Shown one piece after another: positions 1 through 38,896 of a DNA stretch of 38,896 nt. The DNA is from an uncultured Mycoplasmatota bacterium (GTDB taxonomy: Bacteria > Bacillota_I > Bacilli_A > RF39 > UBA660), in NCBI GenBank assembly GCA_947303405.1, contig CAMYYH010000006.1:1-38896 (forward strand), in the 5' to 3' direction. Each line of letters begins with the position of its first letter. Within the stretch, counting starts at the first letter, position 1. Under the pieces are notes generated by a model. The model was not told where the DNA came from, made no database searches, and worked only from the letters and a program-made list of their open reading frames with translations. A program made the translations under genes and the position numbers.

Positions 1-53
1 TATACAACCTTGCCAAGGTCGAGATGGCGGTTCGATTCCGCTCACTTGCTCCA
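1..53 (+). tRNA. tRNA-Gly (GCC), 3' part only
   Basis: The 3' two thirds of a tRNA, cut by the window edge. The anticodon loop TTGCCAA (10-16) carries GCC at 12-14 after the invariant T. The anticodon stem has one A-C mismatch. The T arm reads GCGG-TTCGATT-CCGC, and the gene ends with an encoded CCA at 51-53. The acceptor and D arms lie outside the window. The sequence after CCA resembles that after the second tRNA-Gly at 4153. Confidence 0.9.
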
Positions 54-90
54 TTAGATAATTTTGTTCGAACTATTCGGACATTAAATA

Positions 91-121
91 GAAATCAATC
101 TCAAAGGGATTGATTTTTTTG
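91..121 (+). terminator. intrinsic terminator after tRNA-Gly
   Basis: Stem AATCAATC (93-100) pairs with GATTGATT (108-115) across a 7-nt loop and runs into a T tract. It ends the tRNA transcript about 40 nt after CCA. Confidence 0.8.
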
Positions 122-167
122 TTGTATAAAAAATCAACCTACTCTTAAAAGAAAGGTTGGTGAGAAA

Positions 168-419
168 ATGAAAAGATATTTAATGTACAAGTCTATTATG
201 AAGTATCTAACTGATAAAGACTTATCTTTAAATGCTAAAGGTTTCTTAAGTATGATTCTATTCAATGATGAAATAAATGCTTTAGAATTATCAAAGTATT
301 GTTCTGATGATATAGAAACTATTAAAGATACTATGTTAGAACTTCGTATCATGAAATATGTTAAGTATGATCCAGAAACTAATATGCTTATAGCTGGGCC
401 AAAAGAATATTCTCGATGA
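168..419 (+). CDS. small winged-helix-like protein (83 aa)
   Basis: An 83-aa soluble protein with no signal peptide. The stretch from about residue 18 (LSLNAKGFLSMILF) to residue 66 (LELRIMKYVKYD) has the pattern of the helix-turn-helix domain found in phage and plasmid replication proteins of the DnaD/HTH_36 type: a basic LSxxAKGxLS start, a recognition-helix region around ELSKYCSDDIETIKDTM, then a wing. This is recognition by eye. The start has GAAAGG (151-156) and GGTGAG (159-164) upstream. CAACCT (135-140) can pair with AGGTTG (154-159), so a hairpin could mask the ribosome site. It ends with TGA. It may be the lone DNA-binding domain of a former replication protein or a small regulator. 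No operon partner is obvious. Confidence 0.65.
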   Translation: MKRYLMYKSIMKYLTDKDLSLNAKGFLSMILFNDEINALELSKYCSDDIETIKDTMLELRIMKYVKYDPETNMLIAGPKEYSR

Positions 420-434
420 AAAGAGAGAAAAAAT

Positions 435-450
435 TATACAACATGCCAAG
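435..450 (+). other. possible tRNA-Gly fragment
   Basis: TATACAAC-A-TGCCAAG at 435-450 resembles the anticodon-arm region of the tRNA-Gly at 1-17 (TATACAACCTTGCCAAG), with one substitution and one deletion. The flanks do not match and no tRNA can fold here. It could be a leftover of a duplicated tRNA or chance in AT-rich DNA. Confidence 0.2.
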
Positions 451-560
451 ATAGTAGAAAAAGACAATTTTGAATTATAATAATAATAGTTTTTAAACCT
501 AACAAGTAGAAAAAAACAGAATTATATGCTATTGTATTTACTATAAGGATGTGTTATAAA

Positions 561-1034
561 ATGGCGAAAAAGATTAGAATTGAAGATTATGATGAACCAA
601 ACATTGTTGAAAAAGAAGACAATAAATCTTACTCTACATCGAAAAACAATAGTGATAATGTAAAATCCATTTTAATAATCATTAATATAACTTTGATTAT
701 AAGTATTATTCTAATAATAGTATTATATAACAATAAAATTACCAAACTAAAAGATGAGAATAAAGATCTATCAGAGGAAAAAGATTTATTCAAAAATGAA
801 AGTGAAAGAATCTTTAATGATGTTTTTAATGTTTTAGGAGATGAGTATTCTCTAGATTATATTAAAGAAAAACTTGATTTTTACGATAATAGTATAGTTT
901 TTCAAATAGAGGGATTTGGAAATTATTATTATACATATGATTGCATGATGAAAAAGGTAAATGGTTCTTATTCCTATTGGGCATACAATAAAGAAGCAGC
1001 AATTGATAATGGATTAAGACAAGGAACTTGCTAA
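561..1034 (+). CDS. single-pass membrane protein with coiled coil, unknown function
   Basis: A 157-aa protein from ATG 561. An ATG also lies at 549, but AAGG (545-548) fits as the SD for 561 and not for 549. A charged N-terminal stretch of about 35 residues (cytoplasmic by the positive-inside rule) leads to one strongly hydrophobic helix, VKSILIIINITLIISIIL and onward. A lysine/glutamate-rich coiled coil follows (KLKDENKDLSEEKDLFKNE). The C-terminal domain of about 75 residues is aromatic-rich (GFGNYYYTYD, GSYSYWAYNKEAA) and ends in Cys. This C-domain recalls small extracellular domains of Firmicutes hypothetical proteins, but I do not recognise the family. It is 33 bp upstream of the next gene on the same strand and probably cotranscribed with it. 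Confidence 0.75.
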   Translation: MAKKIRIEDYDEPNIVEKEDNKSYSTSKNNSDNVKSILIIINITLIISIILIIVLYNNKITKLKDENKDLSEEKDLFKNESERIFNDVFNVLGDEYSLDYIKEKLDFYDNSIVFQIEGFGNYYYTYDCMMKKVNGSYSYWAYNKEAAIDNGLRQGTC

Positions 1035-1067
1035 TCAGTTACAAACAAACGAGAAAAGGTGTTGTAA

Positions 1068-2036
1068 ATGAATAAAACTTTAGAAAACATTAGGAAAAAT
1101 AATATAAAAAGAGCAATAGTGAATTTTTTCCCAGCTGCTATTCTTACCGGAATTGTAGTAGCAATGATAATGATGTATTTTTATGAATATGATTCTGAAT
1201 ATATTATTCTTTCTATCATATGTGGTTTTTTTGCTTTCTTTGCTGATAAAATCTTTATAGAGGCAATTATTTTATCTATAAACCCTTTAAAAGATGATGT
1301 ATTCAAAAAATATGGTTCACCTCAAAAAGTATCTAAAATATTAAATGAATTAGAAAAGAATAAAATTTATGAAGACAAAAATATGATTATATCAAAGAAT
1401 TATATTTCTGATAAAAGAAATATTGCAAAACTAGTTGCTTGTGAAGATGTTTTAGGAGCACATAAAGTTGTTCATAAAACAAATTATATAGTTGATTATT
1501 ATGCTGTCCAAATTATAGATAAATATCGACATAGTACAGGTTATACCTATGGGGTAAAAGAAGAAGAAACTGTACATAAAATTCTTAGTATTCTTGATAA
1601 AATATGCCCAAATGCAGAAATAGGATATACTAATGAAGAACTAAAAAATATTAATAATAATGCTATAAAATTACCAAAAGAAATAAAGGAAGATGCTATT
1701 TTTAAATGTTCTGAATGTGGAGCGATATGCCACGAAGGAGATAAATATTGCAAAAACTGCCATGCAATATTTGATGATGACAATAAATCTATAAAAAAGG
1801 AGTCATCAAAAAAAGAAGAAAAATTCAAATGTGACAAATGTGGTGCTATAGTATCTGAGAGTGCGAAGAAGTGTCCTAAGTGCGGAGAAAAATTTGATGA
1901 TGAAGGAGATATAGATACTTCTAAGACTAATATGGATCAAAAGTATTCTGACTTAAAAAAATTAAAGAAATTATTAGACGATGATATAATAACTAAAGAA
2001 GAATTTGAAAAAGAAAAAAAGAAAATACTAAAATAA
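1068..2036 (+). CDS. membrane protein with two zinc ribbons and a SHOCT domain
   Basis: 322 aa, SD AAAAGGTG, ATG start. Residues about 15-70 hold two or three hydrophobic helices. The middle (about 75-205) is a soluble domain I do not recognise. Two CxxC...CxxC zinc ribbons follow: CSECG...CKNC at about 212-235 and CDKCG...CPKCG at about 254-275. The last 30 residues (YSDLKKLKKLLDDDIITKEE and onward) match the SHOCT pattern, a short C-terminal module common in bacterial membrane and zinc-ribbon proteins and thought to mediate oligomerisation. The architecture of membrane anchor, zinc ribbons and SHOCT is typical of uncharacterised Firmicutes proteins. It is likely cotranscribed with the upstream membrane protein and ends at a bidirectional terminator. 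Confidence 0.8.
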   Translation: MNKTLENIRKNNIKRAIVNFFPAAILTGIVVAMIMMYFYEYDSEYIILSIICGFFAFFADKIFIEAIILSINPLKDDVFKKYGSPQKVSKILNELEKNKIYEDKNMIISKNYISDKRNIAKLVACEDVLGAHKVVHKTNYIVDYYAVQIIDKYRHSTGYTYGVKEEETVHKILSILDKICPNAEIGYTNEELKNINNNAIKLPKEIKEDAIFKCSECGAICHEGDKYCKNCHAIFDDDNKSIKKESSKKEEKFKCDKCGAIVSESAKKCPKCGEKFDDEGDIDTSKTNMDQKYSDLKKLKKLLDDDIITKEEFEKEKKKILK

Positions 2037-2054
2037 TAGTTTAATTAAACTTAA

Positions 2055-2080
2055 AAACCTCAATTGCGAAATTGAGGTTT
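2055..2080. terminator. bidirectional terminator between convergent genes
   Basis: AAACCTCAATT (2055-2065) and AATTGAGGTTT (2070-2080) form a perfect 11-bp stem with a 4-nt loop. It serves the plus gene ending at 2036 and the minus gene whose TAA stop (2080-2082) abuts the stem. Confidence 0.85.
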
Positions 2081-3117
2081 TATAATCTATCTTTAATCAA
2101 TTTTAAATATTTTTTTTCATCAACGGTTCCATATTCAATTAATTCATTAATTAAACTTTTAAATTCTGTAACCGTCAAATAAATTTTGCTGCATTTTTTT
2201 ACTGATTCAAAAGCTTCCTGAATTAAATCATTATCAATTAAACTTTTATTATCTAGGATAGTTTTAATGATTCCAGGAGCAAGAATTTCATAAGAATTAT
2301 CACTATAAGCACTTTCTATTGCATTTACATAACTATCATAAAACTCTCCATTTTGAAAACGAGTCATATTAATATCTAATAGTACTAATCCTAAATTGAA
2401 TTTTAATGATCCTCTAGTATTCCCAGTTTCACTGTATAATTGTGAAAAAGATCGGCAAGTATTAAATGAATAATTATTTAGTCCTACAGCTAAATTGTGA
2501 TTCATTCTCTTTAAGAGTATAGACTCTGCAGCATCATAAATCGAAGCATCTTGTCCTTTTTTTCTTCTGTATTCGTTTATTTCTGATTGAGATATATTCC
2601 ATATATAATGTTCAGCTAAAGTGATAAAGTCCGAATGACTATTAATAAATGCTTCCCCTTTTTTAGATAACATATAAAGTCTTGATTCGTTTAATAAAGC
2701 TATTTTGTCATTATCACCAATTTGATTTTCTAATTGACTTACTAATTCGTCCTTTTTCCCCTTGATGGAAATATCAAATGTTTTTGACAATTCCTTTAAT
2801 TGAGGGATTGTTTTAGAACTTAGTAAATTTTTCAAATCAGTTTTAATGTAGTATTCCTCTTTTATTAACAATAAATGTAATTCTTTTGGATATGGAATAG
2901 CATACCAGTATCTTAAAGTACTCATATATTTTTCATTACTATCCATTAATTCACTATTTTTGGTTTTGTATAAAAAAATTGTCATTTTTTCTTCAAACTG
3001 CTGTTCAAAATTCTTTGAATATATTGGTAAACTTCCAAACATGCCGTTATTTTTATTCCCATAACCTATAATTCTCTTTTTTTCTGCATTGCCAAATAAA
3101 GTATTAATTATTCCCAT
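2080..3117 (-). CDS. SAP-domain protein, unknown role
   Basis: 345 aa from ATG 3117. A GTG at 3129 is in frame but is part of the GGTGAT ribosome site, so the ATG after it is preferred. Soluble, with no signal peptide. Residues about 93-132 (LKNLLSSKTIPQLKELSKTF... KKDELVSQLENQI) fit a SAP motif, a helix-extension-helix nucleic-acid-binding module. Similar SAP-containing proteins of about 350 aa occur in Firmicutes phages and genomic islands. The rest is mixed helical with no motif I recognise. It is a single-gene unit that ends at the bidirectional terminator. A DNA-associated role is inferred from the SAP domain only. Confidence 0.75.
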   Translation of the reverse strand: MGIINTLFGNAEKKRIIGYGNKNNGMFGSLPIYSKNFEQQFEEKMTIFLYKTKNSELMDSNEKYMSTLRYWYAIPYPKELHLLLIKEEYYIKTDLKNLLSSKTIPQLKELSKTFDISIKGKKDELVSQLENQIGDNDKIALLNESRLYMLSKKGEAFINSHSDFITLAEHYIWNISQSEINEYRRKKGQDASIYDAAESILLKRMNHNLAVGLNNYSFNTCRSFSQLYSETGNTRGSLKFNLGLVLLDINMTRFQNGEFYDSYVNAIESAYSDNSYEILAPGIIKTILDNKSLIDNDLIQEAFESVKKCSKIYLTVTEFKSLINELIEYGTVDEKKYLKLIKDRL

Positions 3118-3169
3118 GTTAATCACCACTACTATTATACATTCTTTTTATCAATTTTATCAATTAGGG

Positions 3170-3198
3170 TTAACAAATTTATTTTTATTTTGTATAAT
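3170..3198 (+). promoter_or_regulatory. sigma-A-type promoter of candidate sRNA
   Basis: TTAACA (3170-3175), a 17-nt spacer, and TATAAT (3193-3198). No coding gene follows. The predicted start near 3205 leads straight into a set of hairpins ending in a terminator. Confidence 0.65.
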
Positions 3199-3204
3199 GT
3201 ACTC

Positions 3205-3303
3205 AAGAGATTGATTTATCAATCTAATCTTGTAGTAGTTGAAAGAACATTCGACTACCGCTCCAATGAAAAATACTCAGTAATATTACTGAGTTTTATT
3301 TTG
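3205..3303 (+). ncRNA. candidate orphan small RNA with three hairpins
   Basis: About 100 nt between a good promoter and a strong terminator. Hairpin 1 is AGATTGAT (3208-3215), loop TT, ATCAATCT. Hairpin 2 is GTAGTTG (3235-3241) with CGACTAC (3252-3258), 7 bp including one G-U, across a 10-nt loop. Hairpin 3 (3275-3294) is a perfect 20-nt palindrome followed by TTTATTTT. No ORF with an SD lies inside, and no coding gene follows closely enough for a leader. The stretch TTCGACTACCGCTCCA at 3250-3265 looks like a tRNA 3' end, so a decayed tRNA gene is the main alternative. No known family recognised. Confidence 0.5.
3275..3303 (+). terminator. terminator of candidate sRNA
   Basis: ACTCAGTAAT and ATTACTGAGT (3275-3294) form a perfect palindrome followed by a T-rich tract on the plus strand. 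Confidence 0.8.
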
Positions 3304-3425
3304 TACTAAAAATCACCATCTCTAATTTGTACAAATACTTATTATTAAATAATATAATAAAAAGACAATTCAAGATTATTATGACTAAAATTATCTTTTC
3401 TACTTGTTTTAAAAAAGTTAACAAA

Positions 3426-4028
3426 TCATTCCGTTATAATACCAGTCATATTCTCGATAGAAAAAAAACCATTTTCATAATTTATTTCTATCGTAGCTAC
3501 ATCTTCAATTTCTAATATTTTTTCCGATTTATTCAAAATGTTTTTATAAACACTTCTAAAGACACCGCCATGTGTTACAACTGCAATAACGCTATTATCT
3601 TGATTTGTTAGATAATCAAATGCACTTTTTACTCTATCATCAAAGGACTGAATAGATTCGCCGCCTTCAAATGATTTCCCTGCATAATATCCAAAGGATT
3701 TGTATTCATCACTTTCTAAAAGTAAACTAAATATTTTTTTGGCTAAATCTTTGTTAACTCCCGACATAACTCCATATGTATTCATTTCTCTTAAATCCTT
3801 AACGACTTCAATATCGCAATGAATTCTATTTGCAAAGATATCTCCAACATTTTTAGCACGTTTATACGGACTAGTAAAAATCTTTTGAATTCCTAGATTA
3901 ATAATTTTATTTGAATGTTGCTCTGCTGTCTTAATTCCTTTTTCTGTTAAATCAAAATCTGCACAACCACCATAACAATTTAGTACATCATCTTCTGATT
4001 CACAATGTCTTATCATATATATTTTCAC
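3426..4028 (-). CDS. histidine phosphatase (phosphoglycerate mutase-like) family protein
   Basis: About 200 aa. I prefer GTG 4028 (KIYMIRHCES) over ATG 4034, because AAGGTGG sits almost on the ATG but 7 nt before the GTG, and family members usually start MKIYLIRHGES. The N-terminal RHC replaces the usual RHG and holds the phospho-accepting His. A second catalytic His lies in VVTHGGVFRS near residue 155, and the family's TEKG and TSPYKRAK segments are present. Members of this superfamily dephosphorylate sugar phosphates, nucleotides or proteins, and the substrate cannot be told here. The gene stands alone. Moderately confident in family, low in substrate. Confidence 0.88.
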   Translation of the reverse strand: MKIYMIRHCESEDDVLNCYGGCADFDLTEKGIKTAEQHSNKIINLGIQKIFTSPYKRAKNVGDIFANRIHCDIEVVKDLREMNTYGVMSGVNKDLAKKIFSLLLESDEYKSFGYYAGKSFEGGESIQSFDDRVKSAFDYLTNQDNSVIAVVTHGGVFRSVYKNILNKSEKILEIEDVATIEINYENGFFSIENMTGIITE

Positions 4029-4113
4029 AAACATACCACCTTATTGATTATTATATATTATTTTTTTATGTAATTCTATGACAATGTTACATTTTATCTT
4101 TTCTTTTAAGGCC

Positions 4114-4142
4114 TTGAATTAATGCCTTTTTTATTATAAAAT
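4114..4142 (+). promoter_or_regulatory. probable tRNA promoter
   Basis: TTGAAT (4114-4119), 17 nt, TAAAAT (4137-4142), 10 nt before the tRNA-Gly. AAGGC...GCCTT with a T run (4108-4134) overlaps it and could be a weak plus-strand terminator. Confidence 0.5.
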
Positions 4143-4152
4143 ATTTCTAGGT

Positions 4153-4227
4153 GCAGGCATAGTTCAATGGTTAGAACGAGTGCTTCCCAAGCATTAAATG
4201 CGGGTTCGATTCCCGTTGCTTGCTCCA
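4153..4227 (+). tRNA. tRNA-Gly (CCC)
   Basis: Complete 75-nt tRNA. The acceptor GCAGGCA pairs with TGCTTGC (one G-T), the anticodon stem AGTGC/GCATT encloses loop TTCCCAA with anticodon CCC, and the T arm is CGGG-TTCGATT-CCCG. It has discriminator T and encoded CCA. A T discriminator is usual for bacterial tRNA-Gly. Confidence 0.92.
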
Positions 4228-4267
4228 TTATATAATTTTTGGTTCGAACTTTTCATTTTTTTACAAC

Positions 4268-4297
4268 AACTAACTTATTTTTGGTTAGTTTTTTTAT
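4268..4297 (+). terminator. terminator after tRNA-Gly (CCC)
   Basis: AACTAAC (4268-4274) pairs with GTTAGTT (4284-4290), then a T run. Confidence 0.8.
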
Positions 4298-4339
4298 GTT
4301 AAGTTAAGAACACTGGCTTTGAGTTACATGTTAGCGTCT

Positions 4340-6067
4340 TTAGTCTTTTATTTCAGATTCATATAGTTTTTTATATTGTTTGCACCTTTTTAATAGTTGT
4401 TCGTGTGACCCAGAATCAATTACTTTCCCGTCATCAATAACGAAAATCTTATCACAATTTAAAATTGTTGAAAACCTATGTGCAATAATCATTATTGTAT
4501 ATTCATTTTTCAAATTATCTATAGCTTTTTGAATATGTTTTTGCGTTTCATTATCTAGTGCACTTGTTGCTTCATCGAACAAAATGATTTCGGTTTTTTG
4601 AATTAATGCCCTAGCAATAGCTAACCTTTGTTTTTGCCCACCTGATAGCATAACTCCACCTTCACCAACAATTGTATTATATTTTTGTGGTAGTGTTTCA
4701 ATAAACTCATCTAAGCAGGCTGTTTTACAAGCTTTTTTCATTTCTTCATCAGTTAAATCTTTTTTTATTATTCTTAAGTTATCTTTAATACTCATATTAA
4801 ATATGTATGGATTCTGACTTATAACTGATATGTTGCTTCTAAGGGAATCTCTATCCAATTCTCTTATATCATTATCATCGATTAATATTGTTCCGGTATA
4901 ATTATCATATAATTTGCATAAAAGAGAGAATATTGTAGATTTTCCAGCACCACTTTTCCCGACAAAAGCAACCGTTTCATTTGCATTTACCTTAAAACTC
5001 ATATTGTTTAAAACACTTCTTTCATTATCATAAGAAAAAGAAATATCTCGAAATTCAAAGTCGCCATTAATTGTATCTAAATGTAATTCTCCAAATTTTT
5101 CTTTACTAAATTTATTTTCATCCATTATTGAAAAAATTCTATCACACGAAAGATTAAATCCTTTTATTGTTTTAATTAAGGCTCCACTATTACTGATAAA
5201 ATCAGTTACTTTAGACATAGAATTATATAGTATAATTGCAATGGCAATTTCTAACATACCCTTATGTATCAATAACGCTATTAAAGATACTAACAAAAAC
5301 CTATAGGTAAATACTGAAAACCAAAAAATATTATCCCATTTTCTATTTGTGTCATCCAATTCATATCTTTTTTGGTTCAACACCTCTATTTTAGAGTTTA
5401 GTATTTCTTTAAAACTATCATAAGCATTTAAGATTTTAATATCCTTTGCTCCTCTTACTGTTTCACTAATAAAACTTGTAGTTTTTTCATTTTCTTCTTT
5501 AAATATCTTGTCTTTTATCGAGTAGTTTTTTTCTTTATAAAGAGCTATTGTAAGTATAATTATGGTGCATAATACAAAGAATAAAAAAGCAATTTTGTTT
5601 AATATGAATATAGTTACAAAAACACCTATATCTGATAATAACTGTCCTAAAACTTGTATTAAATCTTTAAATAACGTTGCTAAACTACTTGTATCACTTG
5701 TTATTCTTTGAATGAATAAACCAGAACTGTTTTTATCTATACATTCTTTTTTAATCGATAGTATTTCTTCACTCAACGAGGATTGCAAACCAGTAAATAG
5801 ATTTTTGTATATTTTCTGATAACAAATTCTTAAAAAGTAATAAATTGTATTATGTGATAGTTCAATGGCAAAAACAAGTATAGCAGTTAAGAATAAACCC
5901 ATCATGTCATTGTTTGTCAATTTTATAATTAATTTAGCACTTAATAGAATAACAGATATTCTAATCGCAACAAACATTATATTATAAATAATACATTTAA
6001 GAATTAGAATTTTGTTATTTTCAGCATATTTCCATAATTTTTTAAAATTTGTAATAAATAATTTCAT
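4340..6067 (-). CDS. ABC transporter, fused permease-ATPase (exporter type)
   Basis: 575 aa, the usual length of a half-transporter of the MsbA/LmrA type, acting as a dimer in the cytoplasmic membrane. Residues 1-320 form the six-helix ABC exporter membrane domain. The ATPase follows: Walker A GKSGAGKST near 367, Q-loop in VISQNPY, signature LSGGQKQRLA near 473, Walker B IILFDEATSALD near 490, and switch His in IAHRFST near 527. All catalytic motifs are intact. SD AGGAAGTGAT precedes ATG 6067, with an extended -10 upstream. No partner half-transporter is adjacent, so a homodimer is likely. The substrate cannot be inferred. Peptides, lipids and drugs are all handled by the family. Confidence 0.95.
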   Translation of the reverse strand: MKLFITNFKKLWKYAENNKILILKCIIYNIMFVAIRISVILLSAKLIIKLTNNDMMGLFLTAILVFAIELSHNTIYYFLRICYQKIYKNLFTGLQSSLSEEILSIKKECIDKNSSGLFIQRITSDTSSLATLFKDLIQVLGQLLSDIGVFVTIFILNKIAFLFFVLCTIIILTIALYKEKNYSIKDKIFKEENEKTTSFISETVRGAKDIKILNAYDSFKEILNSKIEVLNQKRYELDDTNRKWDNIFWFSVFTYRFLLVSLIALLIHKGMLEIAIAIILYNSMSKVTDFISNSGALIKTIKGFNLSCDRIFSIMDENKFSKEKFGELHLDTINGDFEFRDISFSYDNERSVLNNMSFKVNANETVAFVGKSGAGKSTIFSLLCKLYDNYTGTILIDDNDIRELDRDSLRSNISVISQNPYIFNMSIKDNLRIIKKDLTDEEMKKACKTACLDEFIETLPQKYNTIVGEGGVMLSGGQKQRLAIARALIQKTEIILFDEATSALDNETQKHIQKAIDNLKNEYTIMIIAHRFSTILNCDKIFVIDDGKVIDSGSHEQLLKRCKQYKKLYESEIKD

Positions 6068-6090
6068 ATTATAATCACTTCCTATATTAA

Positions 6091-6099
6091 ATTATACCA
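6091..6099 (-). promoter_or_regulatory. extended -10 promoter for the ABC transporter
   Basis: On the minus strand TGG-TATAAT, an extended -10, lies about 25 nt upstream of the start codon. No good -35 is seen. Confidence 0.55.
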
Positions 6100-6153
6100 T
6101 TAATTTCATCGCAACTTTTCAACAATTTTTTAAATATTATAACTAAATATTAA

Positions 6154-6162
6154 TGATATAAT
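6154..6162 (+). promoter_or_regulatory. extended -10 promoter for the 6179 gene
   Basis: TGA-TATAAT at 6154-6162 gives a predicted start about 10 nt before the ATG, so the leader is just long enough for the SD GGTGAT. No clear -35. Confidence 0.55.
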
Positions 6163-6178
6163 AAAATTGGTGATAAAT

Positions 6179-6739
6179 ATGAGTAAAAAATTCCCCTATG
6201 GCCATGATGTTGATAAATATATAGATAAAGCTATCGAAGAATTAAAATACACCTATCCTTGGGCAAAAAAAGAATTATTCAATAAAAAATATGAATATAT
6301 TATAGAAAAAAATAATAATAGATATCAATATGCCTATATTTTCTATTGGGATAATTCATCTCCAGAGAAAACAGTATTAAATGTTGACGGAGAAGAATTT
6401 ATTAAACAAATCATATGGCAACAAGAATATACTATACAAGAATATAATAAGATTAAAGATGTTTTTATAGTTCCTGGTCAAGAAGGTAAAATTCTTCATG
6501 ACTGGCATTTAGAAAACTATGAATTTAGAAAACATGAATTAGGAGGATATTCTGTATTCTGTCAAGCAGGTGATAGAGTCACTGGTGGTTCTAGAACATT
6601 CTTTATACCTCCAAGTTATTTTGATGGAAATTACGAAGAATTCCTTGATAAATATATCAAGCTTGTTACTCCATCATTTGGTTTTACAAAAGAAGAACTG
6701 TCTAAAATACCAGAATTAAAAAAATTTCTTGGTTATTAA
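6179..6739 (+). CDS. conserved-looking protein of unknown function (186 aa)
   Basis: Starts at ATG 6179 (MSKKFPYGHD). In-frame TTG 6167 and GTG 6170 overlap the GGTGAT ribosome site. Soluble, rich in aromatic residues and lysine, no signal peptide or membrane helix. Notable stretches are WHLENYEFRKHELGGYSV and QAGDRVTGGSRTFFIPPSYF in the second half, where the glycine/aromatic pattern suggests a compact beta fold with a ligand site. I do not recognise the family. It is a single-gene unit with its own promoter and terminator, divergent from the ABC transporter. Confidence 0.7.
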   Translation: MSKKFPYGHDVDKYIDKAIEELKYTYPWAKKELFNKKYEYIIEKNNNRYQYAYIFYWDNSSPEKTVLNVDGEEFIKQIIWQQEYTIQEYNKIKDVFIVPGQEGKILHDWHLENYEFRKHELGGYSVFCQAGDRVTGGSRTFFIPPSYFDGNYEEFLDKYIKLVTPSFGFTKEELSKIPELKKFLGY

Positions 6740-6743
6740 TTAA

Positions 6744-6774
6744 GAAAAAAAAGACAATTAAATTGTCTTTTTTA
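6744..6774. terminator. bidirectional terminator
   Basis: An A run, AAGACAA (6751-6757), loop, TTGTCTT (6763-6769), then a T run. It ends the plus gene at 6739 and, on the minus strand, the ndk-like operon. Confidence 0.85.
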
Positions 6775-6792
6775 AGATGAATCAAATATTAA

Positions 6793-7287
6793 TTACACCA
6801 CTTCTTTTTTTAACACCAAAGGTTCTTCTTCAATATCTATACTATTTATTATATCTATTAAATCTCTATTAAAAAATCTTTTAATTTCTATCTCAGCACT
6901 CTCCAAACTATCTGAAGCATGAATAAGATTATCCGGATTATTATTTGGATCTCCAAGTGCTCTAATAGAATAAGGGAACTCTTCTTGTGCTCTTTTTACA
7001 TTATTAGGACCGATTAATTCTCTCATCTTTAATATAGAATCATCTCCACTTACTATCATCCCAATTACCATTCCCGATAAATTTTCAATCTTTGTTCTTT
7101 CAAATATATCTAATGGTAAAGAACCATCCAATAAATTAGCATAGTGTTCATAAATAAACTCAGGTGTTAAAAATTTAAAATCATAATATTCAACCTTTAA
7201 TCCAATATCATCAATTCTATTTAAAATATAATCAACCCTGTTTCTTCTAAATGCTCCAGGTCTAATCATCACAAAGGTATATTCCAT
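6793..7287 (-). CDS. ndk: nucleoside diphosphate kinase-like protein
   Basis: 164 aa, slightly longer than classic NDK (about 140-150). NDK transfers phosphate from ATP to nucleoside diphosphates through a phosphohistidine. The NDK pattern is clear: YTFVMIRPGAFRR at the N-terminus, IENLSGMVIGMIVSGDD in the middle, SIRALGD, and the active-site segment NLIHASDSLESAEIEIKRFF with His near 123. Two N-terminal consensus residues differ: IKPD reads IRPG, so the conserved Lys is Arg and the Asp is Gly. The fold and phosphohistidine are kept but kinetics or substrate may differ. It is the last gene of the minus-strand run, 26 bp after the CYTH gene. Confidence 0.85.
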   Translation of the reverse strand: MEYTFVMIRPGAFRRNRVDYILNRIDDIGLKVEYYDFKFLTPEFIYEHYANLLDGSLPLDIFERTKIENLSGMVIGMIVSGDDSILKMRELIGPNNVKRAQEEFPYSIRALGDPNNNPDNLIHASDSLESAEIEIKRFFNRDLIDIINSIDIEEEPLVLKKEVV

Positions 7288-7313
7288 GATATGATCCCCC
7301 TTCCCTACTTATT

Positions 7314-8102
7314 TTAAAATTTTAATTCTCTATTGTCAAACATTGACTTCCCATATTTTCTATATACATCATCAGCAGTACATGAAACCGTATCTTTCAT
7401 TGAATAACCAAGCTTATTTAAAATATTCTCTAAATCCTCTTCAGACTCTCCTTCAACTTCAAAATATGTTGGTATTCCAGGCCAAGTATCTATATCTATT
7501 TCATACCCATCTAAAATATAAGTAATTCTTTCTTTTTCTTGATAACTCTTATAGGAATAACCTAAAGCTTCAAGTAAATTATTAGCTTCTTTAATACTTG
7601 GAACATCAATCTCAGTTTCTAACATTTGTTGAAGCCCTGTTCCATTATCGGCCAAAATATGTTTAACTGCTATTGTAGTCTTATCATTTGTTTGCCTAAC
7701 TCTTATCCATTTTTTTGAATTATTATGATATTTTTTAATAAATCTCACTAATTTGTTATCATTTAAATAATCCAAAACGTTATCTTTTGAACATAAACAA
7801 GATACATTATCAAAACCTATAATCTTTTCTAAACTTTTTTTATTTTTATCTGTTAGAAGATTATCTAACTCAAAGAATAACAGTTTTAATTTTTCAATAG
7901 CTGTTTCATATTTAATTTCACTTTCATTATCTATTAATTGTGTCTTTATATCAACGAATCTACCATATATTGTAGGTAAATCATAAGTATATAAGAATTG
8001 TTTAGTTTCTTTTTTTAATGTTGCACCTAATGACTTTATCTTATCTATAAATTCATCTTTATTAATATCTAGTACTTTAACTTCTAATTCAATTTTCTTC
8101 AT
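7314..8102 (-). CDS. CYTH-domain protein (triphosphate tunnel metalloenzyme-like)
   Basis: 262 aa, SD AAGGAGT before ATG 8102. It starts with the CYTH signature ExExK (IELEVKV). Later strands of the tunnel are visible: KKWIRVRQTNDKTTIAVKH, MLETEID, YQEKERITYIL, YEIDIDTWPGIPTYFEVEGE. These supply the alternating acidic and basic residues that bind triphosphate and metal. Family members are thiamine triphosphatases, tripolyphosphatases and class IV adenylate cyclases. An extra helical stretch of about 75 residues (60-135) lies between the N-terminal strand and the RVRQ strand, longer than in many bacterial members. Neighbours (Ppx-like, NDK-like) support a nucleotide or polyphosphate substrate. 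Confidence 0.88.
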   Translation of the reverse strand: MKKIELEVKVLDINKDEFIDKIKSLGATLKKETKQFLYTYDLPTIYGRFVDIKTQLIDNESEIKYETAIEKLKLLFFELDNLLTDKNKKSLEKIIGFDNVSCLCSKDNVLDYLNDNKLVRFIKKYHNNSKKWIRVRQTNDKTTIAVKHILADNGTGLQQMLETEIDVPSIKEANNLLEALGYSYKSYQEKERITYILDGYEIDIDTWPGIPTYFEVEGESEEDLENILNKLGYSMKDTVSCTADDVYRKYGKSMFDNRELKF

Positions 8103-8135
8103 TATTCAATACTCCTTCAAATATATATTACCCAT

Positions 8136-9011
8136 TTATTTATTATTCTTTTCTTTTATCCATTCAAGTACTAAATTATTTATTTCATCTTCTTTATTAT
8201 GATAAAAATGATCTGCATTATCAATTATTTTATGTTTAAAACTTCTACATCTAATAGCTTTATCTTTTAATATATCTAAATGTAAATAATTATCAGTTTC
8301 TAAAGAACCAGAAAAAGTAAGAATTGGTACATCTATTGAAGCAAACTGTTCCCAATTATTAGAATAACCCATAACAGGTAAATTATCTAAATTAGAATTC
8401 TTTTCATACCAATTATAATAAGTCTTTGAACTCATATACATATAATCTTCAATAATATTACTAAGTAATTTGTTATCTTCTCCCCTATCAATATTATTTT
8501 TAGCTTCTTTAATAAGCTTTTTATAATCTTTTTGTCTTAATAAATGAAGACCTACCATATCTGGAGCACTTGCTAATATCATTCCTAAAATTTCAGGATG
8601 TTTTTTATAATAATAGTAAATAACCTTATTGCATCCATAACTATGTCCCATTAAAATAATACTTTTATATCCTAATTCTTTAGCTTTGCTAATTGCTAAA
8701 TCAATATCTAGAATACAATCCTCAAATATTTCATACATACATCCACATCTTGTATATGTACCATCTTTCATCAATATATCATTTTCTATCGAATAGCCTC
8801 TATTATGAGCATAAATAAATCCTATATTACTTCTAGACAATAGATTACCACACACTATTGCAAAATAATTATCAATTATAGTTTGACACATACCATGAAC
8901 AAATACTACACAAGTATCTTTTTCTTTTGCTTTAAAATGTACCATAGGAAGACGCATTCCATCTTCAGTATATGCATCATTAATAAAATCTACATTATAG
9001 TTAGCCTCCAA
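8136..9011 (-). CDS. alpha/beta hydrolase (copy 1)
   Basis: About 290 aa, cytoplasmic. The nucleophile elbow is GHSYG (LMGHSYGCNKVIYYYYKK), an oxyanion-type HG lies in VVFVHGMCQT, and the C-terminal catalytic His is in NADHFYHNK. The acid is probably the Asp or Glu of SGSLETDN. It is a serine hydrolase of unknown substrate. It is highly similar along its whole length to the gene at 18646-19506. The start is awkward: the only initiator-like codon is TTG 9011, which overlaps the GGAGG ribosome site. The ATG after that SD is out of frame and stops at once. The paralog has an ATG three codons further in, where this copy reads AAC. The real start is therefore unresolved. Confidence 0.85.
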   Translation of the reverse strand: MEANYNVDFINDAYTEDGMRLPMVHFKAKEKDTCVVFVHGMCQTIIDNYFAIVCGNLLSRSNIGFIYAHNRGYSIENDILMKDGTYTRCGCMYEIFEDCILDIDLAISKAKELGYKSIILMGHSYGCNKVIYYYYKKHPEILGMILASAPDMVGLHLLRQKDYKKLIKEAKNNIDRGEDNKLLSNIIEDYMYMSSKTYYNWYEKNSNLDNLPVMGYSNNWEQFASIDVPILTFSGSLETDNYLHLDILKDKAIRCRSFKHKIIDNADHFYHNKEDEINNLVLEWIKEKNNK

Positions 9012-9028
9012 GACTTTTAGAATACTAT

Positions 9029-9925
9029 TTAATTAGAATCATTTATTACACCATTTATTAAATTTAAGTCAGATGGAATAATCCATTTAACATTGGCTTT
9101 TTTAAATAATACTAATGGTATAATAGCTCCACTTCTAGCACCATCCATCCATTTAGGATTGGCTGGCATTAATTCATATAGTTCTTCTAAAGAAATATCA
9201 TAGAATACCTTTTTAGTTCCTTCAATATAGTCTTCTAAAGATACCATGTATTTATGAATCCCATCATCAAATAGAGTATTTGGTACAAGATTAAAACCTG
9301 TTAGAAGTTCAAATCTTTCTTCTCCACCAGTAAATATAGCACAATCATAATCAGCATCTAATGATATATCATTTAGTTTATCAAGAACAAATTGTTCCAT
9401 ATCTTCTGGTGTGTCACCACTATATTTATCATTAACTTTTAAAAAGTTATTTAATAAATCGGCAACTCCGATGTTGATGTTTTGAGAGTTTACTATTTTA
9501 TTACCTGCGAAAGTAACTAATTCTGTGGTTTTTCCACCCATATTGATAATTAATACTTTCTTACCATTATAGTCATTTTCCATAGCTTTAGCTAAGTAAT
9601 AGTTTTCTATACCATGGCTAATTATATTAAAGTGTAAATCAAATTTATCATTGAATAGTTTAACAAGATCTGTTTTTCTATCTTGAACTAGATTTCTAAA
9701 AATACCAGTAACATAAATATTAGTATTATAATATTTTAAATCATATTTACTTTTAATCTCTTCAAAATAATCACATAGTTCTTTTAGATTGTATTCACTA
9801 ATACCTTTTTCTGGATCAAAATCATTTTTAAAGTATATGGAATGCTCCTCTTGTAGAGTTAATTCTTTTTCATAAACATATACTTTAATAGTAGATGATC
9901 CAAGATCAATATAATATCTTTTCAT
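9029..9925 (-). CDS. Ppx/GppA-like phosphatase domain protein
   Basis: 298 aa from ATG 9925. An in-frame ATG at 9937 overlaps the SD GGGAGGA. It begins YYIDLGSSTIKVYVYE, the phosphate-1 loop of the actin/Hsp70/Ppx-GppA fold, followed by YVTGIFRNL (the region where Ppx has TAxxR), phosphate-2 segment VLIINMGGKTTELVTF, and AIFTGGEERF. Ppx/GppA enzymes hydrolyse exopolyphosphate or pppGpp. This protein has only the N-terminal two-lobe part and lacks the helical C-terminal domain of long forms. The loop GSST matches the usual GSNS/T type. It is transcribed after the LysR gene. A palindrome sits directly upstream of its SD. Confidence 0.8.
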   Translation of the reverse strand: MKRYYIDLGSSTIKVYVYEKELTLQEEHSIYFKNDFDPEKGISEYNLKELCDYFEEIKSKYDLKYYNTNIYVTGIFRNLVQDRKTDLVKLFNDKFDLHFNIISHGIENYYLAKAMENDYNGKKVLIINMGGKTTELVTFAGNKIVNSQNINIGVADLLNNFLKVNDKYSGDTPEDMEQFVLDKLNDISLDADYDCAIFTGGEERFELLTGFNLVPNTLFDDGIHKYMVSLEDYIEGTKKVFYDISLEELYELMPANPKWMDGARSGAIIPLVLFKKANVKWIIPSDLNLINGVINDSN

Positions 9926-9936
9926 TTTTCCTCCCA

Positions 9937-9953
9937 TTGAACGTAATGTTCAA
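9937..9953. promoter_or_regulatory. palindrome upstream of the Ppx-like gene
   Basis: TTGAAC-GTAAT-GTTCAA, a perfect 6-bp dyad in the gap between the LysR gene and the Ppx-like gene, touching the SD. The spacing is not a classic T-N11-A LysR box. It may be an operator or an mRNA hairpin affecting the downstream gene. Confidence 0.4.
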
Positions 9954-9984
9954 ATAATTTTATATGCCTATTATAGCACTATTT

Positions 9985-10863
9985 CTACTTAATATAGTCG
10001 ATAAATTTTTGTATGTGTTTAGGCATAATATTATTTTTAAGACTTATTATACCAAATGATATAGATTCTGGTTTAGGAACTGGGTTTAGTTTAGTTAGAA
10101 CTCCTTTATCTAGTTCATCTTTAATATATAGTTCGGTTACGTAACCTATACCGTATCCCAATTTAATAAAATCTATTAAAAGATTAGAACTAGCTATACT
10201 CATTTTAGGTTTAATATTTAGATTATTATCTTGAAAATATTTCTCAACACTAGCTCGAGAATTGGAAGGACTTTCTTGTAATATAATTGGATACTTTTCT
10301 AAGTCTTTAGGAACTAGATCTTCTTTTATTGAAGGATAATAATCTTTATTGGCTACAAATAAATAGTTGGTTTTAGCTAATTCATAATAATCTAAATCTT
10401 TATCTAAGTTAGATGGATATTTACCTATTATCAAATCTATCATACCATTTTTTAGTTTATTAATTAGTTCTTTAGTTGGATCTGTATAAATATCAACTAT
10501 TATATTAGGATAATCTTTATGAAATTCTTCTAAATGTTTAAGTAGGTATTTTTTCATTAGGGTAGTACTTATACCTATTTTAATTGTACCTACTTGATAA
10601 TCATTGAACTCATTAATCATATTATTAGATTCATCTAATAATGTTAAAGCTTGTTTAACATTTAAGAATATCTTTTGACCTATTTCATTTAATACTACAC
10701 CCTTCTTAGTGCGAATAAATAATGTAGTATCTAGTTGACTTTCTAGATTTTTTATTTGCTTAGTTACGGCTGGTTGAGAAATATGTAATAGTTCACTAGC
10801 TTTAGTGATGTTGCCTGTTGAGGCAACAACATAAAAGATTCTATATAGTTCTAAATTAATCAT
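9985..10863 (-). CDS. LysR-family transcriptional regulator
   Basis: 292 aa, the family's usual length. The N-terminal winged helix-turn-helix is textbook (LELYRIFYVVASTGNITKAS, then LHISQPAVTKQIKNLE at about 27-42), followed by the linker helix and a periplasmic-binding-like effector domain from about residue 88 (VGTIKIGISTTLMKKYLL). Two adjacent ATGs (10866, 10863) follow SD GGAGGT. The second has better spacing. The SD lies inside a small dyad (ATAACC-TCC-GGTTAT on the plus strand). It is divergent from the HD-domain gene and upstream of the Ppx-like gene on the same strand. LysR proteins often control the divergent gene and themselves. The effector is unknown. Confidence 0.93.
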   Translation of the reverse strand: MINLELYRIFYVVASTGNITKASELLHISQPAVTKQIKNLESQLDTTLFIRTKKGVVLNEIGQKIFLNVKQALTLLDESNNMINEFNDYQVGTIKIGISTTLMKKYLLKHLEEFHKDYPNIIVDIYTDPTKELINKLKNGMIDLIIGKYPSNLDKDLDYYELAKTNYLFVANKDYYPSIKEDLVPKDLEKYPIILQESPSNSRASVEKYFQDNNLNIKPKMSIASSNLLIDFIKLGYGIGYVTELYIKDELDKGVLTKLNPVPKPESISFGIISLKNNIMPKHIQKFIDYIK

Positions 10864-10905
10864 CATAACCTCCGGTTATCTCGTTAATAAAATATTTGTA
10901 GTTTT

Positions 10906-10934
10906 ATTATATTTAAAAATGAGTCATAATTCAA
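10906..10934 (-). promoter_or_regulatory. promoter of the LysR gene
   Basis: On the minus strand TTGAAT (10934-10929), 17 nt, TATAAT (10911-10906). It lies in the 86-bp divergent region shared with the HD gene, whose own promoter must overlap it. A CATAAT at 10925-10930 is a weak candidate for that one. Confidence 0.7.
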
Positions 10935-10952
10935 TTAGGAAGTGGTGATTTT

Positions 10953-12089
10953 ATGGCAGAAGCTGAACTTTTATATCAGGTATTATATCCCGCAGCAAGA
11001 GGAGATGTTACTCATTTGATTACTTATTATAATGGATTTGAGAAAGAAATGCTATCTGAATGGGTGCAAGAAGGAGATGATTTAGAAGCAAAAAGAATGC
11101 GTCTTACTGGCCCTGCGCATTCTTCAAATAGAATTAATCAAGTTTTTGACTATAGAAAGAGCTTGGCTGAGCAACTATTTAATAGAAATAGATTTCTTAG
11201 TATGGAAGACGGGGCTGATGATTTTGATTATAGAGAAGCAAATAAATGGTCTTATATTTTCAATAATGAGATTGGTTTAAAAACCAAGAAAAGAAAAGGA
11301 CATATAATTACCTGGAAAGCCATTGATTATACATTAATGAAAGCAAATGAAATTGCTCAAAAGAAACATTATGGAGAACGGAGGAAAAATGGTGATCCTT
11401 ATATTGAGCACCCAAGACGAGTAGCCTTTCTTGTTTCACAATATAGCAACTCTAGTGATTTTCGAGAGTTAATGGCGGCTGCGTTACTACATGACGTATT
11501 AGAAAATACAGAAACAACCAGTGAAGAAATTGAAAAGATATTCGGTTCCGTTATATCTAAATGGGTATTAGAATTAACAACTAATAAAGAGGATAAAAAA
11601 AGAGATGGTAAGCAAAATGTCTTGCAGACAAAGATGTGTGGCATGTCCGATCAAGCTCTAACCATAAAGTTATGCGACAGATTAGATAATGTTAATGATG
11701 CAGTTAATGCTAAAGAAGAGTTTAGAATTCATTATATTGATGAGACTATGGGTATATTAGATTATTTACTAAAGAATAGAAAATCTTTTACAGACGTTCA
11801 TCTAGTAATTATTGAACAAATAATAGGTGCTTTAGCAAAACAATGCTTTGAAGATGGAGAAAGAATAAGGAAAGTACAACAATTAGGAGTACAGGTTTTG
11901 GCCCTAATATATAAGAAACCACCTCTTGCTTCGGTGTACTTACCTGGAACTAGCGAAGATGGTGATAGTCCTAGAAAGTTGGGTGGAGAACCTGCTACGC
12001 CCGAAGCAATACTAAGATTGGTTATGAGACCGGATCCAAATGCTAAAGCGGCTTACGAAATATGGAAAGAGATTACGGGTAGAAAGTAA
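10953..12089 (+). CDS. HD-domain phosphohydrolase, (p)ppGpp-hydrolase-like
   Basis: 378 aa, SD AGGAAGTGGTGAT. The HD core resembles the hydrolase half of RelA/SpoT: GDPYIEHPRRVAFLV near 146-160, AALLHDVLENTETT near 175-188, and IKLCDRLDNVNDA near 236. SpoT-type enzymes use a metal-binding HD and an ED pair (HDVxEDT). Here the second acid is Asn (HDVLENT), so the ppGpp-specific ED is altered. There is no synthetase, TGS or ACT domain. The first 120 residues (AEAELLYQVLYPAARGD and onward) are helical and unrecognised. It could be a small alarmone hydrolase relative or another nucleotide phosphohydrolase. The divergent Ppx/CYTH/NDK run fits that theme. Confidence 0.82.
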   Translation: MAEAELLYQVLYPAARGDVTHLITYYNGFEKEMLSEWVQEGDDLEAKRMRLTGPAHSSNRINQVFDYRKSLAEQLFNRNRFLSMEDGADDFDYREANKWSYIFNNEIGLKTKKRKGHIITWKAIDYTLMKANEIAQKKHYGERRKNGDPYIEHPRRVAFLVSQYSNSSDFRELMAAALLHDVLENTETTSEEIEKIFGSVISKWVLELTTNKEDKKRDGKQNVLQTKMCGMSDQALTIKLCDRLDNVNDAVNAKEEFRIHYIDETMGILDYLLKNRKSFTDVHLVIIEQIIGALAKQCFEDGERIRKVQQLGVQVLALIYKKPPLASVYLPGTSEDGDSPRKLGGEPATPEAILRLVMRPDPNAKAAYEIWKEITGRK

Positions 12090-12124
12090 AAACCCCTGTT
12101 TCTATTATAAGAAACGGGGTTTAA
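12090..12124. terminator. bidirectional terminator holding a stop codon in its loop
   Basis: AAACCCC-GTTTC pairs with GAAAC-GGGGTTT, with one T/G position unpaired between the two blocks. It follows the HD gene's stop directly. On the minus strand it also contains the last codons (KPRFL) and the TAA (12105-12107, in the loop) of the XRE-VanZ gene. Confidence 0.85.
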
Positions 12125-12974
12125 TCTTGTTATAAATGATATAGAATAGAAACATTCCTAGATTACATAAGATAATGTCATCTACATCAAATACTCCTAC
12201 TTTAAAGGTATATTGTAATATTTCTATAAAGATAACTATTAAGATAGATATAATAGTATTTATTGCTAATTTATTAATTTTAAACAATTCAATAAGAAAG
12301 TATTCTAAAGGTATAAATATTAAGATATTACCTAATATATTTATAGTAATATTATATAAAGAACCACCATTTATAATAGCTATTATGGATTTGAAGGGAA
12401 CAAAGTTATAACTATTAATATTATGATATCTAGCAAATAGAGCCATATTAAATAGTAATATAATATAATAAACAAATAGTATTATATGTGATATCCTTAG
12501 TACTTTCTTTTTATCTTCTATTCTTTCTACATAGTTATTACTATAAATAATATTACCTATTATCATTAGTATCGAAGATATAATAGTAATGAATAATCTT
12601 ATAAAGTAATTTAGTTCTATATTAGGGTTGTATTCTAATCTTAAGTAATATAAAAATGATAAAATAGATAAAGTATATAATAGTATTATTATTTTATAAT
12701 AGGTATTATGTTTATTAGATTTAGTTAATTCATTATACTCAATTATCTTTTCTATTTCTTTTTTATCATTTTCTCCATTTAATAGTTCAGATACTTCTAC
12801 TTTAAGTTCTTTAGATAAAGGTAACAATAATGATATATCAGGAGTTCCCCGACCTGTTTCCCATCTAGAAATAGCTTTTTCAGTTACATATAATCTACTA
12901 GCTAACTCTTCTTGAGTAATACCTAGTTCTTTTCTTTTAGATTTTATAAAAGAAGATATTTTATTTAGATTCAT
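12105..12974 (-). CDS. XRE-type regulator fused to a VanZ-like membrane domain
   Basis: 289 aa from ATG 12974. The GTG at 12983 belongs to the ribosome site. Residues 1-65 are a Cro/C1 helix-turn-helix (KSKRKELGITQEELASRLYV, TEKAISRWETGRGTPDISLL). After a charged linker come about seven hydrophobic helices. The second half shows the VanZ pattern: NSYNFVPFKSI, NILGNILIFIPLEYF, IEILQYTF, FDVDDIILCNLG. VanZ-like proteins confer or modulate glycopeptide tolerance, but most fusions are unstudied. A membrane-anchored DNA-binding sensor is a reasonable inference. Its start overlaps the end of the upstream membrane gene by 14 nt, so the two are probably translationally coupled. Confidence 0.9.
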   Translation of the reverse strand: MNLNKISSFIKSKRKELGITQEELASRLYVTEKAISRWETGRGTPDISLLLPLSKELKVEVSELLNGENDKKEIEKIIEYNELTKSNKHNTYYKIIILLYTLSILSFLYYLRLEYNPNIELNYFIRLFITIISSILMIIGNIIYSNNYVERIEDKKKVLRISHIILFVYYIILLFNMALFARYHNINSYNFVPFKSIIAIINGGSLYNITINILGNILIFIPLEYFLIELFKINKLAINTIISILIVIFIEILQYTFKVGVFDVDDIILCNLGMFLFYIIYNKIKPRFL

Positions 12975-13602
12975 ATTTATCACTAACCAATCGACAATTA
13001 TTTTTATTTATATAATCATTATATTTTGCATTAGATACTTCATTTCTCTGGTTATAAGATATATATATTATATCATTTAGATTTAGTATTACATAATGTT
13101 TCCCTATACTATAATGATATTTATCCATTGCCCCTTTAGAATAAGCATATGCTTCGTAATGATTATTACAATAGTAATGAGTTTTTTCATATATATCATT
13201 TGTAATGATATCACTATTAATACTATTACCAAACGTAAATGCTAATATAAATAATATAAGTATAAAGTATTTAATACTTATTATGATAACAAGTATAGAG
13301 ATAATCTTAATAATTCTACTCTCTTTAAATCCAATAATAATTAATACTATAATATTAGATAGACCAAATAAGTATTGGAAGATATTCTTAGAAAAAATAC
13401 CTAATAGTAAATATATAATTATTATTAGTGTTTTATACTTAATATGTTTTCTATACTTAATTAGAATGATATTATTAATTATTATTAATAAGTACATAAA
13501 TAGTTGGTATAACATACCACTTATTAACAAGTATCTTAGTATTATATTATATATAATATATAATAGTAATATTGTTAAAGCATAGTTATCTATCTTTGTC
13601 AT
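12961..13602 (-). CDS. polytopic membrane protein, unknown function
   Basis: 213 aa from ATG 13602, which has SD AAAGGAG. Longer in-frame readings to 13683 run through a hairpin and have no SD. Five or so isoleucine-rich membrane helices occupy residues 5-135. They are followed by a soluble tail of about 75 residues with many Tyr and His (KTHYYCNNHYEAYAYSKGAM, GKHYVILNLNDIIYISYN), probably outside the membrane. I do not recognise the family. It overlaps the XRE-VanZ gene downstream, so the two likely act together, for instance as sensor and membrane-bound regulator. Confidence 0.7.
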   Translation of the reverse strand: MTKIDNYALTILLLYIIYNIILRYLLISGMLYQLFMYLLIIINNIILIKYRKHIKYKTLIIIIYLLLGIFSKNIFQYLFGLSNIIVLIIIGFKESRIIKIISILVIIISIKYFILILFILAFTFGNSINSDIITNDIYEKTHYYCNNHYEAYAYSKGAMDKYHYSIGKHYVILNLNDIIYISYNQRNEVSNAKYNDYINKNNCRLVSDKYESK

Positions 13603-13675
13603 AATATTTCTCCTTTCTAGAGAGATATTATTATAATAGTTAGAGAAAGTCATCCTATGAATCGTAGGATTATAA

Positions 13676-13700
13676 AAAGACAATAATATTTATTGTCTTT
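13676..13700. terminator. bidirectional terminator
   Basis: AAAGACAATAA (13676-13686) pairs with TTATTGTCTTT (13690-13700), and on the minus strand a T run follows. It ends the YqfO-like gene. A second hairpin, ATCCTA/TAGGAT at 13652-13670, lies between it and the next gene. Confidence 0.75.
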
Positions 13701-13737
13701 GAACTAGTTTAAAAGATATTCTTCTATTCTATCTTTT

Positions 13738-14076
13738 TTATAAGTCTTCTTCATCTATTAGGGGAATGATATCTATAGCAGGTTCTTCATAAGGATGAAC
13801 CTCTCTTAGTTTAAATATAACTCTTTTAGCTATGTTAATATCACATACTACTTCTAGTTTTTCTTCTTCAATAATTGTTAATTTATCAGTTTCTCCTATG
13901 TAGGGATTTGCTTCTTTATTGGGTTTAGAAGTACCAATACATTTGGTAATCATAGAACAATAGTTATAATTACCTATTATGCCAGCTCCTTCTTCACATA
14001 TAGCATCTCTAACAACTTCTAAGTTCTCTAATGGAACTGTAGTAATAATTTTAACTCTATTGATATTTATATTCAT
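13738..14076 (-). CDS. stand-alone YqfO/NIF3-insert (CutA-like) domain protein
   Basis: 112 aa, SD AAGGAG. It has the PII/CutA-like small alpha-beta fold that occurs as an insert in NIF3/YqfO proteins: VKIITTVPLENLEVVRDAIC at the start, GAGIIGNYNYCSM in the middle, and the diagnostic REVHPYEEPAIDIIPL near the end. Stand-alone versions of this length are common in bacteria and of unknown function. NIF3 proteins use the domain over a dinuclear metal centre, but none of the metal ligands of the catalytic NIF3 part are here. It is a single-gene unit between two terminators. Confidence 0.85.
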   Translation of the reverse strand: MNININRVKIITTVPLENLEVVRDAICEEGAGIIGNYNYCSMITKCIGTSKPNKEANPYIGETDKLTIIEEEKLEVVCDINIAKRVIFKLREVHPYEEPAIDIIPLIDEEDL

Positions 14077-14108
14077 CTTTATTATCTCCTTAATGATAAG
14101 TATAGCAT

Positions 14109-14139
14109 AAAAAAGCTATAAGATTAACTCTTATAGGCT
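14109..14139. terminator. terminator abutting the CAT-like gene
   Basis: GCTATAAG (14115-14122) with CTTATAGgC (14130-14138), flanked by A and T runs. On the minus strand it directly follows the stop codon (14140-14142). Confidence 0.75.
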
Positions 14140-14793
14140 TTATTGTAATACTTGATTAGCATTATCTAATAGTTCTTGGATTTTTATAAAGGCTTGGGAT
14201 AATGGAAAGCCATCAACAAATATATGGCTTACTGTTATATTTAGCATTAATTCATATTTACCATTATTCTCAGTATACTTTCCCCAACATATACGAGGTA
14301 TACATTGAGATGATTGATTATCTGGAATAGGATGGGTTACTTGGGTAAAGTCTACCCAAGGTGTACAAGTTATATAATAATCATCATAGCAATTCTCAGG
14401 ATTATAATTTTCTTTTCTAATATGACTTTGTTTTTTAACCTCTTCTATTTTAGTATGGGCTATTTCATAAAATTCTTTAAACGTATGACAATTTTTAAAT
14501 CTAACATTTTCAAAAGTTCCTAGTTCAGTCATTACTGTAAAAGCTGGATTAATATCCGAGAATATTACTGGTTTATCATCTACTAATCTCATTCTCATTT
14601 CATCTATAGAGTTTAAGCCATTTACTACAATATATAATAAATCTATAAAGAATGATTCTTTCTTATCTTTAACATGTTTTATTAAGTTAGTAACATCCAT
14701 TTTAACATTCATACTACAAGTACTATTAGAGAATGTTTTAAACCAGTCATAAGTCTTTTTTCTTTCGCTATTATTAAAATCTAATTCTTTCAT
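14140..14793 (-). CDS. chloramphenicol acetyltransferase-like protein
   Basis: 217 aa, matching the CAT trimer subunit (about 215-220). The catalytic signature HxxxDG is present near the C-terminus (TVSHIFVDGFPLSQAF). Other CAT landmarks are NPAFTV in the first half and a mid-protein YYITCTPWVDFTQVTH stretch like the CAT segment around SCIPW. CAT moves an acetyl group from acetyl-CoA to chloramphenicol in the cytosol. Many Clostridia and Bacilli carry relatives whose drug specificity is untested, so resistance is possible but not shown. Its ATG shares an A with the TAA of the upstream gene (TAATG), so it is translationally coupled to that unusual protein. Confidence 0.85.
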   Translation of the reverse strand: MKELDFNNSERKKTYDWFKTFSNSTCSMNVKMDVTNLIKHVKDKKESFFIDLLYIVVNGLNSIDEMRMRLVDDKPVIFSDINPAFTVMTELGTFENVRFKNCHTFKEFYEIAHTKIEEVKKQSHIRKENYNPENCYDDYYITCTPWVDFTQVTHPIPDNQSSQCIPRICWGKYTENNGKYELMLNITVSHIFVDGFPLSQAFIKIQELLDNANQVLQ

Positions 14794-16010
14794 TAACTCT
14801 CTCCTTGAAACACATAATTTGAGTTTAAAAAATCTGTTATTTTATGCATATCTACGCAAATAGTGTTATCATCTATTGTTGACAAGAAACTATTAGCAAA
14901 ACTAATAATATATCTTAGTTTATAATTATCTTCTTCATCTATACTCATTTCAGGATTATCTTGTTTATAATCCTTAGCCATAACTTCCTTTACTATAGCT
15001 CTAAGTTTTTTAGAAAAAGCTAGTTGTTCAGGAAAATACTTGTTGATAAATTCGTCGTATTTAGAATCAAACGCTTCTAAATCTTTGGCTCTAGTAGTTC
15101 CTAAACCAAAGGAATAGTTTCTACTTATCATATCAAGAACTGTTTCCCAATCTTTAGAATGATCATATCGACTATACTCAACTAAACCTCTTTTTTCTAA
15201 ACTATCAAAGAATTGTTTTATATTAATGTGAATACGATCTATTGGTACTATATCATGACCATCTTTAGATATCCATTCTCTATCTATATAGGCTACACCT
15301 TGTGGTTTAAAGAATTGTTTCCCATCACAAATGTGGATAGTTATTACTCTATCTGTTATTATCTTTTCTAAAACCCCTTCTACTCTTTCATCTATTTGAT
15401 ATATAACTTTATAGTTACCAAACTCATCGATAGTCTCTTTTATATTAGCTTTAACTATACTTGGATTACGAAATATAGCAAAGAATAAAGATAGAACTGG
15501 ATTATCTGTAGCATAGACATAGCTACCCTTTTGGGCACTCTCATTAGAATGAATTATGTCTAAATTATCAGGACTCCCATGATAAAGAATTCTAGGTACA
15601 TATTCAAATATATCACTATTATCACCTAGTTCTTCTTTTATCTCTTTTATTCTCTTACCACTTTTTCTTAGTTTATTTACTTGTTCTTCTATTGGTAAGA
15701 TTATTCTCATTCTTCTTTCATATTTAGACATTTCTATTCTAAATCTTATATTATAGATAAGATGTTTAAGCTCTAGTAGATATGAGTTTCTTGTAGCAGT
15801 ATTATTTTTAAATAATCTTTTTATCATTTTCGTAAGTTGTTTGTCGATAACTTTTATATCATTTGTCTCCAAACAAAAATAAGACGTAGATGTCCCCATC
15901 CTTGCGTCTTCTTCAATTCCTTTTTCTTTACATATTTTTTTTATAAAAGATAATAAATCTTGTTTAAAGTCATAAGTTGATTGTTGCTCGTATGCACTAT
16001 CAATACTCAT
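14793..16010 (-). CDS. protein with a possible ADP-ribosyltransferase-like fold, unknown function
   Basis: 405 aa, SD AAGGTAG, ATG 16010. Residues 1-135 are helical and basic. Then comes RILYHGSPDNLDII followed by GSYVYATDNPVLSLFF (about 140-185). YHGS plus YVYATxxxxxxxxFA is the arrangement seen in several ART-like families (H-Y-[E] type: His in YHGS, Tyr in the second strand). A later acid that could complete the triad is in VEGVLE or DREW, but this is uncertain. The remaining 180 residues are helical. The gene is coupled to the CAT-like gene. Alternatives: an ART-fold domain without activity, or an unrelated fold with a chance YHGS. Confidence 0.6.
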   Translation of the reverse strand: MSIDSAYEQQSTYDFKQDLLSFIKKICKEKGIEEDARMGTSTSYFCLETNDIKVIDKQLTKMIKRLFKNNTATRNSYLLELKHLIYNIRFRIEMSKYERRMRIILPIEEQVNKLRKSGKRIKEIKEELGDNSDIFEYVPRILYHGSPDNLDIIHSNESAQKGSYVYATDNPVLSLFFAIFRNPSIVKANIKETIDEFGNYKVIYQIDERVEGVLEKIITDRVITIHICDGKQFFKPQGVAYIDREWISKDGHDIVPIDRIHINIKQFFDSLEKRGLVEYSRYDHSKDWETVLDMISRNYSFGLGTTRAKDLEAFDSKYDEFINKYFPEQLAFSKKLRAIVKEVMAKDYKQDNPEMSIDEEDNYKLRYIISFANSFLSTIDDNTICVDMHKITDFLNSNYVFQGES

Positions 16011-16061
16011 TTTAACACTACCTTCTTATCTTAATTATAGCACCATATTTTAAAAGTGGAA

Positions 16062-16096
16062 TAAAAAATTAGAAGAAATTTTTAATCTTCTAATTT
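16062..16096. terminator. terminator with stop codon in its loop
   Basis: AAATTAGAAGA (16066-16076) pairs with TCTTCTAATTT (16086-16096). The TAA of the minus-strand hydrolase (16082-16084) is in the loop and its last codons form one arm. Confidence 0.8.
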
Positions 16097-16669
16097 GTTG
16101 ATTATTCTCCTTAATTCTTCATATATTTCTGGTAGTTCAGTAACTCCATCGTCGGCACTTATATGACCTTTGTTTTTGACTATTATCGTCTTAGCTTTAA
16201 GTAAATCTTTAAATACTTTTTCTTGTTCTAAGGAGACAAAATAGTCGTTGTCAGAAAATATACAGGTAATATTTTGCGTTATTTTGTTAATTTTAGAAAA
16301 ATCTATTGGAGTTTCTAACCAAGGTTTAGCTGTATTATAAGAGTCTTCATTGCTTATAGCATCGGGCAACAAGTCTAACCAGGGTGCTACTAGTAATATA
16401 CCTCCTATTTTACTAATATTCTCATGTTCTAGATATCTAAGTATAGTTTGACAACCAATACTATGACCTACAAAGTAGGTGTTTGTATCTATATAATTAA
16501 CTTGTTCCTTTAGTTCGTTTATCCATTCGTTAATTACGGGATTTTCTGTATTAGGCATATTAAATCTAATTACTTTGTTTTCATTATTACTAATTTTTTT
16601 ATCGAGCCATGGATACCATCCATCATCTTTAGTTCCATCCCAACAATGGACAATAAATATTCTGTTCAT
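16082..16669 (-). CDS. RBBP9/YdeN-family serine hydrolase
   Basis: 195 aa from ATG 16669. The GTG at 16678 is the ribosome-site GTGAT. It begins RIFIVHCWDGTKDDGWYPWL, has the nucleophile elbow GHSIGC (TYFVGHSIGCQTILRYL), a CIFSDNDYFV segment supplying the acid, and KNKGHISADDG with the catalytic His. This is the complete RBBP9/YdeN pattern and length. Members are cytosolic esterases or aminopeptidase-like hydrolases with poorly known substrates. It is unrelated in sequence to the two alpha/beta hydrolase copies nearby except in fold. Confidence 0.9.
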   Translation of the reverse strand: MNRIFIVHCWDGTKDDGWYPWLDKKISNNENKVIRFNMPNTENPVINEWINELKEQVNYIDTNTYFVGHSIGCQTILRYLEHENISKIGGILLVAPWLDLLPDAISNEDSYNTAKPWLETPIDFSKINKITQNITCIFSDNDYFVSLEQEKVFKDLLKAKTIIVKNKGHISADDGVTELPEIYEELRRIINKLED

Positions 16670-16706
16670 TATTATCACCTTACAATATTATTTATAGGAA
16701 AAAGTC

Positions 16707-17873
16707 CTAACTTGCTTTAGAAATTCCTTTTTTTGGGGTTTTTGCGTATTTTAGTACTCTTTCAGGGAACTCACCATCTAAAAGCGTTATCGTTTTTGTT
16801 TTTACTCCTGTAGGCAATAGATTGGTTTTAGGAAGAAGCATTTCACCATTAACCTTTGAAGCATCATTAATCCAAAGATGTTGAGAATGTACTCCCCCAA
16901 AAAAGCGTCGCTTTTGATATTCAATTTGAGAAGATTTAAGAACCATGATACCAGCGTTAATAATAACTGAGTCAGACTCTTTACCAAAGCTAGAATGATT
17001 CATAAAGAGCGTATCCAGCTCAAGATTTATTCTATTCATCGGAAAAGCATCTGTACTTCTTATACGATCATTTTCTAATAACAGAGTCCCCACTCTTCCA
17101 CACAATAAATCTGTGTTATTCATTGGTAAATCCTTTTTCAACAGATAAGAGGTAGTACCAAAAGTGTATTTGTTTTGAGAGAAGCGAGCAGTTCCATACC
17201 ATTCCAAATTAATTCCTCCATTAAAGGTACAATGAGAGAATTCAAGGGTTGATTTAGAATCTGACCTTAAAGCAACGTAACCTTTAAAAGTACAGTTGCG
17301 AAATGAAATGTTAGTATTGCGGGCCCATTCTGAGCAATCAACCAAGCTATAGAAAGTGCAATTTTCAAAAACGATGGTTCCGCTTTGCGAATTAATACTG
17401 ACCACCCCATTAAAACTGCAGTTTGCAAAAAAATCTTTATCTTCTTGAATCAAAATGTTAAGTTCCTTTGCAAAGGTACTACTTGTAAATATACTAGCTT
17501 TATCTGAAGAGTCATTCCCAAAATGGGAAACCAGCTTAGTAGAAGAATAAAAGTTGCTATCAAGAATCTCAGTTACACTTTTATAAGATTGAATACGTGT
17601 ATTATCATTAAAAACGCATCCCTTTAGTATAGTGGTACATTCCGAACTATCTATGTCACATCTATTATCGAAAGTTACACTTCTAATATTGTATATTAAT
17701 GGTCCTTCTTTTATTTCCAAGTTATTTGTAGGCAGCCAATTATAAAAAGATAAGTACCTTTGTGAAACAAGGAATTCTTCTATATTACTCTGTGTAAGAT
17801 ATACAATATTGGCATCATTAACATGATATATTTCCCATTTTGGCTTTTTTGTTTCTTTTAGTGTTTCACTCAT
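16707..17873 (-). CDS. predicted right-handed beta-helix protein, unknown function
   Basis: 388 aa, SD GGGGGA. There is no signal peptide. The first residues (SETLKETKKPKWEIYHVNDA) look cytosolic. From about residue 70 to 240 short degenerate repeats recur around Cys-x-Phe: KGCVFNDN, ANCSFNGV, ENCTFYSL, RNCTFKGY, SHCTFNGG, each about 20-25 residues apart. The regular spacing of small, hydrophobic and Phe residues indicates a parallel beta-helix. The last 100 residues continue with IINAGIMVLKSSQIEY-like strands. Codon use looks less AT-extreme than in the membrane genes nearby. Function is unknown. Confidence 0.65.
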   Translation of the reverse strand: MSETLKETKKPKWEIYHVNDANIVYLTQSNIEEFLVSQRYLSFYNWLPTNNLEIKEGPLIYNIRSVTFDNRCDIDSSECTTILKGCVFNDNTRIQSYKSVTEILDSNFYSSTKLVSHFGNDSSDKASIFTSSTFAKELNILIQEDKDFFANCSFNGVVSINSQSGTIVFENCTFYSLVDCSEWARNTNISFRNCTFKGYVALRSDSKSTLEFSHCTFNGGINLEWYGTARFSQNKYTFGTTSYLLKKDLPMNNTDLLCGRVGTLLLENDRIRSTDAFPMNRINLELDTLFMNHSSFGKESDSVIINAGIMVLKSSQIEYQKRRFFGGVHSQHLWINDASKVNGEMLLPKTNLLPTGVKTKTITLLDGEFPERVLKYAKTPKKGISKAS

Positions 17874-17907
17874 GATTTTTCCCCCAAATCGATTTTATAA
17901 TAACATA

Positions 17908-18398
17908 TTAATATATAAGTTGTATATAATTATTTTTATTGTTTTGGTTATTATTTTTTTCGGCTAATTCTTCTAATAGTTTTATCAATATATTATAGAT
18001 TTTACCCATGAACTAATATAGGTTATCTCATTTACTGTATGATAGTTTTCTACAGTAGATCCAATAGATATGACATCTATATTACCGATACTATCTTTAA
18101 TAGTTACACATTCTAAGCCGCCTTGATCTATTCCTTCTTTAGAAAAATCGTGGTTGCTTTCTTTGGTTTTTACACAAACCATATCTAGATGAGCTTGGAT
18201 AGCTATAGATTCTCCTTTTATATTACCTTGTTTCTTAATTAGAACATTATTATAAGAGTCTTTATAACAATATAAATTATTATCACAGGCTATATTTATA
18301 AAGAAGTTAGCTATTCCCTCCTCATTACCTGATTGGCGAGGTATCTTAGATATTCTTAAGAAATTATTAACTAGTGTTTCTTTAATATTATTTATCAT
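17908..18398 (-). pseudogene. pepD: pepD remnant: internal deletion plus C-terminal frameshift
   Basis: The readable ORF (137 aa, 17985-18398, SD GAAGTGAT) starts like a cytosolic M20 aminoacyl-histidine dipeptidase: FLRISKIPRQSGNEEGIANF, DSYNNVLIKKQ, IQAHLDMVC with the metal-binding HxD, and THDF-like NHDF. At about residue 85 it jumps directly to the family's C-terminal end: GGLEC (normally HAGLECG), IDVISIGSTVENYHTVNE, ISSWVK. The middle, roughly 350 residues with the remaining metal ligands and the lid domain, is missing. After ISSWVKSIIY a TGA (17985-17987) stops translation. A shifted frame continues LIKLLEELAEKN, the typical last helix, to a TAA at 17908-17910. It is therefore non-functional as a peptidase. 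Confidence 0.85.
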
Positions 18399-18415
18399 AT
18401 TATCACTTCATGCTA

Positions 18416-18637
18416 TCAATTTACTGTTTTAGCTATGCCTTCTACTATTTCTACATTAGGAAGTTTTAAAAATAATTCGGTAGGTAGAGATATCTTCGAT
18501 TTAACGAGTCCTCCGCCTATTATTATTTGTTTTTGTTCCTCTTTGTTTTCCCAATCGTTAACAAAATCATAGATACAAGTAGGAACTAATTCTTTATTAT
18601 CTATAATGGGATTAAATTCTAATTTGCCTATTATCAT
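18416..18637 (-). CDS. short unrecognised ORF, possibly a gene fragment
   Basis: 73 aa from ATG 18637, or 83 aa from ATG 18667, which lies inside the end of the upstream hydrolase. Neither start has a well-spaced SD: AAAGG is 14 nt before 18637. Composition is protein-like (IYDFVNDWENKEEQKQIII, GGGLVKSKISLPTELFLKLP) with no membrane segment. It sits between a duplicated hydrolase and a pepD remnant. A truncated 3' part of a larger gene is therefore as likely as an intact small protein. I do not recognise it. Confidence 0.45.
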   Translation of the reverse strand: MIIGKLEFNPIIDNKELVPTCIYDFVNDWENKEEQKQIIIGGGLVKSKISLPTELFLKLPNVEIVEGIAKTVN

Positions 18638-18645
18638 ATTATTAC

Positions 18646-19506
18646 TCAGTACCTTTCTTTTAACCATTCTAATATTAGATTACTTACTTCTAATTCTTTA
18701 TTATGATAGAAATGATCTGTGTTATCTATAGTTTGATAAGTAAAATCATTACAACTTATAGCTTTTTCTTTTAATATGTCTAGATGATGGTAGTTTTCTG
18801 TTTCATTAGAACCAGAAAATGTAAGAATGGGAATGTCTAAACTAGCAAATTGTTCCCATTTATTAGAATAATTCATAACTGGTAAGTTATCTACATTAGA
18901 ATCTTTGTTATACCAATTATAATATGTTTGGGAACTCATATACATATAGTCTTCTATTATATTACTAAGTAGTTTGGTGCCATTTCCTTTATCAATATTA
19001 TCTTTAGCTTCTTTTATTAGTTCTTTATAATCATTTTGTTTTAGTAGATGAAGGCCAACCATATCAGGAGCACTACCAAGTATCATACCTACTATATTAG
19101 GATGTTTCTTGTAGTAATAATAGATTAGTTTATTACAGCCATAACTATGTCCCATTAATACTATTTTCTTGTACCCTAACTCAAGAGCTTTATCAATAAC
19201 TAAATCAATATCTATTAGACAATCTTCAAATATTTCATACATACAGCCACATCTTATATACGTACCATCTCTTTTTAGTATGTCATTTTCAATAGAATAG
19301 CCCCTATTGTGTTCATATATAAAACCAATATTATTGTTAGATAGTAGTTTGCCACATTCGATAGTAAAGTAATTATCTATTATTGTTTGACACATACCAT
19401 GTATAAAAATAACACATAAATCTTTATCTTGGCTATTAAAATGGACCATTGGTAAACGTAAACCATCGGCTGTATATGCATCATTTATAAACTCTATATT
19501 ATTCAT
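18646..19506 (-). CDS. alpha/beta hydrolase (copy 2)
   Basis: 286 aa from ATG 19506. ATG 19512 is too close to SD GGAGGA. It carries the same catalytic layout as the gene at 8136: VIFIHGMCQT, LMGHSYGCNKLIYYYYKK with the nucleophile Ser, and DNTDHFYHNK with the His. Long blocks are identical between the copies, for example CGCMYEIFEDC and NIIEDYMYMSS. Differences are spread over the whole length, so the duplication is not very recent. This copy has a clean start codon, unlike copy 1. An extended -10 (TGA-TATAAA) lies upstream on the minus strand. The substrate is unknown. Confidence 0.9.
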   Translation of the reverse strand: MNNIEFINDAYTADGLRLPMVHFNSQDKDLCVIFIHGMCQTIIDNYFTIECGKLLSNNNIGFIYEHNRGYSIENDILKRDGTYIRCGCMYEIFEDCLIDIDLVIDKALELGYKKIVLMGHSYGCNKLIYYYYKKHPNIVGMILGSAPDMVGLHLLKQNDYKELIKEAKDNIDKGNGTKLLSNIIEDYMYMSSQTYYNWYNKDSNVDNLPVMNYSNKWEQFASLDIPILTFSGSNETENYHHLDILKEKAISCNDFTYQTIDNTDHFYHNKELEVSNLILEWLKERY

Positions 19507-19564
19507 ATACATTCCTCCATTGATTTATTTATATCATAGTTTTAAGTGGTATTAAAGTAGATAT

Positions 19565-19603
19565 AAAAAAAGAATTTAAGTAATAACCTTAAATTCTTTT
19601 TTT
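19565..19603. terminator. strong bidirectional terminator overlapping the 951-aa gene end
   Basis: A 16-bp perfect stem (19565-19580 with 19588-19603), A7 on one side and T7 on the other. The last codons and TAA (19589-19591) of the 951-aa gene lie in one arm. Confidence 0.9.
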
Positions 19604-22444
19604 GTGAACTAAACTTGGTATAGAAAGTGTTGTTGATTCAGCAACTAAACCCATCCCCACTATTGTATTAACGAAATCATCAACGTCAAGAGTATAATCT
19701 TGTGCCATTGCTTGCATCCTTTTTACAAAATCTGTTATATACTCTATAGCTATAGCTTTTTCTATTGGGTTACAGTTAGCCATTAGAGCAAGCGCTGTAT
19801 TTCTAATGTAATCAGCATCGTTAATTGTTGTTACCTTAGCAATCATTTCTATTTTTTCTTTCACTTTTTGATGGTGTTCAGAAGTAAAGGCCTCTGAATC
19901 AATCAAAGCTAATATCGATTTTTTGAATTTTACAGTTTCTCTTATGGTAGTATGTATGGCGGCCTTTAGATCCTCCCATTGTTGTTCATACATTTGAGGT
20001 TGTGTAATATCAAATTCATCATTAAAGTATTTTGCTAACTCGTTATTCATGTAAACGGCTTCTATTTTATCATTAGCAGTCCTTATACGTTCATCAAGTA
20101 TTTCTTCGTTGTTAAGAGCAAACTTTGTTTTAGCAAGGGGACTACACCTCAATATAGCATTCATCAAAGCTAATCTTTCTATTTGATTTAAATCAGAAAT
20201 TGGTAGCAAATGATAAAATCTTTTTAATAATCTTATATTGTCCCCACGATTTTCTCTATTTGCAAATAATCTTTGTATTTGTGGATTATACATTTCCTTA
20301 ACATATTGTGTTAAATGTCTAAGTATTTTTAAAAAATGAGCTATCTCAACATATAGATTTATAGGGTCAATTATTACTCCTTTTTCGGCATCATAATATG
20401 GAGATGAAAGAACTATTTCTTTTAGTTTAGGTGGTAGTCCTTCAGGAAGAGTATAACTAATAGGTGTATTAGGAGTTTTTATTTCTTTATATTGAAGTTC
20501 GCCTAATTCTTTAAATAAATCTGTTACCCGAGATATGCTAGTTTGTTCAACTCTTAAATTTCGAATAAGATTCAACGGTATTGTTTCTGGATTAGCTATT
20601 TTAGAAGCTAATAGCTGGCTATTGCTAGGTCTTATACTATTAGCCAAAGCACAATCATTATTAGTATAGTTTATTCTATTTTCTAGATCTTTTATCTCTT
20701 CTATATGAGGAATATGAGCAATTAGGAATTCTCTTATTTCTCTTGGATTACCATTTTCGAGAACATTTAACAATTCCCTAGCATCAGCAAGGTCTTTAAC
20801 ATCCTTTTCGTTCCCCTCTTTACTTAAAGCCTCTATTCTTTCTTTAGTACCTTTTATTAACAGTGGTTTTACTTCTTCGATTAGGGCATTTGAAGAACCT
20901 TTTATTAACAAGTAGGTTGGGCACCAGTCTAATCCTTCAAATAAAGCAGCTTCTTTTAACTGTAATACTCTTCGTTGAAATTCTATATATTCATTATCAA
21001 TTAAACTATTCTTTCCTAGATCTTCTAAGTGAGTTGCGGCTGTATTAATATTATTACGTTCTAACCCAACTATTATTTTAAAATCATCTATAGTTACGTC
21101 ATTTTTAATTTGGGTTAAACACCTTATAATCCCTTGAATGTCACCCTTCGTGCCTATTCTAGAAAGAGCATGTAATTTAACTTTTCTAATAACTTCTGCT
21201 AGATAAGCTTTAGCAAGCAGCTCTATTAAGAAAGAAGGGTTATTTTGAAGACCATTGCTCATATCTCTTATAACCTTGCTAGAAATAGTATCTCTTGCGT
21301 GTAACATGGAGGAAATATTTTCAACAATTCTTCTCATTTCTTGCCAGTTTTTGTAGGCATAGGTTTGGGAACTCTCCGAAAGCAGCTTGCATCCTTCTAA
21401 CCAAGTGGTATTACTATGAATAGCTCCATATACACTATTAGAATCTTGTATTGGGCCAAGCCATTCCTCTAGCGCCTTATCCGCCTCTTGATACCATTTT
21501 AAGACCTGCTCAAAACCATCTTTAATGACTTCTTTTTTGCGGCGTCTGTTTTGGAATATGTATAGAGGGCTTTCTAAGAATTTTTTTGTATCTTTTTGTA
21601 GTTTATCTCTATGAAAGTCGAGTAAAAAAGTAGCGTCTGTTTCCAAATTAATTTTATCTTTATCTTCAATATATGAGCTTAGTCTCTCCAGTTTGCCAAT
21701 TATATACTCAGCAGCCAGCTTCTTTGTTACGTCTTCAAATCTTCTAAATAGGTTTTCCATTTTCGAACGCAACCCTTTAACCTTCATAAGAGAATGAGTT
21801 TCTGCATCATAGTAAATGGAATCATACAACTCATTTAATATGATTGGAGATAATCCGTTTTGTTCTACCCTTATCATTCCATTTTCAGCATCGCGACATA
21901 TGCCCTTCATTTCCTCTAGTGATTTATAAAAATCGTTTAATAGTTTTATTATAAAATCCATTTTTGATCCGTTAATAGTATTAGAAGTCAAACTATCATC
22001 AGTTTTAGCCTTATCATCAAAGGCACCCATATTCATTTCTGCAAAGGCGGCAATCATTGTACTAGGATTCTTTTGGGATTCTTCTAGTATTGTGGCTAGT
22101 TCCTCGTGATAAGGGATTAAAGAAAGAAGTTGTTTTTTTATTTCAGCATTTGGTAAAGAACTCATATTTGCTAAAAACGAATCATTTAATTCTTTTTTTA
22201 CCTCTTCTATTTCTGTATCTGACAGGTTTTGAATTCTTACATATATAGGAAGCCATACCATGTTTTTTAAAGATAATTTTTCATAGTTTAATAGCTGTAG
22301 TTGTAATTGTAAGCTCTCATTACTAGGATTTTCTTTAAGACGTGATTGAACTGATGCAATCGCTTGTTCAAAGGTTCGAATTTCATTAATTATGCTCTCA
22401 ATATATTGTTGAATTGGTATAATTTTGGGGTTAGTAGTACTCAT
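19589..22444 (-). CDS. large helical repeat-module protein (951 aa), unknown family
   Basis: 951 aa, soluble, almost entirely predicted helix, with no signal peptide, membrane segment or nucleotide motif. Two copies of a module can be seen by three landmarks in the same order. Module 1 has NMVWLPIYVRI (61-71), LSLIPYHEEL (107-116) and GLSPIILNELYDSIYYDAE (197-215). Module 2 has LDWCPTYLLI (505-514), LIAHIPHIEEI (574-584) and GLPPKLKEIVLSSPYYDAE (669-687). A third copy is in the neighbouring 556-aa protein. The C-termini of both proteins also look related (LAKYFNDEFDI versus VYDYFGYRVDL). The protein has its own promoter and terminator. Codon use is less AT-extreme than in adjacent membrane genes. 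The function is unknown. The modular form suggests a scaffold or binding protein, which is inference only. Confidence 0.75.
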   Translation of the reverse strand: MSTTNPKIIPIQQYIESIINEIRTFEQAIASVQSRLKENPSNESLQLQLQLLNYEKLSLKNMVWLPIYVRIQNLSDTEIEEVKKELNDSFLANMSSLPNAEIKKQLLSLIPYHEELATILEESQKNPSTMIAAFAEMNMGAFDDKAKTDDSLTSNTINGSKMDFIIKLLNDFYKSLEEMKGICRDAENGMIRVEQNGLSPIILNELYDSIYYDAETHSLMKVKGLRSKMENLFRRFEDVTKKLAAEYIIGKLERLSSYIEDKDKINLETDATFLLDFHRDKLQKDTKKFLESPLYIFQNRRRKKEVIKDGFEQVLKWYQEADKALEEWLGPIQDSNSVYGAIHSNTTWLEGCKLLSESSQTYAYKNWQEMRRIVENISSMLHARDTISSKVIRDMSNGLQNNPSFLIELLAKAYLAEVIRKVKLHALSRIGTKGDIQGIIRCLTQIKNDVTIDDFKIIVGLERNNINTAATHLEDLGKNSLIDNEYIEFQRRVLQLKEAALFEGLDWCPTYLLIKGSSNALIEEVKPLLIKGTKERIEALSKEGNEKDVKDLADARELLNVLENGNPREIREFLIAHIPHIEEIKDLENRINYTNNDCALANSIRPSNSQLLASKIANPETIPLNLIRNLRVEQTSISRVTDLFKELGELQYKEIKTPNTPISYTLPEGLPPKLKEIVLSSPYYDAEKGVIIDPINLYVEIAHFLKILRHLTQYVKEMYNPQIQRLFANRENRGDNIRLLKRFYHLLPISDLNQIERLALMNAILRCSPLAKTKFALNNEEILDERIRTANDKIEAVYMNNELAKYFNDEFDITQPQMYEQQWEDLKAAIHTTIRETVKFKKSILALIDSEAFTSEHHQKVKEKIEMIAKVTTINDADYIRNTALALMANCNPIEKAIAIEYITDFVKRMQAMAQDYTLDVDDFVNTIVGMGLVAESTTLSIPSLVHKKRI

Positions 22445-22481
22445 CTCTCTCTCTCTTTTCTATCACTTATATCTTCAGCTC

Positions 22482-22519
22482 GGTAGATATTATATATCTA
22501 TAACAATTATTTGTCTACC
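22482..22519 (-). promoter_or_regulatory. promoter of the 951-aa gene with flanking dyad
   Basis: On the minus strand TAGACA (22517-22512), 17 nt, TATAAT (22494-22489). An inverted repeat, GGTAGA (22482-22487) with TCTACC (22514-22519), brackets the promoter and could be an operator. The same TAGACA-N17-TATAAT promoter precedes the 556-aa gene. Confidence 0.65.
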
Positions 22520-22561
22520 AATAATATCGTATATTAAGGAAGCAATTATTATGAGAAATTC

Positions 22562-22588
22562 AAAAAACGCAATTAATTTTGCGTTTTT
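22562..22588. terminator. terminator after the 556-aa gene
   Basis: AAAAACGCAA (22563-22572), 6-nt loop, TTGCGTTTTT (22579-22588). It separates the transcripts of the two related genes. Confidence 0.85.
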
Positions 22589-22659
22589 GACTATTGTTTC
22601 AATATATCACTAATTATGCTTCATAACTCTCATCCATTTATGGGTGATTTTAATATATA

Positions 22660-24330
22660 CTATGACCCGTTTTTTGTTGCAACTTCACCTTTTTTTACTA
22701 AGGTTGAAGCTACAACTTCTGAAAGCTCTGCTGGTACTTTTTCTTGGGAAGCAGTAGGGAATACTATTGGCCCTCTTCCTCTCAGTGCATAATTTACATC
22801 CCATACTATTGTTGTAACGTCGTCTAAACATCCATTTTTAATGCGAGCTTTGGAGATGGATTGGAATAGTTCAAAATATTCCTTTATCATTATGCTTACT
22901 CTTGCGCTAGCAAGATATAATCTGTCTTCTTGAATTTTTTGGTTAATTTTTATTACGTCATCTTCATCAAATGCTATTTCATCGCTCACTAGTGCTCTAA
23001 GAGCTTCCATGGCTTTTTCTTTACCCACTGTTGCTTGGGTTAATAATAATTTCTTTTTATTATAATTCGCAGATTGGTCCAATTCTATGTGTCTTATGAT
23101 AGCAACAAGAGCCTCTAAAGCATCATTTGTTGCCGTTACTGCTTTCCTATATTCTTCTGATTGTTTAGTAGGGGTACTGTTACTCAAGTCTACTCTATAG
23201 CCAAAATAGTCATAAACTGTTGAGGCTAATGCCGGCTGATTGTTAATAGTTTGATCTGTTGTATAGTATTCTTTTACTCTTGTTAGTGCTGAATGTAATA
23301 AGGTGGCTAATTTTTCCTCATTTTTTTTACCATATATAAGTCTGTGGTTATTGCGGTTTTCCATTTGAAAAAAATCACTTAGGCCAACAACTAACAGGTG
23401 TCTACTCAAGCCGCTAATTACGTTAGCAATTATTTTTTTGTTTTTTATATTAAGTGATTTTGGGGAAATAAAAGCAACTTTAAGTTTTTCTTCTAGATAA
23501 TGTCCCTCATACTTTTTGGCTTTTTCTTTTAATTCTTTTTGAAATATTTCAACTATTCTTTTAAATTTTTCGAAATCTATTATTTTTTGTTCCGGTTCGT
23601 AGTAGCATCCAGAATCCTTTATTTCTTTAAGTAATTTTGGAGGTAGATTATCTGGTAATGATATTTTAAAACCATTTTCTCTTTGCTGATTAGTATGCTC
23701 TGCTACATTTCTCACTAGAGAGTTAATATCTTTAATTGTTTTTCCAGCTAAACATTCTGATGTTTGCCATTTAGGCCCATCACTTGAGTTATTCTCAATA
23801 TAATAGGTTCTTTGAGGACTAGGTATATGCCTTGCTAAAGCCAGTGTTAATGCATCTATTTCTTCATTAATCCTTGCAACTTCTGTATCACGTAAATACG
23901 CTGTTTTTTTCATTGAGTTTATAACTATACTTTTAAAACCTTCTAGTGTCACATTTATATATTGACCAGTTTGTTGTAATGCTTCTAATTCTTCTTGAGA
24001 CATTTCCAGTATTCTAGCTAAATGAGGAAGGAATTGTAATCCTTCTACACCCAAAAGAGTTAATAGTGAATATTTAACTTCAGTATAGTTTATAACACGT
24101 TTTGGGATATTTGTACTTTCTCTTCTTAATATTTGGCTTTTGTAATCAAATAGCACTTGTTGTTCTAATGCCTTCTCGATGAATACTTGCAAGTAATTGT
24201 CGGATATTGTCTCTTTCATCTGCGCATAATTTATTAGTTCTATCGCTTTATCCCTTAGATTAGGATGTATATCTCCTATCGATTCTAAAAAAGTCTTTGG
24301 TAACTCTGTGCTTGCATATGGGTTTTTCAT
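22660..24330 (-). CDS. helical repeat-module protein (556 aa), paralog of the 951-aa protein
   Basis: 556 aa, soluble and helical, SD AAAGAGG. It carries one copy of the module of its neighbour: VEGLQFLPHLARIL (95-108), LALARHIPSP (163-172), NLPPKLLKEIKDSGCYYEPE (228-247). Its C-terminal part (STVYDYFGYRVDL, then SEEYRKAVTATNDALEALVA) parallels residues about 800-860 of the 951-aa protein. There is no catalytic motif, signal peptide or membrane helix. It sits immediately upstream of its larger relative on the same strand but with a separate promoter of identical type. It is probably a product of duplication, and I know of no named family that fits. Confidence 0.75.
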   Translation of the reverse strand: MKNPYASTELPKTFLESIGDIHPNLRDKAIELINYAQMKETISDNYLQVFIEKALEQQVLFDYKSQILRRESTNIPKRVINYTEVKYSLLTLLGVEGLQFLPHLARILEMSQEELEALQQTGQYINVTLEGFKSIVINSMKKTAYLRDTEVARINEEIDALTLALARHIPSPQRTYYIENNSSDGPKWQTSECLAGKTIKDINSLVRNVAEHTNQQRENGFKISLPDNLPPKLLKEIKDSGCYYEPEQKIIDFEKFKRIVEIFQKELKEKAKKYEGHYLEEKLKVAFISPKSLNIKNKKIIANVISGLSRHLLVVGLSDFFQMENRNNHRLIYGKKNEEKLATLLHSALTRVKEYYTTDQTINNQPALASTVYDYFGYRVDLSNSTPTKQSEEYRKAVTATNDALEALVAIIRHIELDQSANYNKKKLLLTQATVGKEKAMEALRALVSDEIAFDEDDVIKINQKIQEDRLYLASARVSIMIKEYFELFQSISKARIKNGCLDDVTTIVWDVNYALRGRGPIVFPTASQEKVPAELSEVVASTLVKKGEVATKNGS

Positions 24331-24377
24331 ATTGTATTCCTCTTTCCTATATAGTTTGGTTCAGTTATTAGGGTTTT

Positions 24378-24406
24378 ATTATATAACTTACTTTATTAGT
24401 TGTCTA
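24378..24406 (-). promoter_or_regulatory. promoter of the 556-aa gene
   Basis: On the minus strand TAGACA (24406-24401), 17 nt, TATAAT (24383-24378). Directly upstream lies a hairpin, AAGAAG (24411-24416) with CTTCTT (24424-24429). Confidence 0.65.
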
Positions 24407-24481
24407 TAGAAAGAAGATTTAGACTTCTTTTGTTTCGTGTATTTGGGGGGCTTATTTAGTGTTTAAGATGGTTAATGAATA

Positions 24482-24490
24482 TGCTATAAT
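24482..24490 (+). promoter_or_regulatory. extended -10 promoter of the HerA-like ATPase gene
   Basis: TGC-TATAAT at 24482-24490, predicted start near 24497, then SD GAGGTGA and ATG 24512. No clear -35. Confidence 0.6.
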
Positions 24491-24511
24491 TTTACTATGA
24501 GGTGACTAGGG

Positions 24512-26380
24512 ATGATATTAACGTCTGAGATATATCTAACTAAGAGTAAGGTTACTCCTGAAGAATGGTTAGAATTAATTAATACAATATCTGATTATAA
24601 TGGTTATTTAAAAAGATGGCGTATAATAATAGTTAATGAAAATAATCATTTAAGATATTTTGTTAAAACTAGATGTAGTTTACCTGCTTCTATAAAGGAT
24701 TTAAGTTGTTTCTTATTAAAAGAAGCAGAAGATATAAAAGAACCTGAGCCTAAATATTCTTCTTTTTCATTCCCTAGATTAGAGGATAATATTATAGATT
24801 TAATTAATTTTTGTGAAGTTAGAAATAAAGGAACACTTGAATATTTAGATATTAGATTTTCAAAGTCGTTAGATGGAAAAATAAAATCTAAAGTTAAGTA
24901 TTATATAAATAAAAATGGTATAGTTAAAAGATGTATAGTTCCTTTATCTATTCCTACTAATATTTTAGCTGTAGATTTTGCTGGAAATAGTAGATATTTT
25001 TATAAGAAATGTCCTAAGTATTTAGATATAAATAAGATATTACATTTATTAAATTCTGATTCTAGTAATGCTTTATTATCTGTTGATACATTTCCTTATT
25101 TACAGGGTAAGTTTTATTTAAACCAGAATAGTTTTTGTTTTGACAAGCACTCTATTATAATGGGTTCTTCTGGATGTGGTAAATCAAAGTTTATTAGTTT
25201 GTTAGTTAATAATATTTTTAAAAATGAAAGATTAAGACAGCAATACAAAGTTGTAGTAATAGATCCGCATGCAGCATTAGAAAATGATATTGGGGGGATT
25301 GGCAAAGTAATAGATTTTAAAGATAAATTGGATAGTATAGATTTATTTATTAATAATACTGAAGATATCGTAGCATCTACGGAGTTGTTAATAGATTTAT
25401 TTAAGGCTTTAATTGCTGATCAGTATAATTCTAAATTAGAAAGAGTCTTAAGACATTCTATACATGTATTATTAGCTGATAAAAGTTTTAATTTTAAAAG
25501 TTTAAGAAAATTATTATTAGATTTAGAATATAGAAATGATTTAATTAAAAAGGTAAAAAACAATGTGCCGGTTAGTGTGGTTGATTTTTTCTTAGTAGAT
25601 TTTAATGATTTAAGGACTAAGTCTTATTCGGAAACAATCTCACCAATAATTAGTTTTATAGATGAGATGGAAATGATACCGGTATTTAATTCAACTGATA
25701 TATCTACTAGCCTTAGTGATACTATTAAAGATAATTTCCTTACTCTATTCTCTTTAGATAGAACTAAATTAGGGGATAAAGTTACTAAGACTATTGCTGG
25801 ATTAATAATGCAACAATTATTAACTATTATTCAAATGAATGAAATTGATCAACATATTATTTTTATTATAGATGAAGTTGCAGTTATAGAGAATCCTATT
25901 CTTTCTAAATACTTATCTGAAGCTAGAAAGTATAATTTATCTTTAATACTAGCAGGGCAATACTTTAATCAGATATCGGAAGAATTAAAGAGTTCTATAT
26001 TTGCTAACGTAGTTAATTATTATATTTTTAGAGTATCTAAGTTAGATGCTAATATACTGGCTGATAGCTTTAATATGAAGATTCCTACTGATGATTCGCG
26101 AGAAACTAAGGTTAAATTATTATCTGAACTTAATAATAGAGAATGTATTGTTAGAGTATCTTCTAATGATGTGTTATTACCGGCTTTTAAGGGTGTTACT
26201 TTGAATTATACTAGTATTCCAAGAATAAAAAGGGAAAGTATAAAAGAAAGTAATAACTTGGAAGAAAATGATAATAAGTCTACTAAGACTAAGTTTAGTT
26301 TATATAGTAATGTTAGTTTGAAAGATATTATGATATCTACTTCAACTAACAGGAGAGGAGTAAGAAAGAATGGACGATAG
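24512..26380 (+). CDS. HerA/VirB4-like P-loop ATPase
   Basis: 622 aa. The N-terminal 200 residues are an unrecognised domain, possibly membrane-peripheral, with no signal peptide. The ATPase core starts with Walker A GSSGCGKSKF near 217. Then comes VVVIDPHAALEND (typical of the HerA/VirB4 DUF87 group), Walker B IIFIIDEVAVIENP near 450, and sensor-like LILAGQYFNQI. Such hexameric ATPases pump DNA or protein in conjugation, DNA repair and defence. No nuclease, NurA or SIR2 partner is adjacent. The only coupled gene is the overlapping cysteine-rich protein. The Lys/Ser-rich C-terminal tail is probably disordered. A motor or translocation role is solid at superfamily level. The pathway is unknown. 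Confidence 0.85.
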   Translation: MILTSEIYLTKSKVTPEEWLELINTISDYNGYLKRWRIIIVNENNHLRYFVKTRCSLPASIKDLSCFLLKEAEDIKEPEPKYSSFSFPRLEDNIIDLINFCEVRNKGTLEYLDIRFSKSLDGKIKSKVKYYINKNGIVKRCIVPLSIPTNILAVDFAGNSRYFYKKCPKYLDINKILHLLNSDSSNALLSVDTFPYLQGKFYLNQNSFCFDKHSIIMGSSGCGKSKFISLLVNNIFKNERLRQQYKVVVIDPHAALENDIGGIGKVIDFKDKLDSIDLFINNTEDIVASTELLIDLFKALIADQYNSKLERVLRHSIHVLLADKSFNFKSLRKLLLDLEYRNDLIKKVKNNVPVSVVDFFLVDFNDLRTKSYSETISPIISFIDEMEMIPVFNSTDISTSLSDTIKDNFLTLFSLDRTKLGDKVTKTIAGLIMQQLLTIIQMNEIDQHIIFIIDEVAVIENPILSKYLSEARKYNLSLILAGQYFNQISEELKSSIFANVVNYYIFRVSKLDANILADSFNMKIPTDDSRETKVKLLSELNNRECIVRVSSNDVLLPAFKGVTLNYTSIPRIKRESIKESNNLEENDNKSTKTKFSLYSNVSLKDIMISTSTNRRGVRKNGR

Positions 26381-27059
26381 TAAAGCATTAGAGATTATTA
26401 ATAAAATATTTAACAATGTATTTGAAAGGGATAATACTTATTCTCTTGAGGATATATTAGAAAAGTTTGCTTTTGATATAAAATTGCCAAAGCAAGTAAA
26501 TGACTCTACTACAAATGAAATTACTTGGGCTGATGCGATTAATAGTGGCAGATATATAACTTCTAAGAATGCAGAAAAGAAAGAAGATTGGATGCTTAAA
26601 AAAAGAGAGATTAATAATCTTCAAGAATTAATAGATATTTGGGCATCTATTAATTTAACTACAACAGAAAGAGTATTTGACTCTATTAATGTAGCTAAAA
26701 GTGATACGATATATAGAAGCGAAAATGTGTATAGAAGTACAGATTGTAGTGATTCTAAGAATCTTGTATATTGTGACACTTGTTTAGATTCAGAATATTT
26801 ACTAGCTTCTCAAAGATCTAATACATCTAGTTTTTGTATTAGATGTGATGATTCAAAGGGATGTAGTAATTGTTATAACGTTATATATTCTGCTAAAGTA
26901 AGTAATTCTTTATTTATTCAAGATTGTTATGATATTCATGAGTGTATGTTTTGCTCTCATATAAGTAATAAAAGATATTGTATAGCTAATATGCAATTTG
27001 AAGAAGAAGAATATTTTGAAATAAAGAAGTTAATTATTGAGTGGATATTAAGTTCATAA
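26370..27059 (+). CDS. cysteine-rich repeat protein overlapping the ATPase gene
   Basis: 229 aa, starting inside the last codons of the ATPase gene (11-nt overlap, SD GGAGAGGAG), so expression is coupled. The N-terminal 100 residues are helical and charged. From about 105 on, short repeats of roughly 10-14 residues run through the protein around Ser, Asn and Cys: SDTIYRSENVYRSTDCSDSK, NLVYCDTCLDSEYLLASQ, CIRCDDSKGCSNCYNVIYSA, SNSLFIQDCYDIHECMFCSH. It closes with NKRYCIANMQFEEEEYFEIK. The repeats suggest a solenoid, possibly metal-stabilised by CxxC pairs. The end (NKxYCIxNxQxxxEEY) recalls cysteine-rich proteins I remember from candidate-phyla bacteria, which is from memory and unverified. 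Function unknown. Confidence 0.65.
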   Translation: MDDSKALEIINKIFNNVFERDNTYSLEDILEKFAFDIKLPKQVNDSTTNEITWADAINSGRYITSKNAEKKEDWMLKKREINNLQELIDIWASINLTTTERVFDSINVAKSDTIYRSENVYRSTDCSDSKNLVYCDTCLDSEYLLASQRSNTSSFCIRCDDSKGCSNCYNVIYSAKVSNSLFIQDCYDIHECMFCSHISNKRYCIANMQFEEEEYFEIKKLIIEWILSS

Positions 27060-27076
27060 CTCCCACTCCCTAAACA

Positions 27077-27117
27077 CGAACAAATATATTGACGAACAAA
27101 TATATTTGTTTTATAAT
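27077..27117 (+). promoter_or_regulatory. operator-bearing promoter of the polymerase operon (SOS-like)
   Basis: TTGACG (27089-27094), a 17-nt spacer, and TATAAT (27112-27117). The spacer contains the perfect palindrome AACAAATATATTTGTT (27095-27110). The sequence CGAACAAATATATT occurs twice, at 27077-27090 and 27093-27106, 16 nt apart. The CGAAC start resembles the Firmicutes LexA box (CGAAC...GTTCG), and a repressor bound here would block RNA polymerase. LexA is the likely binder given the downstream error-prone polymerase. Confidence 0.7.
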
Positions 27118-27140
27118 GTGCTTAGAAAGGGAGTGAAAAA

Positions 27141-28379
27141 ATGAATATACTAAGTATTGATTTAAAAAGTTTTTTTGCTTCCTGTGAATGTGTAGCTAGA
27201 GGATTGGATCCCTTTACTACTCCTTTGGTAGTAGCTAATCCTTCACAAGGTGGAGGAGCAATAACTCTAGCTGTAACCCCTTACTTGAAAAAGCAAGGGG
27301 TTCCTTCTCGTGGAAGGATATATCAAATACCAAAAAATATCAAATATATGATAGTCCCACCAAGAATGAATTACTATGTAGCTATGAGTAAAAGAGTTAT
27401 AAAGGTTTATTTAAGTTATGTAGCTAAAGAAGATTTACATGTCTACTCTATTGATGAATGTTTTTTGGATGTAACTCATTATTTAAGATTATATAAGAAA
27501 ACAGATTATGAGTTAGCAGAAGAAATATTAAAAGAGATAACTAAACGAACGGGCTTAACGGCTACTTGTGGGATAGGACCAAATATATTTTTAGCTAAGG
27601 TAGCAATGGATACGGAAGCTAAAAAGTATAAAAATGGGATTGCCAAGTGGACGGAAGAAGATATTGAAAAGAAGTTATGGAAGATTACTCCTCTATCTAA
27701 GATGTGGAGTATCGGACCAAGGATGGAAAGAAGACTTAATAAATTAGGTATATACTCAGTTGGGGATTTAGCACTTACGAAAAAAGAGTATTTAAAAGAT
27801 AAGTTTGGAGTTATGGGAGAAGAGTTATGGTTAAGGGCTAATGGTATAGATGAGACAGTTATCTCTAAAATGGATAGAAATGTTAAGGAGAAATCTTTTT
27901 CTAATAGTCAGGTTTTATTTAAAGATTATAATGGGGATAATATAAAAATAATTATCGAGGAAACGGTAGATGTGGTAGTAAAAAGGCTAAGAATGGCCAA
28001 TAAACAAACACAAGTAATTGGTCTAGGTATAGGATATTCTAAGACTTATGGAGGGGGCTTTTATAGAGTTAGTAAACTAGATAATCCGACGGATAATTTA
28101 AATACTATACTAAATACTTGCTATATATTATTTGATAGATATTATACTAATAAACCGATAAGAAGAGTAGCAATAAGTTGTGGTGGTTTGATAGACAAGA
28201 CTTATAAACAGCTAAATTTATTCTCAAGTCCAGAAGAAGATAAAGATGAGAAGAAGGATAAAGTAATAGACGAAATAACTAGTAAATACGGAAGAAATAG
28301 TATACTTAGAGCTTCTTCCCTACTCAGTGATTCAACTATAAGAGATAGAAATAAAAAGAGAGGTGGTCATAATGAATAA
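27141..28379 (+). CDS. Y-family DNA polymerase (UmuC/UvrX-like)
   Basis: 412 aa, SD AAAGGGAGTG. The catalytic carboxylates are in place: LSIDLKSFFASCE at the N-terminus and YSIDECFLDVTHYL near 103-116 (the SxDE motif). The palm and fingers are followed by the helix-hairpin-helix thumb (MWSIGPRMERRLNKLGIYSVGD) and a little-finger domain (RNVKEKSFSNSQVLFKDY, LGIGYSKTYGGGFYR). The pattern matches Bacillus UvrX/YqjW and plasmid UmuC-like translesion polymerases more than DinB. It bypasses lesions at stalled forks and is usually SOS-induced. The following YolD-like gene overlaps it, which is the classic pairing. Confidence 0.93.
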   Translation: MNILSIDLKSFFASCECVARGLDPFTTPLVVANPSQGGGAITLAVTPYLKKQGVPSRGRIYQIPKNIKYMIVPPRMNYYVAMSKRVIKVYLSYVAKEDLHVYSIDECFLDVTHYLRLYKKTDYELAEEILKEITKRTGLTATCGIGPNIFLAKVAMDTEAKKYKNGIAKWTEEDIEKKLWKITPLSKMWSIGPRMERRLNKLGIYSVGDLALTKKEYLKDKFGVMGEELWLRANGIDETVISKMDRNVKEKSFSNSQVLFKDYNGDNIKIIIEETVDVVVKRLRMANKQTQVIGLGIGYSKTYGGGFYRVSKLDNPTDNLNTILNTCYILFDRYYTNKPIRRVAISCGGLIDKTYKQLNLFSSPEEDKDEKKDKVIDEITSKYGRNSILRASSLLSDSTIRDRNKKRGGHNE

Positions 28380-28671
28380 GTGGATGCCTTTTAATGCTGT
28401 ATGTGATGGGAATAGTTTAGTAGATGAGATAGAAAAAGAAAAGAGAAGATTTTATAAACCTACTCTTTCAGAAGAACAATTAAAAGAGATACAAGAAGTA
28501 ATATATGAAGCTTATAATAATAAAAATATTATTAATATAAAGTACTATCAAGCTGGGTATTGTCTTGAAATAAGAAATATTATTAAGAAGATTGATGAAA
28601 TAAATAGAAGGATAGTATTTAATAATGGGAAAATCATTTTCTTTTCCCAGATTCTTGCTGCTTACGAGTAA
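28372..28671 (+). CDS. YolD-like protein
   Basis: 99 aa from ATG 28372, overlapping the polymerase stop. A GTG at 28363 is part of the ribosome site GAGGTGGT. It begins NKWMPFNAVCDG (YolD proteins start with a W-x-P-F/Y-x-A-like segment), has a helical EEQLKEIQEVIYEAYNN stretch and a beta part GYCLEIRNIIKKIDEINRRI. YolD (DUF1813) genes sit beside UmuC-like polymerases in Bacillus and are thought to act as the UmuD-like partner, though the mechanism is unproven. It is cotranscribed with and translationally coupled to the polymerase. Confidence 0.85.
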   Translation: MNKWMPFNAVCDGNSLVDEIEKEKRRFYKPTLSEEQLKEIQEVIYEAYNNKNIINIKYYQAGYCLEIRNIIKKIDEINRRIVFNNGKIIFFSQILAAYE

Positions 28672-28823
28672 AATCATATAGAGTTTTGTATGCATTGCAC
28701 TGGTATATAATCCAGGGAATAATCTTTTGTCTAAATTTAATCTTTCCAAAAACTTACTGTACATACACACTTTCTTAAATACTAAGTTCCTAATAGTCCA
28801 ACTCTCTTTTAGATAAGTAAAGT

Positions 28824-28840
28824 GAAATATATTATATTTC
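28824..28840. repeat. short palindrome in the 28672-28865 intergenic gap
   Basis: GAAATATA-T-TATATTTC is a perfect 8-bp dyad. The gap between the plus-strand YolD-like gene and the minus-strand TPM gene holds no convincing gene. No strong plus-strand terminator with a T run is seen after the YolD-like gene. Confidence 0.4.
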
Positions 28841-28865
28841 CCTACCCCTACTATTATAAAAAGGC

Positions 28866-28895
28866 ATAAAAAAAGGGAATTGGTAAAAATCCCCT
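28866..28895 (-). terminator. terminator after the TPM-domain gene
   Basis: On the minus strand AGGGGA, a 10-nt loop, TTCCCT, then T7. It overlaps the last base pairs of the gene's stop region. Confidence 0.75.
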
Positions 28896-29841
28896 AACCG
28901 TGACGACCTCCACCACTTGAGTGTCCTCCACCGGAGTGACCACTACTAGAGGAGTGTCCTCCACCACCGCCTGAAGACGAACTTGCTGGAGGAATATATG
29001 TGCGATTGGTTATTGAATTTACCAATTCATCTCTTTTTACAAGAATATTAATATTTCCTTCGTCAACATAGACTGTTGCATCAGTAGCGTTTCTTATCAT
29101 TTTATTCTTTTTTACCATACTAGCTACAGATATAAGAGAAATAATAGCCGATATAATGATTGATGGCAATATAGGAATTTGGTAGTTAATAATTTTTCTT
29201 AGTTTACCATTTTCATCAATGTAATATCTATTAGATTCTCTTAAAAAGCCATCATTATCTACAAAATAGTTTTCTAGTTTACCATAATCATAATAGTCAT
29301 TTAATCTAGATATTAGATGTTTGATACTTGATAAGTATTCTTTATTACGTATTTCATCAAATATCTCATCTAGAAGGTCAGATAATCTAGTGTCATAATA
29401 GTATAGTTGAGCATCACCAAATGAATATAAATCAAAATAGCGATCTTCTTCGTAATCATTACGGAAGAATAAAATACCATTTTTATTAAAATCGTTAAAG
29501 TCATAGAAGTCAGTAGCGTAATCCTCGTTTTCTTGATCATCGGTATATGGTAAGGACTTAGTTAGTATTACTAAATCAAAGCCAGTTTTTTCATTAAAAC
29601 CACTAATAAGATCATATAGCTCTTGTTCTTCTTCGTCCGTTAGTATTTCAGCAAAGTCATATAATTTTTCAGAAGCATCAACGTATGGAGTATCTAATAC
29701 ATATTTCTTATTTTTGGGTGTTACTTCATATTTAGTAACACCATAATTTTCTATTCCTTCTCTTGATTTAGTATTAGTACTAGCTAGGATTATAGTTGGG
29801 AATAGTAATAAAATAATAAATAGTAAATATATCTTCTTCAT
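28894..29841 (-). CDS. TPM-domain membrane protein with Gly/Ser/His-rich tail
   Basis: 315 aa from ATG 29841 (SD GGGGTGAT). A signal peptide or N-terminal helix (KKIYLLFIILLLFPTIILAS) leads to an extracellular TPM domain from about 50: VDASEKLYDFAEILTDEEEQ, GFDLVILTKSLPY, NGILFFRNDYEE. A membrane helix near 220-240 (IPILPSIIISAIISLISVAS) follows. A cytoplasmic stretch ends in a tail of about 30 residues made of Gly, Ser and His (GGGGGHSSSS, GHSGGGHSSGGGRHG). TPM domains occur in plant and cyanobacterial photosystem repair and in many bacterial surface proteins, where their role is unclear. The His-rich tail may bind metal. It follows the zinc-ribbon gene with a 5-nt gap, a recurrent pair. Confidence 0.88.
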   Translation of the reverse strand: MKKIYLLFIILLLFPTIILASTNTKSREGIENYGVTKYEVTPKNKKYVLDTPYVDASEKLYDFAEILTDEEEQELYDLISGFNEKTGFDLVILTKSLPYTDDQENEDYATDFYDFNDFNKNGILFFRNDYEEDRYFDLYSFGDAQLYYYDTRLSDLLDEIFDEIRNKEYLSSIKHLISRLNDYYDYGKLENYFVDNDGFLRESNRYYIDENGKLRKIINYQIPILPSIIISAIISLISVASMVKKNKMIRNATDATVYVDEGNINILVKRDELVNSITNRTYIPPASSSSGGGGGHSSSSGHSGGGHSSGGGRHG

Positions 29842-29846
29842 AATTA

Positions 29847-30992
29847 TCACCCCACTAGCATTACAGCAAGACATATTAAATATATAACGGCAAAGCAACC
29901 TGCAAATATTAATATGCCATATCTTACTGCCTTTTTCTTATCTAAAGGGATATTACCTATAAACTTACCTGTTTGACCATTCATAGCGAATATGTAAGTC
30001 TTATCACCATACTTAACATTAACCATCCAAACAGGCAATAAGGCATATTCAATATTAGAGTCAACAGGTTTTAAGGTATCTTCGGTAATTGTTTTAGTAG
30101 CAAATGCAGAACCCTTATACATAATATTTCTTGTAGAATTTAAAGCTCTATTATCAGCTTCAGCGTTAGTTTGTTCACTTGCTACATCATATTTCTCTGC
30201 AAAGAAACCTGATAAATAGGCATGATTATATTTAATTAATTCACTATAGTCAAAAGGTTCAATGGAGTTCATAATGTCATTATCAAAGTTATTAGATCCA
30301 TCAACAGGGATTCTAACAAAGGAAACGGAACCCGAGCGATATAGTTTATAATAATCCGTTTTTGTATATCTATAGTCACCAGAATGCCATGAACTAACTC
30401 TAGTAGCACTAGCGTTTAAATCACCTTTAATAGTCGTATTATGAAGCCAAAATGGGATATAAACACCCTTTATTTTTTCGATATTCTTTTTATTGTTAAA
30501 ATCCTTTGGACATAGAGGTCTTCCTTTAGAGATATTAACAAAAGCATCTATTGCTTCTTTGTTAGTCTTTTTAAATGGAATAATTGAATTAGGAGCAAAC
30601 TTACCACTTAGTTTACTCTTTAGAATAGCTATACTACCGCAGTAAACACAGAAGGTTGCAGCTGTATTTTCATCGGCTACTATCTCTGCTCCACAGTTTT
30701 GACACTTATAAGATAATAAATCTAATTCTTCTTCGTTCTCATTTTCGGCAATATCGTTTGCTTCTTTACTACTAGCGTTATTATATTTTTGCATGTCTTC
30801 TAGAGTAAACTCGCTTAAGCAGTATTCACATTTCCACTTATTAAGGGTTGGGTTAAATGCGATAGGAGCACTACAGGCAGGACACTTATTGTTAATTGCT
30901 TTTTCTTTATCTTTTATAATATTTATTTTTTCTACTTTTTTAGTTTCTTTTTTTACAGTTTCCGCTTTTTTATTACTTTTTTTCTTGGCCAT
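29847..30992 (-). CDS. zinc-ribbon (TFIIB-type) membrane-anchored protein
   Basis: 381 aa from ATG 30992 (SD AGGTGAT). Upstream in-frame codons to 31055 lie across the promoter. A Lys-rich start (KKKSNKKAETVKKETKK) precedes two zinc ribbons: CPACSAPIAFNPTLNKWKCE-YC near 37-58 and CQNCGAEIVADEN...CVYCG near 92-115. A beta-rich domain follows (YIPFWLHNTTIKGDLNASAT, RSGSVSFVRIPVDGSNNFDN, AEKYDVASEQTNAEADNR, EYALLPVWMVNVKYGDKTY). One C-terminal membrane helix ends the protein (ILIFAGCFAVIYLICLAVML). This is a known Firmicutes family of unknown function, often next to TPM proteins, as here. It is transcribed from its own extended -10 promoter. Confidence 0.85.
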   Translation of the reverse strand: MAKKKSNKKAETVKKETKKVEKINIIKDKEKAINNKCPACSAPIAFNPTLNKWKCEYCLSEFTLEDMQKYNNASSKEANDIAENENEEELDLLSYKCQNCGAEIVADENTAATFCVYCGSIAILKSKLSGKFAPNSIIPFKKTNKEAIDAFVNISKGRPLCPKDFNNKKNIEKIKGVYIPFWLHNTTIKGDLNASATRVSSWHSGDYRYTKTDYYKLYRSGSVSFVRIPVDGSNNFDNDIMNSIEPFDYSELIKYNHAYLSGFFAEKYDVASEQTNAEADNRALNSTRNIMYKGSAFATKTITEDTLKPVDSNIEYALLPVWMVNVKYGDKTYIFAMNGQTGKFIGNIPLDKKKAVRYGILIFAGCFAVIYLICLAVMLVG

Positions 30993-31013
30993 TTTATCAC
31001 CTATTCTATATAG

Positions 31014-31022
31014 ATTATAACA
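31014..31022 (-). promoter_or_regulatory. extended -10 promoter for the zinc-ribbon/TPM pair
   Basis: On the minus strand TGT-TATAAT, about 22 nt before the start codon. Between it and the RmuC gene lie two weak hairpins: ATACTTT/AAAGTAT at 31062-31090, and GGTGAAT/ATTCGCC on the minus strand. Confidence 0.6.
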
Positions 31023-31094
31023 TATTATCTGGCGAATCTTTTTTTTATTCACCAAATAATGATACTTTGTTATCTTTTATTATAAAGTATTTTT

Positions 31095-32177
31095 TTAAAA
31101 GTTATCTTCATTATTATTGGTTAAAGATTCTACATCTACACCATTTATAGAATCAAATCTTTTAGTAATTTTTTCTGTTGTTATATTAATATCTTTTATG
31201 TCTTTAGTAACTGTATCCATAGTTCTACTAAGTTTATCCCATCTTTCACGATACTTAATGAATTCTTTACTTAGTTTATTTAATTCTAGATGTATTATTT
31301 GAGCATATTTATCTCTTTCAACATTTTTAATAATCATTTGAATTATTGTAAGGGTACTCATTAATGTAGTTGGTCCCGTTATCCAAACCCTTCTTTCATA
31401 AGAATACTTTAATAGATCGCTATGATAGGCATTTATTTCAGCGAATATTGCTTCTGCCGGTAAAAACATGATGGCTTGATCCGCAGTTTCACCAGGAATA
31501 ATATACTTAGATGAGATGGCATCGATGTGCTTTTTTACGTCTGATTTAAACAGTCTTTCAGCAACATTTCTTTCAGAAGTAGATAACTTTTTATCAGTCA
31601 TTTTTTGATATTTTTCCAAAGGGAATTTACTATCTATACAGATAGTACCTAATGGTTCAGGAGCAAAAATAATTGAATCAGCAATATAACCATTACTTAG
31701 AGTATATTGAACATCGTATATTTTGCCTTTGTTTTCACCAAAGATACTAGTTAAGATATAGTTAAGATTTACTTCACCAAAGATACCTCTAGTCTTCTTA
31801 TCGGTTAGAACACTTTGTAGGTTAACTATCTCAGTAGATAGGCTATCTATTTTCTTTTGAGCTTCATCTATTTTAGTTAATCTTTCTAAAACATTATTAA
31901 ATGTTTTATTGGTCTTATCAAAGTTCTGATCTATTCTTTCATTTACTTGATTGTTCATAACTAGGAGCTTTTTCTCTATCTTTTCATTTAATTTATCTAT
32001 ATCATCTGTTAGGTGTTTAGATATATCAAATTTAAAAGTATTTAAATCGCTGTTAACACTCTTTTCTAGTTTACCTAATCTTTCTACTAAATCGTTATCA
32101 TCTTTATTCTTAAATAAACCTATTATTTGTAATAATATTGTTACTATTAATAATGCAAGTAATATATACTCTATCAT
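31095..32177 (-). CDS. rmuC: DNA recombination protein RmuC homolog
   Basis: 360 aa from ATG 32177 (SD AAGAGGT). Longer in-frame readings have no SD. An N-terminal membrane helix (IEYILLALLIVTILLQIIGL) is followed by a long coiled coil (about 30-145) and the RmuC core: TRGIFGEVNLNYILTSIFGE, LSNGYIADSIIFAPEP, TICIDSKFPLEKYQ, GETADQAIMFLPAEAIFAEI, RRVWITGPTTLMSTL. RmuC limits inversions and is thought to be a nuclease-related protein (PD-(D/E)XK-like core, DSKFPL holding the acid and Lys). It is membrane-tethered. It stands between the TPM/zinc-ribbon pair and the secretion operon with no sign of coupling to either. Confidence 0.93.
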   Translation of the reverse strand: MIEYILLALLIVTILLQIIGLFKNKDDNDLVERLGKLEKSVNSDLNTFKFDISKHLTDDIDKLNEKIEKKLLVMNNQVNERIDQNFDKTNKTFNNVLERLTKIDEAQKKIDSLSTEIVNLQSVLTDKKTRGIFGEVNLNYILTSIFGENKGKIYDVQYTLSNGYIADSIIFAPEPLGTICIDSKFPLEKYQKMTDKKLSTSERNVAERLFKSDVKKHIDAISSKYIIPGETADQAIMFLPAEAIFAEINAYHSDLLKYSYERRVWITGPTTLMSTLTIIQMIIKNVERDKYAQIIHLELNKLSKEFIKYRERWDKLSRTMDTVTKDIKDINITTEKITKRFDSINGVDVESLTNNNEDNF

Positions 32178-32256
32178 TTTATACCTCTTTTCTAGTTCCA
32201 TATTAATTATAAGATGAGTGAAATAATAAAACAATAGTAGTTGGATTTTATTGTAA

Positions 32257-32281
32257 AGAAAAAAATCCTTAAGAGGATTTT
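32257..32281 (-). terminator. terminator of the secretion-type operon
   Basis: On the minus strand AAAATCCT, loop CTTA, AGGATTTTTTT. It abuts the TAA (32280-32282) of the coupling-protein gene. Confidence 0.8.
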
Positions 32282-35200
32282 AATCATCACCAAAGAAATC
32301 ATCAAAGAATTCATCATCGGTTATTACACTGTTGTTTTTAACTTCAATACTATCAGCATCAATATTAACATTAGCTTTAGTAGTATTTACTTCAATCTTT
32401 CCTTCATTTTCCATTCTAGTTATGTTAGTTTGAATTCTTTGTTTTAAAGCATCCGCTTCGCTAGGTGTACTTTCTTGTGGAGTAATCGTAGCTTTTACTT
32501 CTTCCTTATTATCGTAATCATGAACTATCTCGTTCATATTGGTATTTTCTAAACTACTATCAACCTTTATTGGAGCTTCATTTAGATAAGCAGGATTAAT
32601 TAAATCAGCATTTTGAGCTTCCGGAAGCGAGTCATCTAATGAGAAGTCATCTTCATCGATAGGACTCTTAGTAGCTATAGCAACATTAGGAGTAGCTGTA
32701 TCTATTTTTATCTTAGGCTCATCTAATGACTCATAATTAGGTGTATCAACTTTGGTAGTAATAGAGATATTACTACTTGAATCTTTGGTACTAACTTTTG
32801 GTAATTCAATATTGTTCTCAACTGATATATCGACATCCTTAATCTCCTTGGTTTTATTACTAGATAAATTAAAATCTAATTTTATATCTGATGGAGAACT
32901 TGATGTTTTAAACTCTGGATTTACGCCAGGTAATGAGGTATTAATAGTTGAATCACTTTCAATGTCATAAATATAATTATCTTTTTTAGTGTCAACATTA
33001 ATATCGAATTTTGGCTTAGCAAATTTAGCATCAATGTTTACGTCTGGAATTGGATTATCAATCTTAGCGTCAATATTTACGTCTGGAATTGGATTATCAA
33101 TCTTAGCATCAATATTTACGTCTGGAATTGGATTTTGAACCTTAGTATCAATATCAACTTCTGCTTTATCCGGTAGTGCATTTAGTTTGGCATCAATTTC
33201 CGCCGCTTCCTTTTTCTTCTTCGCTAACTCTTCTTTTTGACGAGCTTCTTCAGCATCAAGTTCAGCTATTTTTTTATCAATGTCTCTCATCATTGCATCA
33301 AAGTCGATTTTGTTATTTGTAAGACCGCCTAAAGCTCCCGTATTATCATTTTGAACCCCAATTGAAGGTTGGCTGGCAAATGGACTAGACTTATCAAAGG
33401 CACTAGGTGGTGAACCAAATGGACTTGGGTTATTGAATGAATTAGAGCCACCAAATGGACTTGGGTTATTGAAAGAATTAGAGCTACCAAATGGACTTGG
33501 GTTATTAAATGAATTAGAGCTACCAAATGGACTTGGATTATTGAATGAACTAGAGCTACCAAATGGACTTGGATTATTGAATGAACTAGGGCCGCCAAAT
33601 GGACTGCTACCAAATGGACTAGGATTCCCGTACATTCCTCCTGGAGGATTGTTAAATCCACCCATTGAATTGTTTTTATTATCACCTATACTATTTAATA
33701 CTTTTTCAGTCTTTTTGTTTTTAACAAAGGTTTTAACGTCAAACAATTGAATTTGTTGTTCTTCTCTTTGTGGGAAAGCACTATGACTCTTTTCATGTCC
33801 CCAATTCATTTTAAAGTTTGGAGTATAGTTTACTTTTAATGGAGATAAACGCCATCTAATAATTATTGCTTGGAATAATTTTAGTTTTTGTAAATCTGTT
33901 ACAGTAACTAATGGTGTTGAAGATGTTTTTTCGTCGTCTTTTGATTTAACTTCCCCACACATCTTACTGATTTCTTCTAGTGCGGCTAATTCGGTACTGA
34001 TTAGGTATACTAAGTTACCACAGTTACCTCTAATAGTTTCAGCAATTTCAGCGCCATAAACACCTTTTAACTGAGCGAAGTTCTGGATAATGAATGTAAA
34101 TCTAATATCACGTGAACGAGCTGCTGTAACCATTGTTCCAACGTCTTTTAGTGGAGGCATGTTCGCAAACTCATCTAAAATAAAGTTTGTTCTAAATGGT
34201 AATTTCCCGCCATTAGCCTGAGCAACATCTATTAATGTTTCATAGACTTGTTTGATAAAAATTGTAGCAAGTCCGTGGTAGGTGGTTTTCTCGTCATGTA
34301 TACATATGAATACGGCTGTTTTTTCTTTACCGATATCTCTTATGTCAAAGTCACTATGAGATAACATTTCTGACAAGTTTTCACGAGATGCAAACCCTCT
34401 TATCTTTTGTCTAAATACTGATAAGATACTACCTTTTGTATCTTGAGGAGCATTGATTGTGTTAGATGCGAAAACGTAAGCGTTTGAGCTTTCTCCCTTC
34501 TGAGTGAAGTATTCCTTAATATACGTATTAGTACCGCCTAGTTTTTCTTCTCCAACAGTAGACATATAGTTAATAGAGTTAAGATTCATTTCTTCTTCTT
34601 TTGCATCTTCAAATAAACCTAATGCTAATCCGGAGAAGTAATCGGCTGCAGATTTTTCCCAGAAAGGTTCACCTTTATTATTAGGATCATATAAAATATT
34701 TAAAGCAACGTCATCAAGTAACTCTGTTGATTTATCTTTGTTGCCTTCTTGATAATATTTATATGGTAATGATAACGGATTCCAAGCATTACCTTTTTGT
34801 GGATCACGGAAGTTTAGTATTACAACTTTGTAACCTCTTTCTTTTAGGTAATCTCCTGATGATATATATATTTCTGCTTTGGGGTCAGTAATAATCATAC
34901 TTTCGCCTTTTTTTATTAATAGTTCAACCATTGGTTCAACTATAGTCTGTGATTTACCTGAACCAGTAGATCCGATTACTAAGTTATGGTATTCTCCATT
35001 ATCTACCCATAGGTGTTTACCATCATTAATTAATGGGATACCTGCGGCTTTTATCTCACTGTCTAATGGATTTACCATTTCAACATCTTTATCTTCTTTG
35101 TATTCTTTCTCTTTAGCCCATCTATTATAGCCTTTTTCTTCCTTGTCTTTTATTTCAAGGCCGATACCACTTTTCTTACGTTCAAATACTGAACTTTTAA

Positions 35201-35414
35201 CACTAGTAAAAATGATTATTAAAAAGACTGCAAATAAAACTAAAGTAGCACTTGGATACTTAAATAATCCAACGAAAGGATTTAACCCGGCAGTTAGAGC
35301 ACCATCATATTGAAGGGACATAAAATTACCTACTAGTATCGCACATAAATATAATAATAAAACACAAAATATTATAAACGTAATAAAATCTTTTTTAGAA
35401 ATTCTAAATTTCAC
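32280..35414 (-). CDS. VirD4/TraG-type coupling ATPase with long repetitive C-terminal tail
   Basis: About 1044 aa. GTG 35414 is preferred, with SD GGGGTGAT. The in-frame GTG at 35432 lies upstream of that SD. Two membrane helices (about 7-30 and 50-70) anchor a cytosolic motor: Walker A GSTGSGKSQT near 150, MIITDPKAEIY, NAWNPL, Walker B TNFILDEFANMPPLKDVG near 411, IIQNFAQLKGVYG, and RGNCGNLVYLIS, all hallmarks of T4SS coupling proteins that bring DNA or effectors to the channel. Standard members end near 600. Here about 450 extra residues follow: a 12-aa PSPFGSS-type repeat array, a coiled coil (AELDAEEARQKEELAKKKKE), a 13-aa NPIPDVNIDAKID repeat array, and an acidic tail ending DDFFGDD. 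The tail may bind cargo or partners. Confidence 0.92.
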   Translation of the reverse strand: MKFRISKKDFITFIIFCVLLLYLCAILVGNFMSLQYDGALTAGLNPFVGLFKYPSATLVLFAVFLIIIFTSVKSSVFERKKSGIGLEIKDKEEKGYNRWAKEKEYKEDKDVEMVNPLDSEIKAAGIPLINDGKHLWVDNGEYHNLVIGSTGSGKSQTIVEPMVELLIKKGESMIITDPKAEIYISSGDYLKERGYKVVILNFRDPQKGNAWNPLSLPYKYYQEGNKDKSTELLDDVALNILYDPNNKGEPFWEKSAADYFSGLALGLFEDAKEEEMNLNSINYMSTVGEEKLGGTNTYIKEYFTQKGESSNAYVFASNTINAPQDTKGSILSVFRQKIRGFASRENLSEMLSHSDFDIRDIGKEKTAVFICIHDEKTTYHGLATIFIKQVYETLIDVAQANGGKLPFRTNFILDEFANMPPLKDVGTMVTAARSRDIRFTFIIQNFAQLKGVYGAEIAETIRGNCGNLVYLISTELAALEEISKMCGEVKSKDDEKTSSTPLVTVTDLQKLKLFQAIIIRWRLSPLKVNYTPNFKMNWGHEKSHSAFPQREEQQIQLFDVKTFVKNKKTEKVLNSIGDNKNNSMGGFNNPPGGMYGNPSPFGSSPFGGPSSFNNPSPFGSSSSFNNPSPFGSSNSFNNPSPFGSSNSFNNPSPFGGSNSFNNPSPFGSPPSAFDKSSPFASQPSIGVQNDNTGALGGLTNNKIDFDAMMRDIDKKIAELDAEEARQKEELAKKKKEAAEIDAKLNALPDKAEVDIDTKVQNPIPDVNIDAKIDNPIPDVNIDAKIDNPIPDVNIDAKFAKPKFDINVDTKKDNYIYDIESDSTINTSLPGVNPEFKTSSSPSDIKLDFNLSSNKTKEIKDVDISVENNIELPKVSTKDSSSNISITTKVDTPNYESLDEPKIKIDTATPNVAIATKSPIDEDDFSLDDSLPEAQNADLINPAYLNEAPIKVDSSLENTNMNEIVHDYDNKEEVKATITPQESTPSEADALKQRIQTNITRMENEGKIEVNTTKANVNIDADSIEVKNNSVITDDEFFDDFFGDD
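33028..33145 (-). repeat. 39-bp tandem repeat (13-aa units) in the coupling protein
   Basis: ACGTCTGGAATTGGA recurs at 33040, 33079 and 33118, exactly 39 bp apart, encoding NPIPDVNIDAKID units on the minus strand. Degenerate flanking units continue on both sides (DIDTKVQ, KFDINVDTKKD). Confidence 0.9.
33412..33623 (-). repeat. 36-bp tandem repeat (12-aa units) in the coupling protein
   Basis: CCAAATGGACT recurs at 33415, 33451, 33487, 33523, 33559 and 33595, each 36 bp apart, then once more 15 bp on at 33610. It encodes SFNNPSPFGSSN units on the minus strand. Near-identical DNA copies suggest recent expansion and likely copy-number change. Confidence 0.92.
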
Positions 35415-35459
35415 ATTATCACCCCAGTACACGCAATATTATACTATATTAATTGGTTA

Positions 35460-36224
35460 TTAGCTATTCTTTTTGATGTTAAACTTATTAACAAGAATAA
35501 TTGTTATAACAAACCCAGCTAACGCTAAGATTATTAATATTATATTGAACAGTTTTCTTTGCTCTTTATTATTATTTTTCTTATTTCCTATGGAAATAAC
35601 ACTATCATCTTTTTTATTATCCGGACTTTCAGGATACTCATCCGGATGAAGTCTTCTATACATACTATTTTTTACTTGAATGTATATGTTTTTACTGTTG
35701 TTATTAGGAGTATAATTCCAGGTGTATGTATTGCCATTAGCACTATCAGCGTTATTTTCAACCATTTCTAAGTCAGTAGTAATGTTTATTGTTAAGTTGG
35801 TTAAACCAGGATATTTATCAAAAGCAAGTAATCCATCACTTGATGTATACAGAGTTATATAGCCTTCTCTATCACTAGTTGTAAGCCCTGATGATTTGAA
35901 AATAGATCTCATAGTTTTAGATTTAGTATATTCCTCAATAGGATACTTATAAGAATATTTAATTCTATTGGTTCCATTAATATTAGCTATCTCTCTTTTA
36001 TAATATTCAACACCATCATATTTAGTGTCTGGTTCATCTTCCCCTAAGTAATCCTTGTTATAAACTGGCATGTATTCTCTAAAGAGAGAGATAGGAGATA
36101 TTTGATCGTCTATTATTATTTCTTCTTCAAGATTATCTTCACTTATAGTTATATTCACTTGAGAAGTACATCCGGTTAAGACGAGGATGGTTAAAATAAG
36201 TAATACTATTTTTTTAATTTTCAT
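35460..36224 (-). CDS. lipoprotein with C-terminal membrane helix (LppM-like)
   Basis: 254 aa. The lipoprotein signal KIKKIVLLILTILVLTGC has a clean lipobox (LTGC, Cys near 19). The exported domain (about 20-200) begins VNITISEDNLEEEIIIDDQI, which fits the DUF3153/LppM pattern of beta-rich lipoproteins. A linker of Asp, Lys and Asn and a C-terminal membrane helix (LFNIILIILALAGFVITIIL) follow, so the protein is anchored at both ends. It lies 5 bp after the NlpC/P60 gene and 45 bp before the coupling ATPase in one operon. It could be a surface or assembly factor for the secretion apparatus, which is inference from position. Confidence 0.82.
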   Translation of the reverse strand: MKIKKIVLLILTILVLTGCTSQVNITISEDNLEEEIIIDDQISPISLFREYMPVYNKDYLGEDEPDTKYDGVEYYKREIANINGTNRIKYSYKYPIEEYTKSKTMRSIFKSSGLTTSDREGYITLYTSSDGLLAFDKYPGLTNLTINITTDLEMVENNADSANGNTYTWNYTPNNNSKNIYIQVKNSMYRRLHPDEYPESPDNKKDDSVISIGNKKNNNKEQRKLFNIILIILALAGFVITIILVNKFNIKKNS

Positions 36225-36229
36225 ATTTT

Positions 36230-38758
36230 CTATCCTCTCTTATTAGCTTCATTTTCATAGAAGCCTGTTAAATCAACACCACTATAATTAGAGGCATCGA
36301 AAGGTACTCGCTTAAATTCAACACCATCAGTTAAGCCTGTTGCGGCGGCACATATATATTCATTTTTAGAACTATCTATATCAACGATTAGTACTACATG
36401 GTGAGAGTTATATAGTAAGTCACCTGGTTGCATTACTGGATTAATAGATAGGTTAACGTGTTTGGCTCCCGCTATATTAACAAAATCGTTAGCAGAGGCA
36501 CTAATATATCTAAAGCCGCCGTTATATATGGCCCAACTTACAAATCCTGAACAGTCAAGTCCACAGTGGTTATATACTTTATCACCATTACTTGTATGAC
36601 AAGTATTACTTCCCCAGTTTCCAGAAGAGCCATCAATTGCTCCTGCGTGACCTCCACCCCAGTAGTATGGAAGTTTTATATTATATTTATTACCTAATTC
36701 ACCTATTAGAGTTACGGCAGCAGATGCTACTCCGGCTCTTGTTGCGTAGCCTGCATTTTTAACGTTAGTATATATTTTGGTATTAAAGTCTTCTATTGTA
36801 ACATTGTAATTCTCTAAGAATTCTGATAATGGGATTGATAAGATTCCATTATTATCTGTAGATAGCTGATAATTACTATTATCTACTATTGCTTGAGTAC
36901 ATTTCTTACCTTCTAGTTTACCTGCTCCATAAAGGTTTTCTAATATTTCTTGGTATGTGTAGCCAGCTTTTGCGTAGTTGCGCATGGCGGCTGTTTTTGA
37001 GGCATTGTAATTAGTTTTGACTATTTCACTACCTACCATTAAGACCTCGCCTTTTATAGAGCTAGCTACACTCTCAACATGACTGATCCTGTCAGCAGAT
37101 AAAGCTTCTTTCCATGGAGAACCAACTCCACTAGTAGTTGCGTTTACTTCCGGTGAATATCTAGAAATTTTTCCTCTAGCTAGGCGATATATGTCTTGGG
37201 TATAATCCCAGTACACTTGATCGTTTTCACAAGCGCGCATACGAATAATACCAGTTGAAGCATTATAACCATAGAAGCAATTATTAGGATCAGATTCACA
37301 CATGCCTTGGTTTCTTGTTAGAGCGAAGTTTCTGGCAGCTATTATTTGAGCTTTAAGAGCTTCATCAGGAGACTCACTGGTGCTACCACCCATTTCAGCT
37401 AAAGCTACGCCTAATACGTATTTTTCAAAGTCTATTGTTTCAAGAACTGTATATTGTTTAGATGATCCCATACAATTAATTAATTCTACTTTTACGTTAT
37501 TACTTGAAAAAGTAGTGGTTCCATTATTAGCTGCGGCTCCATAAGTACATACTACATTTTGGTTAGTTGTATTAGAAATGTTATTACTATTATCCCCATC
37601 TGAAACGGATAATACTCCAATGGCGACTATTACAATAAGTGCTAATGCTAGTATTGTACCTCCTATTATTACTAGAATTACGGGATGTTTTAACAATAGC
37701 ATTGCTGCTTTTTTTAATAGTTTGTTTTTTGCTTTGTTAGCAAGGTCAGAAAGAAAACTGTTTCTCGAATTATTATCATTAGTTGTAGCCTCACTATTTC
37801 GTGTGTATCCACCTGATGCTGATGTGTTTCCGTCAGATGGACTGAACTCGTCTTCAGAATGTGTAGATGAACCATCAGTTGAAAATGGTGATGCAAAAGG
37901 TTGGCTTCCATTTGTTTTTGGTAGTGTTCCTTGTGGTGGTAAGGACGGGTTATGGATTCTTCTTCCCCTAAACGCACCTTTTTGTTGTGTAGATGATGTA
38001 CCTCTATTTTTAGAGGAACTTTGGGGTATTCTTTCTCTTTTTGTAGTATCAGGTTTTTTTTCTTGAGTATTATTATTTTCTCGTCTTACTCTATAAGGAA
38101 CTTCTGTTTTTCCGTTTGATCCATCTGCGAGTTGTGTATTTTTAAAAGCGACTTGCTTTTTGCCGGCAATTTTGCGTTTCGCACTTGTAGTATTATCTTG
38201 GCTTTGACTTTGATTATGTTCGATTGTTCCCTCAGTATTTGGTGATATAAAAGGGTTCCCTGTTTGGTCTTGTCTTTGTCCTGGGGGATTACTTTGGAGT
38301 TTTTGTGGAAATCGGCCACCAATCGGTTTTTTCCCACCCGAAGTAAATAAATTACCATCTGGTGGATTGGACATTCCACTTGAAGTAAATGAATTAACAT
38401 TTTGTGAATTTGTCTTTCCACCTTGAGAATAGGATTTTTGAGCTGTGTCTCTATTTTGTTGGTCAGCTAGTCTTCCTTGTGGTTGGTCTGGCAACGAGGA
38501 ATTAGGTTTTCTATTATTTGATGAGCGTAAGGCGTCAACAATCTCACGAGGAAGATTTATTGCTCTATTAGAACCTGGTTTATTTTCACTAGTTATTATG
38601 CTTCCAAGTGTTTTTCTAAGATTATCTTGAGGGAGCGAGGCAAAGTTTTTCATGAAATAATTAATAATAAGTTCTTTGTCATTAGTAGACATGGAATCCG
38701 TTATGATTCCTGCTTCTATTAGTATTTCAACCATTTTTTCTCTATTGATGTTATTCAT
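36230..38758 (-). CDS. bitopic wall hydrolase: SpoIID-like plus NlpC/P60 domains, long disordered cytoplasmic arm
   Basis: 842 aa, SD GGGGTGA. Residues 1-60 form a short helical domain. About 70-330 is low-complexity Gln/Ser/Asn/Pro sequence. A single membrane helix (about 353-383, PVILVIIGGTILALALIVIV) puts the rest outside. There a SpoIID-type domain (about 430-600; DFEKYVLGVALAEMGG, EALKAQIIAARNFALTR) is followed by NlpC/P60 (about 680-842) with catalytic Cys in GLDCSGFVSWAI near 735 and His in NSHHVVLIVD. These domains cleave peptidoglycan, as CwlT/VirB1-type enzymes do to let a secretion channel through the wall. It is first in the visible operon with the lipoprotein and VirD4-type ATPase. 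The long inside arm is unusual. Confidence 0.92.
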   Translation of the reverse strand: MNNINREKMVEILIEAGIITDSMSTNDKELIINYFMKNFASLPQDNLRKTLGSIITSENKPGSNRAINLPREIVDALRSSNNRKPNSSLPDQPQGRLADQQNRDTAQKSYSQGGKTNSQNVNSFTSSGMSNPPDGNLFTSGGKKPIGGRFPQKLQSNPPGQRQDQTGNPFISPNTEGTIEHNQSQSQDNTTSAKRKIAGKKQVAFKNTQLADGSNGKTEVPYRVRRENNNTQEKKPDTTKRERIPQSSSKNRGTSSTQQKGAFRGRRIHNPSLPPQGTLPKTNGSQPFASPFSTDGSSTHSEDEFSPSDGNTSASGGYTRNSEATTNDNNSRNSFLSDLANKAKNKLLKKAAMLLLKHPVILVIIGGTILALALIVIVAIGVLSVSDGDNSNNISNTTNQNVVCTYGAAANNGTTTFSSNNVKVELINCMGSSKQYTVLETIDFEKYVLGVALAEMGGSTSESPDEALKAQIIAARNFALTRNQGMCESDPNNCFYGYNASTGIIRMRACENDQVYWDYTQDIYRLARGKISRYSPEVNATTSGVGSPWKEALSADRISHVESVASSIKGEVLMVGSEIVKTNYNASKTAAMRNYAKAGYTYQEILENLYGAGKLEGKKCTQAIVDNSNYQLSTDNNGILSIPLSEFLENYNVTIEDFNTKIYTNVKNAGYATRAGVASAAVTLIGELGNKYNIKLPYYWGGGHAGAIDGSSGNWGSNTCHTSNGDKVYNHCGLDCSGFVSWAIYNGGFRYISASANDFVNIAGAKHVNLSINPVMQPGDLLYNSHHVVLIVDIDSSKNEYICAAATGLTDGVEFKRVPFDASNYSGVDLTGFYENEANKRG

Positions 38759-38785
38759 TACTTCACCCCATTTCTAACTACTAAG

Positions 38786-38794
38786 ATTATAGCA
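38786..38794 (-). promoter_or_regulatory. extended -10 promoter of the secretion operon
   Basis: On the minus strand TGC-TATAAT, 28 nt before the NlpC/P60 start and downstream of the preceding gene's terminator. This makes 38758-32280 a separate transcription unit. Confidence 0.6.
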
Positions 38795-38804
38795 TAGAAT
38801 TGGC

Positions 38805-38841
38805 ATAAAAAAAACTGGTGGATTATAATCCCCCACCAGTT
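38805..38841 (-). terminator. terminator overlapping the end of the partial gene
   Basis: On the minus strand AACTGGTGG pairs with CCACCAGTT (38833-38841 with 38813-38821), then T8. The upstream gene's stop codon (38823-38825) is in the loop. Confidence 0.85.
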
Positions 38842-38896
38842 CCAAATGAGTCTAATTCTTCTTGTGTACAAACAACACTTATGCGCATTCTACGAC
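38823..38896 (-). CDS. 3' end of a gene cut by the window edge
   Basis: The last 23 codons of a minus-strand gene, reading RRMRISVVCTQEELDSFGTG and then GGL before TAA (38823-38825). It is too short for the ORF list but clearly coding: the stop falls in the loop of a strong terminator, the same layout as several genes in this window. It is probably another component of the secretion-type cluster, given position and strand. It cannot be identified from this fragment. Confidence 0.6.
   Translation of the reverse strand, partial: RRMRISVVCTQEELDSFGTGGGL

Follow-up and report, generated by a model that had tools for sequence, protein, structure and literature searches.

The window, that is, the whole stretch of 38,896 nucleotides analysed here, corresponds to contig C6 of an assembly that totals 1.1 Mb and is 64.6% complete. 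Near its middle, two neighbouring genes on the minus strand encode the large proteins A and B, which are listed with their landmarks and flanking signals in Table 1. The gene on one side of the pair, adjoining A, is the second of two alpha/beta hydrolase genes (window positions 8136-9011 and 18646-19512), duplicates about 10 kb apart that share 219 identical residues of about 290. On the other side lie a gene for a HerA/TrwB-like ATPase and the next gene, of 229 aa (24512-27059), a neighbouring pair that is kept in most sister species. Elsewhere in the window there is a 405-aa protein (14793-16010) with no Pfam match but with a stretch, RILYHGSPDN...GSYVYATDNP, that we take to recall ADP-ribosyltransferase-like motifs, and a protein of 137 aa (17985-18398) that is like the N-terminal part of a metal-dependent aminopeptidase and whose gene is probably truncated. 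Conjugation-type genes end the window: a VirD4-like coupling protein of the CD1115 family, which exceeds its NCBIfam cut-off (32280-35432), and near it a SpoIID / NlpC-P60 protein (36230-38758).

Table 1. Features of the two genes in the window, with positions numbered from its first base, and location of the small gene found in relatives
Feature	Sequence or pattern	Residues	Position	Strand	Remarks
Protein A, 951 aa			19589..22444	minus	ORF; two complete units fused head to tail
Protein B, 556 aa			22660..24330	minus	ORF; one family unit
Unit A1		1-470 of A	21035..22444	minus	profile match
Unit A2		471-951 of A	19592..21034	minus	profile match
Landmark 1 in A1	LKNMVWLPIYVRIQNLS	59-75	22220..22270	minus	
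Landmark 2 in A1	SLIPYHEEL	108-116	22097..22123	minus	
Landmark 3 in A1	NGLSPIILNELYDSIYYDAE	196-215	21800..21859	minus	helix and small beta element (predicted by model)
Landmark 1 in A2	FEGLDWCPTYLLIKGSS	502-518	20891..20941	minus	
Landmark 2 in A2	AHIPHIEE	576-583	20696..20719	minus	
Landmark 3 in A2	EGLPPKLKEIVLSSPYYDAE	668-687	20384..20443	minus	
Landmark 1 in B	GLQFLPHLARILEMS	97-111	23998..24042	minus	
Landmark 2 in B	ARHIPSPQ	166-173	23812..23835	minus	
Landmark 3 in B	DNLPPKLLKEIKDSGCYYEPE	227-247	23590..23652	minus	
Promoter-like site upstream of A	TAGACA-N17-TATAAT		22489..22517	minus	44 nt before start codon
Promoter-like site upstream of B	TAGACA-N17-TATAAT		24378..24406	minus	47 nt before start codon
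Hairpin and U run between B and A			22563..22588	minus	likely terminator of B
Small gene of relatives, about 45 aa			L061 7862-8005; also L062, L063, L064, L065, L076, L138		

The preliminary description of the locus saw three landmarks recurring in the same order in three places, twice in A and once in B, and C-termini that resemble each other. Both observations hold. The landmarks are found where they had been placed, and the likeness of the segments exceeds that of shuffled sequences (Smith-Waterman, 200 shuffles), with z of 9.1 for the two halves of A against each other and of 5.6 and 5.1 for each half against B. Profile alignments extend the homology over the whole unit of about 400-470 aa, C-termini included. 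A matches a profile of relatives twice in a row, first with residues 10-539 and then with residues 470-928, and against the profile of members from other genera A1 scored 68.3 and A2 40.7 (the same sequences reversed, 15.7 and 16.4). Common ancestry of the A1, A2 and B segments is supported by these alignments. The repeat module proposed earlier has thus kept its shared ancestry but not its shortness: it is a unit of full length, two of which are fused in A.

A search with A revealed two further paralogues in the genome, C (604 aa, contig C12) and D (489 aa, contig C1), which brings the total to five units in four genes. Pairs involving C and D reach z of 11-16 by the same shuffling procedure, with 16.4 for B against C, which is also the closest pair in the genome (BLASTP E 1.6e-9); the halves of A match C and D at E 4e-7 to 5e-5. 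Near D and an enolase gene there is a type VII secretion (T7SS)-type cluster comprising a WXG100 protein, a 939-aa protein and a glucosaminidase (L025 2520-7055). Among the 14 other species of the genus, no member was detected in 13, and one member was found in the remaining species (G011). In a tree, the five units of the genome cluster together with 78% bootstrap, a modest sign that the units may have expanded in this lineage. The expansion that had been suggested for the family is upheld in this sense; its confinement to the lineage is not, as other genera have one-unit relatives. In the tree A1 groups with D, and A2 with B, on long branches, which gives no clear signal for or against a tandem duplication of A from B or of the halves of A from each other.

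It had also been noted that neither A nor B has a recognisable membrane segment, and the repeat module had been called unrecognised. The highest 19-residue Kyte-Doolittle mean in the two proteins is indeed about 1.5 or lower, and Pfam, NCBIfam, PHROGs, PADLOC, the PDB and phage records hold no convincing match. In Pfam-A, A found no family, the matches of B stayed below cut-off (Peptidase_C10, 17.6 bits with a cut-off of 26; DUF7261, 13.8 with a cut-off of 27), and none of ten relatives exceeded the cut-off. Positions 279-367 of B match the NCBIfam model NF008638 (BolA) at 30.9 bits (E 2.2e-7), the family cut-off being 137 bits. A BolA domain was rejected, since Pfam shows no match to BolA at E 0.1 and no other tested member has the likeness, and the resemblance is taken as chance. 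The best PHROGs match had E 0.0018 over 46 residues, tblastn found nothing in 50,697 phage records, and PADLOC gave no match for A, B, the G390 member or member E188a and only a weak one for D, to an RT model (E 3.7e-4, 17.7 bits). Nothing convincing turned up among PDB sequences, and no catalytic motif was recognised in the family. In sum, the sequence family is undescribed in every library searched; the type of arrangement described below, with a small helical partner gene beside a large helical protein, resembles known ones.

The search for relatives started from an alignment of the genome's own five units and went on to broader ones. Members turned up in about ten further genomes of a single GTDB family, which probably belongs to class Bacilli, order RF39. 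RF39 has been described as uncultivated, its highly reduced genome going together with many auxotrophies (PMC6784871). The other genera represented are those of G188 and G434 (two genes each), G390, G319, G019, G364 and G020; G170 and G075 joined the list after later searches. At E below 1e-5, members were found in 7 of 386 genomes, with weaker matches in more. The genome's own units align with nine members from other genera at a score of 140 over 464 columns (probability 98.9%); reversed sequences reach 15, and 71 unrelated long proteins from the same loci at most 21. Identity across the family is about 20% and most end branches of the tree measure 1-2.5 changes per site; all members are intact long ORFs, and the landmarks are kept at this level of identity. 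The first searches, made with the own units alone, found no relative in the genus; the G011 member came to light beside a conserved ATPase gene. Profiles from a single lineage therefore underestimate the family.

The limits of the family were sought more widely. In 376 genomes across the class, only weak matches were seen beyond the GTDB family, and those that were checked failed; matches in L012, L015, L059, L100, L103 and L105 were judged to be chance. A distant group (L023, L024, L055 and L056; 395-429 aa) aligns over its full length (probability 94.8%) and is counted as probable only. One contig from a MAG labelled 'Clostridia' (L060) matches the G390 member ('Bacilli') at 1664 of 1668 bases, likely a difference of labelling. 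A recent foreign origin was considered and rejected, as GC and GC3 of the members match those of local genes in most cases; the exceptions are C and the G011 member, whose GC is 2-2.5 sd higher, GC3 not being raised. The family is accessory, patchy in its distribution and fast-evolving.

An exact TAGACA-N17-TATAAT stands at a promoter-like distance upstream of the transcription units of A, B, C, E188a and L364. Six exact copies occur in 506,683 unique bases, where 0.49 are expected, and five of the six belong to family genes from three genera. It was at A, B and E188a that the motif was noticed, post hoc; C and L364 were not used in defining it. The canonical TTGACA-17-TATAAT has three copies in the same bases, never at a member. 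The lone copy outside the family precedes a 70-codon ORF (L054 14605-14633) on the contig of member M020. The motif is absent from D, which lies closely downstream of miaB, and from most of the other transcription units. In the intergenic region between B and A, the hairpin has a predicted stability of -10.5 kcal/mol (z -2.9), which none of 200 shuffles reached. As hairpin and U run are followed by the promoter-like site of A, the two genes are probably transcribed separately.

A second gene accompanies the family in part of its range. In six relatives (G390, H319 of G319, K019 of G019, L364 of G364, R434b of G434 and S011 of G011), a small ORF of 44-53 codons lies directly upstream of the large gene and overlaps it, by 8 nt in five cases and 14 nt in one. 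The peptide follows the pattern LEKILSLSKEELEKIFSQLSxEEIEDLLNKLNEV and is predicted from its sequence to form two short amphipathic helices. It has no Pfam match over cut-off, no relative in the PDB and no detectable homology to the large protein. Its identity to the first sequence is 51-81%, whereas that of the same large proteins is 21-52%. Between G390 and H319, the small gene has dN 0.111 and dS 1.03 (ratio about 0.11) and the large gene dN 0.377 and dS 0.745 (ratio about 0.5), values that are rough, dS being near 1. Judged by these substitutions, the small partner is under purifying selection.

A profile of the six peptides (47 positions; 64-92 bits in the six source loci), run over 386 genomes, returned the known carriers in the set and one new strong match, in G075 (E 2.4e-11). 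The gene that follows encodes a family member of full length (score 83.7, against 14.1 when reversed), and G075 had been absent from earlier matches to the large-protein profile over the same kind of genome draw. Since the peptide profile alone led to this large member, the match confirms independently that small and large gene belong together as a unit. With G075 there are seven loci with a closely coupled pair, six of them with an overlap. G075 and G390, which belong to different genera, have a common gene order: Spo0A-like regulator, phosphoglycerate mutase, one further gene, small gene, large gene, rpsJ. The small gene is absent upstream of A, B, C and D, of E188a and of several other relatives, and none was found elsewhere in the genome of the window at its 64.6% completeness (best match at chance level, E 0.05). 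The pair is thus not essential to the family.

As to the fold, A1 gave a poor model from a thin alignment (pLDDT 53.7); the relative from G390, modelled with the same eight-sequence set, reached a mean pLDDT of 84 and a pTM of 0.58. The G390 model predicts long N-terminal helices, a central part that bears the landmarks and long C-terminal helices, with a strand-helix-hairpin at landmark 3 as the one small beta element. No clear membrane-like segment is present in 19 units (highest 19-residue Kyte-Doolittle mean 1.77). The family is taken to consist of soluble, all-helical proteins of 400-660 aa per unit, the modelled relative being rich in coiled coils. Against the PDB, Foldseek gave a best E of 0.21 for the helical model, with only residues 1-204 well covered, and the best Z in a VIA structure search was 10.5, helical models commonly scoring as high as 13-14. 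The long antiparallel helices are reminiscent of SMC-type and other coiled-coil proteins (the MukB elbow, the Smc arm, alpha pore-forming toxins), but the likeness is weak (E no lower than 0.2 in Foldseek, Z no higher than 10.5 in VIA), the scores fall within the range of unrelated helical bundles and, unlike these proteins, the family has no recognised ATPase motif or membrane-inserting segment.

We tentatively infer that the large protein serves in the cytoplasm as a coiled-coil scaffold or adaptor. It would have a fast-changing binding surface and, where the small gene exists, a dedicated small partner. This function seems quite possible, if short of probable. As long coiled coils yield chance structural resemblances, the scaffold label is based on shape only. 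Where the small gene is present, the peptide would be made beside the large protein and would pack on it during translation. The fast-changing helical surface would bind a variable target, perhaps another protein of the same cell or one belonging to a competitor or a phage. In the lineage of the window, the small partner would have been lost or never present, and units would instead have been multiplied and fused.

The main rival to the scaffold reading is a conflict module, anti-phage or toxin-antitoxin-like, in which the large protein would be the fast-evolving sensor or toxin and the small one its regulator or antitoxin, with diversity arising from an arms race. The patchy presence (7 of 386 genomes at E below 1e-5), the dN/dS of about 0.5 in the large gene vs. 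about 0.1 in the small one, the possession of an own promoter, and the overlap with a small gene placed first, an arrangement seen in many toxin-antitoxin pairs, all fit such a role. We nevertheless hold it to be unlikely: PADLOC was blank for A, B, G390 and E188a and weak for D (E 4e-4), no recognised defence genes adjoin members in the loci examined, many members have no small gene, and a catalytic motif is not recognised.

A role as substrate or accessory of type VIIb secretion, with the small peptide in the part that Lap targeting factors play for LXG effectors, looked promising from the surroundings of two members. E188a lies directly beyond a T7SS cluster, an EssC-EsaB-WXG100-like-DUF4176 array (Pfam DUF4176, E 5.6e-26), and D is two genes away from a WXG100 gene. 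The layout is also shared with LXG systems, where a large helical protein typically has a small helical partner next to it (PMC9600955); LXG operons with Lap1/Lap2 (DUF3130/DUF3958) likewise combine a large elongated helical protein with a small helical partner gene. Unlike these operons, however, the family has no recognised LXG, WXG or toxin domain, its partner of about 45 aa is smaller than the Lap proteins, and its members have their own promoter; a terminator and the TAGACA promoter-like site stand between E188a and the cluster. The distribution of EssC is a further argument against this role. Full-length EssC was not found in the member-bearing genomes G390 (89% complete), G364 (94%) and G020 (93%), it is present in same-genus species that have no members, and in the T7SS loci of G021, G000, G434, G319 and G019 no member lies beside it. 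The link of the family to T7SS is weak, and a secretion role appears quite unlikely.

The family could also be a nearly unconstrained set of orphans, drifting and kept by chance with no important function, as the dN/dS of the large gene and the frequent absence from sister species might suggest. The conservation of the small gene under purifying selection disfavours this reading, as do the intact long ORFs throughout, the landmarks that persist at about 20% identity, and a promoter and gene coupling conserved across genera; drift is very unlikely to be the explanation. A phage tail remnant, in which the pair would be an assembly chaperone and a tape measure protein, is highly implausible: a short gene overlapping a long helical one in similar order is indeed the layout of such pairs, and tape measure proteins are among the best viral structural matches (best E 1.3e-3), but these matches have TM-scores below 0.17, phage records and PHROGs were blank or unconvincing as described above, and members are chromosomal genes that stand alone between housekeeping genes with no other phage genes seen around them.

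The family might represent a previously unrecognised two-protein module of reduced-genome gut Bacilli, in which a strongly conserved helical peptide and a co-translated hypervariable rod serve as a recognition or conflict device, the rod diversifying and duplicating (up to five units here) under a dedicated promoter type. This proposal is speculative, and we would not rate it as likely.

Uncultured, genome-reduced gut Bacilli have many orphan genes that offer no functional handle. In the present family, the partner gene and the common promoter are more informative than the repeat landmarks, and the small peptide is the best handle on the family. Several fast-evolving copies of 1.5-3 kb in a small genome suggest an interaction with something that itself changes. 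With a small, conserved gene as partner, a promoter that can be recognised and the outline of a fold, an orphan family acquires a role that can be tested on the protein pair.
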